Assembly (NCBI RefSeq): GCF_024979315.1
Contig: NZ_JANLCK010000001.1
Coordinates: 124,001 to 188,000, forward strand
Direction of reading: 5' to 3'
Length of the DNA stretch: 64,000 nucleotides
DNA from: Herbiconiux oxytropis
Lineage (GTDB): Bacteria; Actinomycetota; Actinomycetes; Actinomycetales; Microbacteriaceae
Shown one piece after another: positions 1 to 64,000 of this stretch. The position numbers were made by a program, and so were the translations under genes. The first letter of the stretch is position 1; each line of letters begins with the position of its first letter. The notes beneath the pieces were generated by a model. That model was given only the letters and a program-made list of their open reading frames with translations, did not search any database and was not told the origin of the DNA.

Positions 1-2
1 GC

Positions 3-1130
3 GAGGTCGCCGAGGTGCTCGGCCGCACCGGCACCGCGCCGAGCGCGCGCTTCCAGCAGACCTCGGGCATGGTGATGGCCAAGGGCGTGGAGGACACGGC
101 GTTCTACCGCTTCACGCGGCTCACGAGCCTCACCGAGGTGGGCGCCGATCCGGACGTCTTCAGCCTCGACGTCGACGCCTTCCACCGCGTGCAGCAGCAC
201 CGGCTCGCCGTGCTGCCCGGCACCATGACGACTCTCTCGACGCACGACACGAAGCGCTCGGAGGACACCAGGGCGCGCATCACGGCGCTCGCTGAAGATC
301 CGGCGGCGTGGGTGGCGACCCTGCACGAACTGCGGGATCTCGTCTCGACCGGCGACGGCCCGTTCGACAACCTGCTCTGGCAGGCCATCGTGGGCGCCTG
401 GCCGCTGTCGCGCGAACGCGCACACGCCTACGCCGAGAAGGCCTCACGCGAGGCCGGCGACTCCACGGCCTGGCTCGACGTGAACGAGGCCTTCGAAGAG
501 CGGATGCACGCAGCCGTCGACGCCGCCTACGACGACCAGGCGGTGGCAGGTCTCGTCGAGCGACAGCTCGACGCCGTGATCGCGGCCGGACGGAGCAACG
601 CGCTCTCGGCCAAGCTCGTGCAGCTGACCACGACGGGCGTGCCCGACGTCTACCAGGGCACGGAGCTCTGGGACCACTCCCTCGTGGACCCCGACAATCG
701 GCGCCCGGTCGACTACGGGCTGCGGAGCGAGCTCCTCACCGCGCTCGACTCCGGCGAGTCGCCCTCGCACGAGCCCGCCCTCACCGACGACCTCGGCGCC
801 CTCAAGCTCCTCGTGGTGGCGAGCGCCCTGCGCCTCCGCCGTGACCGCCCGGACCTTTTCGACGGCTACACGCCGCTCGAGGCCCGCGGCTCCGCGGCGA
901 AGCACCTCGTGGCCTTCGACCGGGGTGGCGCCGTCACCCTCGCCACCCGCCTGCCGCTCGGCCTCGACCGGCACGGCGGCTGGGACGACACCACGGTCGA
1001 GCTGCACTCCGCCCGCAACGGCTACGTCGACGCCCTCACGGGCCGTCTCCACCCGGAGGGCACGTTGCGGATCTCCGATGCCCTGAAGACCTACCCCGTG
1101 GCCCTGCTGCAGAGAGTGGAAGACCGATGA
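3..1130 (+). CDS. treY: Maltooligosyl trehalose synthase, C-terminal part (runs off left edge)
   Basis: Only the last 375 residues are present; the frame is open to the window edge. The enzyme is a cytoplasmic GH13 protein that converts the reducing-end alpha-1,4 bond of a malto-oligosaccharide to alpha,alpha-1,1, the first step of the TreYZ route to trehalose. Family motifs visible are [10 protein letters not shown] near bases 80-110, [10 protein letters not shown] near 238-267 and [15 protein letters not shown] near 630-674. The stop overlaps the treZ start as ATGA, so the two are translationally coupled. Nothing looks broken in the visible part. Confidence 0.96.
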
Positions 1131-2923
1131 CCGCCTTCTCCGTGTGGGCCCCGCGCCCCTCGACCGTCGAGCTCGTCGTGGTCGACGACGGCACCCGCAC
1201 CGTGCATCCGATGATCCAGGAGGCCGACGGGTGGTGGCGGCCCGTGACCGACGTCGCCTGGCACGCCGGGATCGACTACGGCTTCCTGCTCGACGGCGAA
1301 GGCCCCTACCCCGACCCGCGCTCCCGCCGCCAGCCAGAGGGAGTGCACGGTCTCTCGCGCACCGACGACCCTGCCGAGCACCGCTGGAGCGACGACGACT
1401 GGGCCGGCAAGCCCATCGACACGGCCGTGATCTACGAGCTGCACGTGGGCACCTTCACCCCCGAGGGCACGTTCGACGCCGTCACCACGCGGCTCGACCA
1501 CCTGCGGTCGATCGGCGTGACGCACGTCGAGCTGCTGCCCGTGAACGGATTCAACGGCACCCACAACTGGGGCTACGACGGCGTCGCGTGGTTCACGGTG
1601 CACGAGGGCTACGGCGGGCCGGAGGGCTACCGGCGACTCGTGGAGGCGTGCCACGCCGCGGGCCTCGCGGTCATCCAGGACGTGGTCTACAACCACCTCG
1701 GCCCGAGCGGCAACTACCTGCCGCTGTTCGGCCCCTACCTCGACGACCGCTCGAGCAACACGTGGGGCACGACCGTCAACCTCGACCACGAGCAATCGGC
1801 CGAGGTGCGCCGGTTCATCCTCGACAACGCGCTCATGTGGCTCCGCGACTACCACGTCGACGGCCTCCGCCTCGACGCCGTGCACGCCCTCGTCGACAAC
1901 GGCCCCGTGCATCTGCTCGCCGAGCTCGGCGAGGCCGTCGACCGCCTGGAGGCCGAGACCGGCATCCCGCGTCTCGTCGTGGCGGAGTCGGACCTCAACG
2001 ACCCGGTGATGTTCCTGCCCCGGCCAGGCGACGCGGCCACCGCGGAGGGATCCGGATCCGGCTACGGGCTCGACGGTCAGTGGAGTGACGACTTCCACCA
2101 CGCCGTGCACGTCAACCTCACGGGAGAGACGACCGGCTACTACGCCGACTTCGACTCCGTCGGGGCGCTCGCGAAGGTGCTCACCCGCGGCTTCTTCCAC
2201 GACGGCACCTGGTCGAGCTTCCGCGAGCGTGAGCACGGCGTGGAGCTCGACCGGTCGACGACGGCACCCTGGCGGCTCGTGGTGGCGTCGCAGAACCACG
2301 ACCAGATCGGCAACCGCGCGGTGGGCGACCGCCTCACCGCCACACTGCCGCCCGAGAAGCTCGCGATCGCGGCGGCACTCACGCTCCTCGGGCCGTTCAC
2401 CCCCATGCTCTTCATGGGTGAGGAGTGGGCTGCGTCGACGCCCTGGCAGTTCTTCACCTCCCACCCCGAGCCCGAGCTCGGCACGGCGACGGCCGAGGGC
2501 CGCATCGCCGAGTTCGAGAAGATGGGCTGGGATCCGGCTGTGGTGCCGGACCCTCAGGATCCGTCGACCTTCACCAACTCCAAGCTCGACTGGAACGAAG
2601 TGGGCGAGCCACCGCACGCCGCCGTGCTCGAGGTGTACCGTGCCCTCGCCGCGATCCGCGCCGACCTGCCGCCGGGCGATGCCCTGCGCCTCTCGGACGT
2701 GCGGGTCTCCTTCAGCGAGGAGGAGCGCTGGATCACGATCGAGCGGCCCTCGATCGTGATGGTGGTGAACCTCTCAGACGAGGCGCTCCCGCTCGGGCGC
2801 ATCGCCCCGCGGTTCGGCGAGCTGCTGTTCGACTCGCGCGCCGTGCTCGAAGGCCGCACGCCGCACGGCGAGGCGCTCGTCGACTCGCCCCCCGTCTCGG
2901 TGCTGGTGGCGCGACTCCCCTAG
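1127..2923 (+). CDS. treZ: Malto-oligosyltrehalose trehalohydrolase
   Basis: This 598-residue GH13 enzyme is of full family length and hydrolyses maltooligosyl trehalose to free trehalose, completing the TreYZ pathway. An N-terminal beta-sandwich (about residues 1-90) precedes the catalytic barrel. The barrel carries [17 protein letters not shown], the nucleophile Asp near 250 in [11 protein letters not shown], the acid Glu near 287 in [10 protein letters not shown] and Asp near 392 in [10 protein letters not shown]. Its start overlaps the treY stop by 4 nt. Its TAG stop shares the palindromic CTAG at 2920-2923 with the stop of convergent dinB, leaving no room for a separate terminator. Confidence 0.97.
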
Positions 2924-4155
2924 TTCCGCGTGCCGTTCTGCTCCGCGGTCTCGCCCGACTTGGGGGCGCGGAGCAGGGCGGCCGGGCGCAGGATGTCGGT
3001 GCCGAACCTCGCCGAGACCCGGTCGACGGTGCGCTCCGCGTCTCGCCAGCCCTCGGAGGGCGCCGTCTCGTCGGCCCAGAGGGCGGGCTGGTGCAGCACG
3101 CCGTCGGCCTCCGAGAGCTGCTCGACCCGCACCCCGATGAGGCGGATGGGTTCGCCGGCCTTCGCGGCCGCCTCGAAGATGGCGGTCGCCTCGTCGTAGA
3201 TGCGCCGACCGAGATCAGTGGGCTCGGCGAGCGTGCGGGACCGCGAGATGGTGGTGAAGTCGCTGAACCGCAGTTTGAGCGCCACCGTGCGCCCTACGAG
3301 CCCGGCCGCCCGGAGACGCGACGCGACGCGACTGGACTGGTGCAGCAGCTCCCGCCGCAGCGTCTCGGGCGAGCGCTCATCCGTGTCGAAGGTGCGCTCG
3401 TGGCCCACGCTCTTCTCCTGCGACTCGGTCACGATCTCGCGGGTGTCGATGCCATTGGCCAGTTCGTGCAGGCGCGTGCCCGCTGCCTCCCCCACCGTGC
3501 GCACGAGGCTCTCCAGCGGCGTGGTGGCGATGTCCCCCACGGTGCGGAGGCCGTAGCGCTCGAGCTGCTCGGCGGTCTTGGCGCCCACACCCCAGAGGGC
3601 GCGCACGGACAGCGGATGCAGGTAGGCGAGCACTTCGGACGGCCGGATGACGAGCATGCCGTCGGGCTTGGCCCGCCCCGACGCGAGCTTGGCCATGAAC
3701 TTCGTGCCCGCGACCCCCACCGAGCAGGGCAGCCCCGTCTCGGCGAGCACGCGCGCGCGAAGGCGCTGGGCGATGACATTCGACTCGCCGAGCAGCCGAC
3801 GGGCCCCGCGCACGTCGAGGAAGGCCTCGTCGATGCTGAGCGGCTCGACGAGTGGCGTGACCTCGCGGAAGAGGGCCATCACCTGCCGGGATGCCGCCCG
3901 GTACTTCTCCATGTGCGGCGGGAGCACGACGGCCTTGGGGCAGAGGCGGAGGGCCGCGCCCATCGGCATCGCGGAGTGCACCCCGTAGGCACGAGCCTCG
4001 TAGGTGGCGCTCGTGACGACGCCTCGGACTGAGCTGCCGCCCACGATCACGGGCTTGCCGCGGAGGTCGGGGCGGTCGAGGAGCTCGACCGAGGCGAAGA
4101 ACGCGTCCATGTCGACGTGCAGGATCCCGGGGCTCGGCTCCTCGACGTTCTGCAC
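2920..4155 (-). CDS. dinB: DNA polymerase IV (Y-family translesion polymerase)
   Basis: The product is a 411-residue Y-family polymerase that extends damaged or mispaired templates. [14 protein letters not shown] near residues 11-24 gives two of the metal-binding Asp residues, and [13 protein letters not shown] supplies the SxDE motif. A helix-hairpin-helix region ([14 protein letters not shown]) and a little-finger domain follow. The GTG start lies six nt after TAGGCT (complement of 4162-4167), so the message is probably leaderless. I saw no canonical actinobacterial LexA box upstream and no obvious C-terminal beta-clamp peptide. The gene converges with treZ and the two share a stop tetranucleotide. 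Confidence 0.95.
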
Positions 4156-4176
4156 CCTCCGAGCCTACGTCCGACC

Positions 4177-4194
4177 ACCGACCCCTGGGTCGGT
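4177..4194. repeat. 8-bp perfect inverted repeat between GNAT gene and dinB
   Basis: ACCGACCC and GGGTCGGT are separated by CT, and the repeat abuts the stop codon of the acetyltransferase gene. It lies just upstream of the presumed dinB -10 hexamer. It may be a weak terminator for the upstream gene or an operator for dinB. There is no T-rich tail, so a classic intrinsic terminator is unlikely. Confidence 0.5.
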
Positions 4195-4727
4195 CAGCCG
4201 GCGAGAGGGCGCGCGAGGAGGGCGACCACGGTGGTGCCGCCCTTCGTCGACTGGCGCCCGACCTCGGCGAAGCCGAGACGGGAGTGGAACGCCATCGAGC
4301 CGGGGTTCGGCGGCTCCACGTTGACCTCGCACTCGACCTCCGCCGCGCCGAGGGCGAGGGCGCGCTCGAAGACCGCGTCGTAGAGGGCAGCGCCGAGGCC
4401 GGCGCTCCGGTGCCCGTCAGCCACCACGATGCGGTCGACGTAGACGAAGTCGGCGCCGCGCTCACTGAACCAGCGGTAGTTCTCGCTCGAGTAGTCGAGA
4501 CCGGGGCGGAGGGCCAGCACGAAACCGAGCACCGCATCCGGATGCGGAGTGCCCGCCTCTGCATCTGCCTTGCCTGCATCGACGATGGCGACGGCCAGTT
4601 CCGCGTGCCCCACGAGCCAGCGCATCTCGTCGCCGTCGATGTCGTTGACCGCGGGCACCGAGGCGCGGTTGAGTTCGACGAGGCGGTCGAGGTCGGCTTC
4701 GGTCACGGGGCGCACGAGAGTCTTCAC
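4194..4727 (-). CDS. GNAT-family N-acetyltransferase
   Basis: The product has about 177 residues and is a single GNAT domain. The acetyl-CoA-binding motif A is visible as VVADGHRSAGLGAALYDAV near residues 115-135, followed by the acceptor-side strand and VEPPNPGSMAFHSRLGFAEV. The substrate cannot be told from the sequence. Two adjacent GTG codons (4730 and 4727) could start it. The second sits six nt after TAGTGT and matches the leaderless spacing seen elsewhere here, so I chose it. The gene is followed closely by dinB in the same direction. Confidence 0.85.
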   Translation of the reverse strand: MKTLVRPVTEADLDRLVELNRASVPAVNDIDGDEMRWLVGHAELAVAIVDAGKADAEAGTPHPDAVLGFVLALRPGLDYSSENYRWFSERGADFVYVDRIVVADGHRSAGLGAALYDAVFERALALGAAEVECEVNVEPPNPGSMAFHSRLGFAEVGRQSTKGGTTVVALLARPLAG

Positions 4728-4814
4728 CACGCGACACTACCGAAACGGATGCGCCGGTGCGGAATGCGAACACGTCGCGCGCCATTGGACAATAGTGATC
4801 ATGAGGAGCACCCG

Positions 4815-5414
4815 ATGAGCGACAGCACCATCTCCACCGGCCTCGACCAGGAGGCACGCACCTGGCTTCGCCTGCAGCAGCGGGCCCACCGCGAGTTCGC
4901 CTCCCGCGTGGCCGCCGTGACCGACTGGGAGGCCGCGACCCCCGACACCGAGTGGAACGTGCGCGACCTCGTGAGCCACGTCATCGAGGAGCAGCAGTGG
5001 GTGCCGTGGCTGCTCGACGGCCTCAGCACGGGCCACGCCCGCAGCCGGCTGCGGGCGCTCGAGGGAGACCTCGTGGCCGAGTGGCGCCGCTATTCGCTCG
5101 CCGCCACGACCGCCTGGCGCGACGCGTCGCCCGAAGCCCGCGTGCAGCTCGCCTCGGACACGGTGACGGCGATCGACTACCTCAAGGAGCAGGTCTCCGA
5201 CGTCACGGTCCACACCTGGGACCTCGCGCGCGCCGTGGGTGCCGACGAGCAGATCGACCTCGAGCTCGTCGAGGCGGTGTGGACCGTGTTCGAGCCGCAG
5301 AAGGACGCGCTGGAGGCGAGCGGGCTGTTCGCCTCGCCCATCCCCGTGCAGGAGGATGCTCCGCTGCAGACGCGCCTGCTCGCCCTCACGGGTCGCGACG
5401 CCCGCCCCGCCTGA
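4815..5414 (+). CDS. DinB-fold / TIGR03086-like protein (mycothiol-dependent maleylpyruvate isomerase type)
   Basis: The product has 199 residues and is a predicted four-helix metal-dependent DinB-like bundle. WNVRDLVSHVIEEQQWVP near residues 53-70 and VTVHTWDLARAVG near 130-142 carry the His residues typical of the metal site in mycothiol-linked members. The specific reaction is unknown; the isomerase name describes the family, not this protein. The ATG has AGGAG seven nt upstream (from about 4804). It diverges from the acetyltransferase gene and converges on gatB, from which it is separated by 11 nt. Confidence 0.8.
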   Translation: MSDSTISTGLDQEARTWLRLQQRAHREFASRVAAVTDWEAATPDTEWNVRDLVSHVIEEQQWVPWLLDGLSTGHARSRLRALEGDLVAEWRRYSLAATTAWRDASPEARVQLASDTVTAIDYLKEQVSDVTVHTWDLARAVGADEQIDLELVEAVWTVFEPQKDALEASGLFASPIPVQEDAPLQTRLLALTGRDARPA

Positions 5415-5425
5415 CGCGCGGACAG

Positions 5426-6943
5426 CTACTCGGCGGCGGCGCGCTCCAGCACGAGCTCGCGCACGCGCGCGGCGTCGGCCTGGCCCTTCATGGCCTTCAT
5501 GACGGCACCGATGACGGCTCCGGCGGCCTGCACCTTGCCGTCCTTGATCTTGGCGAGCACGTCGGGCTGGGCGGCGAGCGCCTCGTCGATGGCCGCGATG
5601 AGCGGACCGTCGTCGGAGACGACCGCGAGCCCGCGGGCGTCGACGACCTCCTGCGGAGAGCCCCCGCCGTCGATGACGCCCTCGAGCACCTGGCGGGCCA
5701 GGCGGTCGTTGAGCGCGCCGCTGTCGATGAGCGCCACGAGCGACGCGACATCCGCCGGCGCCACGAGCGACGACGCCTCGGCAGAACGGGCGTTCGCGAT
5801 GCGCGAGATCTCACCCGACCACCACTTGCGCGCCGCCTGCGGGGAGGCGCCGGCGGCGACGGTCTCGGAGACCTCCACGAGAAGGCCGGCGTTCTGCACG
5901 TCCTGGAACTCGAGGTCGGTGAAGCCCCACTCCTGCTTGAGGCGGCGACGACGCGCAGCCGGCGGCTCGGGCAGCGCGGCGCGGAGCTCCTCGATCAACT
6001 CGGGCGAGGGCACCACGGGGAGCAGGTCGGGCTCGGGGAAGTAGCGGTAGTCGTCGGCGTCCGACTTCGGTCGGCCGGCCGACGTGGTGCCCGTGTCCTC
6101 GTGCCAGTGCCGGGTTTCCTGCGTGATCGTGCCGCCGTCGGCGAGGATCTGCGCCTGGCGCTGGATCTCGTAGCGGATCGCCCGCTCCACCGAGCGCAGG
6201 GAGTTCACGTTCTTGGTCTCGGTGCGGGTGCCGAGCTTCGCGGGCGGTTCGCCGGGAGCGGTGCGCGGCCGGAGTGAGATGTTGGCGTCGCAGCGGAGGT
6301 TGCCGCGCTCCATCTTCGCGTCCGAGATGCCGAGGGCCACGACGATGTCGCGGATGGTGGCGACGTACGCCTTCGCGAGCTCAGGCGCATCCTTCTCGGC
6401 CCCGTAGATGATGTCGGTGACGATCTCGACGAGCGGCACGCCCGCACGGTTGTAGTCGACGAGCGAGTACTCGGCGCCCTGGATGCGACCGGTCGAGCCG
6501 CCCACGTGCGTGAGCTTGCCCGCGTCCTCCTCCATGTGCGCGCGCTCGATCGGCACCGTGAACGTGCGGCCGTCGGGCAGCTCGACGTCGACCGAGCCGC
6601 CGAAGGCGATGGGCTCGTCGAACTGTGAGATCTGGTAGTTCTTCGCGAGGTCCGGGTAGAAGTAGTTCTTGCGCGCGAAGCGGCTCGACGGCGCGATCTG
6701 GCAGCCGAGCGCGAGCCCGAGGCTGATCGAGTAGCGCACGGCCTCGCCGTTGACCACGGGCAGCGAGCCGGGGAGGCCCAGGCAGGTGGGGGTGATGTTC
6801 GTGTTGGGCTCGCCGCCGAAGTAGTTCGGGGCGGAGGAGAACATCTTGGTCTTCGTCGAGAGCTCGACGTGCACCTCGAAGCCGAGCACAGGCTCGAACA
6901 GCTCGAGGGCCTTGTCGTAGTCCATCAGCTTGGCCTTGGCCAT
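5426..6943 (-). CDS. gatB: Asp-tRNA(Asn)/Glu-tRNA(Gln) amidotransferase subunit B
   Basis: The 505-residue subunit binds and activates the misacylated tRNA and is of normal length. Signature segments are [16 protein letters not shown] near the N-terminus, [16 protein letters not shown] and [15 protein letters not shown]. The C-terminal GatB/YqeY-type helical domain is complete. I chose the ATG giving [10 protein letters not shown]; it overlaps the gatA stop by one nt (TGATG). It is the last gene of a tight gatC-gatA-gatB run and uses the ammonia released by GatA to make Gln-tRNA or Asn-tRNA. Confidence 0.97.
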
Positions 6944-8487
6944 CAGACGGCTCCTTCTTCTGCGGCGGCCATCTCGCCGGGGGCGAGATCGGGGGCCTGA
7001 CTGATCAGTGTGTGTCCCCACGTGTCTTCGAGCAGGCGCTCGAGAGCACCGCCGACCGTGTAGAGGCGGGCGTCTTCCCGGGCCGGGGCGAGGAACTGGA
7101 TGCCGACGGGCAAGCCGTCCTCCTTCGCCAGACCCACGGGCAGCGAGATGCCGGGGATGCCGGCGAGGTTCGCCGGGATGGTGGCGATGTCGTTGAGGTA
7201 CATCGCCATCGGGTCTCCGTCGTTCGCGCCGAGCTTGAATGCGGTCGTCGGCGCTGTGGGGGACACGAGCACGTCGACTCCGGCGAAGGCCGCCGCGAAG
7301 TCGCGCTGCACGAGGGTGCGCACCTTCTGCGCGCTGCCGTAGTAGGCGTCGTAGTAGCCCGCGCTCAGCGCGTAGGTGCCGAGGATGATGCGGCGCTTGG
7401 CCTCGGGGCCGAAGCCGGCCTCGCGGGTGGCCGACATGACGTCTTCGACCGTGCCGCCGCCCGGCGGGTTCACGCGGAGGCCGAAGCGCACCGAGTCGAA
7501 CTTGGCGAGGTTGGACGAGGCCTCCGCCGGCATGATCAGGTAGTAGGCCGAGATGGCGTACTCGAGGCTCGGCAGACTGACCTCGGTGATCTCGGCGCCG
7601 TTCGCGGCGAGCAGGTCGAGCGCCTCGCGGAAGCGCTCGAGCACGCCGGGCTGGAAGCCCTCACCGTCGAGCTCGCGGATGACGCCGATCTTCAGGCCCT
7701 TCACATCGGCCCGGCGCACCGCGTCGGCGAAGCTCGGCCACTCGTCGGTGAGCGAGGTGGAGTCGAGCGGGTCGTGGCCGCCGATGATGTCGTGCAGGAG
7801 CGCCGAGTCGAGCACCGTGCGGCTCACGGGCCCGATCTGGTCGAGGCTCGAGGCGAGCGCGATCGCGCCGTAGCGGCTGACGCCGCCGTAGGTGGGCTTG
7901 ACGCCCACCGTGCCGGTCACGTGCGCGGGCTGGCGGATCGACCCGCCCGTGTCGCTGCCGAGGGCGAGGGGGGCCTCGAACGCGGCGACGGCGGCTGCGG
8001 AGCCGCCTCCGGAACCGCCAGGGATGCGCTCGAGGTCCCACGGGTTGTGCGTGGGACCGTAGGCGGAGTGCTCGGTGGAGGAGCCCATCGCGAACTCGTC
8101 CATGTTCGTCTTGCCGATCGGCACGAGGCCCGCGGCGCGGAGTTTCTTCATGACGGTGGCGTCGTAGGGCGGCAGCCAGCCCTCGAGGATCTTCGATCCG
8201 CTCGTGGTGGGCATGTCGTTCGTGACGATCACGTCTTTGATGGCGATCGGCACACCCGCGAGCGCGTGCAGGCTCTCCCCCGCGGCTCGACGGGCGTCGA
8301 TCTCGACAGCCGTGCGGAGGCTCAGCTCGGCGTTCGTATGCAGGAACGCGTGCACCTCGCCGTCGACGGACCCGATGCGGTCGAGGTGGGCCTGGGTGGC
8401 CTCCACGCTCGTGACCTCGCCGGCGGCGAGCTGCTCGGCCAGCGCCGAGGCCGAGAGGCGCACGATCTCATGCTCGTGGTGGGCCAT
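6943..8487 (-). CDS. gatA: Asp-tRNA(Asn)/Glu-tRNA(Gln) amidotransferase subunit A (amidase)
   Basis: The 514-residue amidase-signature enzyme releases ammonia from glutamine and passes it to GatB. The catalytic Lys is in [11 protein letters not shown], the Ser pair in [13 protein letters not shown] and [16 protein letters not shown], followed by [14 protein letters not shown]. The ATG at 8487 overlaps the gatC stop as ATGA. A GTG one codon upstream is possible but less likely. Translational coupling on both sides suits a 1:1:1 complex. Confidence 0.97.
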
Positions 8488-8786
8488 CACTGCTCCTCCC
8501 CCAGGATCGCGGTCACGCGGAAGCGCGATCCGTCGTGGTCGGGAGCGCCGGCGAGCGCCTGCTCCGTGGTGAGCGTGTTCCCGGGCACGTCGTCGCGGTA
8601 GACGTTCTGCAGCGGGATCGGGTGGCTCGTGGCCGGCACGTCGGCGGTGGCCACCTCGGACACCTTCGCGACGTTGTCGACGATCGAGCCGAGCTCTTTC
8701 GTGAGGCTCTCGATCTCATCGGGCGTGAGGGCTATCCGGGCGAGGTTCGCGAGATGCGCGACCTGCTCCTGGGTGATTTCGGACAT
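8487..8786 (-). CDS. gatC: Asp-tRNA(Asn)/Glu-tRNA(Gln) amidotransferase subunit C
   Basis: The 99-residue accessory subunit wraps around and stabilises GatA. The N-terminal helix [20 protein letters not shown] and the C-terminal [11 protein letters not shown] are typical. The ATG has GGAG-like bases upstream. The gene follows ligA by 38 nt and overlaps gatA by 4 nt, so it opens the gatCAB run and probably shares the mnmA-ligA transcript. Confidence 0.96.
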
Positions 8787-8824
8787 GGTGCTCCGGTGTT
8801 CTCTTCGCGGGGTGTGCGTCGATT

Positions 8825-12318
<3,494 letters not shown>

Positions 12319-12324
12319 GCTTCC

Positions 12325-12330
12325 AGCATA
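12325..12330 (-). promoter_or_regulatory. Probable -10 element of leaderless mnmA message
   Basis: On the minus strand TATGCT ends six nt before the mnmA ATG. There is no Shine-Dalgarno sequence between them. The same hexamer and spacing recur before the LLM oxidoreductase gene at 63276. No strong -35 is obvious. Confidence 0.5.
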
Positions 12331-12423
12331 CGGCGGGCCTCCGACACCGGCTCCTGCCCGCCCGCAGGGCCCGGACCCCGGGAGTTCATGCCCATGATGA
12401 GGGCAACGTCCAGTCGGTGCGTG

Positions 12424-12429
12424 CAGAAT
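12424..12429 (+). promoter_or_regulatory. Probable -10 element of leaderless phosphatase-family gene
   Basis: CAGAAT ends seven nt before the ATG at 12437, with no ribosome-binding site in between. This spacing is what decides that start over the in-frame ATG at 12428, which lies inside the hexamer. Confidence 0.4.
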
Positions 12430-12436
12430 GTTCGGG

Positions 12437-13411
12437 ATGTCTGCACTGCTCCAGGCGCCCGGCCGCACCGCGCGCACCATCACCCGGCGGAGGCGGCCCC
12501 GCACCGGGCTCGCCCTCGTGGTGTGCGTGCTGTCGCTCGTCGTCGCGGCCACGCTCGGGTTCCATTTCCTGGTGCCCGATATCGCGGGCTTCGGGCTGCT
12601 CGTCGAATCCGCGCTGCCGTGGCTCGGTCTCGTCATCCCTGTGCTCGTCGTCGCGGCATTCGTCAGCCGCAGCCGGGGTGCGATCCTCGCCGCCGTGGTG
12701 CCCGTGATCGTCTGGGCCGTCATGTTCGTGCCCGCGATGGTGCCGCTCTCCTGGACGGCACCGGCCGCATCCGCGTCGACCCTCACCGTGGCGAGCCAGA
12801 ACGTGGAGGCCGGTTCCGGCACCGCCGGGGAGTCGGCGCGTGCTCTCGCCGAGACCGGAGCGCAGGTCATCGCGCTGCAGGAGATGGACGACGCGGGGCG
12901 CGAGGAGGTCGCCGGCGTGCTCGGCGAGGCCTACCCGTACACCTACGGCATCGGCACCGTCGGGGTGTGGAGCGCCTACCCGATCGAGAACGCTCAGGCG
13001 CTCGACCTCGGTCTCGGCTGGCAGCGGGGCATCGCCGCCGACCTCGCGACGCCGTCGGGCCTCGTGAGCATCTACGTGGTGCATGCCGCGTCGGCCAGGC
13101 CCGGCGACCACGCCGCCCGCGACGAGATGCTCGCGAACCTTGCCGACTACCCCCCGCGCGACGAGAACTCGCGCCTGCTCCTGCTCGGCGACTTCAACGC
13201 GGCCTCCACCGACCGCTCGATGGCGGGCCTGTTCGACTCCCTCGACGAGGCCAACCAGTCCGGCGGCGGTCTCGGCTTCACCTGGCCCGCCGCCTTCCCG
13301 GCCACGCGCCTCGACCACGTGCTGCAGCGCGGCATGGAGGTCGTCTCCCACACCACCCTCCGCGTCGGCGCCTCCGACCACCTCGCGGTCCTCACCACCC
13401 TCAACCTCTAG
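12437..13411 (+). CDS. Membrane-anchored endonuclease/exonuclease/phosphatase-family protein
   Basis: The product has about 324 residues. A basic N-terminus is followed by three hydrophobic segments (about residues 26-46, 52-74 and 80-103), then an EEP-fold domain. The domain shows [24 protein letters not shown] (metal-binding Glu), [11 protein letters not shown] (GDFN) and a C-terminal [13 protein letters not shown] (SDH). The topology places the catalytic domain outside the membrane. The substrate could be a nucleic acid, phospholipid or other phosphodiester and cannot be decided. It sits alone against the minus-strand mnmA-desulfurase genes and may be leaderless. Confidence 0.82.
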
Positions 13412-13965
13412 CGCGCCCGCCCTGCAACCCGTGCGAGCCCCGGGTGGCGGTAGAGGCCCGAGCGCCGCACCACGACCACCGTCCAGCCGAGCTCCCGGAG
13501 GTGCTCGCGCCGAGCAGCGGATCCAGCAGCGCGACTCGTCGAGGCATCCGCCCAGGGTGCCAGACCCGCATGCCCGCGCAGAAGTTCTCCACAGGAACGA
13601 GAGGACCACCTCGCGTCGGGTAACGCTAAACGCTCGACAACCGACGCTCTGGAGCGGTGAGCGCTACCCGGGCGCTCAGGTGCGGGGGCGCTGCGTGCCT
13701 GCGGGTGCGGTAACGACTGAGGGTCGGCGCGTCCCGCCACGTGGGCCCGACGCCAGACCCAGAGCCCCGCGGCGGCCACGACGGCGCCCGCGGCCAGACC
13801 CAGGATGCCCACGAGGAACAGATCCATCGTGAAGGCGAAGGCTGCGCCCGCGAAGAGGAAGGTGGCGCCGATGAGGTACCAGACCGCGTAGCCGTCGGCC
13901 GGCAGCCGCGAGCCGTCGGACCGGCCGACGGCGGGTGGCTTCGGGGTGGGGTGGTGGTTCGTCAC
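13408..13965 (-). CDS. Small two-helix membrane protein with a scrambled C-terminal tail
   Basis: The GTG start has GAGGAG eight nt upstream, so the N-terminus is credible. Residues 1-75 hold two transmembrane segments (YAVWYLIGATFLFAGAAFAF and VGILGLAAGAVVAAAGLWVW). The remaining 110 residues are Arg/Ser/Ala-rich and not membrane-like. The last 35 (EHLRELGWTVVVVRRSGLYR and following) resemble the C-terminal strand-helix end of DUF559/Vsr-like nucleases. I infer an ordinary 80-90 residue membrane protein whose frame now runs into a decayed nuclease fragment. The function is unknown. It lies between the desulfurase and phosphatase-family genes. Confidence 0.55.
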   Translation of the reverse strand: MTNHHPTPKPPAVGRSDGSRLPADGYAVWYLIGATFLFAGAAFAFTMDLFLVGILGLAAGAVVAAAGLWVWRRAHVAGRADPQSLPHPQARSAPAPERPGSAHRSRASVVERLALPDARWSSRSCGELLRGHAGLAPWADASTSRAAGSAARREHLRELGWTVVVVRRSGLYRHPGLARVAGRAR

Positions 13966-14068
13966 GGTCTGCTCCTCGTGCGCGATGCGTCGATGGTCTC
14001 GTCCTGTCCTTCCACGCTAGGCGGCACCCGAGCGCCCGGCATCCCCCGCGCGACGGACATCCGACCCG

Positions 14069-15292
14069 CTACCGCCCCACCTCGCGCGCCGCGAACCCCG
14101 CACGCCGGGCGGCCGCGTAGGCCGCGGGCAGCGCCGCCACGAGGGCGTCGATGTCGTCCGCCGTGGTCCCGTGCCCGAGCGTGAACCGCAGGGCCCCGCG
14201 CGCCTCGTCATCCGGAACGCCCATCGCCTTCAGCACGTGCGACACCTCCGGCACCCCCGCCTGGCACGCCGATCCGGTCGACACCGAGAACCCCGCCATG
14301 TCGAGCAGGAACAGCAGCGAGTCGCCCTCGCAGCCCGGGAACGTGAAGTGCGCGTTGCCCGGCAGCCGCCCCCGCCCGCCGTCCGAGGCGGGGTCGTCCC
14401 CTCGCAGAACCGCCTCCGGCACCGCCATCCGCACCCCGGCCACCAGCCGGTCGCGGAGAGCTGCGAGCCCGGCCACGAACGGAGAGGGGCCGTCGGCGAA
14501 CTCCCCAGTCACCGCGCGCGCCGCCGCCGCGAACGCCGCGGCCCCCGCCGCATCCTGGGTGCCCGAGCGCACCCGCTGCTGGTTGCCACCGTGGATGAGC
14601 GGCTCGACCGTGCTCCGCCGTGCGAGCACGAGCGCGCCGACCCCCACGGGTCCGCCGATCTTGTGCGCCGAGACGCTCAGCGCCGCGGCCCCCACCGCGT
14701 GGAAGTCGATCGGCAGGTACCCGTAGGCCGCCACCGCGTCGACGTGCACGGGCACCCCGAAGTCGTCGGCGACCGCGACGAGCGAGGCCACCGGCTGCAC
14801 CGTGCCCACCTCGTTGTTGGCCCAGATCAGCGTCACGAGAGCCACGGATGCGCCGTGCAGCTCGAGCGCCGAGCGCAGCACCACCGGGTCGACACGCCCC
14901 ACGGAGTCCACCGGCAGCTCCACCACCTGTGCGCCCTCGTGCCGCGCGAGCCACTCGACCGCGTCGACCGTGGCGTGGTGCTCCCCGCCCGGCACCAGCA
15001 CGACCGGGCGCGAACCGGGCGCGCCGGCCGCGCCCTCCTGCCGGGCCCACCACAGCCCCTTCACCCCGAGGTTGATCGACTCGGTCCCCCCGGAGGTCAG
15101 GATCACCTCGACCGGCTCGGCCCCCACCGACTCGGCGATCGCCTCGCGAGCCTCCTCGAGCATCCGCTTCGCCCCTTGCCCCTGCGAGTGGATCGACGAC
15201 GGGTTGCCCACCAGCGAGAGGGCGTCGATGTAGGCCGAGCGCGCCACCGGAAGCAGCGGCGTGGTGGCGGCGTGGTCAAGGTAGACGGGCAT
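14069..15292 (-). CDS. Cysteine desulfurase (NifS/IscS family)
   Basis: The 407-residue PLP enzyme takes sulfur from cysteine. Features are YLDHAATTPL at the N-terminus, a His-rich motif VPGGEHHATVDAVEW, the Schiff-base Lys in SVSAHKIGGPVGVG and the sulfur-carrying Cys loop STGSACQAGVPEVSH. The ATG gives MPVYLDHAAT, the usual family start. The same strand carries mnmA downstream, so supplying sulfur for tRNA thiolation is the likely job. It diverges from glgX across an 83-nt gap. Confidence 0.93.
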   Translation of the reverse strand: MPVYLDHAATTPLLPVARSAYIDALSLVGNPSSIHSQGQGAKRMLEEAREAIAESVGAEPVEVILTSGGTESINLGVKGLWWARQEGAAGAPGSRPVVLVPGGEHHATVDAVEWLARHEGAQVVELPVDSVGRVDPVVLRSALELHGASVALVTLIWANNEVGTVQPVASLVAVADDFGVPVHVDAVAAYGYLPIDFHAVGAAALSVSAHKIGGPVGVGALVLARRSTVEPLIHGGNQQRVRSGTQDAAGAAAFAAAARAVTGEFADGPSPFVAGLAALRDRLVAGVRMAVPEAVLRGDDPASDGGRGRLPGNAHFTFPGCEGDSLLFLLDMAGFSVSTGSACQAGVPEVSHVLKAMGVPDDEARGALRFTLGHGTTADDIDALVAALPAAYAAARRAGFAAREVGR

Positions 15293-15362
15293 CGTGATTC
15301 GCGATCCAAGCGGGCGCAACGGCGGTGATCTAGCGGATTTCGAGGTGGCGGAAGCCTGCAAC

Positions 15363-15368
15363 TACTCT
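15363..15368 (+). promoter_or_regulatory. Probable -10 element of leaderless glgX message
   Basis: TACTCT ends seven nt before the glgX ATG, with no ribosome-binding site between. It lies in the 83-nt gap between divergent desulfurase and glgX genes. Confidence 0.45.
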
Positions 15369-15375
15369 AAGTCCC

Positions 15376-17436
15376 ATGACCCCGGCCGACCCCCTCGCGC
15401 GCCTCGGCGTGCGTCAGACCTCCCATGGCGGCGAGCTGCGCGTGTGGTCGCAGAACGCCACGAGCATGGAGCTCTGCCTCTACGACCACAAGGATCCGAA
15501 CTGGATCTACAAGACCGTGCCGATGACCAAGGATGCGGGCGACGTCTGGTCGGCGCGAACCCGCTCCCTCGCGCCCGGCCGCCGCTACACGCTGAGGGTC
15601 GACGGGCCCGACGGGCCGATGGACGCCTTCGATCCGACACTCGCCCTCCTCGACCCCTACGCGAGGGGCCTCGTGCGCTCCGGCCGCGAGCAGTGGCGGA
15701 GTGTGGTGGTCGACGAGGAGTTCAACTGGAACGGCGTCGAGAAGCCGCGCACCCCCCTCGACCGCACCGTCATCTACGAGGCCCACGTCAAGGGCCTGTC
15801 GAAGATCAACAACCGTATCCCCGAGAACCTCCGCGGAACCTACGCGGGCCTCGCGCACGAGTCGAGCATCGGCTACCTCAAGAGCCTCGGTGTGACGGCC
15901 GTCGAGCTCCTCCCGGTGCACGCCTTCGTGAGCGAGCAGCGCCTGCAGAAGCAGGGCCTCACCAACTACTGGGGCTACAACACCCTGGGCTTCTTCGCCC
16001 CGCACAGCCTCTACGCCTCGAGGGCGGCGCAGGCCGAGGGGCCGGGCGCGGTGCTCCGCGAGTTCAAGGGCATGGTCAAGCTGCTGCACGAGGCCGGCCT
16101 CGAGGTCATCCTCGACGTGGTCTACAACCACACCGCCGAAGAAGGGCGGATGGGCCCGACCACGAGCTTCCGCGGCATCGACAACGCCTCCTACTACCGC
16201 CAGACGGCGCGCGGCGACTACATCGACGTCACCGGATGCGGCAACTCGATCGACACGTCCACGCCCGCGGCCACCCGGCTCATCCTCGACTCACTGAGGT
16301 ACTGGGCGAACGACGTGCAGATCGACGGCTTCCGCTTCGACCTGGCGGCGACCCTCGGCCGGAACGCCGACCACTACTACGACCCGGAGCATCCGCTCAT
16401 CACCGGCATCGTCGACGACCCCGAGCTCGCCGGGGTGAAGATGATCGCCGAACCGTGGGACGTGGGGATGGGCGGTTGGCAGACCGGCAACTTCCCCGCC
16501 TGCTGGTCGGAATGGAACGACCGGTTCCGCGACCGGATGCGCAAGTTCTGGCTGCGCGACATCAAGTCGATCCGCGAGAACGGCAACCCGGGCGACGGCG
16601 TGGGCATGCTCGCCACCCGCATAGCGGGCTCGTCGAACACGTTCGTGCAGGCCCGCGGCCCGCTCGCGAGCGTGAACTTCGTGACCGCTCACGACGGCTT
16701 CACCCTCGCCGACCTCACCGCCTACAACGTCAAGCACAACGTCGGCAACGGCGAGGCCAACCGCGACGGCACCGACAACAACATGTCGTACAACCACGGC
16801 ATCGAGGGGCCCACCACGAGCCGCGCGATCGAGCAGTCCCGCCGCCGGGCGATGCGCAACCTCATGGGCACGCTGCTGCTCTCGGCGGGAGTGCCGATGA
16901 TCACGGCGGGCGACGAGTTCGGCCGCAGCCAGAAGGGCAACAACAACGCCTACTGCCACGACTCCGAGCTGACCTGGATCGGCTGGGACCGCCGCACCTG
17001 GCAGAAGGACCTCTGGCGCACCACCCAGCACCTGCTCCGGATGCGACGTGAGAACCCCGCGCTCCGGCCCATCCGGTACGGGGTCTTCGGCGAGCGCACC
17101 CCGGGGGCCAGCCAGATGGACTGGTACGACGCCCGCGGCGAGTCGATGTCGGTGGCCGACTGGAACTCCGCCGAGAACCGCACGCTGCAGTACGTCGCGG
17201 CGTCGACCCCCGACCAGGAGCCGTTCAACCGCATCCTGACCGTCATCCACGGTGTCGAGGAGCCGATCGCGGTCACGCTCCCCGTGCATGACGACGTCGA
17301 GGCCTACGAGCTGCTCTGGGACTCGGGCCAAGACTCCCCGACGACCCACCACCACGACGACCCGCTCCCCCGCTTCGCGCCGGGCCAGGAGGTCGAGGTG
17401 GCGGCGGCCTCCCTCCAGCTCTACCGCGCGGTCTGA
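15376..17436 (+). CDS. glgX: Glycogen debranching enzyme (GlgX/TreX type)
   Basis: The 686-residue GH13_11 isoamylase-like enzyme cuts alpha-1,6 branches from glycogen or malto-oligosaccharides. An N-terminal CBM48-like domain (about 1-130) precedes the barrel. Catalytic residues are Asp near 322 in DGFRFDLAATLGR, Glu near 359 in KMIAEPWDVGMGGW and Asp in FVTAHDGFTLADLT. Debranched chains would feed GlgP and TreY. In many actinobacteria it is called treX and sits beside treYZ; here it is 12 kb away. It ends before a nested palindrome. Confidence 0.96.
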   Translation: MTPADPLARLGVRQTSHGGELRVWSQNATSMELCLYDHKDPNWIYKTVPMTKDAGDVWSARTRSLAPGRRYTLRVDGPDGPMDAFDPTLALLDPYARGLVRSGREQWRSVVVDEEFNWNGVEKPRTPLDRTVIYEAHVKGLSKINNRIPENLRGTYAGLAHESSIGYLKSLGVTAVELLPVHAFVSEQRLQKQGLTNYWGYNTLGFFAPHSLYASRAAQAEGPGAVLREFKGMVKLLHEAGLEVILDVVYNHTAEEGRMGPTTSFRGIDNASYYRQTARGDYIDVTGCGNSIDTSTPAATRLILDSLRYWANDVQIDGFRFDLAATLGRNADHYYDPEHPLITGIVDDPELAGVKMIAEPWDVGMGGWQTGNFPACWSEWNDRFRDRMRKFWLRDIKSIRENGNPGDGVGMLATRIAGSSNTFVQARGPLASVNFVTAHDGFTLADLTAYNVKHNVGNGEANRDGTDNNMSYNHGIEGPTTSRAIEQSRRRAMRNLMGTLLLSAGVPMITAGDEFGRSQKGNNNAYCHDSELTWIGWDRRTWQKDLWRTTQHLLRMRRENPALRPIRYGVFGERTPGASQMDWYDARGESMSVADWNSAENRTLQYVAASTPDQEPFNRILTVIHGVEEPIAVTLPVHDDVEAYELLWDSGQDSPTTHHHDDPLPRFAPGQEVEVAAASLQLYRAV

Positions 17437-17472
17437 GCGCCAGTCCGCCCCGTCTGACCGCCCCCGTCCCTC

Positions 17473-17561
17473 GCGACTTGACAGTAGTTGCGGCTAAAGA
17501 CGCCGACTTGACACAAGATGTGCCAAGTCGGCGCTCTTACGCACAACTACTGTCAAGTCGC
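17473..17561. repeat. 89-bp nested palindrome between convergent glgX and MFS genes
   Basis: Outer arms of 18 nt (17473-17490 and 17544-17561) are perfect inverted copies. Inner arms of 15 nt (17501-17515 and 17519-17533) match with one mismatch around a 3-nt loop. The core CGACTTG(A/G)CA occurs four times, twice per strand. It can fold into a long two-tier hairpin on either strand. Position fits a bidirectional terminator; the repeated core fits a REP/MITE-like element. There is no U-rich tail. Confidence 0.85.
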
Positions 17562-17585
17562 TGGAGCTCCGAGCGCGGCCGGAGT

Positions 17586-19064
17586 TCAGGGCGCGGCCGG
17601 AGCCGCCCGAAGGTCGCGGGCCGCCCGAAGGTCGCGGGCCGCCGGGCGGTCGCGGCCCACCGGGAGGAAGAGGGCCACCACCGCCGCGAGCGCGAGGGCC
17701 CCTGCCCCCACCGCGATCGCGGGGATCGCCGCGTCGACGTACCCGTCGGGCGTGAACGAGCCGCCGGCCCCCGTGAACACCGCGGTGAGCACGGCGATGC
17801 CGAGGGCCACCCCGATCTCGCGGAGGGTCGAGTTGGTGCCCGAGGCCTTCGCGTTGTCGTCCGAGCTCATGTTCGCGAGCACGGCGGTCGACGAGGGGGC
17901 GAAGACGAGTCCCATGCCCACGCCGGCGAAGACGAAGGCGGGCACGAGGGCGCCGTAGTCGAGCGTGGTCGACATCACGGCGGCGAGCCAGCCCACGCCG
18001 ACGGCCTGCAGCACGAGCCCCGCGACGATGAGCAGGCGCGTGCCCACCCTCGGCGCGATCAGGCCGGCGAGCGGCGCGATCACCATGGGCGCGAGAGTCC
18101 ACGGCATCGTCATGACGCCCGCCTCGAGCGGTGTCGCCCCGCCCACGATCTGCAGGTACTGGATGAGGATGAACACCGACCCGAAGATGCCGAAGCTGAA
18201 GGTCAGCCCCACGATGTTCGCCACGGTGAAGCTGCGGTCGCGGAACAGCCGGAGCGGCAGCAGCGGGTTCGGCACCCGGCGCTCCCAGAGCACGAACGCC
18301 ACGAGCAGCACGGCGCCCGCGGCGAGCGCCCCGGCCACCTCGAGGCTCGACCAGCCCGCGTCATTGCCGCGCACGATCCCGAAGACGAGCCCCAGCACGC
18401 CGAGGCCGGCGAGGAGCACGCCCACCACGTCGGCCCGGAGTCGCGCCCCGAACGAGTTCGGCAGCGCCAGCAGCACGAGCGGCACGCTCAGGATGCCGAT
18501 GGGCACGTTGAGCCAGAAGATCGCCTCCCAGCTGAAGCCCTCGATCACGGCGCCGCCGATGAGCGGCCCGGTCGCCACTCCGAGGCCCGCGACCCCGCCC
18601 CAGATGCCGATCGCGAGCGGCCGGAGTCGGGCGCTCACCGAACCGACGAGGAGGGTGAGCGAGAGCGGCATGAGCGCCGCAGCGCCGACGCCCTGCAGCG
18701 CGCGTGCCGCGATGAGCATGCCGGGTTCGAGGGCGACGGCGCAGAGGGCCGAGGCCGCCGTGAAGACCCCGATGCCGGCGAGGAAGACCGTGCGCCGGCC
18801 GTAGCGATCACCTAGCGCCACCGCGAGGAGCATGAAGGCGGCGAAGCTCAGCGTGTAGGCGTTGATGAACCACTGGAGCTGCTCGATCGACGCATCGAGC
18901 TCGCGGCCCAGCACGGGAAGGGCGCTCGTGACCACGAGATTGTCGAGCGAGGCCATGAACATGGGCACGCTCGCCGCCACGATGGCGAGCCACACCGGGA
19001 TGCGCCGGGCCGGCCGGGTGGGCCGATCGGCGGTCGGCGCTGATCGGGTGTCGGTGATCGCCAC
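17586..19064 (-). CDS. MFS drug-efflux transporter, DHA2 (14-helix) family
   Basis: The 492-residue inner-membrane proton antiporter has about 14 hydrophobic segments. DHA2 landmarks are ASLDNLVVTSALPVLG at helix 1, LAVALGDRYGRRTVFLAG as motif A and ARALQGVGAAALMPLSL as the next loop and helix. Its GTG start has AAGGAG six nt upstream. It diverges from a TetR regulator, and two GTAATC-type half-site pairs lie between them, so drug- or metabolite-induced derepression is likely. The last residues repeat RDLRAA, encoded by 18-bp tandem repeats. The substrate is unknown. Confidence 0.92.
   Translation of the reverse strand: MAITDTRSAPTADRPTRPARRIPVWLAIVAASVPMFMASLDNLVVTSALPVLGRELDASIEQLQWFINAYTLSFAAFMLLAVALGDRYGRRTVFLAGIGVFTAASALCAVALEPGMLIAARALQGVGAAALMPLSLTLLVGSVSARLRPLAIGIWGGVAGLGVATGPLIGGAVIEGFSWEAIFWLNVPIGILSVPLVLLALPNSFGARLRADVVGVLLAGLGVLGLVFGIVRGNDAGWSSLEVAGALAAGAVLLVAFVLWERRVPNPLLPLRLFRDRSFTVANIVGLTFSFGIFGSVFILIQYLQIVGGATPLEAGVMTMPWTLAPMVIAPLAGLIAPRVGTRLLIVAGLVLQAVGVGWLAAVMSTTLDYGALVPAFVFAGVGMGLVFAPSSTAVLANMSSDDNAKASGTNSTLREIGVALGIAVLTAVFTGAGGSFTPDGYVDAAIPAIAVGAGALALAAVVALFLPVGRDRPAARDLRAARDLRAAPAAP
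17602..17655. repeat. Three tandem 18-bp repeats in the 3' end of the MFS gene
   Basis: Two identical units (17602-17619 and 17620-17637) and a third with about three changes (17638-17655) encode the basic RDLRAA tail. Copy number is likely to vary between strains by slippage; the tail is cytoplasmic and probably not needed for transport. Confidence 0.85.
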
Positions 19065-19085
19065 GAGAGACTCCTTCGGAATGAG

Positions 19086-19101
19086 GTAATCGGATGATTA
19101 C
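19086..19101. promoter_or_regulatory. Likely TetR operator 1
   Basis: GTAATC-GGAT-GATTAC is a perfect 6-bp inverted repeat in the 65-nt gap between the divergent TetR and MFS genes. It overlaps the presumed MFS promoter region, as expected for an operator of the adjacent repressor. Confidence 0.6.
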
Positions 19102-19113
19102 AAGTGACGATAA

Positions 19114-19128
19114 GTAATCAACTGATAC
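19114..19128. promoter_or_regulatory. Likely TetR operator 2 (imperfect)
   Basis: GTAATCAACTGATAC repeats the GTAATC half-site with an imperfect partner and ends one nt before the TetR ATG. Two spaced sites suggest cooperative binding or autoregulation. Confidence 0.45.
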
Positions 19129-19129
19129 C

Positions 19130-19759
19130 ATGTCAAGCGTGACCGACAAGAAGACGCGGATGTCCTCCGACGAGCGGCGCGAGCTCGTGCTCGACGCCGC
19201 CACGACCGTCTTCGGCGAGGCCGGCTACCACGGCGCGAGCACGGATGCCGTGGCGAGGGCCGCCGGGGTCAGCCAGCCCTACGTGGTGCGCATGTTCGGC
19301 ACGAAGCAGCAGCTCTTCCTCGACGTCCTGGGGCGGGCCCTCGACCAGCTCATGGAGGCGTTCCGCGCCGCGATCGCCGGAGACCCCTCCGTGCCGCTCG
19401 GCCGACGCCTGGGTCTGGCGTACTTCGAGCTCACCGCGAACCGCGGCATCCTGCTCTGCCTCATGCACGCCTTCGCCCTGGGTGCCGAGCCCGTCATCGG
19501 TCCGTCAGCGCGCTGCGGCTTCATGGACGTCTATCGCCTGCTCCGGGACGAGGGCGGCATGTCAGCCGACGAGGCATCGTCCTTCCTCGCCGGTGGCATG
19601 CTCTCGAACGTCATCCTGGGCGTGCGGATGCTCGACGACTACGACGAGGAGCCGGCCGTGCGCGAGCTCATGCTGACGGTGTTCCCCGAGAAGCTCGAGA
19701 TCATCCGTGCGACGCACCCTCCGCGTCAGCCCGATCCGGTCAGTGGGCGACGGCGATGA
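19130..19759 (+). CDS. TetR/AcrR-family transcriptional regulator
   Basis: The 209-residue protein has an N-terminal helix-turn-helix (DAATTVFGEAGYHGASTDAV then AGVSQPYVVRMFGTKQQLFL, residues 23-65) and a helical ligand domain. It probably represses the divergent MFS exporter. No Shine-Dalgarno precedes the ATG. A second Met ten residues in (19160) is an alternative start. Its 3' end overlaps the convergent glgP gene by 20 nt. Confidence 0.9.
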   Translation: MSSVTDKKTRMSSDERRELVLDAATTVFGEAGYHGASTDAVARAAGVSQPYVVRMFGTKQQLFLDVLGRALDQLMEAFRAAIAGDPSVPLGRRLGLAYFELTANRGILLCLMHAFALGAEPVIGPSARCGFMDVYRLLRDEGGMSADEASSFLAGGMLSNVILGVRMLDDYDEEPAVRELMLTVFPEKLEIIRATHPPRQPDPVSGRRR

Positions 19760-22334
19760 GGCCGAGCTCCGCCGGCGACGCGAGATGGGCGTGTTTCGGC
19801 ACGACGCGCACGGTGTAGCCGAACGAGCCCGACCTCGCCAGGGCGACCGTGCCGGAGTAGACCCGCTCGGTCGAGCCGGCGCCGGGATCCCCGTTGGCAC
19901 GCGCATCCGAGCCCGCATCGTGCGGCGTCGACAGCTCCACCGTGGCCGCCTCCGAGATGTCGTCGCCGTGCACCGCGTGCCCGTAGACCACCTCCACCGC
20001 GACATCCGCGGGCGACAGCGCTCCGAGCTGGATGTGCGCGCGCACGTGCAGCTCGTCGCCCACCTGCGGGGTGTCGTCTAGTCCGCCGGACTCCACGTGC
20101 ACCACCGCGACCCCGCCCCAGGCGTCCTCGATCCGGTGCTTCCACTCCGCCAGCCCGCGGGCGGCCTCGTGGTCGTCGACGGTCATCGCCCGCTCGGCCG
20201 CGGCCGCCGGCACGTAGAGCCGCTGCACGTACTCGCGCACCATCCGCTCGGCGCTCAGCTCGGGCGAGAGGGTCGCGAGGGTGTGCCGGATCGACTGCAT
20301 CCAGTGGCTCGGGATGCCGTCGGCGTCGCGATCGTAGAACCGCGGCGCCACCTGGTTCTCGAGCAGGTCGTAGAGCGCCTCGGCCTCGAGGGCGTCGCGC
20401 TCGGCGGCGTCTCCCGCCGAGTCGGCGGTGGGGATGGCCCAGCCGTTCTCGCCGTCGAAGTACTCGTTCCACCAGCCGTCGAGGATGGAGAGGTTGAGCC
20501 CGCCGTTCAGCGCGGCCTTCATGCCGGAGGTGCCGCAGGCCTCGAGCGGCCGCAGCGGGTTGTTGAGCCACACGTCGGTGCCGGGGTAGAGCAGCTGCGC
20601 CATGCCGATGTCGTAGTTCGGCAGGAACACGATCCGGTGCCGCACCTCGGGGTCGGAGGCGAAGTGCACGAGCTTCTGGATGAGCCGCTTGCCCTCCTCA
20701 TCGGCCGGATGCGACTTGCCGGCCACCACGAACTGGATCGGCCGCTCGGGGTTCAGCAGGATCGACTTCAGGCGCTCGGGGTCGTGCAGCATGAGGGTGA
20801 GTCGCTTGTAGGTGGGCACCCGCCGGGCGAACCCGATGGTGAGCACCGTCGGGTCGAGCAGTCCCTGGTACCAGGCCGGCGGGATGGAGTCGGGGTTCTG
20901 CCGGCGCCACGCCTCGGTGACCCGGCGACGCGCGTCGTGCACGAGCTGGCGCCGCATGTCGCCGCGCACGGCCCAGAGCTCGGCGTCGGTCACCGCTTCC
21001 GAGGTCCAGTCGGCCGTGGTCGTGTGGCCGGTGCCGAGCTTCGTGCGGGCGAGCTCCTGCAGCAGCGGATCGGTCCAGGTGGGCGCGTGCACACCGTTCG
21101 TGACCGAGGTGATGGGCACATCGGCGCGGTCGAAGCCTGGCCACAGCCCGGAGAACATGCCCCGGCTCACCTCGCCGTGCAGCACCGAGACGCCGTTGGC
21201 GCGCTGGGCGAGACGGAGCCCCATCACGGCCATGTTGAACATGTCGGGCGATCCGCCCTCGTAGTCCTCCGCGCCGAGCGCGAGCACGTCGCCGACGTCG
21301 AGCCCCGGCAGCATGTCGGTCGAGAAGTAGCGCTGCACGAGCGAGCGGTCGAAGCGGTCGATGCCCGCAGGCACGGGAGTGTGGGTCGTGAACACCGTGC
21401 CGGCGCGCACCACCTCGAGGGCCTCGTCGAACGACAGCCCTCCGCCGATGAGGTGCGAGATGCGCTCGAGGCCGAGGAATCCGGCGTGGCCTTCGTTGGT
21501 GTGGAAGACCTCGGGCATGGGCTGGTCGGTGAGCTCGGAGACGACCTCGAGCGCGCGCACGCCGCCCACGCCGAGCAGCAGCTCCTGCAGCAGGCGATGC
21601 TCCCCGCCCCCGCCGTAGAGCCGATCGGTGACGCTCCGCAGATCGTCGTCGTTGTCGGGGATGTCGGTGTCGAGCATGAGCAGGCGCACGCGGCCCACCT
21701 GCGCCTGCCAGATGCGGGCGTAGAGCGCGCGGTCGTCGGGGAGCGCCAGCACGATCTGGGCGGGTGTGCCGTCGGCCAGCCGCAGAACCGACAGCGGCAG
21801 GCCGTCGGGGTCGAGCACGGGGTAGCTCTCCTCCTGCCAGCCGTCGCGCGAGATGGCCTGGGAGAAGTAGCCGGAGCGGTAGAACAGCCCCACGCCGATG
21901 ATCGGCACCCCGAGATCCGAGGCCGCCTTGAGGTGGTCGCCGGCGAGGATGCCGAGCCCGCCGGAGTACTGCGGCAGCGCGGCGGCGATGCCGAACTCGG
22001 GTGAGAAGTAGCCGATGGTGCGGGGGCGCACGCCCTCGAGCCCCTGGTACCAGCGCGGTGCCTCGAGGTAGGCGTGCAGGTCGTCGCGGAGGCTGTTCGC
22101 CCACGCCACGAAGCCCGGGTCGTCGGCGAGCTGGGCGAGGCGTTCGGGGCGGACGGCCCCCAGCAGCGCGACCGGATCACCGAGGGTCGAGCGCCAGTCC
22201 TCCGGCGAGATGTGGGCGAAGATCTGCCGCGTGGGCTCGTGCCAGGCCCAGCGCAGATTGGCGGCGAGCTCGCCGAGCGCCGACAGCGACTCGGGCAGAA
22301 CGGAACGGACGGTGAACCTGCGGATCGCCTTCAC
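19740..22334 (-). CDS. glgP: Alpha-glucan phosphorylase (GT35, short actinobacterial type)
   Basis: The 864-residue PLP-dependent enzyme releases glucose 1-phosphate from the non-reducing ends of alpha-glucan. The N-terminal DUF3417 segment (LGELAANLRWAWHEPTRQIF, about residues 18-37) marks this subtype. The PLP Lys is in ACGTSGMKAALNGG, and FHTNEGHAGFLGLERI is also conserved. The GTG start has AAGGAG ten nt upstream. It diverges from glgE. A C-terminal beta domain of about 110 residues follows the phosphorylase body, as in other actinobacterial members. Confidence 0.95.
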   Translation of the reverse strand: MKAIRRFTVRSVLPESLSALGELAANLRWAWHEPTRQIFAHISPEDWRSTLGDPVALLGAVRPERLAQLADDPGFVAWANSLRDDLHAYLEAPRWYQGLEGVRPRTIGYFSPEFGIAAALPQYSGGLGILAGDHLKAASDLGVPIIGVGLFYRSGYFSQAISRDGWQEESYPVLDPDGLPLSVLRLADGTPAQIVLALPDDRALYARIWQAQVGRVRLLMLDTDIPDNDDDLRSVTDRLYGGGGEHRLLQELLLGVGGVRALEVVSELTDQPMPEVFHTNEGHAGFLGLERISHLIGGGLSFDEALEVVRAGTVFTTHTPVPAGIDRFDRSLVQRYFSTDMLPGLDVGDVLALGAEDYEGGSPDMFNMAVMGLRLAQRANGVSVLHGEVSRGMFSGLWPGFDRADVPITSVTNGVHAPTWTDPLLQELARTKLGTGHTTTADWTSEAVTDAELWAVRGDMRRQLVHDARRRVTEAWRRQNPDSIPPAWYQGLLDPTVLTIGFARRVPTYKRLTLMLHDPERLKSILLNPERPIQFVVAGKSHPADEEGKRLIQKLVHFASDPEVRHRIVFLPNYDIGMAQLLYPGTDVWLNNPLRPLEACGTSGMKAALNGGLNLSILDGWWNEYFDGENGWAIPTADSAGDAAERDALEAEALYDLLENQVAPRFYDRDADGIPSHWMQSIRHTLATLSPELSAERMVREYVQRLYVPAAAAERAMTVDDHEAARGLAEWKHRIEDAWGGVAVVHVESGGLDDTPQVGDELHVRAHIQLGALSPADVAVEVVYGHAVHGDDISEAATVELSTPHDAGSDARANGDPGAGSTERVYSGTVALARSGSFGYTVRVVPKHAHLASPAELGLIAVAH

Positions 22335-22414
22335 GGGGGTGGTCTCCTTCGGGGGTGGGCTCCGACCAACCCCGTCAGCCTAGGGCAGTCGGGTTGCGGC
22401 CTCGTGAACACGGG

Positions 22415-22442
22415 TTGCAGGCCTCTCCTTTGTCGGTAGGGT
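22415..22442 (+). promoter_or_regulatory. Promoter of leaderless glgE
   Basis: TTGCAG (22415-22420), a 16-nt spacer and TAGGGT (22437-22442) precede the GTG start by seven nt. This is the best-formed sigma-70-type promoter in the window with no leader, so transcription probably starts at the GTG. Confidence 0.6.
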
Positions 22443-22449
22443 CTGAAGC

Positions 22450-24606
22450 GTGGCAGCTACGCGCAAGAAACCAGCGGCATCGTCGGCGGCGCCGGCCGAG
22501 AAGACCGCCCCCGTCAAGACTCCGGCCAAAAGCCCGACGAGCGCCGCGGCGACCACCGCGTCCGCACCCCCCACGACGTTCCAGCCCTCGATCGGCCGCA
22601 TCCCGGTGCTCGGGGTCTTCCCTCAGGTCGAGGGAGGCCGCTGGCCCGCCAAGGGCTTCGTGGGTGAGGTGATCCCGTTCGGCGCCCTGGTGTTCCGCGA
22701 GGGCCACGACGCGGTCGGCGCGCACCTCGAGCTCGAAGCGCCCGACGGCACCGTGATCGACCGTCCGCTCACCCGCACCCACAGCTGGGACGACGAGTGG
22801 CGGGGCCTCGCGCAGGTCACGAGCGAGGGCGACTGGCGCTTCCGCATCCGCTCCTACTCCGACGACTACGCCACCTGGGAGCACAACGCCGGCATCAAGA
22901 TCGCCGCGGGCGTCGACGTCGAGCTCATGTTCGCCCTCGGCGCCGAGCTCTTCGCGCGCCTGGCCGCCGAGAGCTCGCGGCCCGAGGCCGACCGGGCGCT
23001 CTTCGCCGAGGTCGCCGCCACGCTCGGCGCCACCGCAGGGCCGCAGACCGAGCGGCTCGCCTCCGCCTACCAGAAGTCTGTGACGGATGCCCTGGCCGTG
23101 CGCCCGGCCGAGAGCCTCGTCACGCACTCCGCGTGGCATCCGCTGCGCGTGGAGCGCACCCGCGCGGGCTCGGGCGCCTGGTACGAGTTCTTCCCCCGCT
23201 CGATCGGTGCGGAGCAGGACGCCGACGGCACCTGGCGGAGCGGCACCTTCCGCACCGCCGCCGAACGCCTCCCGGCCGTGGCCGCCATGGGATTCGACGT
23301 GCTCTACCTGCCGCCCATCCACCCCATCGGCGAGGCGTTCCGCAAGGGCCGCAACAACACCCTCGACCCGCAGCCGGGCGATCCGGGCTCGCCCTGGGCG
23401 ATCGGCGGCGCGGCCGGCGGTCACGACGCCGTGCACCCGGATCTCGGCACGCTCGAGGACTTCGACCGCTTCGTGGCCGAGGCCAAGGAGGCCGGGCTCG
23501 AGATCGCGCTCGACTTCGCCCTGCAGGCCTCGCCCGACCATCCGTGGGTGAAAGAGCACCCGGAGTGGTTCACGACCCTCCCGGACGGCACGATCGCCTA
23601 CGCGGAGAACCCGCCGAAGAAGTACCAGGACATCTACCCGATCAACTTCGACAACGATCCCGCCGGGATCCGCGCCGAGGCGCTCCGCCTGCTGGAGTTC
23701 TGGATCGCTCGAGGCGTGTCGATCTTCCGTGTCGACAATCCGCACACGAAGCCGCTCGACTTCTGGGAGTGGGTCATCCACGAGGTCAACGCCGCGCATC
23801 CGGAGGTCGTCTTCCTCGCCGAGGCCTTCACCCGGCCGGCCGCCATGCAGGGCCTCGCGAAGGTGGGCTTCCAGCAGTCGTACACCTACTTCACCTGGCG
23901 GAACACGAAGGAGGAGATCGAGGAGTTCTTCACCTCGATCTCCGAGGAGACCGACGCGTTCTTCCGGCCCAACCTGTTCGTCAACACCCCCGACATCCTC
24001 ACGGAGTACCTGCAGTTCGGCGGCACCGCCGCCTACCGCATCCGGGCTGTGCTTGCGGCCACCGGTGCTCCCACCTGGGGCGTCTACTCGGGCTACGAGC
24101 TGATCGAGAACGTCGCGCGCCCCGGCGCCGACGAGAACCTCGACAACGAGAAGTACGAGTACAAGCCGCGCGACTTCGTGGCGGCCGAGGCGGCAGGGCG
24201 CTCGATCGCGGAGGACATCACGCGACTGAACGCCATCCGCCGCGTGCACCCGGCGCTCGGGCAGCTGCGGAACCTCCGGTTCCACGGCAGCGATGACGAC
24301 TCGATCGTGGTCTACTCCAAGCACCTCGACGGCGAGTTCACCCCTGACGGCGTCTCCGACACGGTGATCGTGGTCGTGAACGTCGACCCGCACTCCGTGC
24401 GCGAGACCACCGTGCACCTCGACCTCACCGAGTTCGGGCTCCAGCCGGGCGCCGTCTTCGGCGTGACCGACCTTCTGAGCGGCAATCACTGGGAGTGGTC
24501 CGATCACAACTACGTGCGGCTGGATGCCTTCACGCAGCCCGCGCACATCCTGCACGTCAGTCCGCCGGTCGACGACGCGCATCCCGAGACGGAACGAGAC
24601 TCCTGA
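22450..24606 (+). CDS. glgE: Alpha-1,4-glucan:maltose-1-phosphate maltosyltransferase
   Basis: The 718-residue GH13_3 enzyme lengthens alpha-1,4-glucan chains with maltose units from maltose 1-phosphate. A 45-residue Ala/Lys/Pro-rich N-terminus is followed by a beta domain, a dimer-forming helical domain and the barrel. Catalytic residues are the nucleophile Asp near 429 in [16 protein letters not shown] and Glu near 458 in [14 protein letters not shown]. The stop overlaps the glgB start (TGATG), so the two are coupled. The usual donors of substrate, TreS and Pep2, are not neighbours here. Confidence 0.96.
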
Positions 24607-26825
24607 TGACGCTGCCCATCCCCTCCGCAGCCCCCGCCCTCCCCGAGATCCCCGTCGAGACGCTCGACGCCGTCGCGGCCGGCAGCTATTACGACCCGCA
24701 CTCGGTGCTCGGCCAGCACCTTGTCGAGCTGCCGGGTGTCAGCGACCCGGTCACGGTCATCCGCTCGCTGCGGCCGCTCGCCCGCGAGGTGACCGCGGTG
24801 CTCGCGAACGGCGCCCGCGTCGATCTCGCCCACCTGCACGCCGGCATCTGGCAGGGCCACACCCTCACGGGGCTCTCGGACTACACGATCGAGGCGCACT
24901 ACGACGACGACAGCACCTGGACCGCCGACGACCCGTACCGCTTCTCCCCCACGCTCGGCGAGCTCGACCTGCACCTGATCGGCGAGGGCAGGCACGAGAC
25001 GCTCTGGGAGGTGCTCGGCGCCCGCGTCGAGGAGAAGTGGGGCGTCGACGCCGGTTTCCCCGGAACCGCGTTCGCCGTGTGGGCGCCGCACGCCAGGGCC
25101 GTCCGTGTGATCGGCGACTTCAACGGCTGGGACGGTGTGCGCCACGCCATGCGGAGCCTCGGCGGCACCGGGGTCTGGGAGATCTTCATCCCTGAGCTCG
25201 CGGCCGGAGCCAACTACAAGTACGAGATCCTCACCCAGCACGGCCAGTGGGTGAGCCGGGCCGACCCGATGGCCCGCGGCACCGAGGTGCCCCCGCTCAC
25301 GGCCTCACGGATCGACAACACGAACTACGCCTGGAACGACGGCGAGTGGATGACGAAGCGCGCCGAGACGGATCCGCACACGCAGCCGATGAGCGTCTAC
25401 GAGATGCACGTGGGCTCCTGGAAGCTCGGACTCGACTACCGCACCCTCGCCGACGAGCTCATCCCCTACCTGCAGCACCTCGGTTTCACGCACGTGGAGT
25501 TCATGCCGCTCGCCGAGCACCCGTTCGGCGGCTCGTGGGGCTACCAGGTCACCTCCTACTACGCACCCTCGTCGCGCTTCGGCTCGCCCGACGACCTGCG
25601 CTACCTGATCGATCGGCTGCACCAGGCCGGCATCGGCGTGCTCGTCGACTGGGTGCCCGGGCACTTCCCCAAGGACGAGTGGGCGCTCGCCCGCTTCGAC
25701 GGTGAGCCCCTCTACGAGCACTCGGACCCTCGTCGCGGCGAGCAGCCCGACTGGGGAACTCTCGTGTTCGACTTCGGCAACAGCCAGGTACGCAACTTCC
25801 TCGTGGCGAACGCCCTCTACTGGTTCGACGAGTTCCACATCGACGGTCTGCGCGTCGACGCGGTCGCCAGCATGCTCTACCTCGACTACAGCCGGAAAGA
25901 CGGCGAGTGGCTGCCCAACCAGTACGGCGGGCGCGAGAACCTCGAGGCCATCAGCATGCTGCAGGAGGTCAACGCCACGGCCTACCGCAAGTACCCCGGC
26001 ATCGTGATGATCGCCGAGGAGTCGACCTCGTGGCCTGGCGTCACGCACGCCACGAACCGCGGCGGGCTCGGCTTCGGCATGAAATGGAACATGGGCTGGA
26101 TGCACGACACCCTCGAGTACATCGAGGAGGATCCCGTGAACCGCAGCTACCACCACGGCAAGATCACCTTCTCGTTCATCTACGCCTTCAGCGAGAACTT
26201 CATGCTGCCGATCTCGCACGACGAGGTCGTGCACGGCAAGGGCTCGCTGCTCAGCAAGATGCCGGGCGACCACTGGCAGAAGCTCGCGAACCTGCGCGCC
26301 TACCTGGGCTTCATGTGGGCGCACCCCGGCAAGCAGCTGCTGTTCATGGGCCAGGAATTCGGTCAGCCCTCCGAGTGGAGCGAGGAGCGCGGACTCGACT
26401 GGTGGATCCTCGACCAGCCGGTGCACCAGCAGCTGCACGCGCTCGTGGGGCACCTCAACCGCGTCTACCGGGAGAACCCCGCCCTCTGGGCGCTCGACAA
26501 CGAGCCCGCGGGCTTCGAGTGGATCGACGGCGGCTCGGCGTCGCAGAACCTCGTGTCGTTCCTCCGCTGGGACTCCGACGGCAACCCGATCGCCGTGCTG
26601 ATGAACTTCTCCGGCGCCCCCGTGGGCCCGTACCGCGTGGGCCTGCCCTTCGGCGGCCGCTGGGACGAGCTCGTCAACACCGACGCCGTCGAGTACGGCG
26701 GCTCGGGCGTCGGCAACTACGGCTCGGTCGAGGCGGAGTACGTGCCCTGGTCGGGGAGGCCGGCGTCGGTGGAACTGACGTTGCCGCCGCTGGCGGCTTT
26801 GTTCCTGAAGCCCTATCGGGCTTGA
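24606..26825 (+). CDS. glgB: 1,4-alpha-glucan branching enzyme
   Basis: The 739-residue GH13_9 enzyme makes alpha-1,6 branches in the glucan built by GlgE. Two N-terminal beta modules, including a CBM48 ([20 protein letters not shown] near 155-175), precede the barrel. Catalytic Asp lies near 418 in [13 protein letters not shown], Glu near 471 in [13 protein letters not shown] and Asp in [14 protein letters not shown]. The chosen ATG overlaps the glgE stop by one nt. It ends 18 nt before a long inverted-repeat element. Confidence 0.97.
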
Positions 26826-26843
26826 GGGAGAGATTATTTATCT

Positions 26844-27116
26844 GCGCCGGTCCCCGCCCGGCGCAGGCGGACATGCTTCGGTGAGGTCGCTCACGCGGCC
26901 TCGCCGGCGCCCTGGGTCGTCTAAGAACGGCCAGCGGCTTTCAGCACCGTGCAGAAGTTCCGGTGAATGACGTGGGGGATGTAGTCGTCGCCTGCCAGGA
27001 ATGACGATGCGGGTGATGCGAACGCGACCGGCCCTACTCGACGACCCAGGGTGACGGCGAGGCCGCGACAGCGACCTCACCGGAACATGTCGCGCGCGCC
27101 GGGCGGGGACCGGCGC
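26844..27116. repeat. MITE-like element: 273 bp with 76-77-bp inverted ends
   Basis: This fills most of the 338-nt gap between convergent glgB and the CnoX-like gene. The left arm 26844-26920 and right arm 27041-27116 are inverted copies. The outermost 21 nt are perfect and about seven changes are spread over the rest. Further perfect blocks are GTGAGGTCGC and CCTGGGTCGT. The 120-nt centre has no gene with a start codon. On the minus strand an open frame without a start ends at TAG (26923-26921) and reads AGDDYIPHVIHRNFC. I see no clear target-site duplication. It may be a non-autonomous mobile element or a structured terminator/RNA. Confidence 0.8.
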
Positions 27117-27163
27117 GCCAACTAGCACAGCCGTCCCACCCACCGACTAGTTCCGCCGTGCTG

Positions 27164-28144
27164 TCAATACAGCAGCCCCGCCAGCCTGCGCCGCGCCCCC
27201 GCCACCCGCGGGTCATCCGTGCCCACGACCTCGAAGAGCTCCAGCAGGCGGGTGCGGACGGTGTTCTTGCCGTCGGGGTCCTGTTTCGGGAAGAGGTCGA
27301 GCAGGCGGCCGAAGGCGTCGTCGATGTGGCCGCCCGAGAGGTCGAGGTCGGCCACTAGGAGCTGCGCGTCGAGGTCGTCGGGCGCCTCGGCGGCAGCGGC
27401 GCGGATCTCGTCGAGCGACTTGTCCTGCAGGCGCGCGAGCAGCTGCACCTGGGCGAGGCCGGCGACCGCGAGCAGGTCGCGCGGGTTCTGCGCGATGGCG
27501 GTCTGGTATTCGGCGATGGCGAGGGCGTAGTCGCCCTTCTCGATCGCTTCGTAGGCCTCCGCGTGGTGCGGCGGCAGCGGCTCCTCCACGGGCTCGCCCG
27601 CGTCCGCGACGGATGCGTCGGCACCGGCCACCGAGACCGTCCCGGTGACGCCGTTCTGGGCCGCGAGCTGCAGCACCTGCTCGAGCACGGCGCGCAGCTC
27701 CTCCTCGGGGTAGGTGCCCTGGAAGAGCGAAAGCGGCCGGCCGCCCACGAGAGCGGCGACCGTGGGAACCGACTGGGCCTGGAACGCTTGGGCGAGCTGC
27801 GGGTTCTCCTGCGCCTCGACGCCCACGAGCACGAGCCTGCCGGCGTACTCCGTGACGAGCTTCACCAGCAGTGCGGTGAGCTCCTTGCTCGCCTCGGCCC
27901 AGTCGGCCTTGAGGTCGACGATCACGGGGACCGTGTTCGAGAGCTCGATGTAGCCCGTGAAGTTCGCGTCGGTGCCCTCGAGCACGAGCGAGGGCAGGGT
28001 GCCCACAGGCGCTCCCTCGGCTCCCGGCGCCGGAACCCCGGGTGTAGCAGCAGCGGCGCCCGCAGGGGCGTTCGCCCGGTTCACGAGCGACGAGAGGTCG
28101 ACGGCACCGCGGAGGTTGCCGACGGAGGGCGGGGGCATGGTCAC
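27164..28144 (-). CDS. CnoX/YbbN-like thioredoxin-fold TPR protein lacking the CxxC site
   Basis: The 326-residue protein has an N-terminal low-complexity stretch (1-50), a thioredoxin fold (about 55-165) and a TPR-like C-terminal half (about 205-326, AYEAIEKGDYALAIAEYQTA). Where thioredoxin has WCxxC it has DWAEAS, so redox activity is unlikely. E. coli CnoX is a chaperone-holdase linked to GroEL; a similar cytosolic chaperone role is inferred. The GTG start overlaps the upstream gene's TGA by 4 nt; an ATG two codons downstream (28138) is possible. It is coupled to the large membrane protein gene. Confidence 0.85.
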   Translation of the reverse strand: MTMPPPSVGNLRGAVDLSSLVNRANAPAGAAAATPGVPAPGAEGAPVGTLPSLVLEGTDANFTGYIELSNTVPVIVDLKADWAEASKELTALLVKLVTEYAGRLVLVGVEAQENPQLAQAFQAQSVPTVAALVGGRPLSLFQGTYPEEELRAVLEQVLQLAAQNGVTGTVSVAGADASVADAGEPVEEPLPPHHAEAYEAIEKGDYALAIAEYQTAIAQNPRDLLAVAGLAQVQLLARLQDKSLDEIRAAAAEAPDDLDAQLLVADLDLSGGHIDDAFGRLLDLFPKQDPDGKNTVRTRLLELFEVVGTDDPRVAGARRRLAGLLY

Positions 28145-29955
28145 GGGAGCTCCTTCGCACTGACGAGGCCCTGGGTGAAGCCGAGCAGCTCGGCCTTCGA
28201 GGTGTCACCCGAGGGCGGGATGTAGAACAGCAGCTGGTAGTCGTAGACGGCCTCGGTGCCCTTGGCGGTCTCGTCGATGCCCGACAGCGCTTTGACGGCG
28301 CCCTGGGTGCTGATGGTGGCGCCGGACTCCACGGGGCGCACCGTCTCCGACTCGCGAAGCTCCACCGCCACGAGGGCGCCCGAGGCGCTCGTGGCGAGGG
28401 CGATGTTCTGGCCCGCTGCCGGCACCTGGGCGAACTCGATCGACGCGGTGTCGGAGAAGCCGGCCTTCTTGTCGGCCTTGTACTGCGCGCCGACCTGGGT
28501 GCGCAGGGTGTCGCCCTCCGGGTCGATGAGGTCGATGTACTGGCTGGTGTCGCCGGTGGTGAGGATGTCGGCGTAGGCCGTCTTCAGCTCGTCCGGCGTC
28601 ATCTGCAGCAGCTTCGTGTCCGGCGCGAGCCGCGTGGTGCCCACACTGGCGGCGGCCACGGGTGGCAGGCTCGTGTCGGGCTCGAGCGTGATCTCGTAGG
28701 AGACCTTGTAATTCGAGCGCGGGGTCTCCTGCACGAGCATGAGGGCGACGGGCGGCACGACCGTGTCCTCCCCCTGCACGATGGTGAAGACCGTCTTGGG
28801 CCACACCGAGCTCGCCTGCGGCAGCACGACCTGCAGGGGTCCGGCGGGGATGGCCTGCGGAGCCGGGTACTCGGGGTATGCGGCCCGGATGGCGTAGGTC
28901 GCCGAGCGCAGTTCGAGCGCGGGCCCGGAGAACCGCTGGGAGAGCAGATCGGTGTTCGACGAGGCGTCGGCCTCGGCGGTGACCCCGGAGATGGCCGAGA
29001 CGATGGCGGCGAGCTGCGCCTCGGTCACGGCGGGGGTGGGCGTGTCCTCGTCGACGGCCTCGGTGGGCTGCGCGTCGGCGCCGGGGGTGCTCGAGGGCTC
29101 GGGCGTCGGAGTCACCGTCTCGGCGGCATCGGTCGACGCGGTCTGGGGGGCCGCCTGGGGCCAGTAGTCGGAGGAGCAGCCGCCGAGCGCGAGCACGGAG
29201 ACCAGCGCGACGGGTGCGGCGATCAAGGGGGCGATGGAGCGCCGGCCGCGCTTCACGCCGGACTCGATGCCGTTGGTGCGCGACGGGCTGAACCGCTTGC
29301 CCTTGGGCAGTGCCGGCGGCTTCCGGCGGGGTCGCTGCGAGCGGCGCATGTCGAGGAGGCCGAGCACGAGGAGCACGAGTCCGGCGAGAAGGAACGCGAC
29401 GCCCGCCACGATCAGGGGCCCCACCCACGGCGTGGCGTTCGGGATCGGCCACGACAGGCGCACGGTCGTGGGCGCCGGCTGGGTGCCGTCCGACGCCACG
29501 AGCACCGAGTACCCGGCGGGCAGGCTCAGCGTGCGGTACATGGCGTCGTCGGTCTGGAACTGCTCGAGCCAGAGGTCGCTGCCCGCCGGGTCGGCGGATC
29601 CGCTCGCCACGTTCTCGGCGCCTTCGGGGTCGGCCTCGACCGTGGTGGAGGAGAGCTCGCCGGTCTCGGCGTCGTAGCCGATGGTGTCGTAGGTGGAGCC
29701 CTGGAGCCAGGCCTCGACATCCGAGGTTCGGCCGTAGGCGGCGAAGACCGTGTCGCTGCCCGAGAGCACGAGGGTCTGGTTGCCCTCGTGGGTGAGCAGG
29801 GTCGAACTGTCGATCATGGCGTAGGGCGCACCGCCCTCGAGCTGCACCGAGGAGGTGACGGTGCTGGGGGGAAGGAACACCGTTCGTTGCGCGACACCGA
29901 CGCCGATCAGCGCGGTCGCGATGATGAAGGCGAAGATGGCGAAGATGAAGCGCAC
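28141..29955 (-). CDS. Large membrane/lipoprotein-like protein of unknown function
   Basis: I do not recognise a characterised family. The 604-residue product starts at a GTG with AGGAG five nt upstream (complement of 29961-29965); a TTG five codons earlier is weaker. It has a hydrophobic segment at 2-23, an extracytoplasmic beta-like region to about 175, a second segment at about 178-202, a very basic linker, and a third segment ending in VLALGGC with Cys near 260. The rest (about 261-604) is Thr/Pro/Ala-rich and then globular. The third segment looks like a lipoprotein signal inside the protein. It is coupled to the CnoX-like gene and diverges from the AI-2E-family gene. Confidence 0.8.
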   Translation of the reverse strand: MRFIFAIFAFIIATALIGVGVAQRTVFLPPSTVTSSVQLEGGAPYAMIDSSTLLTHEGNQTLVLSGSDTVFAAYGRTSDVEAWLQGSTYDTIGYDAETGELSSTTVEADPEGAENVASGSADPAGSDLWLEQFQTDDAMYRTLSLPAGYSVLVASDGTQPAPTTVRLSWPIPNATPWVGPLIVAGVAFLLAGLVLLVLGLLDMRRSQRPRRKPPALPKGKRFSPSRTNGIESGVKRGRRSIAPLIAAPVALVSVLALGGCSSDYWPQAAPQTASTDAAETVTPTPEPSSTPGADAQPTEAVDEDTPTPAVTEAQLAAIVSAISGVTAEADASSNTDLLSQRFSGPALELRSATYAIRAAYPEYPAPQAIPAGPLQVVLPQASSVWPKTVFTIVQGEDTVVPPVALMLVQETPRSNYKVSYEITLEPDTSLPPVAAASVGTTRLAPDTKLLQMTPDELKTAYADILTTGDTSQYIDLIDPEGDTLRTQVGAQYKADKKAGFSDTASIEFAQVPAAGQNIALATSASGALVAVELRESETVRPVESGATISTQGAVKALSGIDETAKGTEAVYDYQLLFYIPPSGDTSKAELLGFTQGLVSAKELP

Positions 29956-30085
29956 GAATACTCCTGACAAAAGACATTAAAAGATAGCCGATGGAGCAGG
30001 GCGACCCACTCAGGCTACGTCCAGGCGGCATCCACCCCTAGTATTGAGCAACGCCTGACCGGCCGAGCCTCCCGAGGAGCCATCG

Positions 30086-31141
30086 TTGAAGATCCAGAAC
30101 GCCTTCACTCTGGGGCTCGTGGCCACATTGGGTGTGGGTGTCGGCCTACTGATCCTTGGGGCCGTGGCCTCTCTGGCCACCATCCTCACCTACATCGGGG
30201 TGGCGATCTTCGTGGCCCTCGGTCTCGATCCGATCATCTCCTGGCTCGAGCGCAAGCACTGGCCGAGGTGGCTCGCCATCCTCACCGTGCTGGTCGCGGT
30301 TCTGGGCGTGTTCACAGGCCTGGTGTTCGCCGTGGTGCCGATCATCGTCGAGCAGACCTCCCAGCTCATCGACCTCGTTCCCACCCTCGTCAACCAGCTG
30401 CTCGACCGCCAATGGCGCACGAACCTCACCGAGCAGCTCGGCGGCTTCATCGACGTCGAGGAGGTCTACAACGCGATCCTCACCTACTTCCAGGACGCCA
30501 GCAACGTCACGGCCCTCGCCGGCGGCGCGCTCCAGGTGGGGATCGGGATCGCGAGCGGACTCTTCGGCGTGATCATCGTGCTCATCCTCACCCTCTACTT
30601 CACGGCATCGCTGAACGGAATGAAGCGCGCGGTCTACCGCCTCGTGCCGGCCTCGAAGCGGGAGCGCTTCGCCGATTTGAGCGAGCAGGTCACGGGTGCC
30701 GTCGGCCGCTACGTCGTGGGGCAGATCAGCCTCGCACTCTGCAACGGCGTGCTGAGCTTCATCTTCCTCTCCATCATCCAGGCTCCCTTCCCCGCCGTGC
30801 TCGCCTTCCTCGCGGGCATGCTCTCGCTCATCCCGCTCGTCGGCACCATCTCGGGCTCGACCATCATCGTGCTGGTCTGCCTGATCCCGGGACTCGGCTC
30901 CCCTCTCACCGCGCTCGTCGCCGCCATCTACTACATCGTCTACATGCAGGTCGAGGCCTACCTCCTGAGCCCCAAGATCATGAACCGCGCGGTGTCGGTG
31001 CCCGGCTCGATCGTCGTGATCGCCGCTCTCGCCGGCGGCACCCTGCTCGGCGTGCTCGGCGCGCTCATCGCCATCCCCATCGCCGCGTCGTTCCTGCTCA
31101 TCATCAAGCAGGTCGTGATCCCGATCCAGAACGAACGCTGA
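30086..31141 (+). CDS. AI-2E family transporter (YdiK/PerM-like permease)
   Basis: The 351-residue protein has about eight transmembrane segments. Family features are the N-terminal pair of helices, a polar stretch (about 90-145), and LIPLVGTISGSTIIVLVCLI followed by SPKIMNRAVSVPGSIVVIAA. Members have been linked to AI-2 export, ion antiport and general efflux, so no substrate is assigned. The TTG start has GAGGAG about eight nt upstream. It converges on the hydrolase gene with a 6-nt gap. Confidence 0.9.
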   Translation: MKIQNAFTLGLVATLGVGVGLLILGAVASLATILTYIGVAIFVALGLDPIISWLERKHWPRWLAILTVLVAVLGVFTGLVFAVVPIIVEQTSQLIDLVPTLVNQLLDRQWRTNLTEQLGGFIDVEEVYNAILTYFQDASNVTALAGGALQVGIGIASGLFGVIIVLILTLYFTASLNGMKRAVYRLVPASKRERFADLSEQVTGAVGRYVVGQISLALCNGVLSFIFLSIIQAPFPAVLAFLAGMLSLIPLVGTISGSTIIVLVCLIPGLGSPLTALVAAIYYIVYMQVEAYLLSPKIMNRAVSVPGSIVVIAALAGGTLLGVLGALIAIPIAASFLLIIKQVVIPIQNER

Positions 31142-31147
31142 GGCCCG

Positions 31148-31867
31148 CTACGCGTCGTAGCTCGTCGGCAGCGGGTAGGCGGGAGCGTTGACCCGCGCCA
31201 CGATCTCGTCGAGCACGCGCCGCACCTGCTGCTCCCCCACCCAGAGGTGCTTGCCGCCCTCGACGGCCACGAGCTCGAGCTCGGGCACCGAGGCGAACCG
31301 CTCGCGCGCCTCGTCCGGCCGCAGGTAGTCGTCGAGCTCGGGCACGATCGCCACGAGCGCCTTGCCGTTGCCTGCCCACGCGGCGACCTCCTCGGCCGAC
31401 GCACGGTGAAGCGGCGGCGAGAGCAGGATGGCGCCCTCGATCGGGTACGCCGCCCCGTACTTGAGAGCGAGCTCGGTGCCGAACGACCAGCCCACGATCC
31501 ACGGGTTGGGCAGCCCCTGCTCGGCCACGAAGTCCATCGCCGCCTTCACGTCGAAGCGCTCGGCGTCGCCGCCGTCGAAAGTGCCCTCGCTCGTGCCGCG
31601 CGGCGACTCGACACCGCGCAGGTTGAATCGCAGCACCGCCACGTCGGCGAGGGCGGGCAGGCGTGCTGCGGCCTTCCGCAGCACGTGCGAGTCCATGAAG
31701 CCGCCGTGGGTGGGCAGCGGATGCAGCGTCACGAGCGTGGCCACCGGGTCGCCCGAGAGCGGGGTCGCGAGCTCGCCCACGAGGGTGAGCCCGTCGTCGG
31801 TGTGCAGCTCGATGTCCTCGCGGCGGGCGGGCAGCTCGGTGGAGCTGCGGATCTCGTGGACGGCCAT
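31148..31867 (-). CDS. Alpha/beta-hydrolase of the CocE/dienelactone-hydrolase-like type
   Basis: The 239-residue protein has the nucleophile elbow GWSFG (Ser near 130), an oxyanion segment LHPLPTHGGFMD, Asp in VPELDDYLRPDE and His in EGGKHLWVGE, giving a plausible Ser-Asp-His triad. There is no signal peptide. Similar small proteins occur widely in actinobacteria with unknown substrates. It follows the 103-residue protein gene by 5 nt and probably shares its message. Confidence 0.85.
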   Translation of the reverse strand: MAVHEIRSSTELPARREDIELHTDDGLTLVGELATPLSGDPVATLVTLHPLPTHGGFMDSHVLRKAAARLPALADVAVLRFNLRGVESPRGTSEGTFDGGDAERFDVKAAMDFVAEQGLPNPWIVGWSFGTELALKYGAAYPIEGAILLSPPLHRASAEEVAAWAGNGKALVAIVPELDDYLRPDEARERFASVPELELVAVEGGKHLWVGEQQVRRVLDEIVARVNAPAYPLPTSYDA

Positions 31868-31872
31868 GCTCG

Positions 31873-32184
31873 TCAGGCTCCGATCTTCCAGCAGTGGGTG
31901 TGCCAGTGGCGACGCGCCGCCAGGTCGCTCGCATCGCCCATCACGCCGTCAGCGCGCCAGGTCACGAGGTGGGCCGTTCCCGGGGCGATGGGCACGCTGC
32001 AGCCGGGGCAGGCATACGCCTTCACCGCGCTGGCCGCCGACACGGGCTGCACGTTCCACGAGCGGCCCTGGCGGTGCTCGGTGCGCCGCCAGCCCGCCAT
32101 CAGGTGGCTGAGGTCGCCCTCGTCGTCGCCGGCTCCACCGGCCGCCGGGCCACCGGGGCGGCGGGGGCGATTGCTGCGGGGCAT
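31873..32184 (-). CDS. Small conserved actinobacterial protein with CPGC and HWHTHCW motifs
   Basis: The 103-residue protein has an unstructured Gly/Arg/Pro N-terminus and a C-terminal module with CPGC near residues 59-62 and HWHTHCW near 93-99. These could bind one zinc. Proteins of this pattern are often labelled ATP/GTP-binding, but no nucleotide motif is visible. Function unknown. It lies between the antiporter and hydrolase genes on the same strand. Confidence 0.75.
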   Translation of the reverse strand: MPRSNRPRRPGGPAAGGAGDDEGDLSHLMAGWRRTEHRQGRSWNVQPVSAASAVKAYACPGCSVPIAPGTAHLVTWRADGVMGDASDLAARRHWHTHCWKIGA

Positions 32185-32212
32185 CCCCCCAGTCTACGAG
32201 CGGCTGCCCGCC

Positions 32213-33874
32213 CTAGTGGGAGTCCGACCCGTCGGTCTGCTGCAGCCGCGACTCCTCCTGGTCGAGCATGAGCTGGGCGCGCACGAGGATGCGGGAGGAG
32301 TAGACCCCGCGCCCTCTCGCGTCGAGGAGCGCCGAGCGCTCGGCGCGGAGCACCTCGAGCCGGAGCACGCGGTACTGCCGGTGCGGCTCGACCCGGTCGG
32401 CCTCGGTGCGGGCGCGCTCCCACGCCGACTCGCTCCGCAGCACCGCGTCGCTGCGCACCCGCTCGACCACGATCTCGTCGACCTCCTCGCCCCCGGGGAG
32501 GCTCAGGGAGGGCGACTCGAGCACGCGCAGGCCGGCGCCGCGCAGCTCGTCGACGAGCGTGGCGAACTCGGCGTGGTCCGCCGTCTCGTCGATCCCTTTG
32601 AGCTTCGTGACCTTGATGATCCACGGCAGCGTGCCGCCCTGCAGCACGAGGGTCACGATCGAGACCGTGAAGGCGATCAGGATGAGCTGGTTGCGGTACG
32701 GCGTCTCCTCCGGCAGCGACTGGGCGGCCGCGACGGTGACGACCCCGCGCATCCCGGCCCAGGTGAGCACGAGCCCGCCGCGCCATCCGGTCTCCTCCTC
32801 GAGCGAGGCGTCGTTGGCCGCGGTGCGCGGGCCGATCAGCCCGGCGTCGAGCTTGCGCTTGACGCGAGCGCGCTGGAAGGCGAGCAGCGGTCCCACGAAG
32901 CCGAAGCGGATGGCGAACAGCACGAGCGCGGCCAGCACCCCGAGCGCGATCGCCTGGGGCGCGTCGAGATTGTCGCTCCCGCTGCCGCGGACGGCGTGCA
33001 GGAAGATGTCCTTGAGCTCGAGCCCCATCAGGAGGAAGACGCCGTTCTCCAGGAGGAACTGGATGGTGCGCCAGTTCAGGCGTTCGCTGATGCGGGTCGA
33101 GGCCGAGAAGTGCTTCGCCCCCATGTGCCCCGTGTAGAGGCCCGCGACCACGACGCTGAGCACTCCCGACGCCCCGATCGCCTCGGCCGGGATGTAGGCG
33201 AGGAACGGGATGACGAACGAGACCGCCGTGGTGAGCACCGAGTCGTGCAGCTTCGAACGGAAGAAGACCGTCACGAAGCCCACGATCATGCCGACCCCGA
33301 TGGCGAGCACCGAGGAGTAGGCGAAATCGACCACGACTCCCCCGAAGCCGCCGAGGGCGATGGTTCCGGCCGAGGCGGCGATCGCGGTGCGCAGGAGCAC
33401 GAGGGCGGAGGCGTCGTTCACGAGGCTCTCGCCCTCGAGCACCGCGATGAGGCGCGGGGGGAGGCCGAGCCGTTTGCCGATCGAGGTGGCGGCCACGGCA
33501 TCCGTGGGACTGATCACGGCCCCGAGCGCGATGGCGGCCGCGAGGTTCAGGTCCGGCAGGATCATGTACAGCAGGAAGCCCGTGACGAGCGCGCTCACGA
33601 TGACGAGCAGCACCGAGAGCATCGAGATGGCGCCGAAGTTCTTGCGGAAGTCCACGAGCGGCAGGTTGATGGCCGACGAGTAGAGCAGCGGCGGGAGCAC
33701 ACCCGCGAGGATGAGCTCGGAGGGAACGTGGATGGGCGGGACGCCCGGGATGATCGAGATCGCGATGCCTATCACCACGAGCACGATGGGCGTCGCCAGC
33801 CGGAGCTTCGGGGCGAAGGCCGAGACCCCGACGATGATGATCAGACAGACCACGGCGACGATCTCGAGCCTCAT
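32213..33874 (-). CDS. Na+/H+ antiporter, CPA1 family
   Basis: The 553-residue protein has about 12 transmembrane helices (about 1-430) and a charged C-terminal cytoplasmic tail. The ion-binding region is visible as AVISPTDAVAATSIGKRLGL followed by LEGESLVNDASALVLLR, both typical of bacterial CPA1/YjcE proteins. It would exchange cytoplasmic Na+ or K+ for protons. It starts 18 nt downstream of the transglycosylase-like gene end. Confidence 0.92.
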   Translation of the reverse strand: MRLEIVAVVCLIIIVGVSAFAPKLRLATPIVLVVIGIAISIIPGVPPIHVPSELILAGVLPPLLYSSAINLPLVDFRKNFGAISMLSVLLVIVSALVTGFLLYMILPDLNLAAAIALGAVISPTDAVAATSIGKRLGLPPRLIAVLEGESLVNDASALVLLRTAIAASAGTIALGGFGGVVVDFAYSSVLAIGVGMIVGFVTVFFRSKLHDSVLTTAVSFVIPFLAYIPAEAIGASGVLSVVVAGLYTGHMGAKHFSASTRISERLNWRTIQFLLENGVFLLMGLELKDIFLHAVRGSGSDNLDAPQAIALGVLAALVLFAIRFGFVGPLLAFQRARVKRKLDAGLIGPRTAANDASLEEETGWRGGLVLTWAGMRGVVTVAAAQSLPEETPYRNQLILIAFTVSIVTLVLQGGTLPWIIKVTKLKGIDETADHAEFATLVDELRGAGLRVLESPSLSLPGGEEVDEIVVERVRSDAVLRSESAWERARTEADRVEPHRQYRVLRLEVLRAERSALLDARGRGVYSSRILVRAQLMLDQEESRLQQTDGSDSH

Positions 33875-33892
33875 GGGCTCAGCCTAGTGAAA

Positions 33893-34549
33893 CTAGTACC
33901 AGCCCTGGTCCTCGGAGGTCGCCCAGGCCTCGCACGGCGAGCCGTAGCGCCCGGCGATGTAGCCGAGGCCCCAGCCGATCTGCACGTGCGGGTCGGACTC
34001 CCAGCCCGGGCCCATCTTCTCGCCCGGCAGTGCCTGCGGGATGCCGTGCGCGCCGGAGGAGGCGTTGTGGGCGGCGGGGTTCCAGCCGGACTCGCGGTTC
34101 CAGAGCGCCAGGAGGTAGTAGTACTCCTGTTCGCTCCAGCCGTAGCCGGGCATGGCCTGGTAGGCGATGTCCTGCACGCTGCCGGGCTCCGGGGCACCCG
34201 GGGTGGGCACCACGTGGGCGCTGCACGAGCCGGCGGCCTCAGCGACGCCGCCACCGGAGATGGGGGCGGGGACGGGGACAGGTGCCGGCGGCGGGGGTGG
34301 GGGCGCCGGCAGGGTGACCGTGTAGGCGTCTCGCGTGACGGCCGCGGCGGCGTCGCCCGCGAACTCGAGCGACTGCACCGAGCCGTCGCGCTCCGTGACC
34401 TCCGGCGCGAACGACTCCGACGCGTTCGCGACGGCGCCGAACTTGGGGTCGACCGCGAACAGGAGAACGAAGCCGACGGCCACGGCGAACGCCACGATCT
34501 GGAGCCCCGTGCGGACGACGGGGTGGGTGGAGCTCTTCGTCATCGACAT
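33893..34549 (-). CDS. Secreted lytic-transglycosylase-like protein (copy B)
   Basis: The 218-residue protein has an N-terminal membrane anchor or signal (about 13-35, LQIVAFAVAVGFVLLFAV), a Pro/Val linker with a run of Pro, and a C-terminal SLT-type domain. ALWNRESGWNPAAHNASSGA carries the presumed catalytic Glu and GIPQALPGEKMG the following loop. It would cleave the glycan strands of peptidoglycan. It starts 4 nt after its paralogue (copy A) with no ribosome-binding site, so it is translationally coupled. The two C-terminal domains match closely; the linkers differ. Confidence 0.87.
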   Translation of the reverse strand: MSMTKSSTHPVVRTGLQIVAFAVAVGFVLLFAVDPKFGAVANASESFAPEVTERDGSVQSLEFAGDAAAAVTRDAYTVTLPAPPPPPPAPVPVPAPISGGGVAEAAGSCSAHVVPTPGAPEPGSVQDIAYQAMPGYGWSEQEYYYLLALWNRESGWNPAAHNASSGAHGIPQALPGEKMGPGWESDPHVQIGWGLGYIAGRYGSPCEAWATSEDQGWY

Positions 34550-34553
34550 GGGA

Positions 34554-35228
34554 TCAGTACCAGTGGTTCGCGTCGGAGTGGGCGAGGGCGGAAGCGGGGT
34601 CGCCGTAGCGGCCCTGGATGTAGTTGAGGCCCCACGTGATCTGCGTCGCCGGGTTGGTGAGCCAGTCGGCGCCGGCCGACGACATCTTGTTGCCGGGGAG
34701 GGCCTGCGGGATGCCGTATGCGCAGCTCGAGCTGTTCAGGGCGTTCACGCGCCAGCCGGACTCGCGGCTCCACAACGCGATGAGGGCGTCGAACTGCGCG
34801 CCCGTCCAGCCGCGCTCGGCGGCGAGACCAGCGGCGACGGCCTGCGCTCCGGCGGGATCGGCGACGGCCGCGTTCGGATCGGGGCAACCGGAGTCGCCGG
34901 ACCCGGACTCCGACTCGGCGGGTGCCTTGGTCTCGACGATCACGGGCTTCGGCGCCTCGGTGACCGAGTACGTGTCGCGGAACACGCTCGCCGCCAGGGA
35001 GCCGCTCACGTCGAGCTCCTGCAGCGCGAGACCGCTCTCATCGAACTCGCCCGCGAACGACGCCGAGGCGGGGGCCGCGGTGCCGACGTTGGGCGCCACG
35101 ACCACCACGAAGGCGGAGGCGGCGACAGCCACGAGGCCGACGAGCTGGAGGGCGAGTCGGCCCGTGGTGCGGGAGGTCGAGGGGTGCTTGGACACGATTC
35201 GACCGATTTTAGCCCATTCCCGTGTCAT
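34554..35228 (-). CDS. Secreted lytic-transglycosylase-like protein (copy A)
   Basis: The 224-residue paralogue of the next gene has a hydrophobic segment (LALQLVGLVAVAASAFVVVV), a charged linker and an SLT-type domain with ALWSRESGWRVNALNSSSCA and GIPQALPGNKMS. The ATG at 35228 overlaps the stop of the ABC ATPase gene as ATGA. A GTG eleven codons later (35195), ten nt after TAAAAT, is an alternative, possibly leaderless start. The overlap places it in the importer operon. An intradomain Cys pair may form a disulfide outside the cell. Confidence 0.87.
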   Translation of the reverse strand: MTREWAKIGRIVSKHPSTSRTTGRLALQLVGLVAVAASAFVVVVAPNVGTAAPASASFAGEFDESGLALQELDVSGSLAASVFRDTYSVTEAPKPVIVETKAPAESESGSGDSGCPDPNAAVADPAGAQAVAAGLAAERGWTGAQFDALIALWSRESGWRVNALNSSSCAYGIPQALPGNKMSSAGADWLTNPATQITWGLNYIQGRYGDPASALAHSDANHWY

Positions 35229-36946
35229 CTCCCCCGGGAATCCGCCTGGATGCTCGCGAGCTCCGCCCGGCGGGCGGCCTGCTCGACCGGATCGGGCACC
35301 GGGAGGGAGGCGATCAGTCGCCTGGTGTACGGGTCGGTGGGGTGGTCGAGCACCTCGGCACCCGTGCCCTCCTCGACGAGCCGGCCCCGGTAGAGCACAG
35401 CGATCCGGTCGGCCAGCAGGTCGACCACGGCGAGGTCGTGGCTGATGAACAGGGCGGCGAAGCCGAACGCGCGCTGCAGCTCGGCGAACAGCTCGAGCAC
35501 GCGCGCCTGCACCGAGACGTCGAGAGCCGAGGTGGGCTCGTCGGCGATCAGGAGGCTCGGCTCGAGCGCGATCCCCCTGGCGAGGCTCGCGCGCTGGCGC
35601 TGGCCGCCCGACAGTTCGTGCGGAAAGCGGTCGCCGAAGCTCCTCGGCAGCTGCACGGCCTCGAGGAGCTCGTCCACGCGCTTCCGCGCATCGCGCGGGC
35701 TCTCGGCGCGGCCGTGGATGACGAGCGGTTCGGCCACGGCGTCGGCGATCGTGAGCAGAGGGTTGAAGCTCGCCGCAGGATCCTGGAACACGAAGCCGAT
35801 GTCGGCGCGCAGCGGCTTGAAGCGCCGCTCGGAGAAGCCGAGCATCTCGAAGCCGTGCACGGTGAGCGAGCCGCCCGTGATGCGGGTGAGGCCGCCCAGG
35901 GCCCGGCCGATCGTGGTCTTGCCCGATCCGCTCTCGCCCACGAGACCGAGCACCTCACCGGGCGCGATGCGGAACGAGACGTCGTCGACGGCCCGGAACC
36001 CCTTGCGCCCGAAGCGGCCCGGGTAGTCGATCGTGAGGTGCGAGGCCTCCACCACGGGCGCCAGGGCGCTTTCACCCTCGGCGGCGCGGGCCGCGCGCGC
36101 ACCGGCGCGGGCCGCCTCGCGCTCCGCCGTGTGCACGCGCCCCTGCCCGATGCGGGGCACGGCGTCGAGGAGCCGCCGCGTGTAGGGATCCTGCGGCGAG
36201 GCGAAGAGGGTCTTCACGTCGGCCTCCTCGACCACCATGCCCTCGTACATCACCACGACGCGGTCGGCGAGGTCGGCGACCACGCCCATGTTGTGCGTGA
36301 TGAGCACGATCGCCGTGCCGAACTCGTCCCGGAGCCGGCGCAGCAGGTCGAGGATCTCGGCCTGCACCGTGACGTCGAGCGCCGTGGTGGGCTCGTCGGC
36401 CACGATCAGTCCGGGGTTCAGCACGAGGGCCGCAGCGATGACGATGCGCTGCTTCTGGCCGCCCGAGAATTGGTGCGGGTAGTGGTCGACGCGCACTTCG
36501 GGCTCGGGGATGCCGACCTTGCGGAGGATCTCGATCGCCTCCCGCCGCGCCTCGGCCTTCGAGACCGTGCCGTGGGCTCGGAGCCCCTCCGCGATCTGCC
36601 AGCCGACGGTGAAGACGGGATTGAGCGCGGTCGAGGGCTCCTGGAACACCATCGAGACGTCGGTGCCTCGCACCTCCCGCAGCTGCGAGGGACTGAGCGA
36701 GACGATGTCGTTCGCGTGCGAGCCGTCGCGGCTCGCGAGGAGCACCGCGCCTTCTGTCGTGGCGGTCTCGGGCAGGAGGCCCAGGATGCTCTTGGCCGTC
36801 ACCGACTTGCCGCTGCCGGACTCGCCCACGATGGCGAGCACCTCGCCCTTGCGGACGGTCAGGCTCACGCCGCCGACCGCACGCACGGTGCCGCCGTCGG
36901 TCGCGAACGAGATCGAGAGGTCGGTGATCTCGACGACGTCGTTCAT
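35225..36946 (-). CDS. Fused double ATPase of a peptide/nickel-type ABC importer
   Basis: The 573-residue protein joins two nucleotide-binding domains, DppD-like and DppF-like. The first has GESGSGKSVTAKS, FSGGQKQR and LIVADEPTTALD; the second has GESGSGKTTIGRA, LSGGQRQR and LLIADEPTSALD. Each domain ends in the DPYTRRLL oligopeptide-importer motif. It would power uptake through the two permeases encoded just upstream. It overlaps the dppC-like gene by 4 nt and the transglycosylase gene by 4 nt. Confidence 0.95.
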   Translation of the reverse strand: MNDVVEITDLSISFATDGGTVRAVGGVSLTVRKGEVLAIVGESGSGKSVTAKSILGLLPETATTEGAVLLASRDGSHANDIVSLSPSQLREVRGTDVSMVFQEPSTALNPVFTVGWQIAEGLRAHGTVSKAEARREAIEILRKVGIPEPEVRVDHYPHQFSGGQKQRIVIAAALVLNPGLIVADEPTTALDVTVQAEILDLLRRLRDEFGTAIVLITHNMGVVADLADRVVVMYEGMVVEEADVKTLFASPQDPYTRRLLDAVPRIGQGRVHTAEREAARAGARAARAAEGESALAPVVEASHLTIDYPGRFGRKGFRAVDDVSFRIAPGEVLGLVGESGSGKTTIGRALGGLTRITGGSLTVHGFEMLGFSERRFKPLRADIGFVFQDPAASFNPLLTIADAVAEPLVIHGRAESPRDARKRVDELLEAVQLPRSFGDRFPHELSGGQRQRASLARGIALEPSLLIADEPTSALDVSVQARVLELFAELQRAFGFAALFISHDLAVVDLLADRIAVLYRGRLVEEGTGAEVLDHPTDPYTRRLIASLPVPDPVEQAARRAELASIQADSRGR

Positions 36947-37986
36947 GACTTCTCCTCGGTGGTCGTGTCAGGGGCCGCGGCAGCAGCCGTCGCTGTCGTC
37001 GTCGCTGTCGTCGCGCGCGCCTTCACGCGTCGACGGGCCCGCAGCCGGGGGTCGGCCAGGTCGTTGAGGCTCTCGCCCACGAGGGTGATGCCCAGCACGG
37101 CCAGCACGATCGCGAGCCCCGGGTAGAGGGCGGTCCACCAGATGCCGCTCGTGACATCCGACAGCGCCTTGTTGAGGTCGTAGCCCCACTCCGCCGCGGC
37201 GGTCGGCTCGATGCCGAAGCCGAGGAAGCCGAGCCCGGCGAGGGTCAGCAGCGCCTCGGAGCTGTTGAGCGTGAAGATGATCGGCAGCGTGCGGGTGGCG
37301 TTGCGCAGCACGTGCCGGAACATGATGCGCGGCGCCGAGGCCCCGAGCATCTTGGCCGACTCCACGTACGGCTCCGCCTTGATGCGGATGGTCTCGGCGC
37401 GGATGACCCGGTAGTACTGCGGGATGAAAACCACGGTGATCGAGAGCGCCGCCGCGAAGATGCCACCCCAGAGGCTCGACTGTCCTCCGGAAATGACGAT
37501 CGAGAGCACGATCGCGAGCAGGAGCGACGGGAAGGCGTAGACGGCGTCGCCGATCACGACGAGCACGCGGTCGAGCCAGCCACCGATGTAGCCGGAGACG
37601 AGACCGAGCAGGATGCCGATGAAGATCGAGAACACGACCGCTACGACGATCACGAGCACCGCGGTCTGAGTGCCCCAGATGACCCGGGAGAACACGTCGT
37701 AGCCACCGACGGTCGTGCCCATGATATGAGTGGCGCTCGGCGGCTGCTGAGCACCGAAGGGGCCCGAGTCGTCGCGCAGCTGCGCGAATCCGTAGGGGGC
37801 GATGAGCGGCGCGAAGGCCGCGACCAGCAGGAACAGGGCGGTGATGGCGAGCCCCGCCACGAGCATGCCGCGCTGCAGGCCCACACTCTGGCGGAGCTGC
37901 TTGAGCACGGGAAGACGACCCCAGAAGCTGCCGTTCGCAGGCGGCAGGGTGGTGGGGTGGCCGGAGGGCACGAGTTCGGTAGCCAT
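36943..37986 (-). CDS. Peptide-type ABC importer permease (DppC-like)
   Basis: The 347-residue protein has six transmembrane helices with a long N-terminal cytoplasmic region. The ATPase-coupling EAA loop is ESAKMLGASAPRIMFRHVLR. A C-terminal Ala/Thr-rich tail of about 30 residues is extra. It pairs with the DppB-like permease; the genes are separated by 1 nt. Confidence 0.94.
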   Translation of the reverse strand: MATELVPSGHPTTLPPANGSFWGRLPVLKQLRQSVGLQRGMLVAGLAITALFLLVAAFAPLIAPYGFAQLRDDSGPFGAQQPPSATHIMGTTVGGYDVFSRVIWGTQTAVLVIVVAVVFSIFIGILLGLVSGYIGGWLDRVLVVIGDAVYAFPSLLLAIVLSIVISGGQSSLWGGIFAAALSITVVFIPQYYRVIRAETIRIKAEPYVESAKMLGASAPRIMFRHVLRNATRTLPIIFTLNSSEALLTLAGLGFLGFGIEPTAAAEWGYDLNKALSDVTSGIWWTALYPGLAIVLAVLGITLVGESLNDLADPRLRARRRVKARATTATTTATAAAAAPDTTTEEKS

Positions 37987-37987
37987 C

Positions 37988-39073
37988 TCAGTACCTCACT
38001 CTCGGGTCGATGACCGCGGCGATGACGTCGACCACGAAGTTGGTGAGCGCCACGAACACCGCGAGCAGCGCGACGATGCCCTGCACCGCCACGAAGTCGC
38101 GGGCGGCGAGGTAGCCGGCGAGCTGGAAGCCGAGACCCTTCCACTCGAAGGTGGTCTCGGTGAGCACGGCTCCGCCGAGCAGCAGCGCGATCTGCAGGCC
38201 GATCACGGTGATGATCGGGATGAGGGCAGGCCGGTAGGCGTGCTTCCGCACGAGCCGGAACTCGCTCACCCCGCGCGAGCGAGCGGCGTCGACGTAGTCG
38301 GTGCCGAGGGTGCCGATGACGTTCGTGCGCACGAGGCGGAGGAAGACTCCCGCCGTGAGGAGCCCCAGGGCGATGCCTGGGAGCACGGCGTGCGAGAGCA
38401 CATCGCCGATCGCGGTCGGCGAGCCGAGCATGATCGAGTCGATCAGGTAGATGCCCGTCTTGTTCGGCAGGGTCTGCATGGCGAGCTCGGTGCGGGTGGA
38501 GGCCCGCCCGGCGACGGGCAGCCACTGCAGCCAGACCGAGAAGACGAGCTTCAGCAGGAGGCCCGCGAAGAACACGGGGGTGGCGTAGCAGAGGATCGCG
38601 AAGATGCGCAGGAACGCGTCGGGCGCGCGGTCGCGGAGGGAGGCCGCGAGCATGCCGAGCGGGATGCCCACGATGAACGCCACGATCAGGGCGTAGAAGG
38701 CGAGCTCGAGCGTGGCCCCGCCGTAGGTGAGCAGTACCTCGGTGACGGGGCGGTTGTCGCTGATGGTGTTGCCGAAGTTCCCCGTGAAGATCTGGCCGAG
38801 GTACTCGACGTACTGCACGAAGACGGGCCTGTCGTAGCCGGCTGCGCTGATGCGTTCCGCGAGCTGGTCGGCCGTGAGACGGCCGCCCTGTGCGGCGGTG
38901 ATCGGATCGCCGATCGTGCGCATCAGCAGGAAGACCAGAGTGACCAGGATGAAGATGGTCGGGAAGATCAGCAGGAATCGAACGAGCAGGTACCGGCCGA
39001 GGCCGCCCCCGGCGCTTCTGCGCGCGGGGGCGACCGGGCTGGTGGCGTCGCTCGGCAGGAGGCCGGTCGTCAT
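37988..39073 (-). CDS. Peptide-type ABC importer permease (DppB-like)
   Basis: The 361-residue protein has six transmembrane helices. DppB landmarks are the N-terminal helix LVRFLLIFPTIFILVTLVFL and the EAA loop DYVDAARSRGVSEFRLVRKH. The ATG gives MTTGLLPSDA and overlaps the stop of the binding-protein gene as ATGA. It forms the channel with the DppC-like protein. Confidence 0.94.
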   Translation of the reverse strand: MTTGLLPSDATSPVAPARRSAGGGLGRYLLVRFLLIFPTIFILVTLVFLLMRTIGDPITAAQGGRLTADQLAERISAAGYDRPVFVQYVEYLGQIFTGNFGNTISDNRPVTEVLLTYGGATLELAFYALIVAFIVGIPLGMLAASLRDRAPDAFLRIFAILCYATPVFFAGLLLKLVFSVWLQWLPVAGRASTRTELAMQTLPNKTGIYLIDSIMLGSPTAIGDVLSHAVLPGIALGLLTAGVFLRLVRTNVIGTLGTDYVDAARSRGVSEFRLVRKHAYRPALIPIITVIGLQIALLLGGAVLTETTFEWKGLGFQLAGYLAARDFVAVQGIVALLAVFVALTNFVVDVIAAVIDPRVRY

Positions 39074-40689
39074 CCCTTGGTGAGGGGTGCGTAGCGGAAC
39101 TTGAACGACGCGTCGAGCGTGACGCCGTCGACGTCGGTTCCGGCCACGGCGACCTGGGCGCCCTGCAGGTAGGGCACCGTCGAGAGGTCGGCCGCCACCT
39201 TGGCCTGGATCTCCTCGATCAGGGCCTGACGTGCGGCCGGGTCGGCCGTCGAGGCCTGCTCGAGGATGAGGTCGTTGACCTCGGGGTTGTCGTAGTGGTT
39301 GGCGAGGAAGTTCTCGGTGAGGAAGAACGGCGTCAGGTAGTTGTCGGCGTCCGAGTAGTCCGGGAACCAGCCCAGCTGGTACGAGGGGTACACGTCGGCC
39401 GTGCGGTCCTTCGCGTACTGCACCCACTCGGTCGACTGCAGGTTGACCGTGAAGAGACCGGAGGCCTCGAGCTGGTCCTTGATCAGCGCGTACTCGTCTC
39501 CCGAGGAGGGGCCGTAGTGGTCGGGGCTGTACTGCAGGTTCAGCTCGAGCGGCGTCGTGATGCCCGCTGCGGTGAGTCGCTCCGTGGCCTTCTCGACCGA
39601 GGGGCCTCCCGCGCCGTCGCCGTAGGTCTCCTTGAGCACCTCGGTGGCGCCCGTGAGCCCGGCGGGCACGAACGAGTAGAGCGGGGTGTAGGTGCCCTTG
39701 TAGACCTGGTCGGCGATCTCGTCGCGGTCGATCAAGTCGGCGACGGCCTGGCGCACGGCGAGGGCCTTGGCCTCGTCGGCCTCGGCCGTGGTGGCGCCGA
39801 AGGGCTGGGTGTCGAAGTTGAACACGATGTAGCGGATCTCGCCGCCCGGGCCGTCCCACACCTTGACGGCGTCGTTCGACGAGAGGTCCTCGACGTCGGT
39901 GGCGGAGAGGCTCCGGAACGCCACATCGATGTTGCCCTCCTGCACGTCGAGCTTGAGGTTCGACGAGTCGGCGTAGTACTTGGCGTTGATCGGCGACTCG
40001 GCGGCCGGCAGAAGACCCTGGTAGCCCTCGAACGGCACGTAGGAGATGAGGTTGTTGAAGTCGTAGCTCGCGATCGAGTACTGGCCGGCGAACGCCTCGC
40101 CGTCGACGATCTCGTCGTCGGGCGTGATGGCATCCGCCGAGAACACGTCCTCGTCGACGATCGGGCCCGCGGGGCTCGAGAGGATCTGCGGGAAGACCTG
40201 GTCGTCCGGGTTCTTGAGGGTGAAGACCACGGTGAGGTCGTCGGGGGTGGCGATGCTGTCGAGGTTGTAGAGCAGCGACGAGGGGCCGTTCTCGTCGGCG
40301 ATCGCGATGTTGCGGTCGAAGCTGAACTTGACGTCGGAGGAGGTGAGCTCGTTGCCGTTGGCGAACGTGAGCCCCTCCTTGAGGGTCACCGTGTACTCGG
40401 TGGGCCCGGTGAACTCAGCGCTCGCGGCGATGTCGGGCTCTACGTCGGGGCTGCCATAGGGGGTGTTCATGAGGAACGGGAACACCTGGTTCTGCACGGC
40501 GAACGAGCCGTTGTCGTACGAGCCCGCAGGGTCGAGGGTCGTGACCTTGTCGGTCGTGCCGACGATGATCGCGTCGCCCGCGGCGACGTCTCCCCCACCG
40601 GCGGCGCAACCGGCGAGGACCAGGGCGAAGGCGGAACCGCCCGCGGCCAGTGCGAGAGCGCGGCGGGCGCGCGTGGATGCTGTTGTCAT
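39070..40689 (-). CDS. Substrate-binding lipoprotein of the peptide-type ABC importer (SBP family 5)
   Basis: The 539-residue exported lipoprotein has a basic N-terminus, a hydrophobic core and the lipobox LAGC near residue 27. The body is an SBP_bac_5 domain, with a typical start TLDPAGSYDNGSFAVQNQVF and the domain-II region DYSDADNYLTPFFL. Ligand specificity cannot be read; peptides are likely. The start is either the ATG at 40689 or one three codons earlier (40698). Neither has a ribosome-binding site. It is the first gene of the operon. Confidence 0.93.
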   Translation of the reverse strand: MTTASTRARRALALAAGGSAFALVLAGCAAGGGDVAAGDAIIVGTTDKVTTLDPAGSYDNGSFAVQNQVFPFLMNTPYGSPDVEPDIAASAEFTGPTEYTVTLKEGLTFANGNELTSSDVKFSFDRNIAIADENGPSSLLYNLDSIATPDDLTVVFTLKNPDDQVFPQILSSPAGPIVDEDVFSADAITPDDEIVDGEAFAGQYSIASYDFNNLISYVPFEGYQGLLPAAESPINAKYYADSSNLKLDVQEGNIDVAFRSLSATDVEDLSSNDAVKVWDGPGGEIRYIVFNFDTQPFGATTAEADEAKALAVRQAVADLIDRDEIADQVYKGTYTPLYSFVPAGLTGATEVLKETYGDGAGGPSVEKATERLTAAGITTPLELNLQYSPDHYGPSSGDEYALIKDQLEASGLFTVNLQSTEWVQYAKDRTADVYPSYQLGWFPDYSDADNYLTPFFLTENFLANHYDNPEVNDLILEQASTADPAARQALIEEIQAKVAADLSTVPYLQGAQVAVAGTDVDGVTLDASFKFRYAPLTKG

Positions 40690-40804
40690 AGCAGACATAG
40701 CTAACACAGAAGTGAGCGTGTCACCCAACCGGGGGACTCGACACGCCGCACATCCTTGTGGAGTGGACAGACTCACGCAGGAAATCTGCGTGGTGCGCCG
40801 GTTC

Positions 40805-41362
40805 TCAGCGCACGGCGAGCATCACATCGACGACCGCGTCGAGCACGGCGTCGACCTGGGCCTCGTCGTAGCCGCCGCGACGGGAGCGGAACACGGCTGT
40901 GCGCACGTCGGCGGTGGTGATGTCGGCGCCGGATCGGAAGTACTCCACCAGTCCCGTGCAGAACGCGTCGACATCCTTCGGGTGGTAGCCCACGCGGAGG
41001 AACCCGGCCTTCGTGAACTTCTGGCCCTCTGGCCTCTCCAGCCGCAGCAGGATCTCGCCTGCGCGCGAGCGGGCGTTCGCGTACCAGGCCTCGTCGCCTG
41101 CCTCCTGATAGGCGCGATCGCGCTCGCGCAGCGCGAAGGCGTCCTCCAGCCGCTCGAGCGCGGCGTCGACGGCGGGTGCGTAGTAGCCGCCCTTCTGCAT
41201 GCTGAAGGCGGTGTGGCGCACCAGATCGCTCGTGAGCACGAAGTGCTCGTCCGCGGCATCACGCTCGTCGTAGGCCTGACGGGCCTTCCGGAGGAAGTCG
41301 TCGACCTCGTTCACGTCGTAACCGAGGATCGAGCTGCGGGTGCGGGGGAAAGGTACGCTCAC
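40805..41362 (-). CDS. DivIVA-domain protein with two repeated motifs
   Basis: The 185-residue soluble protein carries the short DivIVA-associated signature twice or more: FPRTRSSILGYDVNEVDDFL at the start, KAGFLRVGYHPKDVDAFCTG near residue 119 and RSRRGGYDEAQVDAVLDAVV near 158. A role in polar growth or division-site organisation is inferred only from the domain name. The GTG start lies 4 nt after cdsA. It is the last gene of the frr-cdsA run and precedes the importer operon on the same strand. Confidence 0.85.
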   Translation of the reverse strand: MSVPFPRTRSSILGYDVNEVDDFLRKARQAYDERDAADEHFVLTSDLVRHTAFSMQKGGYYAPAVDAALERLEDAFALRERDRAYQEAGDEAWYANARSRAGEILLRLERPEGQKFTKAGFLRVGYHPKDVDAFCTGLVEYFRSGADITTADVRTAVFRSRRGGYDEAQVDAVLDAVVDVMLAVR

Positions 41363-41366
41363 GGCT

Positions 41367-42317
41367 CTATTGTGCCAGCACCCAGAGAACGTAGGCCGCG
41401 GCCGCCGAGGGCAGGATCGAGTCGAGCCGGTCGAGGATCCCGCCGTGGCCGGGCAGCCAGCTGCTCATGTCCTTGATGCCGATGTCGCGCTTCAGCAGCG
41501 ACTCGGAGAGGTCACCCACCGTGGCCGTGAACACGATGACCGCAGCGAAGATCAGGCCGAACCACCACGGCTGACCGAGCATGAAGATCGCCAGCAGCAC
41601 ACCGCCTACAAGCGACACGAGCGCGGCTCCGGCGAGGCCCTCCCAGGTCTTCTTGGGGCTGATGGTGGGGGCCATCGGATGCTTGCCGAAATTGAGGCCG
41701 GAGGCGTACGCCCCGACATCCGTCAGCACCACCACCACGATGAAGGCGAGCACCCACCACTGCCCGCCGTCTTTGGAGAGCAGCAGCACGGAGGTGGAGG
41801 CGAGGAACGACACGTAGACCTGCACGAAGGTGCCGGCCGCGAGGTCCCGGAGCACCGCGGGGAATCCGGCGCGGGGCGTGGACACGGCCCAGGCCCCGAG
41901 ACGCCAGAGCGCCACGAACAGCATGCCGCCGAGCGCGACGAGCCACTGCCCCTCCGCACCCCCGTAGTAGGCGGCCGGCACCATGGCGACGCCCGCGACG
42001 ACCGTCGGGATGCGCGGCACCCTGATGTCGGCGTGCTTGAGGGCGGCGACCAGCTCGAGCGTGGCGAAGGCGACCACCACGGCGGCCAGCACCATGAAGA
42101 TCTCTTTGATGACCACGAGGCTGACCACCATGGCGAGGGCGAGGCCCACGCCGATCGCGATCGCCGAGACGAGATTGCGGCCGCTTCTCGCCGTGATCTT
42201 CTCGTTGGCCTCGTCGAACTGCTCCTTGCGGGCGCGCACCTGAGCCTGGATGTCGGCGCGCGTGAGCGGCCGCGGGCGGCGCGGCGGCACGCTCCGGGTG
42301 GGATCGGGGTCGCTCAT
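41367..42317 (-). CDS. cdsA: Phosphatidate cytidylyltransferase
   Basis: The 316-residue membrane enzyme makes CDP-diacylglycerol from phosphatidate and CTP. About eight hydrophobic segments follow a basic N-terminal tail. The family signature is complete: TVGDLSESLLKRDIGIKDMS then PGHGGILDRLDSIL near the C-terminus. It lies 15 nt downstream of frr, an arrangement common in bacteria. Confidence 0.95.
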   Translation of the reverse strand: MSDPDPTRSVPPRRPRPLTRADIQAQVRARKEQFDEANEKITARSGRNLVSAIAIGVGLALAMVVSLVVIKEIFMVLAAVVVAFATLELVAALKHADIRVPRIPTVVAGVAMVPAAYYGGAEGQWLVALGGMLFVALWRLGAWAVSTPRAGFPAVLRDLAAGTFVQVYVSFLASTSVLLLSKDGGQWWVLAFIVVVVLTDVGAYASGLNFGKHPMAPTISPKKTWEGLAGAALVSLVGGVLLAIFMLGQPWWFGLIFAAVIVFTATVGDLSESLLKRDIGIKDMSSWLPGHGGILDRLDSILPSAAAAYVLWVLAQ

Positions 42318-42332
42318 GGCAGCCTGCCGAGG

Positions 42333-42887
42333 TCAGACCTCGAGCAGTTCCGCTTCTTTGCGCTTGAGGGCGTCGTCGATGGCGTCGACGTGGCTCTTGG
42401 TGACCTGCTCGAGCTCCTTCTCGCCGCGCGAGACCTCGTCGTCGCCGACCTCGCTCTTCAGCGCGTCGAGGTCGTCTTTGGCCTTGCGGCGGATGTTGCG
42501 CACCGAGACCTTGCCGTCCTCCGCCTTCGCGCGCACGAGCTTGACGTACTCCTTGCGGCGCTCCTCGGTGAGGTCGGGGAGGGTGACGCGCACGATGTTG
42601 CCGTCGTTGGTGGGGTTCGCGCCGAGGTTCGGCACGTCGCGGATGGCCTGCTCGATGTCGCGCAGCGCGCTCTTGTCGTAGGGCGTGACGATGAGGGTCC
42701 GCGCCTCCTGGTTCTGCAACGAGGCGAGCTGCTCGAGCGGCGTCGGCGTCCCGTAGTAGGGAACCATGATCTTCTGGAACAGGGCCGGGTTCGCCCGGCC
42801 CGTCCGCACCGTCGCGAAGTCGTTCTTGGCGGCCTCCACGGCCTTGTCCATGCGGTCGGTGGCGTCGGAAAGCACTTCGGCGATCAC
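42333..42887 (-). CDS. frr: Ribosome recycling factor
   Basis: The 184-residue protein splits post-termination ribosomes with EF-G. The core is visible as [32 protein letters not shown] and [20 protein letters not shown]. Length is normal. The GTG start has AAGGAG five nt upstream (minus strand). It is separated from pyrH by 53 nt. Confidence 0.97.
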
Positions 42888-42940
42888 GGGAACTCCTTCG
42901 GTGGATCGGTCAGATCAAGTGTAGTCAGTGGCCGGTGGTG

Positions 42941-43663
42941 TCAATGGCTGGTGGTGACCAGTGTGCCGATGCGTTCGCCGCGGATGGCCTTCGCCACGTT
43001 GCCCGCCGGCTCCATGCCGAACACGTGCATCGGCATGCCGTTGTCCATGCAGAGGCTGAAGGCCGTCGAGTCGACCACCTTGAGGCCCTGCACCAGGGCT
43101 TCGTTGTAGGTCAGGGTGTCGAGCTTCACCGCGTCGGGCACGATCCGCGGATCGGCCGAGTAGACGCCGTCGACGCCGTTCTTGGCCACGAGCACCTCGT
43201 CGGCGTGGATCTCAAGGGCGCGCTGGGCGGAGACCGTGTCGGTGGAGAAATAAGGAAGTCCCGCTCCCGCACCGAAGATGACCACGCGGCCCTTCTCGAG
43301 GTGACGGATGGCGCGGCGCGGGATGTACGGCTCGGCCACCTGGGTCATCGAGATCGCGGACTGCACGCGGGTCTCGGCTCCGGCCTGCTCGAGGAAGTCC
43401 TGCAGGGCGAGGGCGTTCATCACGGTGCCGAGCATGCCCATGTAGTCGGCTCGACCGCGATCCATGCCCCGGGTCGAGAGCTCGGCGCCGCGGAAGAAGT
43501 TGCCACCGCCCACGACGATCGCGACCTCGACCTCGGTGGCCGCCTCGGCGATCTCGCGCGCGAGGCCGCTGACCACGTCGGGATTGACCCCGAGCTGACC
43601 ACCGCCGAACGCTTCACCGGACAGTTTGAGGAGTACCCTGCGCTTTGCTTCCGGCTCTGACAT
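42941..43663 (-). CDS. pyrH: UMP kinase
   Basis: The 240-residue hexameric enzyme phosphorylates UMP to UDP. Motifs are [13 protein letters not shown] near the N-terminus, [14 protein letters not shown] and [19 protein letters not shown]. It is of normal length. The ATG follows GAAGGG. A pair of hairpins separates it from tsf, so it may have its own regulation or transcription start. Confidence 0.97.
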
Positions 43664-43713
43664 CCGTCGTTGTTCCCTTCGTCGTGCCCCTCGGACAGGC
43701 TACCGTGACCGTG

Positions 43714-43773
43714 ACGCCCGGACGATCCGTCCGGGCAGGAGAAAGGGCCCGGATCGAACGACCCGAGCCCTTT
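43714..43773 (-). terminator. Two tandem hairpins between tsf and pyrH
   Basis: In transcript order, the first hairpin (43773 to 43738) has arms AGAAAGGGC and GCCCTTTCT with extra interior pairs. It ends in CTTTCT, a short pyrimidine tail. The second (43734 to 43714) has perfect 9-nt arms GCCCGGACG and CGTCCGGGC with a 3-nt loop. Together they probably terminate or attenuate the rpsB-tsf message. Confidence 0.7.
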
Positions 43774-43793
43774 CTCGTGCTGCTGCTAGGAGC

Positions 43794-44621
43794 TTACGCG
43801 CCGACCTTGAAGCGGGCGAAGCCGGTGACCTGGATGCCGGCATCCGCCAGCACCTTGGCGACCGAGAGCTTGTTGTCCTTCGCGTAGTCCTGCTCGAGCA
43901 GGGCGACCTGCTTGAAGTAGGCGGTGACGCGACCCTCGACGATCTTGGGCAGAGCCGCTTCGGGCTTGCCCTCGTTCTTCGAGATCTCGGTCACGATCGC
44001 GCGCTCCTTCTCGACGGCGTCGGCGGGGACGTCTTCGCGAGCGAGGTACTGCGGGTCGGCGAACGAGATGTGCTGCGCGATGCTGCGAGCGGTCTCGGCG
44101 TCCGAGCCGGTGTAGGCCACGACCACGCCGACCTGCGGGGGCAGGTCCTTCGAGGTCTTGTGGAGGTACACCTCGAACGCGTCGCCGGTGAGGCGGGCGA
44201 TGCGGCGCAGCTCGATCTTCTCACCGAGGATCGCGGCCTCGTCGTTGATGACGTCGGCGACGGTCTTGCCGCCGGCCGGAGCGGCCAGCGCCTCCTCGAG
44301 GGTCGACGCACCGGCCGCGAACGCCGCGGCGAGCACGACGTCGGCGAGGGCGATGAACTTGTCGCCCTTCGCCACGAAATCGGTCTCGCACGCGAGCTCG
44401 ATCAGCGTCGCGGCGCCGTCGCCCTGCTGAGCGGCGACGAGCCCCTCGCTCGTGGAGCGATCGGCACGCTTCGCGTTTCCCTTCGCGCCCTTGAGGCGCA
44501 GGATCTCGATGGCCTTCTCCATGTCGCCATCGGCTTCGACGAGGGCGTTCTTGGTGTCGACCATGCCGGTTCCGAGCTGCTCGCGCAGCGCCTTGACGTC
44601 AGCCAGGCTGATAGTTGCCAT
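43794..44621 (-). CDS. tsf: Elongation factor Ts
   Basis: The 275-residue guanine-nucleotide exchange factor for EF-Tu has the N-terminal UBA-like helices ADVKALREQLGTGMVDTKNA and LIELACETDFVAKGDKF, followed by the dimerisation subdomains. AGGAG lies about 12 nt before the ATG. It is 95 nt downstream of rpsB on the same strand, the usual arrangement. A 5-bp hairpin with flanking GC in that gap may tune the rpsB:tsf ratio. Confidence 0.97.
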   Translation of the reverse strand: MATISLADVKALREQLGTGMVDTKNALVEADGDMEKAIEILRLKGAKGNAKRADRSTSEGLVAAQQGDGAATLIELACETDFVAKGDKFIALADVVLAAAFAAGASTLEEALAAPAGGKTVADVINDEAAILGEKIELRRIARLTGDAFEVYLHKTSKDLPPQVGVVVAYTGSDAETARSIAQHISFADPQYLAREDVPADAVEKERAIVTEISKNEGKPEAALPKIVEGRVTAYFKQVALLEQDYAKDNKLSVAKVLADAGIQVTGFARFKVGA

Positions 44622-44716
44622 GTTGTTTCAGACTCCTTGAAAATTGTCGCGGGACCCGGATTCGCGGGTCACGCTACCGCACAGAAGTGTCGGCGATCTT
44701 TCCCGCGATGGGGTGC

Positions 44717-45742
44717 TTACTCGGCGGCGGGGGCCTTCTCGGCGTCGGTCGCCTCGGCCTCGATCTTGGCCTCGGCGGCCTCGTCGCTCTCGACCTTGTG
44801 CTCGACGACGAGGGACTCGTCCGTGATCTCGGCGAGGTCGGCCTGCGCGGCGGCGTCGGCGTCGTTCTCCTCGACGGGCACCTGGGCGGCGACGACCTCG
44901 GCAACAGCCTCGGTGTTCTCGGAGCCGGTGACGAGGCCGTCGACGGCCTCGATCTTCTCGTCTTCGGCAGCCGGGGTCTCAGACGCCTGGAGGAGCTCGC
45001 GCTCCCACTCGGCCAGCGGCTCGGCGGGGGCGTCGCCCTCGGTCGGCTTCTGGTGGCGCTGGATCAGGCCCTCGGCGGCGGCGTCGGCCACGATGCGGGT
45101 GAGCAGGGCGACGGAGCGGATCGCGTCGTCGTTGCCCGGGATGGGGTACGTGACCTCATCGGGGTCGCAGTTGGTGTCGAGGATGCCGATCACGGGGATG
45201 CCGAGCTTCTTGGCCTCGTCGATGGCGAGGTGCTCCTTCTTGGTGTCCACGACCCACAGCGCCGACGGCGTCTTGGTGAGGTTGCGGATTCCGCCGAGCG
45301 ACTTGTGCAGCTTGTCGAGCTCGCGCTTCTTGATGAGGAGTTCCTTCTTGGTGAACCCGCTCTTCGCGGTGTCCTCGAAGTCGAGCTCCTCGAGCTCCTT
45401 CATGCGCGCGAGGCGCTTGGAGACCGTCTGGAAGTTGGTGAGGAGGCCACCGAGCCAGCGCTGGTTGACGTAGGGCTGGCCCACGCGGGTCGCCTGCTCG
45501 GCGATGGACTCCTGAGCCTGCTTCTTGGTGCCGACGAAGAGCACGGTGCCGCCGTGGGCGACCGTCTCCTTGACGAAGTCGTAGGCCTTGTCGATGTAGC
45601 CGAGCGACTGCTGCAGATCGATGATGTAGATGCCGGAACGCTCGGTGAAGATGAAGCGCTTCATCTTCGGGTTCCAACGGCGGGTCTGGTGCCCGAAGTG
45701 CACGCCGCTGTCGAGCAGCTGGCGGATGGTGACGACGGCCAT
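44717..45742 (-). CDS. rpsB: 30S ribosomal protein S2
   Basis: The 341-residue S2 has a normal body ([20 protein letters not shown] and [16 protein letters not shown]), then an extra tail of about 80 residues rich in Glu, Ala and Val. Such tails are common in this actinobacterial lineage and probably disordered. AGGAG precedes the ATG. A strong extended -10 and a 170-nt leader lie upstream. Confidence 0.97.
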
Positions 45743-45914
45743 GGCCGTTCTCCTCTTCTCGGCGCGCGCGGACGCACGCCATTCTCGGTTTTCTTCGCGA
45801 CGGTGGCCGCGAATCCTGGTGCCCGGCACGCATCCGACCCGCTCTTACGAAGGGGACCGATGGGATGCTGTCTGCCGATTGGGCACGCGTAGTCACCCCG
45901 ACATGCGGGGTGCT
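45743..45914 (-). promoter_or_regulatory. Long rpsB 5' leader with a 5' hairpin
   Basis: If transcription starts about seven nt after the -10, the leader is about 170 nt. Its first bases can fold into a 7-bp hairpin, CACCCCG (45894-45900) with CGGGGTG (45906-45912). S2 represses its own message in some bacteria, so autoregulation through this leader is an inference. I cannot match it to a described actinobacterial leader. Confidence 0.45.
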
Positions 45915-45920
45915 CCGAGA

Positions 45921-45929
45921 ATTATAGCA
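45921..45929 (-). promoter_or_regulatory. Extended -10 promoter of rpsB
   Basis: On the minus strand TGCTATAAT is a consensus -10 with the extended TGn motif. It lies just beyond the end of the sugar-porter gene. No good -35 is visible, as expected for an extended -10 promoter. Confidence 0.65.
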
Positions 45930-45930
45930 T

Positions 45931-47421
45931 TCAGCGGCGGGCGGCCGCGGCGTTCACCTTGCCCTTGCCCCGCTCCACCTTGAGGTCGTCCATGCTCTCG
46001 AGCGATCGGCCCTTCGTCTCGGGCACCGCGAAGAAGACGAAGACGAACGACAGCAGCGCGAAGAACGTGTACAGCCCGTAGGTGAAGGCCAGCGAGAAGC
46101 TCGACAGCGCCGGGAACGTCTCGGTGATGGCGAAGTTGGTGAGCCACTGGGCGGCGGCGGCCACACCGAGCGCCTTGCCGCGGATGCGGTTGGGGAAGAT
46201 CTCGCCGAGCAGCACCCAGACGATCGGCCCCCAGGTGGCGCCGAAGAAGATCACGAAGAGGTTGGCGCCGACGAGGGCGAGCGGGCCCCAGGCCCCCGGA
46301 AGCTGCGGAGCGCCGTCGACGAGCACCGACTGCGAGAACGCGACCGCCATCAGACCGAGCGAGACGACCATGCCGGCCGATCCGGTGAGCAGCAGCGGGC
46401 GGCGGCCGATCTTGTCGACGAAGAAGATCGCCACGAACGTGACGGCCACGTTGATGACGCTCGTCACGACCGAGATGGTGAACGACGTGCCGCTGTTGGT
46501 GGTGTCGAAGCCCACGGAGCTCCAGAGGCTCGTGGAGTAGTAGAAGATGACGTTGATGCCGACCAGCTGCTGGAACATCGACAGCAGGATGCCGACCCAG
46601 ACCACGGGGAGCAGGCCGAAGAGCTTGCCGCGGAGGCTCGCCGTGCGGGCGTTCTCCTTGTCCTCGCGCAGCGAGCGCTCGATGTCCTCGAGCGCCGGAT
46701 CGACCTCGGCGGCCGGTGTCACGCTCGCGAGCACCTTCCTCGCGTCGTCGCGGCGGTCCTTGCCCACGAGGTAGCGGGGCGACTCGGGAAGGCGCCAGGC
46801 GAGCAGCCCGTAGATCACGGCGGGGATCGCGCAGACGATGAACATCCAGCGCCACGCGTCCTGCCCGAACCAGAGCGGTTCGTTCGCCCCTCCCGCCGCA
46901 CCCTGCAGCAGGGTGTCGGAGAGCAGGGCGGCGAAGATGCCGAGCGTGATCGCGAGCTGCTGCAGGCTCGCGAGCGCGCCGCGCACCGCCTTCGGCGCGA
47001 TCTCGGCGATGTAGGCCGGCGCGATGACGCTCGCGATGCCGATGCCGAGGCCGCCGATCACGCGCCAGATGATGAGGTCCCAGACGGCGAACGCGAGTCC
47101 GGAGCCGATCGAGGAGATGAGGAAGAGGCCCGCGCCGATGAGCATGACCGGGATGCGGCCGATCCGGTCGGCGATGCGGCCGGCGAAGTAGGCGCCGATC
47201 GCACAGCCCAGCAGGGCGCACGCCACGACGAAGCCGGAGAGCAGCGGCAGGTCGCCGAGCGCGAAGTCCTCGTCGATCGCCTTGACCGCGCCGTTGATGA
47301 CGGAGGAGTCGAAGCCGAACAGGAAGCCGCCGAGCGCCGCGGCGATCGAGAGGGCGATGACCTTCCGCCGGAGTTTCCCGGTGATCGCGTGGTCTGCTGC
47401 GGTGGCGCTCTTCTCGGCCAT
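45931..47421 (-). CDS. Sugar-porter family MFS transporter
   Basis: The 496-residue protein has 12 transmembrane helices and sugar-porter landmarks: GRIADRIGRIPVML, PESPRYLVG, FVDKIGRRPLLL and the C-terminal PETKGRSLESMDD. The QQLVGINVIFYYS segment lines the substrate pathway in relatives. A hexose, pentose or polyol is likely. The ATG has GGGAG six nt upstream. It sits between rpsB and the M23 gene, positions adjacent in related genomes, so the patch is probably inserted. Confidence 0.92.
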   Translation of the reverse strand: MAEKSATAADHAITGKLRRKVIALSIAAALGGFLFGFDSSVINGAVKAIDEDFALGDLPLLSGFVVACALLGCAIGAYFAGRIADRIGRIPVMLIGAGLFLISSIGSGLAFAVWDLIIWRVIGGLGIGIASVIAPAYIAEIAPKAVRGALASLQQLAITLGIFAALLSDTLLQGAAGGANEPLWFGQDAWRWMFIVCAIPAVIYGLLAWRLPESPRYLVGKDRRDDARKVLASVTPAAEVDPALEDIERSLREDKENARTASLRGKLFGLLPVVWVGILLSMFQQLVGINVIFYYSTSLWSSVGFDTTNSGTSFTISVVTSVINVAVTFVAIFFVDKIGRRPLLLTGSAGMVVSLGLMAVAFSQSVLVDGAPQLPGAWGPLALVGANLFVIFFGATWGPIVWVLLGEIFPNRIRGKALGVAAAAQWLTNFAITETFPALSSFSLAFTYGLYTFFALLSFVFVFFAVPETKGRSLESMDDLKVERGKGKVNAAAARR

Positions 47422-47530
47422 GTCGTACTCCCTAGAGCAGGGCCGGTCGGTGACGGATCGGTGGCACCCCGCAGCTCGATCCTGGCACTTCTCTGGGCAG
47501 GACGGTAGCTGGTGGTCTCCGGCGGGGCCG

Positions 47531-47715
47531 CGTGTCGGATCATGAGGTGCCGCGTGACGGAGTAGTCCAGCAGCGGCTCGAGGCTCATGTCCTTAACGAA
47601 ACCGGAGCCCTTCACCCCGCCGTGCGGCGCCTCGGAGGCGATCGGCAGGTGAGCGTCGACCCAGGTCACACCCACGTCGAGCTGGCGGCTGACCCGGATG
47701 GCATCCGCCTCGTCA
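47531..47715 (-). pseudogene. Fragment of an aldehyde dehydrogenase, C-terminal end
   Basis: The minus-strand frame reads DEADAIRVSRQLDVGVTWVD, then HLPIASEAPHGGVKGSG, then a DYSVTRHLMIRH end. This matches the last 60 residues of gamma-aminobutyraldehyde-type aldehyde dehydrogenases. The catalytic Cys/Glu core is absent upstream and the frame runs on past the normal end. It is a remnant. Bases 47422-47530 and 47716-48145 hold no intact gene. One plus-strand frame from about 47820 to 48002 reads like coding sequence without a start (LRCPGDDREGVALTVET), possibly another fragment. Confidence 0.7.
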
Positions 47716-48133
47716 TCGGAGGGCAGCACGGCTCGGGCGAGCGCGGAGTCCGCGGCGGCACTCCTGTCGTCGGTGCCCAGCGGGATCGACGAGGCCACCC
47801 GCTTGCTGCTCGGGCCGCGGGGCGACGCTCGTGACGGTGGGGCCGGCGCCGCTGGCCGAATCGGCGGTGCTGTCGCTGCGCTGTCCCGGGGACGACCGTG
47901 AGGGCGTCGCGCTCACCGTGGAGACGCTCTCGGGTGAGCTGCTCGCCGCGTCCTGGCGTGATGCCGACCCCTCCTTCGGCTGGAGCCCGAACCTCGGCTG
48001 AGTGTCGCTGCCAGCACCGGATCACGCCGGGGACCGTCCACCCGGCGAGCGCATCCAGTCCTCCACAGCCGCCTCGCCGCTCCAGCGAGCGCACCGATGG
48101 GGCGACCCCCGCCCTCGGCGATGCCGAGAAGCG

Positions 48134-48139
48134 CATTCT
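48134..48139 (+). promoter_or_regulatory. Possible -10 element of leaderless M23-family gene
   Basis: CATTCT ends six nt before the ATG at 48146, with no ribosome-binding site. The match is modest. Confidence 0.3.
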
Positions 48140-48145
48140 CGACCC

Positions 48146-48814
48146 ATGAACTTCTTCGCCGGCGTGATCGCCCTGCTCGCTGCGACCATCGTCCTCTCCG
48201 TCTCCCCTCCGCTACCCGGTGCCTTGGTCGGCACCGTGGGTGCAGCAGGCTCGGCGCACAGTCCCGCGCCTGAGCGCGGGAACGGGGAGGCCCCGGAGGG
48301 CGCGGGCACGTGGCTCTGGCCGATCGAGCCGAGGCCACCGGTCGCCGCGGAGTTCCGTGCGCCGGCGACACGGTACGGCGCCGGGCACCGCGGGCTCGAT
48401 CTCGAGGCGGGGCCAGGAGTGCAGATCCGCGCCCCCGCCGACGGGGTCATCGCCTTCGCGGGCGTCGTGGTCGATCGCCCGGTGGTCTCGGTGGAGCATG
48501 CCGGCGGGGTGCGGTCGACGTTCGAGCCCGCGCAGTCCCTCGTCGCTGCCGGTGGTCTCGTCGCACGCGGTCAGCCTCTGGCGGTGGTCGCCGTCGGAGG
48601 GCACTGCGCCGATGGGTGCCTGCACCTGGGAGCTCGACTGAACGGCGGCTACGTGAACCCGCGCCTGTTCCTGTCGGGAGTTCCTCGCGCGGTGCTGTTG
48701 CCTCTGGCGCAGGACGGTCCGCAGGCCGGTCCGATGGTTCGCGAACGTCGCGGGGAGTCCGTCAGGCGCGGGGGTGCGCGGCGCGATAAGAGGCTCGGAG
48801 CCGTTCTGTGGTGA
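48146..48814 (+). CDS. Secreted M23-family (LytM-like) protein, probably degenerate
   Basis: The 222-residue protein has an N-terminal signal or anchor (about 1-35) and one M23 domain. The HxxxD metal motif is present as HRGLDLEA. The second motif reads GCLHLG, so the first His of the usual HxH is Cys. Actinobacterial relatives next to rpsB and xerC often show the same change, so it may be non-catalytic or use another ligand set. Its basic 25-residue tail is encoded opposite the xerC 3' end; the genes overlap tail to tail by 53 nt. Confidence 0.85.
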   Translation: MNFFAGVIALLAATIVLSVSPPLPGALVGTVGAAGSAHSPAPERGNGEAPEGAGTWLWPIEPRPPVAAEFRAPATRYGAGHRGLDLEAGPGVQIRAPADGVIAFAGVVVDRPVVSVEHAGGVRSTFEPAQSLVAAGGLVARGQPLAVVAVGGHCADGCLHLGARLNGGYVNPRLFLSGVPRAVLLPLAQDGPQAGPMVRERRGESVRRGGARRDKRLGAVLW

Positions 48815-49694
48815 CGTGGGTGTAGATCTGCGTCGTACCGAGGCTCGCATGGCCGAGCAGCTCCTGCACAGCGCGGAGGTCGGCGCCGCCGTCGAGCAGA
48901 TGGGTGGCCGCCGTGTGGCGGAGGGCGTGCGGTCCGGCCGGTCCTGACCCCGGAGCGGACTCGAGCAGACGCGCCACGAGCTGGTAGACGGAGCGGGTCC
49001 CGAGCCGAGCACCCCGAACCCCGAGGAACAGTGCGGCGCTCGATCCTGCGGAACCGGACGGCGATGCCGTTGCGCGGGCGCGGAGGGCCGGCCGAGCGCG
49101 AGCGAGGTAGTCGGCGACGGCGGTGTGCGCGGGGGCTCCGAACGGCACGACCCGCTCCTTCGAGCCCTTGCCGACGACCCGCACGGTGCGCCGATCGAGG
49201 TCCAGGTCGTCGAGGTCGATGCCGACGAGTTCCGAGACACGGAGGGCCGAGGCGTAGAGCAGTTCGACCACGGCCCGGTCACGGAGCGCGACGGGATCGC
49301 CTTCGGCCGAGGCGGTGTCGAGGAGCTCGAGCACGTCGTTCATCGAGTCTCCGGAGAGCACGCGGGGAAGCGTGCGGTCCGGCTTGGGTGCGCGGAGCCG
49401 CACCGCCGTGTCGATGTCGGTGACACCCGTCCGCCGCAGCCAGGCCGAGAAGGTCTTCGCACTGGCCGAACGACGGGCGAGCGTCGACTTGGCGAGCTCC
49501 CGTTGCGATGCCTCCCACAGCCAGTCGCGGTAGAGCTCGAGATCGAGACCCTGCACATTCTCGATTCCTCGCGCGGCAGCGAACCGCTCGAGATCGGCGA
49601 GATCCGCCCCGTACGAACGAACCGTGTGAACCGAGTACCCACGATCGAGCCGCAGATGCCGCTCGTACGCGTGCCTCGCCTCACCGATCCTCAT
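48762..49694 (-). CDS. xerC: Tyrosine recombinase XerC
   Basis: The 310-residue site-specific recombinase resolves chromosome dimers with XerD. An N-terminal SAM-like domain (ARHAYERHLRLDRGYSVHTV) precedes the catalytic domain. Conserved residues are Arg in ASALRVSEL, Lys in GKGSKERVVP, His-x-x-Arg in HALRHTAATHLL and the nucleophile Tyr in LGHASLGTTQIYTHV. Chromosomal context next to dprA-comM supports a housekeeping role over a phage integrase. Confidence 0.93.
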   Translation of the reverse strand: MRIGEARHAYERHLRLDRGYSVHTVRSYGADLADLERFAAARGIENVQGLDLELYRDWLWEASQRELAKSTLARRSASAKTFSAWLRRTGVTDIDTAVRLRAPKPDRTLPRVLSGDSMNDVLELLDTASAEGDPVALRDRAVVELLYASALRVSELVGIDLDDLDLDRRTVRVVGKGSKERVVPFGAPAHTAVADYLARARPALRARATASPSGSAGSSAALFLGVRGARLGTRSVYQLVARLLESAPGSGPAGPHALRHTAATHLLDGGADLRAVQELLGHASLGTTQIYTHVTTERLRASYRAAHPRA

Positions 49695-49786
49695 CCACCC
49701 AGCTTGCCTCCTCCGGCCTCGAACACCCGGGCACCCCGCGGGATCTCCCCGCATCCGCTCGAGGGCGTCGGGCGAGACGCGGTGGA

Positions 49787-50686
49787 TCAGGAGGAGATCG
49801 GGGGGACCTGACGCGAGAAGGCCTCCAGGCGTTCGGGGGCAGGGAGGGCATCGACGCGGGCGACGAAGTCATGGTCGAAGGACGTCACGATCGGGTAGTC
49901 CCCGATGGGGATGATCGAGTGCACCACGCGGTCGCCGTAGACGTCGACGATGGAGAAGGACTGGCCGCCACCGAGACCCCGGAGAGCGCCTCGCGGGCCC
50001 GCGACATCCATCGTGTAGCAGGTGGCGGCCGCGACCGAGACCGGGATTCCCGCGAAGGTGCTCGTGGTCGAGTAGTGGAGGTGCCCGCCGAGGATGGCAC
50101 GCACGTCGGTGCCCTCGATGACCGCCGCGAGCTCGTGCTGGCGCTGCAGCTCGAGGATGGGCATGAGCGGGAGCGTCGTGGGGATGGGCGGGTGGTGCAG
50201 CGCGAGGAGCGTGCCCTCCGGCGCGGCCTGCTCGAGCTCTGTGCGCAACCACCGGAGCTGCTCCTCGGAGAGCTCGCCGTGGTGATAACCCGGCACCGTC
50301 GTATCGAGGGCGATGATGCGAAGGCCACCGAGCATGATGCTCGCCACGACCGGGTCGGTGAGCGGCTGTTCGTCGAGCAGTTCGGTGCGCACTCGCGCCC
50401 GGTCGTCGTGATTTCCCATGACCCAGAGCACCCGAGCGCCCAGCCGTGCGGCAGCCGGTTCGACGATGCCCCGGATGCGACGGTACGCATCCTCCTCGCC
50501 CAGGTCGGCGATGTCCCCGGTGAACACGAGCGCTTCGGGCCGGATCCCCGACTCCTCGAGCTGAGCAAGCGCCCTCGTGAGCGTCGCGTCCGTGTCGATG
50601 GCACCGTGCAACGGCCTCCGGCCGGCCAGGAAGTGCGTGTCGCTGATGTGGACGATCGTGTGCTGTGGCGCGCCGTGCTCGGACAT
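49787..50686 (-). CDS. Metallophosphoesterase (calcineurin-like, CpdA/GpdQ type)
   Basis: The 299-residue cytosolic protein has all metal-site motifs in order: HISDTHFLAG, VFTGDIADLG, VMGNHDDRAR, LALHHPPIP and LGGHLHYST. Relatives cleave cyclic nucleotides or glycerophosphodiesters. It is a single gene between xerC and dprA, genes that are neighbours in related genomes, and so is probably an insertion. The dprA stop is 166 nt upstream; that gap holds no gene. Confidence 0.9.
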   Translation of the reverse strand: MSEHGAPQHTIVHISDTHFLAGRRPLHGAIDTDATLTRALAQLEESGIRPEALVFTGDIADLGEEDAYRRIRGIVEPAAARLGARVLWVMGNHDDRARVRTELLDEQPLTDPVVASIMLGGLRIIALDTTVPGYHHGELSEEQLRWLRTELEQAAPEGTLLALHHPPIPTTLPLMPILELQRQHELAAVIEGTDVRAILGGHLHYSTTSTFAGIPVSVAAATCYTMDVAGPRGALRGLGGGQSFSIVDVYGDRVVHSIIPIGDYPIVTSFDHDFVARVDALPAPERLEAFSRQVPPISS

Positions 50687-50852
50687 GCCCCCAGTCTCGC
50701 AGAACCCTCCGCGCCCACCCTCGCCTCTCGCCCACCTGTCCGGTTCCCGCCCGAACAGCCGGTGAACAGTGGCTGCCGTATGGTGCCTGACGCCGGATGG
50801 CAGCCAGATGGCGGCCGGCCCGGCCACGGAGTCGACGATCGCCGCCAGCAGG

Positions 50853-52331
50853 TCACGATCGCAGCCAGCCGGAGGAGATCTCGCGGGCCGTGCCTTCCAG
50901 AGAGAGCGCTCCGAGTGCCGCCTCGACCTCACGGAGACCGAGGCCGGAGCGCCTCGCCAGGTCGGCGACGTCCCGAGCCACCCGCTTGCTGAGGGCGTCG
51001 TGGACCCTGGTCGGACCCGCGGCGAGACTTGGGCGGCTCGGCACCCCAGCAACGACGGGGGCGGTGGCAGCCGCCGAGGTCGCAACCGCCGAGGTCGCAG
51101 CCGCCGAGGTCGCAGCCGGAGCCGAGTCTCGTGGCGTTCGCCCCGTCGGCGGAGCACCAGTCGAGGGCACGCCCGACGCGGGCGGTCGTTCGGGTTCGCC
51201 CACGAGCCCATCGAGCAGCGACGGCTGCTGGTTCAGGCGACCGAGGGCGAGCTCGGCCACCTCCGCTGCCGAGGTGACGCACACCGCGTCGTACTCGCGC
51301 AGAAGCCGGTGGCACCCCGCCGAGTTGACGCTCGTGACCGGCCCGGGTACCGCCCCGAGGGCCCGACCGAGCGCCGCGGCGTGACCCGCCGTGTTGAGCG
51401 ATCCCGATCGGTGCCCCGCCTCGACCACCACCGTCGCCACCGACGTCGCGGCGATGAGTCTGTTGCGCTGCAGGAAGCGCCATCGCGTGGGAGCGGCTCC
51501 GCAGGGCAGTTCGGAGACGACCGCTCCCGAGTCGATGATGCGTCTGAGGAGGTCTCCGTGGCCACTGGGATACAGGCGATCGACCCCGCCTGCCAGGTAG
51601 GCGATGGTGGTGCCGCTCGAAGCCAGCGCCGCTCGGTGGGCGATCCCGTCGATCCCGTAGGCGGCCCCCGAGACGATCGAGAAGCCGCGGTCGGAGAGCC
51701 CGGCCGCGAGGTCCATCGCGACGTGCTCGCCGTAGTTCGTGGCGTCTCGCGAACCGACGAGCGCGACCGCCTCACCCGGGCCGCGGAGGTGCGAGAGATC
51801 TCCCCGCACCCACAGTGCGATCGGAGCGTGGGGGCCCAGATCGGCTAGCCCCTCCGGCCAGGCCGGATCACCCGGAACGACGAACTGCGCGCGGTGGTGA
51901 GCGGCCGCCTTCAACGCGGTCAGCACGGTCTTCGACGCCAACCGCGGCTTCCAGCGCTCGAGCGCTGCGGCCACGTCGGCGGGCGGGAGATCAGGGCGCG
52001 CGTGCGCCGAGCACGCACCCACCCATTCGTCGGGCGAGCGTCGCTCGAGCAGCATCGACAGCGCTCGGTCGGCGCCGAACTCACCCACGACGATCCCGGC
52101 GATCACATCTCCCGGTTCGACGAGGCTCGACCAGGCCGCCCGGGCGAACCGCTCATCGATCGACGCGACACCGTCGCGCGTCGCGTCGTCCGGGATGGCG
52201 GTCGCGGTCGCGGTTGCCGCTGCGGAATCCACCGGAACCGACGGAGCACCTTCACCGGGAGCGAGGATCTCCGGCGGAGTCACGGCCCGCACGACGGACT
52301 CCACGTGGGCACGATCCAGATGGTGCAGCAT
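50853..52331 (-). CDS. dprA: DNA-processing protein DprA
   Basis: The 492-residue protein loads RecA onto incoming single-stranded DNA during transformation. A long N-terminal region (about 1-160) precedes the Rossmann-like DprA fold, with VALVGSRDATNYGEHVA, IVSGAAYGIDGIAHRAAL and VVVEAGHRSGSLNTAGHAA. A C-terminal winged-helix (SKRVARDVADLARRSGLGLR) is joined by a Pro/Ala/Thr linker containing 15-bp tandem repeats. The ATG overlaps the comM stop by one nt. Confidence 0.95.
   Translation of the reverse strand: MLHHLDRAHVESVVRAVTPPEILAPGEGAPSVPVDSAAATATATAIPDDATRDGVASIDERFARAAWSSLVEPGDVIAGIVVGEFGADRALSMLLERRSPDEWVGACSAHARPDLPPADVAAALERWKPRLASKTVLTALKAAAHHRAQFVVPGDPAWPEGLADLGPHAPIALWVRGDLSHLRGPGEAVALVGSRDATNYGEHVAMDLAAGLSDRGFSIVSGAAYGIDGIAHRAALASSGTTIAYLAGGVDRLYPSGHGDLLRRIIDSGAVVSELPCGAAPTRWRFLQRNRLIAATSVATVVVEAGHRSGSLNTAGHAAALGRALGAVPGPVTSVNSAGCHRLLREYDAVCVTSAAEVAELALGRLNQQPSLLDGLVGEPERPPASGVPSTGAPPTGRTPRDSAPAATSAAATSAVATSAAATAPVVAGVPSRPSLAAGPTRVHDALSKRVARDVADLARRSGLGLREVEAALGALSLEGTAREISSGWLRS
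51067..51111. repeat. Three tandem 15-bp repeats in the dprA linker
   Basis: Units 51067-51081, 51082-51096 and 51097-51111 share GCAGCCGCCGAGGTC with one change. They encode an Ala/Thr/Ser linker between the DprA fold and the winged helix, so changes in number should be tolerated. Confidence 0.85.
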
Positions 52332-53860
52332 CACGTGGTCACCGACTTGCGGAGGAACAGTGCGCGCCCGATGTGCTGGGCCGACGGCGCCGCCGCCGTG
52401 TCGAGGTCGGCGAGCGTCCACGCGACCCGCAGCACGCGGTCGTAGCCACGCATCGTGAGGGTGCCGCGCTCGAGGGCGCGGTCGATGGGTGATGTGACGG
52501 CCACGGGGAGGCGGCGCGACCCCGTGCGGAACCAGGAGCCCGGCACCTCCGCGTTGGTGCGCCAGGGCGTGGCGGTCAGGCGCGCTGCGGCCACCTCCCG
52601 CGCTCCTTCGACCCGCAGCCGTGCCGAGGCCGTCGTCTCACGCGACGGCTCCCCCGCCAGGCGGATGGCGGCGGTGGTGACACGGTTGACGCGCAACTGC
52701 AGGTCGACCCGGTCGAGCAACGGCCCCGACAGCCGACCCAGATACCGCCGACGGGCGATCGACGTGCAGACGCACGCGATGTCGGAGGTTCCGTGCTGAC
52801 CGCACGGACACGGGTTCGCTGCGAGCACGAGCTGGAAGCGGCCCGGGAAGTGCGCGACGCTGCTCGCCCGGTGGATGGTGATGGTGCCGGACTCGAGCGG
52901 CTGCCGCAGCGTGTCGAGCACCGCGGCGGGGAACTCGGGCGCCTCGTCGAGGAAGAGCACGCCGTGGGCAGCCCGCGCCGCCGCTCCCGGACGGATGATC
53001 TTCGAACCGCCTCCGACGAGCGCCGCTGCCGACGACGTGTGGTGGGGACTCTCGAGCGGGGGTCTGGTGACGAGACCGTCGAGCGACCGCCCCGAGAGCG
53101 ACGTGAGCGACGTGACCACGAGCGACTCCTCGGGCGAGAGGTCGGGCAGGAGCGCCGGGAGCCGATGCGCCAGCATGGTCTTGCCCGCACCGGGCGGACC
53201 GAGCATGAACAGGTGGTGCGCACCGGCGGCGGCCACCACCAGCGCCTCGACGGCGTCCGGGTTGCCCACGACGTCGGCCAGATCACCGACCTCCGTGACG
53301 GGCGCCGGCACGGCCTTCGGCACGATCGCCTCGAGCTCCTGCGGCTCGAGCTCGGCGCCGTGCCGGATGAGGGCATCCCGGAGGGACGTGACCGTCTCGA
53401 CCGAGACATCCGGGACCAATCGGGCCTCGGTCTCGTTGCCCCGCGGCACGACGAACCGCCGGTGCCCCGCCGCCCGTGCCGCCACGATGGCCGGGAGCAC
53501 GCCCTGCATCGGGCGCACCCGGCCGTCGAGACTCAGCTCGCCGAGGTGCACGACGTCGGCGATGGCCGCGTGGTCGATCACTCCCTCGGCCGCGAGCACC
53601 GCCACCGCGATGGCGAGATCGTAGGTGGAGCCGTGCTTGGGCAGTGCCGCCGGTGAGAGGTTGACGACGATCTTCTTGGCCGGCAGCGGACTCCCGCCGT
53701 TGGCCGCGGCCGCCCGCACGCGGTCTTTCGCGTCGGAGAGCGCCGCATCCGGGAGCCCGATGAGCTGGAAGCCCGGGATCGCATCCGCGATGTGCGCCTC
53801 CACCTCGACGACCGCTCCCGAGAGGCCGAGCAGCGCCACCGACAGCGTGCGCGCCACCAT
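52331..53860 (-). CDS. comM: YifB/ComM-family Mg-chelatase-like AAA+ ATPase
   Basis: The 509-residue protein helps branch migration in natural transformation. An N-terminal Lon-like fold (SGAVVEVEAHIADAIPGFQL then DAKDRVRAAAANGG) precedes the AAA+ module with Walker A MLGPPGAGKTMLAHRLP, Walker B GVLFLDEAPEF and the CPCGQHGTSDIACVCTS Cys cluster. A C-terminal Mg-chelatase helical domain is complete. The ATG overlaps the yraN stop by one nt. Confidence 0.96.
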   Translation of the reverse strand: MVARTLSVALLGLSGAVVEVEAHIADAIPGFQLIGLPDAALSDAKDRVRAAAANGGSPLPAKKIVVNLSPAALPKHGSTYDLAIAVAVLAAEGVIDHAAIADVVHLGELSLDGRVRPMQGVLPAIVAARAAGHRRFVVPRGNETEARLVPDVSVETVTSLRDALIRHGAELEPQELEAIVPKAVPAPVTEVGDLADVVGNPDAVEALVVAAAGAHHLFMLGPPGAGKTMLAHRLPALLPDLSPEESLVVTSLTSLSGRSLDGLVTRPPLESPHHTSSAAALVGGGSKIIRPGAAARAAHGVLFLDEAPEFPAAVLDTLRQPLESGTITIHRASSVAHFPGRFQLVLAANPCPCGQHGTSDIACVCTSIARRRYLGRLSGPLLDRVDLQLRVNRVTTAAIRLAGEPSRETTASARLRVEGAREVAAARLTATPWRTNAEVPGSWFRTGSRRLPVAVTSPIDRALERGTLTMRGYDRVLRVAWTLADLDTAAAPSAQHIGRALFLRKSVTT

Positions 53861-54222
53861 CACTCCACCTCGCGAAGGTGCTCGATGGCGGGACTCGCGC
53901 TCCAGCTCGGCGAGACGATGCCCACCACGTCGATGCGCCGGCGCACCGCACGGTGCTCCGGATGCTCCGCCGCCCACGCGGCCGCGAGCAGGTGCAGCCG
54001 CTTGAGCTTGGCAGGCGTGATCGCCTCGAACGGATGTCCGTACGCGACCGACGACCGCGTCTTGACCTCGACGATCACGAGCTCGGGACCGTCTCTCGCG
54101 ACGATGTCGATCTCGCCCACCGCGCACCGCCAGTTGCGCGCCAGGATGTCGAATCCCGACTCCGTCAGGTAGTCGGCCGCGATGCCCTCACCGCGGCGGC
54201 CCAGTTCGTCTTTCGCCTTCAT
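53860..54222 (-). CDS. yraN: UPF0102/YraN-family nuclease-like protein
   Basis: The 120-residue protein has the PD-(D/E)xK-like core GEIDIVARDGPELVIVEVKT, preceded by GIAADYLTESGFDILARNWR. Its biochemical role is uncertain; it regularly accompanies comM and dprA. GGAGG lies five nt before the ATG. Confidence 0.9.
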   Translation of the reverse strand: MKAKDELGRRGEGIAADYLTESGFDILARNWRCAVGEIDIVARDGPELVIVEVKTRSSVAYGHPFEAITPAKLKRLHLLAAAWAAEHPEHRAVRRRIDVVGIVSPSWSASPAIEHLREVE

Positions 54223-54330
54223 AACTGCCTCCGCGACAAGGATGCGCGGCGGGGGGCCCAGGCGAACCGGGGAGGTCGGATCTGTGGAAAGGCGACCGAA
54301 CCGGCAGTGGTGTGGAGGAGAGGCGGAGGC

Positions 54331-54654
54331 CTACTCGTCGAGCGCGAGCTCCTTGGGCAGCTCGAAGTCCTTGCTCGAGAGCTCCTCGACGTTCACGTCC
54401 TTGAAGGTCAGCACACGCACCGACTTCACGAACCGGTCGGAGCGGTACACGTCCCACACCCAGACATCGTTCATGGTGAGCTCGAAGTAGAAGTCGTGCT
54501 CCGTGTCGCGACGGGCCAGCTCGACCTCGTTGGCGAGGTAGAAGCGGCGCTCGGTCTCGATCACGTACTTGAACTGCGAGACGACGTCGCGGTATTCGCG
54601 GTACAGCGCCAGCTCGACCTCACGGTCGTAGTCTTCGAATTCGTCCTCGTCCAT
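54331..54654 (-). CDS. DUF2469 protein
   Basis: The 107-residue acidic protein (FEDYDREVELALYREYRDVV) is conserved almost only in actinobacteria, always near rnhB and yraN. Function unknown. The 108 nt between it and yraN contain no recognisable feature. It follows rnhB by 12 nt and shares its message. Confidence 0.9.
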   Translation of the reverse strand: MDEDEFEDYDREVELALYREYRDVVSQFKYVIETERRFYLANEVELARRDTEHDFYFELTMNDVWVWDVYRSDRFVKSVRVLTFKDVNVEELSSKDFELPKELALDE

Positions 54655-54666
54655 CGTGGGTCCAGT

Positions 54667-55392
54667 CTAGGCCGCAGAACCTTCGGCACGGGACGGGTCG
54701 CCGAAGAGCTTCGTGAGCCAGGTGCGGCGATGCAGATCGGTGGCACCGCGCTCCAGCAGGGCGTCTCGGTGCTCCTCGCTCGCGTAACCCTTGTTGCGCG
54801 CCCAGCCGTAGGGCGGGTGGATGGAGTCGTGCTCGATCATGAGACGGTCGCGCGCCACCTTCGAGATGACGGACGCCGCGGCCACCGACGCGCAGTCGCG
54901 GTCGGCCTTGATCTGGGTGCGGATCGTCAAAGGCGTCGACAGGGCCGGCGTGAGCCAGTCGAAGTGGCCGTCGAGGATGATCGTCGCGGCCATCACGTCG
55001 ACCCCCACCGCGTGCAGCTCGGTGAGGGCGCGCTTGCCGGCGAGACCCAGGCAGGCGCTGATGCCGATCCGGTCGATCTCGTCGGCCGACGCATAGCCGA
55101 CGGCATGGGCGACGCCCCACGACGCCGCGATCGGCGCGAGCTCCTCCCGGCGAGGCTCCGAGAGCATCTTCGAGTCGCGGAGGCCCTTCGGCACCGACCG
55201 GGTGCGCCGCACGTCGATCACGCAGAGGCCGACCGCGACGGGTCCGGCGAGTGCGCCGCGCCCGACCTCGTCGCATCCGATCACGAACCCGCTGTGCGCA
55301 GCCACCGCATCCGGCGACCCGGCGGCGGCACCAGCAGCCCCGGCCCGCACGAGAGCCCGCTCGAGCCTCAGCGTCGGATCTGCGACCGCCAC
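54667..55392 (-). CDS. rnhB: Ribonuclease HII
   Basis: The 241-residue enzyme removes ribonucleotides from DNA. Catalytic residues are in VIGCDEVGRGALAGPV (Asp-Glu pair), DSKMLSEP, and IKADRDCASVAAASVISKVA. The GTG overlaps the lepB stop by one nt (TAGTG), with GGGGAG just upstream. An Ala-rich N-terminus of about 30 residues precedes the domain. Confidence 0.95.
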   Translation of the reverse strand: MAVADPTLRLERALVRAGAAGAAAGSPDAVAAHSGFVIGCDEVGRGALAGPVAVGLCVIDVRRTRSVPKGLRDSKMLSEPRREELAPIAASWGVAHAVGYASADEIDRIGISACLGLAGKRALTELHAVGVDVMAATIILDGHFDWLTPALSTPLTIRTQIKADRDCASVAAASVISKVARDRLMIEHDSIHPPYGWARNKGYASEEHRDALLERGATDLHRRTWLTKLFGDPSRAEGSAA

Positions 55393-56210
55393 TACTCCCC
55401 GCCCGTCGTCGTCGAGGCCGGCGCCGGCTCGACGGCGGCGGCCGCATCCGGAACCGAGCTGAACACCGAACCGTAGTTGTCGAGCCAGGTCCAGTGGTCC
55501 ACCGGCCAGGTCACGAGGATGGCCCGCCCGACGACGTTCTCGATCGGCACGAAGCCCTTCCCGGGCTGGTCCTGGTTGAAGCGCGAGTCGGCGGAGTTGT
55601 AGCGGTTGTCGCCCATCACCCAGAGCGAGCCTTCGGGCACGACGACGTCGAAGGACTCCTGCGAGACGGCCGAGACGCCATCCGGAAGCTTGAGGTAGGC
55701 GCTCTCGTCGAGCGGCACGCCGTTGACGGTCATCTGGCCGAGGGCGTTGCAGCACGCCACATGGTCGCCCGGCAGGCCGATGACGCGCTTGATGAGGTGG
55801 TCGTTGGCGTCGTCGGCGGCGAGGCCGACTCCCTCGAGAACCCAGTCGAGAGCGGCGGCGACCGGGTTCTTCTCGGGCTCGGCGACCGCGGGGAGCCAGC
55901 CGCCCGGATCCTGGAACACCACGACGTCGCCTCGCTCGAGCGGGATGAGGCCGGGCTCGAGCTGGTTGACGAGGATGCGGTCGTCGATCTGCAGCGTGTT
56001 CTCCATCGAACCCGAGGGGATGAAGAACGACCGCACGAGGAAGGTCTTGATGAGCACGGAGGCGAGCAGGGCCACCACGAAGATGATGAGCAGGTCGCGG
56101 GCGAACAGCCACGCGCTCCGCTGCCGCTTGGACCGCCTCTGTTCGGCGGTGTCGCCCTCAGCCTGCTCGTCTGAGGGCACCCCGTTCTGGGGTGCTGTGA
56201 TGTCTGTCAT
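55392..56210 (-). CDS. lepB: Signal peptidase I
   Basis: The 272-residue membrane protease cleaves secretory signal peptides. A charged N-terminus is followed by one transmembrane helix (LLIIFVVALLASVLIKTFLV), the Ser nucleophile in IPSGSMENTL and the Lys base in DHLIKRVIGLPGD. WVMGDNRYNSADSR follows. An acidic/Thr-rich C-terminal tail ends the protein. It lies 87 nt downstream of rplS. Confidence 0.96.
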   Translation of the reverse strand: MTDITAPQNGVPSDEQAEGDTAEQRRSKRQRSAWLFARDLLIIFVVALLASVLIKTFLVRSFFIPSGSMENTLQIDDRILVNQLEPGLIPLERGDVVVFQDPGGWLPAVAEPEKNPVAAALDWVLEGVGLAADDANDHLIKRVIGLPGDHVACCNALGQMTVNGVPLDESAYLKLPDGVSAVSQESFDVVVPEGSLWVMGDNRYNSADSRFNQDQPGKGFVPIENVVGRAILVTWPVDHWTWLDNYGSVFSSVPDAAAAVEPAPASTTTGGE

Positions 56211-56297
56211 TTAACCGCCTGAGCTCCCGAACCACTGTAGTGGCCGGGAGCTCAGGATGCCTTTCATCGCACGCTCGGCATGCGGTGAATTCAGAGG

Positions 56298-56645
56298 CTA
56301 CGCGTCGCGCTTCTCCTTGATCTTGGCCTTCTTGCCGCGGAGGTTGCGCAGGTAGTACAGCTTGGCGCGGCGGACGTCTCCGCGGGTGACGACCTCGATG
56401 TGGTCGATCACGGGCGAGTGCACCGGGAAGGTGCGCTCGACGCCCACCTGGAAGCTGACCTTGCGGACGGTGAAGCTCTCGCGGACACCCTCGTTCTTGC
56501 GGGCGATGACGACGCCCTGGAAGACCTGGATGCGCGAGCGCGTGCCTTCGACGATGTTCACGTGCACCTTGACGGTGTCGCCGGCACGGAAGTCGGGGAT
56601 GTCGCTCCGGAGCGACGCTGCGTCGACTGAGTCGAGGATGTGCAT
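56298..56645 (-). CDS. rplS: 50S ribosomal protein L19
   Basis: The 115-residue protein sits at the 30S-50S interface. The core [19 protein letters not shown] and [18 protein letters not shown] are typical. The ATG gives MHILDSVD; an in-frame ATG or GTG-like start four codons earlier is less likely. The 150-nt region upstream holds an unusual set of inverted repeats. Confidence 0.97.
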
Positions 56646-56728
56646 GGTTGTTCGCAATCTGCACCCGCCACAGGTCGAGCACGGCTTCGTTTGTCAGAAG
56701 TGGATGTGCCCGATGAACGCTGGCTCCC

Positions 56729-56773
56729 CTGTGGCAGAACCGGGCCGTGGCACAAGGGTCAATTGTGCCACAG
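56729..56773 (-). promoter_or_regulatory. Three-segment complementary leader or operator before rplS
   Basis: In minus-strand order, segment A (56773-56763) contains CTGTGGCA and GTGGCACAA. Segment B (56755-56747) is TTGTGCCAC and segment C (56736-56729) is TGCCACAG. A pairs perfectly with B (9 bp, 7-nt loop) or with C (8 bp, 29-nt loop), but not both. A possible promoter (TTGCGG, 18-nt spacer, CACAAT) lies over A, so A may be an operator instead. Confidence 0.5.
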
Positions 56774-56795
56774 AACTCGGGCGCGCCGCAAAGCG

Positions 56796-57296
56796 CTAGA
56801 TGCGCGGTGGGGTGCGGCCGTCGGCGGAGGTCTCGATGACGATGTACTCGCCATCGATCCGCGATGTGCGGGGCGGCGCCTGAAGGCGCGACGCCTGCTC
56901 CTCGAAGCCCGCGAGGGCCGAGCGCACGCGCTTGCGCGTCTCGACCACGAGCTGCACGATGCCTGACCAGAACAGCGCGATCAGCGCGACCACCGAGAGA
57001 CTGCCGAGCACCGCGGTGGCGGGGGTGAAGAAGCCCACTGAGATGACGAGACCGTGCAGCACGGTGAGGAGCGCGACGTCGAGCCACGAGACGCACTTGT
57101 CGGCCCGCACGTCTTTTCGCGCGAAGATGAGCCCTGCGGTGGCGAGCATGCCGACGGTGAGCATCATGACGCCGACGATCAGACCCAGGATCTGCCAGCC
57201 CGTCGCGGCGAAGACGCCCCAGCCGACGAGGATCCAGGCCGGCAGGATCACTGCGGCCGGGAACTGCCAGTAGAAGAACGCACGACGGATGAGCAC
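56796..57296 (-). CDS. Integral membrane protein of unknown function
   Basis: The 166-residue protein has four predicted helices (about 10-32, 34-56, 71-89 and 95-117) and a charged C-terminal tail ending in DGEYIVIETSADG. No motif identifies it. The GTG start (VLIRRAFFYW) has no clear ribosome-binding site. It lies between map and rplS, a spot where related genomes differ. Confidence 0.75.
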   Translation of the reverse strand: MLIRRAFFYWQFPAAVILPAWILVGWGVFAATGWQILGLIVGVMMLTVGMLATAGLIFARKDVRADKCVSWLDVALLTVLHGLVISVGFFTPATAVLGSLSVVALIALFWSGIVQLVVETRKRVRSALAGFEEQASRLQAPPRTSRIDGEYIVIETSADGRTPPRI

Positions 57297-57355
57297 GACT
57301 CCAGAGTATTGAGCCTCTCCGCATGTTCGCTGAGACTCGGGTGTATAGGGTCTTC

Positions 57356-57406
57356 ATGGGTGCCGTCACCGCGCATCCGGCAGTGTGCGGAAGGATTCCA
57401 GGATGA
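57356..57406 (+). CDS. Possible 16-codon upstream ORF coupled to map
   Basis: ATG at 57356 reads MGAVTAHPAVCGRIPG and stops with TGA overlapping the map ATG (ATGA). TATAGG ends six nt before this ATG, so it could be a leaderless leader peptide. Nothing is conserved that I can show. It could be chance, as short open frames are common in GC-rich DNA. Confidence 0.3.
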   Translation: MGAVTAHPAVCGRIPG

Positions 57407-58173
57407 TCGAGCTCAAGACCCCGGCCGAGATCGAGCAGATGCGGCCGGCGGGTGCGTTCGTGGCCTCGGTGCTGACCGAGCTGGCCTCGAAGGCGGCTGT
57501 GGGCGTCAACCTCCTGAAGCTCGACAAGATCGCGCACGACATGATCACGGCACGCGGCGCGGAGTCCTGCTACATCGACTACCACCCCTCGTTCGGCGCC
57601 TCGCCCTTCGGCAAGGTGCTCTGCACGAGCGTCAACGACGCCGTGCTGCACGGACTCCCCCACGACTACGCGCTCCGCGACGGCGACGTCCTGAGCCTCG
57701 ACTTCGCCGCCTCGGTCGACGGCTGGGTGTCGGACTCGGCGCTCACGGTGGTGGTCGGGACCCCTCGCTCACCCGAGGACACCCGGCTGATCGAGGTCAC
57801 CACCGCAGCCCTCGAAGCCGGGATCGCGGCGGCCCAGCCCGGCGGGCGGCTCGGCGACATCTCGGCTGCCATCGGCGCCGTCGCATCCGAGGCCGGCTAC
57901 GGCATCAACACCGACTTCGGTGGGCACGGAGTCGGCCGCACGATGCACGGCGACCCGCACGTGCCGAACCAGGGGCGCGCCAACCGCGGGCTGCCCCTTC
58001 GGGCGGGGCTCGTGATCGCGATCGAGCCGTGGTTCCTCGAGACCACCGACAAGATCTACACCGACAAGGACGGCTGGACGCTGCGATCGGCCGACGGATC
58101 GGTGGGAGCGCACATGGAGCACACCGTGGCCATCACGGAGGACGGTCCGCTCGTGCTGACCGCACGCAGCTAG
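57403..58173 (+). CDS. map: Methionine aminopeptidase, type I
   Basis: The 256-residue enzyme removes the initiator Met from new proteins. Metal ligands are two Asp in LDFAASVDGWVSDSALT, His in GGHGVGRTMHGDP, Glu in VIAIEPWFLE and Glu in AHMEHTVAITEDG. The ATG gives MIELKTPAEIEQM and has GAAGGA about seven nt upstream. It faces trmD with a 2-nt gap. Confidence 0.95.
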   Translation: MIELKTPAEIEQMRPAGAFVASVLTELASKAAVGVNLLKLDKIAHDMITARGAESCYIDYHPSFGASPFGKVLCTSVNDAVLHGLPHDYALRDGDVLSLDFAASVDGWVSDSALTVVVGTPRSPEDTRLIEVTTAALEAGIAAAQPGGRLGDISAAIGAVASEAGYGINTDFGGHGVGRTMHGDPHVPNQGRANRGLPLRAGLVIAIEPWFLETTDKIYTDKDGWTLRSADGSVGAHMEHTVAITEDGPLVLTARS

Positions 58174-58175
58174 AC

Positions 58176-58898
58176 CTACTCGTTCGGCAGGAGGTCGGGA
58201 GGTAGGAGGTCGGGGCGCACCGTGCGGGTGCGCTCGATCTGCTGGGCTCGGCGCCAGTCGTCGATGGCCCTGTGGTTGCCGCTCAAGAGGATCGGCGGCA
58301 CCTCGAGCCCTCGCCAGGCGGCGGGCTTGGTGTAGCTCGGGTACTCGAGCAGGCCGTCCTCGTGCGACTCCTCGACGAGGCTCTCGGGGTTGCCGACGAC
58401 GCCGGGGATCAGCCGCCCGATCGCCTCGATCATCGCCATGACGGCGACCTCGCCACCGTTCAGCACGTAGTCGCCGATGCTGACCAGGCGCACCTCGGCG
58501 CGGGTGGCCGCATGGTCGAAGACGCGCTGATCGATGCCCTCGTAGCGGCCGCAGCCGAAGACGAGGTGCTCACGCTGGGCGAGCTCGCGCGCCATCTTCT
58601 GCGTGAAGACGGTGCCGGCCGGGGAGGGGAAGATGACGACGGGGGCGTCACCTCCGGGCGCCTCCGTCTCGGTCGGCAGGATGCTGTCGAGCGCCTCGCC
58701 CCACGGTTCCGGCTTCATGACCATACCGGCGCCGCCGCCGTAGGGGGTGTCGTCGACGGTGCGGTGGCGGTCGTGGGTGAACTCACGGAGGTTGTGCGCC
58801 GTGACGTCGAGCAGACCTGTCTGACGGGCCCTTCCTAGCAGCGAGATGTCGAGCACGTCGAAGAACTCGGGAAAGATCGTGACGACGTCGATGCGCAT
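58176..58898 (-). CDS. trmD: tRNA (guanine37-N1)-methyltransferase
   Basis: The 240-residue SPOUT enzyme uses S-adenosylmethionine to methylate G37 and prevent frameshifting. [20 protein letters not shown] is the usual start. The knot region is [14 protein letters not shown] and [24 protein letters not shown] two codons upstream is less likely. The gene begins 2 nt after the DUF559 gene ends, whereas relatives have rimM there. Confidence 0.96.
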
Positions 58899-58900
58899 CC

Positions 58901-59818
58901 TCAAAGCCTAACGGCGAGGCCCTCCTTGACATGCCGGGGCGACCAGCGGTGCTCGTGCCGGGCGACGAGCCGGCGGATGACCGCGATCACGCGCGGCCAC
59001 TCCCCCATGACCTGGTCGTAGCTGAGACGGAGGACGAGACAGCCGCATTCGATGAGCGCGAGGTCTCGGGAGCGATCTCGCGCGTAGGCCGAGGCGCCCG
59101 AGTGCCATTCGCGGCCGTCGACCTCGAGCACGAGGCGGTCGCCGATGAGGATGTCGACGCGGCCGGCGCCCGGGATCTGCACCTGGGAGCGATAGGGGAT
59201 GTTGTAGCGGTGGAGGCCGAGACGGGCCTTCGTCTCGAGGCCGGAGGCGGCGCCGGGATCCGTCAGCTCGAGCAGGGCGCGGTACTTGGCCGGGAGGTGC
59301 GCGGTGAGGGACTCGAGCTCGGCGCGTGAGACGCGGCCGAAGTGGAGGGCCGAGTCGAGGGTGACGACGGCGTCGTCCCGGGGCTGGCAGGTGACGGCGT
59401 GGAGGAGGGCCCAAGGGAAGGGGTCCACCGGGCCCTCGGGTTCTGGCAGGTCGGCCCGGTGGGAGCGGTGGAGCGCGATGCCGAAGCGCTCGGGGCGGCC
59501 GAGCGGGATGCGGCGGTCGTGCGGGGACGAGAGGTTGTGGGCTGCAGGGCCCACTCGAACATGCAGGCGCGAGTCATTCAGGCACCAGACCCGCTCGCGC
59601 CTCAACACGGACAGGCAGGTCAGTCGACCACCGACTCGAACAGCTTGGATTACATCCGAAGGACCGTCCGGCAGCGCTACCCAGCCGCGACGGAGGCGAA
59701 GAACGGACTCGCGCTCGACGGCGTCGTTGATTGTCGTGAGTCGGACTCCGCGCGCAACCAGCGCCGCTGTTGACGCAACGCCACCGGCTCGATCGAGCTC
59801 TTCAATGAGATGAGACAT
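58901..59818 (-). CDS. AbiEi-like winged helix plus DUF559 (Vsr-like) nuclease-fold protein
   Basis: The protein has about 305 residues. Residues 1-55 resemble the AbiEi antitoxin helix-turn-helix ([27 protein letters not shown]). Residues about 190-285 form a DUF559 domain with [20 protein letters not shown] and the closing strand [11 protein letters not shown], a PD-(D/E)xK-like core. No toxin gene is adjacent, so antitoxin status is not supported. Start candidates are three Met codons; I chose 59818 because CATAAT ends seven nt before it. It is inserted between rimM and trmD in the same direction. Role unknown: nuclease, regulator or solitary defence relic. Confidence 0.82.
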
Positions 59819-59825
59819 GCTCATC

Positions 59826-59831
59826 ATTATG
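59826..59831 (-). promoter_or_regulatory. Probable -10 element for the DUF559 gene
   Basis: CATAAT on the minus strand ends seven nt before the ATG at 59818. The region 17 nt upstream lies inside the 54-bp palindrome, so that repeat could act as an operator. Confidence 0.4.
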
Positions 59832-59846
59832 GCGTGCCGAATATCG

Positions 59847-59900
59847 GTAGAAATGTCGAGGACCGACCCCGTATATGGAGTCGGTCCTCGGCATTTCTAC
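59847..59900. repeat. 54-bp palindrome between rimM and the DUF559 gene
   Basis: Two 27-nt arms (59847-59873 and 59874-59900) are inverted copies with three changes and no loop. It starts two nt after the rimM stop. It could end the rpsP-rimM message, attenuate trmD, or be an operator for the DUF559 gene. No T-tract follows on the minus strand. Confidence 0.85.
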
Positions 59901-59902
59901 TG

Positions 59903-60451
59903 TTACTCGGCGGGGGGCGCCTCGGGCTCGTCGGGTAGCTCCTCGAAGAGGCCCGCGGGTGGCGTGACGGTGACGATTCCCGCCGCGAGGTCGACCGAGG
60001 GGACGATCTCCTTCACGAAGGGCACCATCACCTCGCCCGAGTCGGTCTTCACGATGAGCAGGTCCTGCGCCGGGAAGTGCTCCACGAGCTTGACCGTGCC
60101 CACCTGCTCGCCGTCGCGCTCCACGCGGAGGCCGACGAGCTGATGGTCGTACCAGGCGTCCTCCTCGTCGGAGGAGTCGTCGTTCTCCTCGAGGTCGATC
60201 CAGAGGATCGCCTTCACGAGCGCTTCGGCCGCCGAGCGGTCGGAGACGCCCTTGAAGAAGCCCACGGGGTGGCTGTTGTACCAGCGCAGCTCCGCGAGCT
60301 CGAGGGACTTGCCGTGCCAGGGCGACGACGTCGGCACCTGGAGGCTGAACACCGCGCCCGGAACGAAGCGTCGTTCCGGGTCGTCGGTGAACAGCTCGAG
60401 CTTGATCGCGCCCTTCAGCCCGTGGGCCTTGGTGAGGCGACCGACCCGCAA
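59903..60451 (-). CDS. rimM: Ribosome maturation factor RimM
   Basis: The 182-residue protein binds S19 and matures the 30S head. RVGRLTKAHGLKGAIKLELF starts the barrel and DAWYDHQLVGLRV the PRC domain. The annotated start here is TTG at 60451. An in-frame ATT at 60475 would add eight residues (TENKKTQL) like the usual leader of relatives and overlaps the upstream stop. No ATG or GTG lies between. The tail is Pro/Glu-rich. Confidence 0.93.
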   Translation of the reverse strand: MRVGRLTKAHGLKGAIKLELFTDDPERRFVPGAVFSLQVPTSSPWHGKSLELAELRWYNSHPVGFFKGVSDRSAAEALVKAILWIDLEENDDSSDEEDAWYDHQLVGLRVERDGEQVGTVKLVEHFPAQDLLIVKTDSGEVMVPFVKEIVPSVDLAAGIVTVTPPAGLFEELPDEPEAPPAE

Positions 60452-60467
60452 CTGGGTCTTCTTGTTC

Positions 60468-60704
60468 TCAGTAATCGGTGTCCACCACGTCTACACGCAC
60501 GCGCTTGCCGTCGGCCAGCGCGGTCACGAGGGTGCGCAGCGCCTTGGCGGTGCGACCCGATCGACCGATCACGCGACCGAGGTCGTCGGGGTTCACACGA
60601 ACCTCGAGGACCTCGCCGCGCGGGGAACTCTTCGTCACGACACGCACGTCTTCAGGATTGTCGACGATGCCCTTGACGAGGTGCTCCAGTGCGGGTGCGA
60701 GCAA
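60468..60704 (-). CDS. KH-domain RNA-binding protein
   Basis: The 78-residue single KH domain has the GxxG loop in VIGRSGRTAKALRTL. It binds RNA and lies between rpsP and rimM in most Gram-positive bacteria. The TTG start (LAPALEHLVKGIV) begins 2 nt after the rpsP stop. No ATG is available. Confidence 0.94.
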   Translation of the reverse strand: MLAPALEHLVKGIVDNPEDVRVVTKSSPRGEVLEVRVNPDDLGRVIGRSGRTAKALRTLVTALADGKRVRVDVVDTDY

Positions 60705-60706
60705 GG

Positions 60707-61174
60707 TCAGGCCTTGTCTGCAGCGTCTTCGGTGGCCTCGACGGCCGCCTCGTTCGCCTCGGTGTCGGTCGCCGCGGCGGCCTCGGCGTCGGCAGCAGCC
60801 TCGGCCTCGACGACGGCGGGCTTCTCGGCCTTGGGCTTCAGCACGGGCTTCTTCTTCTCGTCGGCCACGAAGGCCTCCTTCTCGCCCTTGACGCGCACGG
60901 TCGAGACCGCGTCCTTGTCGCCCTTGAACTTGCCCCAGTCGCCCGTGAGCTTCAGGAGTGCGGCGACCTGCTCGGTCGGCTGGGCGCCGACGGAGAGCCA
61001 GTACTGCGCACGGTCGGAGTCGACCTTGATGACCGAGGGCTCCTCGGTGGGGTGGTACTGACCGATCTCCTCGATCACGCGACCGTCGCGCTTGGTGCGC
61101 GAGTCGGCGACGACGATGCGGTAGTAGGGCGCACGGATCTTGCCGAGGCGCTTCAGACGGATTTTGACAGCCAC
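60707..61174 (-). CDS. rpsP: 30S ribosomal protein S16
   Basis: The 155-residue S16 has the usual 90-residue body ([40 protein letters not shown]) and then an Ala/Glu-rich acidic tail of about 50 residues. The GTG start has AGGAG four nt upstream. It opens the rpsP-KH-rimM run. The 175-nt gap to the divergent ligase gene presumably holds both promoters but I see no strong match. Confidence 0.97.
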
Positions 61175-61349
61175 AATTCTCCTGTGTGATCTATTAGGTG
61201 GGCGAACTGACAGCCGTGAGCGTGGGGGCACACTCGGCAAAAGCTCTAAGGGAATCTGTCCGCCTGATTAGAGGGTCGGGCGAGAACAGACTCGACTGGC
61301 TATTCTGACAGATAACGCGCTCGATGCGGTAATTCTGGGAAGGCTTTGC

Positions 61350-62483
61350 ATGGAGATCAGGTTCACCGAGTCGGAACGCTCCACTCTCGGCATCGAGTGG
61401 GAAGTGGCTCTGGTGGAGCAGAGCTCCGGCGATCTCGTCTCGGTCGCGGGTGACGTGCTCGAGGCGCTGCAGGGTGCCGGCGGTTCCGATCACCCCCAGA
61501 TCACGGGCGAGCTGCTCCTCAACACGGTCGAGCTGGTCACCCGCGTGCACCACCGGGTGGCGGATGCTGTCGACGACCTGCAGGCGCAGCTCGCCGAGGT
61601 GCGTGCCATCACGGATCCGCTCGACGTCGAGCTCATGTGCGCGGGATCTCATCCGTTCGGCCAGTGGTTCGAGCAGACCGTCACCGACAAGGAGCGCTAC
61701 CACAAGCTCATCGACCGCACCCAGTGGTGGGGTCGCAACATGATGATCTGGGGCATCCACGTGCACGTCGGCATCGATGACCGCGAGAAGGCGCTGCCGA
61801 TCGTCAACTCCCTGCTCAACTACTACCCGCACCTGCAGGCCCTCAGCGCGTCGAGCCCGTTCTGGGGCGGTGTCAACACGGGGTACGCGAGCAACCGGGC
61901 GCTCATGTTCCAGCAGCTGCCCACCGCGGGCCTGCCGTATCAGTTCGGCAGCTGGGCGAACTACGAGGAGTACGTCGACGACCTCATCCGCACGGGGGTG
62001 ATCAGCGACCACACCGAGGTGCGCTGGGACATCCGGCCGAGCCCGCAGTGGGGCACGGTGGAGATGCGGGCGTGCGACGGGCTGTCGAGCCCCGAGGAGA
62101 TCGGCGCGGTCGCCGCGCTCATCCAGTGCCTCGTCGACGACATGTCCCAGCGTCTCGACGACGGCGAAGAGCTGCCCACCATGCAGCCCTGGTTCGTGCG
62201 CGAGAACAAGTGGCGGGCGGCGCGCTACGGAATGGAGGCCGAGATCATCCTCAACGCCGCCGGCGACGAGCAGCTGGTCACGGATGCGGTGCGCGGCGAA
62301 CTCGAACGCCTCGCCCCGGTCGCCGAGCGGCTCGGCTGCGCGGCGGAGCTCGACCAGGTGAACCTCATCCTCGACCACGGCGCCAGCTACCAGCGCCAGC
62401 TCCGCGTGGCGGAGCAGAACGGCGGGAGCCTGCGGGCGGTGGTGGCCTCGCTCACCAAAGAGCTCCGGCACGGGGTGTCTTAG
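61350..62483 (+). CDS. ybdK: YbdK-type carboxylate-amine ligase (GCS2 family)
   Basis: The 377-residue ATP-grasp-like enzyme is a weak glutamate-cysteine ligase relative. Family features are STLGIEWEVALVE at the start, MCAGSHPFGQW, GIHVHVGIDDREKALPIVN and WDIRPSPQWGTVEMRACDG. In actinobacteria several paralogues exist, some linked to mycothiol- or ergothioneine-related compounds, so the substrate is open. GGGAAGG lies six to eight nt before the ATG. It stands alone between rpsP and the oxidoreductase gene. Confidence 0.9.
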   Translation: MEIRFTESERSTLGIEWEVALVEQSSGDLVSVAGDVLEALQGAGGSDHPQITGELLLNTVELVTRVHHRVADAVDDLQAQLAEVRAITDPLDVELMCAGSHPFGQWFEQTVTDKERYHKLIDRTQWWGRNMMIWGIHVHVGIDDREKALPIVNSLLNYYPHLQALSASSPFWGGVNTGYASNRALMFQQLPTAGLPYQFGSWANYEEYVDDLIRTGVISDHTEVRWDIRPSPQWGTVEMRACDGLSSPEEIGAVAALIQCLVDDMSQRLDDGEELPTMQPWFVRENKWRAARYGMEAEIILNAAGDEQLVTDAVRGELERLAPVAERLGCAAELDQVNLILDHGASYQRQLRVAEQNGGSLRAVVASLTKELRHGVS

Positions 62484-62547
62484 CTGCTGAGCCGGTCGTG
62501 CTGCGCGCGGCCGGCTCAGGTCGCGCGCAGCACGACCCGCACAGCAG

Positions 62548-63276
62548 CTAGAGAGAGTCCCTCCACGCCAACAGCTCCTTCGCTCCCGAGAGGTCGAGGT
62601 CGGGGCCGGAGATGCCGAGGGTGAAGAGGGTGACGCCCGCCTCGAGCTGACGATCGAGCAGGGCGCGGTCGCTCGTCTGCGAGCTGATCGTGCCGGTCGA
62701 GACCTCGATCTCGGAGGGGTCGCGCCCCACCTTGTCACACCACTCGCGGAGCACGACGAGCTTGCGCTCGAGGGTCTCCACGTCGGAAAAGGAGTGCCAG
62801 ATGTCGGCGTGCTCGGCCACGATGCGGAGGGTCTTCTTCTCGCCGCCGCCGCCGAGCGCATCGAGTCGCTGACCGGCGGTGCCGAACTCGTAGCCGTACT
62901 CGTCGTAGTCGCGCTCGAACCAGCCCGATCCGATGCCGAAGATCAGCCGTCCCTCGTCGCCGGGGTTCTTGGCGCTGATGTGGTCGACTGTGCGGGCCAT
63001 GTCGGCAAGGAGCTCGGGGTTGCGGTAGCTGTTGCAGGTCACGAGCGGACCGAACTGGATCCGGGAGGTCTGCTCGGCCCAGGCGGCGAGCATCGTCCAG
63101 CCCTCGAAGTGCAGGCCGTCGGGCTCGCCGGAGAGCGGGTAGAAGTGGTCCCAGTTGAAGGCGATGTCGACGCCCAGGTCTTCGAGGGCGGCGAGGGTGT
63201 CGCGGATGGCACGGTATTCGGCGTGCTGGGGTGCGATCTGCACGCCGATGCGCACAGGGCGGGAAGGAGTCGTCAT
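62548..63276 (-). CDS. LLM-class F420-dependent oxidoreductase, short form with a missing segment
   Basis: The protein has 242 residues; relatives have roughly 265-290. TMLAAWAEQTSRIQFGPLVT and NPELLADMARTVDHIS are typical of the luciferase-like barrel. Between FGTAGQRLDAL and GGGGEKKTLRIVAEHADIWH relatives carry about 25 more residues, usually ending in IPVLIG; these are absent without a frame break. The cofactor is likely F420, not shown here. The ATG is six nt after TATGCT, suggesting a leaderless message. Its activity is doubtful if the barrel strand is truly lost. Confidence 0.8.
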   Translation of the reverse strand: MTTPSRPVRIGVQIAPQHAEYRAIRDTLAALEDLGVDIAFNWDHFYPLSGEPDGLHFEGWTMLAAWAEQTSRIQFGPLVTCNSYRNPELLADMARTVDHISAKNPGDEGRLIFGIGSGWFERDYDEYGYEFGTAGQRLDALGGGGEKKTLRIVAEHADIWHSFSDVETLERKLVVLREWCDKVGRDPSEIEVSTGTISSQTSDRALLDRQLEAGVTLFTLGISGPDLDLSGAKELLAWRDSL

Positions 63277-63282
63277 GGTGCC

Positions 63283-63288
63283 AGCATA
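63283..63288 (-). promoter_or_regulatory. Probable -10 element of leaderless LLM oxidoreductase gene
   Basis: TATGCT on the minus strand ends six nt before the ATG at 63276. It has the same hexamer and spacing as mnmA. Confidence 0.45.
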
Positions 63289-63331
63289 GGCACGGCGACG
63301 GGCCGCGTGACAGGACCTCCGAGGCCCTGTC

Positions 63332-64000
63332 TCAGCGGAGGAACCGCTGCAGCGCCTCGAGCTCCTCGGGGCTCGGGCTCGGCGTGCCGTCGGCAGCCTT
63401 CGAGCCGAGGCCGAAGCCGGCGCCTCCCGAGGTGCCGGCCGCCACAGCGGGCTTCTCCCCCGAAGCACGCGCCGCGTTCTCCGCAGCGCGCTTCGCGGGG
63501 TTGCCCGACCGCGATCCGCTCTTCTTCTTGGCCTGCGGCTTGCCACGGCCGCCCCCGAAGCCGGCGCCCGGGATGGGGCCCATGCCCGGCACGTTCGGCA
63601 TGCCGCCCTTGGCCACCGTCTTCATCATCTTCGAGGCCTGCTCGAATCGCTGCACGAGGGAGTTGACGTCGGTGACGGTCATGCCGGAACCGCGCGCGAT
63701 GCGGAGGCGTCGCGAGCCGTTGAGCAGCTTGGGGTTGGCGCGCTCGGCCTTGGTCATCGACTGGATGATCGCCTCGGTGCGCACGATCTCCTTCTCGTCG
63801 AAGTTCTCGAGCTGCTGCTTGAGGCCGCCGGCACCAGGCAGCATGCCCATCATCTTCTTGATGCTGCCCACGTTGCGGAGCTGCTGCATCTGCTTCAGGA
63901 AGTCGTCGAGCGTGAACGAGTCGGTCGCGAACTTCTCGGCGACCGCGCGCGCCTCCTCCTCGTCGAAGGCCGACTGGGCCTGCTCGATGAGGGAGAGGAT
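63332..64000 (-). CDS. ffh: Signal recognition particle protein Ffh, C-terminal part (runs off right edge)
   Basis: Only the last 222 residues are present: the end of the NG domain and the RNA- and signal-binding M domain. FDEEEARAVAEKFATDSFTL, LRNVGSIKKMMGMLPG, LNGSRRLRIARGSGMTVTDV and a Gly/Lys/Ala-rich tail are visible. With 4.5S RNA and FtsY it targets membrane proteins. The frame is open to the window edge. Confidence 0.95.
   Translation of the reverse strand: MLSLIEQAQSAFDEEEARAVAEKFATDSFTLDDFLKQMQQLRNVGSIKKMMGMLPGAGGLKQQLENFDEKEIVRTEAIIQSMTKAERANPKLLNGSRRLRIARGSGMTVTDVNSLVQRFEQASKMMKTVAKGGMPNVPGMGPIPGAGFGGGRGKPQAKKKSGSRSGNPAKRAAENAARASGEKPAVAAGTSGGAGFGLGSKAADGTPSPSPEELEALQRFLR

Follow-up and report, generated by a model that had tools for sequence, protein, structure and literature searches.

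The inverted repeat between glgB and the CnoX-like gene

The window analyzed here, a stretch of 64,000 nucleotides of the Herbiconiux oxytropis genome, carries a glycogen cluster (positions 19740–26825) composed of a phosphorylase gene on the minus strand and the GlgE and GlgB genes on the plus strand. Its last member, glgB (24495–26825, plus strand; GlgB_N, CBM_48 and alpha-amylase domains, start codon uncertain), ends at a stop codon at position 26825 and faces a convergent CnoX-like gene (27164–28144, minus strand) with thioredoxin and TPR domains. Situated between the two is a 273-nt inverted repeat (26844–27116). The outer arms (26844–26869 and 27091–27116) are 26 nt long and 92% complementary, and the inner arms (26870–26921 and 27040–27091) are 52 nt long, 88% complementary and spaced by 118 nt. 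A first-pass annotation of this DNA had counted about seven changes between the arms; the percentages imply a slightly higher number, approximately eight mismatches. The inverted arms it had described are real, and so is the perfect match of their outermost 21 nt, for which 26844–26864 on the plus strand and 27096–27116 on the minus strand are both exact matches to one pattern. The 273-nt element folds at −204.2 kcal/mol, compared with −130.5 kcal/mol (sd 5.2) in 200 shuffled sequences (z −14.1), and because none of the shuffles is as low, the inverted repeat is not a product of chance.

Each arm is a diverged copy of a Herbiconiux repeat unit of ~140 nt. The left unit (26830–26940, arm orientation minus, gene-sense strand plus) lies at the glgB 3' end and matches the R1 covariance model of the unit with 86.9 bits (E 2.7e-19); the right unit (27022–27128, arm orientation plus, gene-sense strand minus) lies at the 3' end of the CnoX-like gene and matches with 101 bits (E 9.4e-23). 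Both copies lack one of the three hairpins of the unit, hairpin C, as judged on the left from its length (111 nt against 142 model positions) together with its sequence, and as evident on the right from 107 nt against the same 142 positions. On the glgB-sense strand, hairpin B, GCGCCGGTCCCCGCCCGGCGC, occupies 26844–26864 (plus strand; exact pattern match and fold), followed by hairpin A at 26879–26906 (plus strand; fold). On the CnoX-sense strand, hairpin A was placed at 27051–27086 (minus strand) from the fold and by hand from the alignment of units called A1, and hairpin B at 27096–27116 (minus strand) from the exact pattern match, being absent from the arm's lowest-energy fold. As isolated gene-sense RNA, the arm on the glgB side yields both hairpin B and hairpin A (z −2.66), and the arm on the CnoX side yields hairpin A, with the strands of its hairpin B paired elsewhere and a z of only −1.54. 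The unremarkable folding of this right arm on its own counts against an RNA function.

The centre between the arms (26922–27039, no strand assigned) is gene-free, as had been noted at first reading. A coding role for it was rejected: a mechanical 101-aa open reading frame on the minus strand (26838–27143) spans nearly the whole element, no credible gene lies in the centre, and in the nearest relative this stretch shows little conservation and a 10-nt gap. A scan for sites combining a hairpin with a U-tract found no U-tract terminator on either strand of the element, its centre included, which sets it apart from a canonical intrinsic terminator. Some other unit pairs do show A/T tracts at their centre.

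A repeat family of the genus Herbiconiux

The genome of origin contains 32 matches to the element in approximately 18 places, many of them to one arm only. All 15 same-genus relatives searched have at least one match to the window element, and four of 24 other genomes have one weak match each. The R1 model, counted among the 150 best candidates per genome and with a palindromic place possibly counted on both strands, yields 35 matches in the genome of origin and 91, 74, 47, 42, 35, 30, 28, 26, 24, 16, 15, 7, 1, 1 and 0 in the 15 other Herbiconiux genomes. Thus, the arms belong to a dispersed family with R1 matches in 15 of 16 genus genomes, and the search of the genome and its relatives proposed in the first-pass annotation returned many copies rather than one. 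At the family level, where stricter filters were applied than in the 16-genome genus search, 11 of 299 genomes have an R1 match: six of seven Herbiconiux genomes and five genomes outside the genus, the latter with one weak match each. In a species-genome collection, 51 of the 52 contig stretches with the core pattern belong to Herbiconiux, either by name or through two differently named assemblies (3FA27C10 and B27) matched to G010 and G007 of the genus set; the sole match on a contig from outside the genus (L219, a gammaproteobacterial MAG) was put down to chance, as it lacks hairpins nearby and resembles coding sequence on visual inspection. Neither the phage nor the plasmid collection contained a match, and carriage as phage or plasmid cargo was rejected on these grounds. 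An Rfam scan of five unit-bearing loci returned a neighbouring tRNA as the sole match above threshold. Two further candidates were treated as chance: MIR840 over the L060 palindrome (37.2 bits against a gathering score of 150) and Thr_leader in L300 (29.1 against 55).

In each of the four segments tested, copies from one genome resemble each other more than copies from different genomes do. In hairpin C the within-genome and between-genome values are 0.793 and 0.713, respectively, a difference that none of 1000 label shuffles matched. Therefore, copies spread or are homogenised inside species.

Three covarying hairpins on the gene-sense strand

Seen from the adjoining gene, a full unit follows the stop codon in the order hairpin C, hairpin B, hairpin A and a tail, CCUGGGUCGUCGA. 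Hairpin C is recognisable in 72 units, 61 of which remained after a redundancy filter. Five of these (long-loop and some other rows) were dropped by hand to give the 56 units of A1, and two more to give the 54 units of a second alignment, A2, on the gene-sense strand. Because the loci were chosen among the best matches to the element in the window, the sample leans to its type; neither alignment includes the two arms of that element itself. In A1, 93.9% of cells are paired, and 19 of 35 pairs have changes on both sides in at least one unit. The covariation score is 0.301, compared with 0.072 for shuffled alignments, and pairing falls to 28–42% when the partners are slid by 1–3 columns. In A2, 91.7% of pairs are standard and covariation is 0.276 (0.077 shuffled); one of five covariation measures is weaker on this strand, with 18 of 500 shuffles as high.

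The mismatches tell the two strands apart. Hairpins A and C contain fixed C·A mismatches on the A1 strand, in 56 and 55 of the 56 units at two positions and in 45 of 56 at a third. The same positions read as U·G on the opposite, gene-sense strand, two of them in 54 of 54 units. The gene-sense strand has 197 G·U and 27 A·C pairs, compared with 28 G·U, 204 A·C and 83.5% standard pairs on the other strand. The strand predicted by wobble pairs is also the strand read from the gene, so that the evidence from pairing and that from gene orientation concur. The RNA reading is at odds with a tandem mismatch of hairpin A, which most units show as U·C on the gene-sense strand. Three partial or full units stand in tandem in one orientation at L146 (G003, 1479–1711) and L175 (G012, 1499–1780), unlike the usual inverted pairs. 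At one locus compared between G000 (L057) and G008 (L285/L074), hairpins A and B are conserved and hairpin C differs strongly, which gives the impression of an exchange of hairpin C.

Position relative to genes

The units fall into 105 clusters: 78 single units, 21 inverted pairs of the ‘−+’ type found in the window and six others. Genes were called by a simple codon-bias script of our own. The orientation counts include many loci that are orthologous between species and thus represent non-independent events: a gene runs into the outer end of 65 of the 77 single units with both neighbours called (for one of the 78, no gene was called on one side), the same holds for 36 of the 42 arms in ‘−+’ pairs and, for all arms with callable neighbours, the figure is 101 of 119, the six other multi-unit clusters standing outside this total. 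Gene pairs flanking a unit are convergent in 58 cases, tandem in 40 and divergent in five, as compared to three, 54 and 25, respectively, for gene pairs without a unit taken from the same loci. By a simple scan script of our own, a U-tract terminator accompanies 18 of the 101 gene ends facing a unit (83 have none) and three of 43 unit-free gene ends at the same loci (40 have none), the latter regions being shorter and mostly tandem. As the U-tract is slightly commoner at the ends that face a unit, a general replacement of terminators by units cannot be claimed.

Alleles between species

The glgB and CnoX-like genes are found together in 14 of the 16 genomes; in G007 a contig end interrupts the site, and in G010 no glgB was found next to the CnoX-like gene. 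The site is occupied in several distinct ways: by a pair of units in G000, G008 and G015; by a single unit in G005, G014, G012, G002, G003, G007 and, weakly, G011; and by a plain terminator-like hairpin with A/T flanks in G001, G009 and G013; G006, G004 and G010 have no unit. In the glgB–CnoX gaps of G004, G003, G011, G012 and G002 (L099, L100, L101, L105 and L106, respectively), glgB is followed by another type of long hairpin, whose loop resembles CCGCCTAGGGGTTGAGCGGAGCTCAAAGGCGG and which may represent a second family of structured 3'UTR repeats.

Two close species, G000 and G008, allow a site-by-site comparison. For 14 of 16 G000 sites, both flanks lie within 2 kb in G008; one of the remaining sites is split by ~12 kb and one lacks a flank. 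A detectable unit is kept in G008 at 11 of the 14 comparable sites and is lacking at two that are filled in G000, a pair at L071 and a single unit at L058; at L072, both species align and the sequence in G008 is too diverged for the profile. The window itself carries the scar of a second unit pair (62480–62560, no strand assigned), seen in an alignment with a whole pair in G008 (L075) and in two weak R1 matches (26.9 and 34.8 bits): the ends of two hairpins C remain, and ~300 nt between them are lost relative to G008. In the unit-poor genomes G001 and G013, a unit is present in one of 20 orthologous stretches, where G000 has a pair; on visual inspection, the other stretches include some with terminator-like hairpins and some with no obvious hairpin.

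These comparisons bear on the reading preferred in the first-pass annotation, a non-autonomous, MITE-like transposon that has terminal inverted repeats of 77 bp and relies on a transposase acting in trans. Dispersed copies in the genome and the genus, copy numbers between 0 and 91 in genus genomes (among the 150 best candidates each), the greater likeness of copies within genomes and the two sites filled in G000 and empty in G008 are all as expected of a mobile element, and to this extent the proposal holds. However, the repeating unit is one arm rather than 273 bp, as 78 of 105 clusters hold one arm only, arm orientation is fixed to gene ends and each arm contains covarying hairpins of its own, so that the picture of a mobile whole bounded by terminal inverted repeats falls. 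The search for empty-site alleles, likewise suggested at first reading, recovered filled and unfilled sites between species, but the five alleles aligned, all from one species pair in which absent alleles are few, showed neither a target duplication nor a clean empty site. We therefore regard a MITE as unlikely.

Comparison with known systems

According to PMC3733652, REP and BIME elements are dispersed intergenic palindromes, often arranged as inverted pairs, mostly downstream of genes and plausibly transcribed. The Herbiconiux unit resembles this description (PMC3733652) in being multi-copy, intergenic and gene-downstream (101 of 119 arms), in forming inverted dimers (21 of 105 clusters) and in lying between convergent or tandem genes. 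In a strict REP element, a tyrosine transposase (RAYT) would mobilise the repeat in single-stranded form, the hairpins would be the sites of this enzyme and the 3'UTR position would be an insertion preference. REP-like hairpins, inverted pairs and placement downstream of genes agree with such an origin, as does a CGTC stretch that 40 of 54 aligned units carry in their tail, 3' of hairpin A (GTAG is found in 12 of 54, and neither tag precedes hairpin C). Against it, the transposase search, which covered the Y1 family (PF01797) in the 16 genus genomes, found Y1 in one of them, G001, which has no unit, and in none of the 15 genomes with unit matches, unlike the GTAG type of REP; a RAYT-driven REP was rejected on this basis. 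Moreover, the unit has three hairpins in ~140 nt, as opposed to the 20–40 bp palindromes of REP and BIME elements (PMC3733652), and the CGTC stretch is separated from the stem base. Given the missing Y1 family, the much greater length of the unit and the CGTC stretch outside the tag position, we do not assign the Herbiconiux unit to the GTAG and CGTC super-families, and spread as a strict REP is decidedly unlikely, although CGTC repeats, according to PMC3733652, are likewise without a dedicated transposase. That the repeats encode many copies of an independent small RNA or trans-acting regulator, as the structured sequence with its invariant stretches might suggest, is very improbable given the close, oriented placement after stop codons, the absence of Rfam hits (up to E 1) from the window and, as weak evidence in this bacterial group, the lack of a sigma-70-like promoter in 26700–27300.

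BOX, ERIC and similar elements are modular, lineage-restricted, RNA-foldable intergenic repeats of about 100–150 nt. By this general description, the Herbiconiux unit resembles them; it differs in that one of its hairpin modules is shared with other genera. We rate the repeat as a new family of a known kind, that of dispersed, RNA-foldable intergenic repeats. The family itself appears to be undescribed: no paper on it was found in the open-licence literature, which does not prove its absence from print.

A probable hairpin cluster at mRNA 3' ends

The element at the glgB/CnoX-like site is best explained, with a probability of about 0.68, as two back-to-back copies of a Herbiconiux-wide repeat placed just past the stop codons, which would act as a REP/BIME-like 3'UTR hairpin cluster in transcription termination or mRNA 3'-end protection. 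The units form a family whose orientation is set by the genes and whose covarying hairpins pair better as gene-sense RNA, and other hairpins take their place at this site in some species. As the units sit after stop codons and can fold into clusters of RNA hairpins, termination or protection is likelier than a jumping gene. At first reading, a structured RNA or a bidirectional terminator had been offered as the alternative to a transposon for this space between convergent genes, and covariation, gene orientation and gene-sense pairing all fit that alternative better; overall, that annotation is partly supported.

Of the two copies, the left one would serve glgB and the right one the convergent CnoX-like gene, each at its 3' end. 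Once transcribed, the hairpin cluster may stop transcription without a U-tract, and two units meeting back to back would terminate it in both directions. In addition or instead, the cluster may block 3'-to-5' RNases, as proposed for REP/BIME elements. PMC8355165 reports that hairpin clusters near stop codons can terminate transcription with no need for a U trail, and the Herbiconiux hairpins are similarly clustered close to the stop codon. That source treats hairpins site by site in 13 genomes (PMC8355165); the Herbiconiux unit differs in being one homologous family present at many gene ends. If this reading is right, Herbiconiux has a family of structured 3'UTR repeats that is spread genus-wide, covaries strongly and is without a match in Rfam; for this group, we found little in print on such repeats. 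The same gene ends, carrying a unit, a plain terminator or another hairpin depending on the species, would then provide a natural test of the function of REP-like repeats.

Hairpin B outside Herbiconiux

The stem and loop (UCCYYGC) of hairpin B are near-invariant. Its exact 21-nt sequence occurs in 21 of 299 genomes of the family, in eight of 85 genera including Herbiconiux, and the reversed pattern has no match; hairpin B is thus common to seven genera besides Herbiconiux. Its 19-nt core is present in nine of 396 genomes of the order, namely, the genome of origin and eight others, with one or two copies each. Outside Herbiconiux, 25 distinct places were inspected, 21 in the family and four beyond it. 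At 10 of the 21 family places, in four genera, hairpin B starts 7–12 positions past a same-strand stop codon; the remaining 11 lie after tRNA genes or further off, by an opposite-strand gene or without a called gene, and the 7–12-position spacing is found at none of the four places outside the family. The spacing at the 10 places agrees with a role at mRNA 3' ends and, if that role is right, the occurrence of hairpin B in several genera would point to a common recognition step. It is conceivable, if rather unlikely, that hairpin B is the recognition module of a trans-acting factor (an RNA-binding protein, or one linked to the ribosome or to an RNase) that forms mRNA 3' ends, and that it has spread as a portable 3'-end cassette. 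At L300, L308 and L309, hairpin B follows tRNA genes, and at L296, L298, L299, L300 and L297, all from other genera, it is arranged in tandem copies with periods of ~34 to 103 nt, the range over all the places inspected being ~34 to 124 nt.
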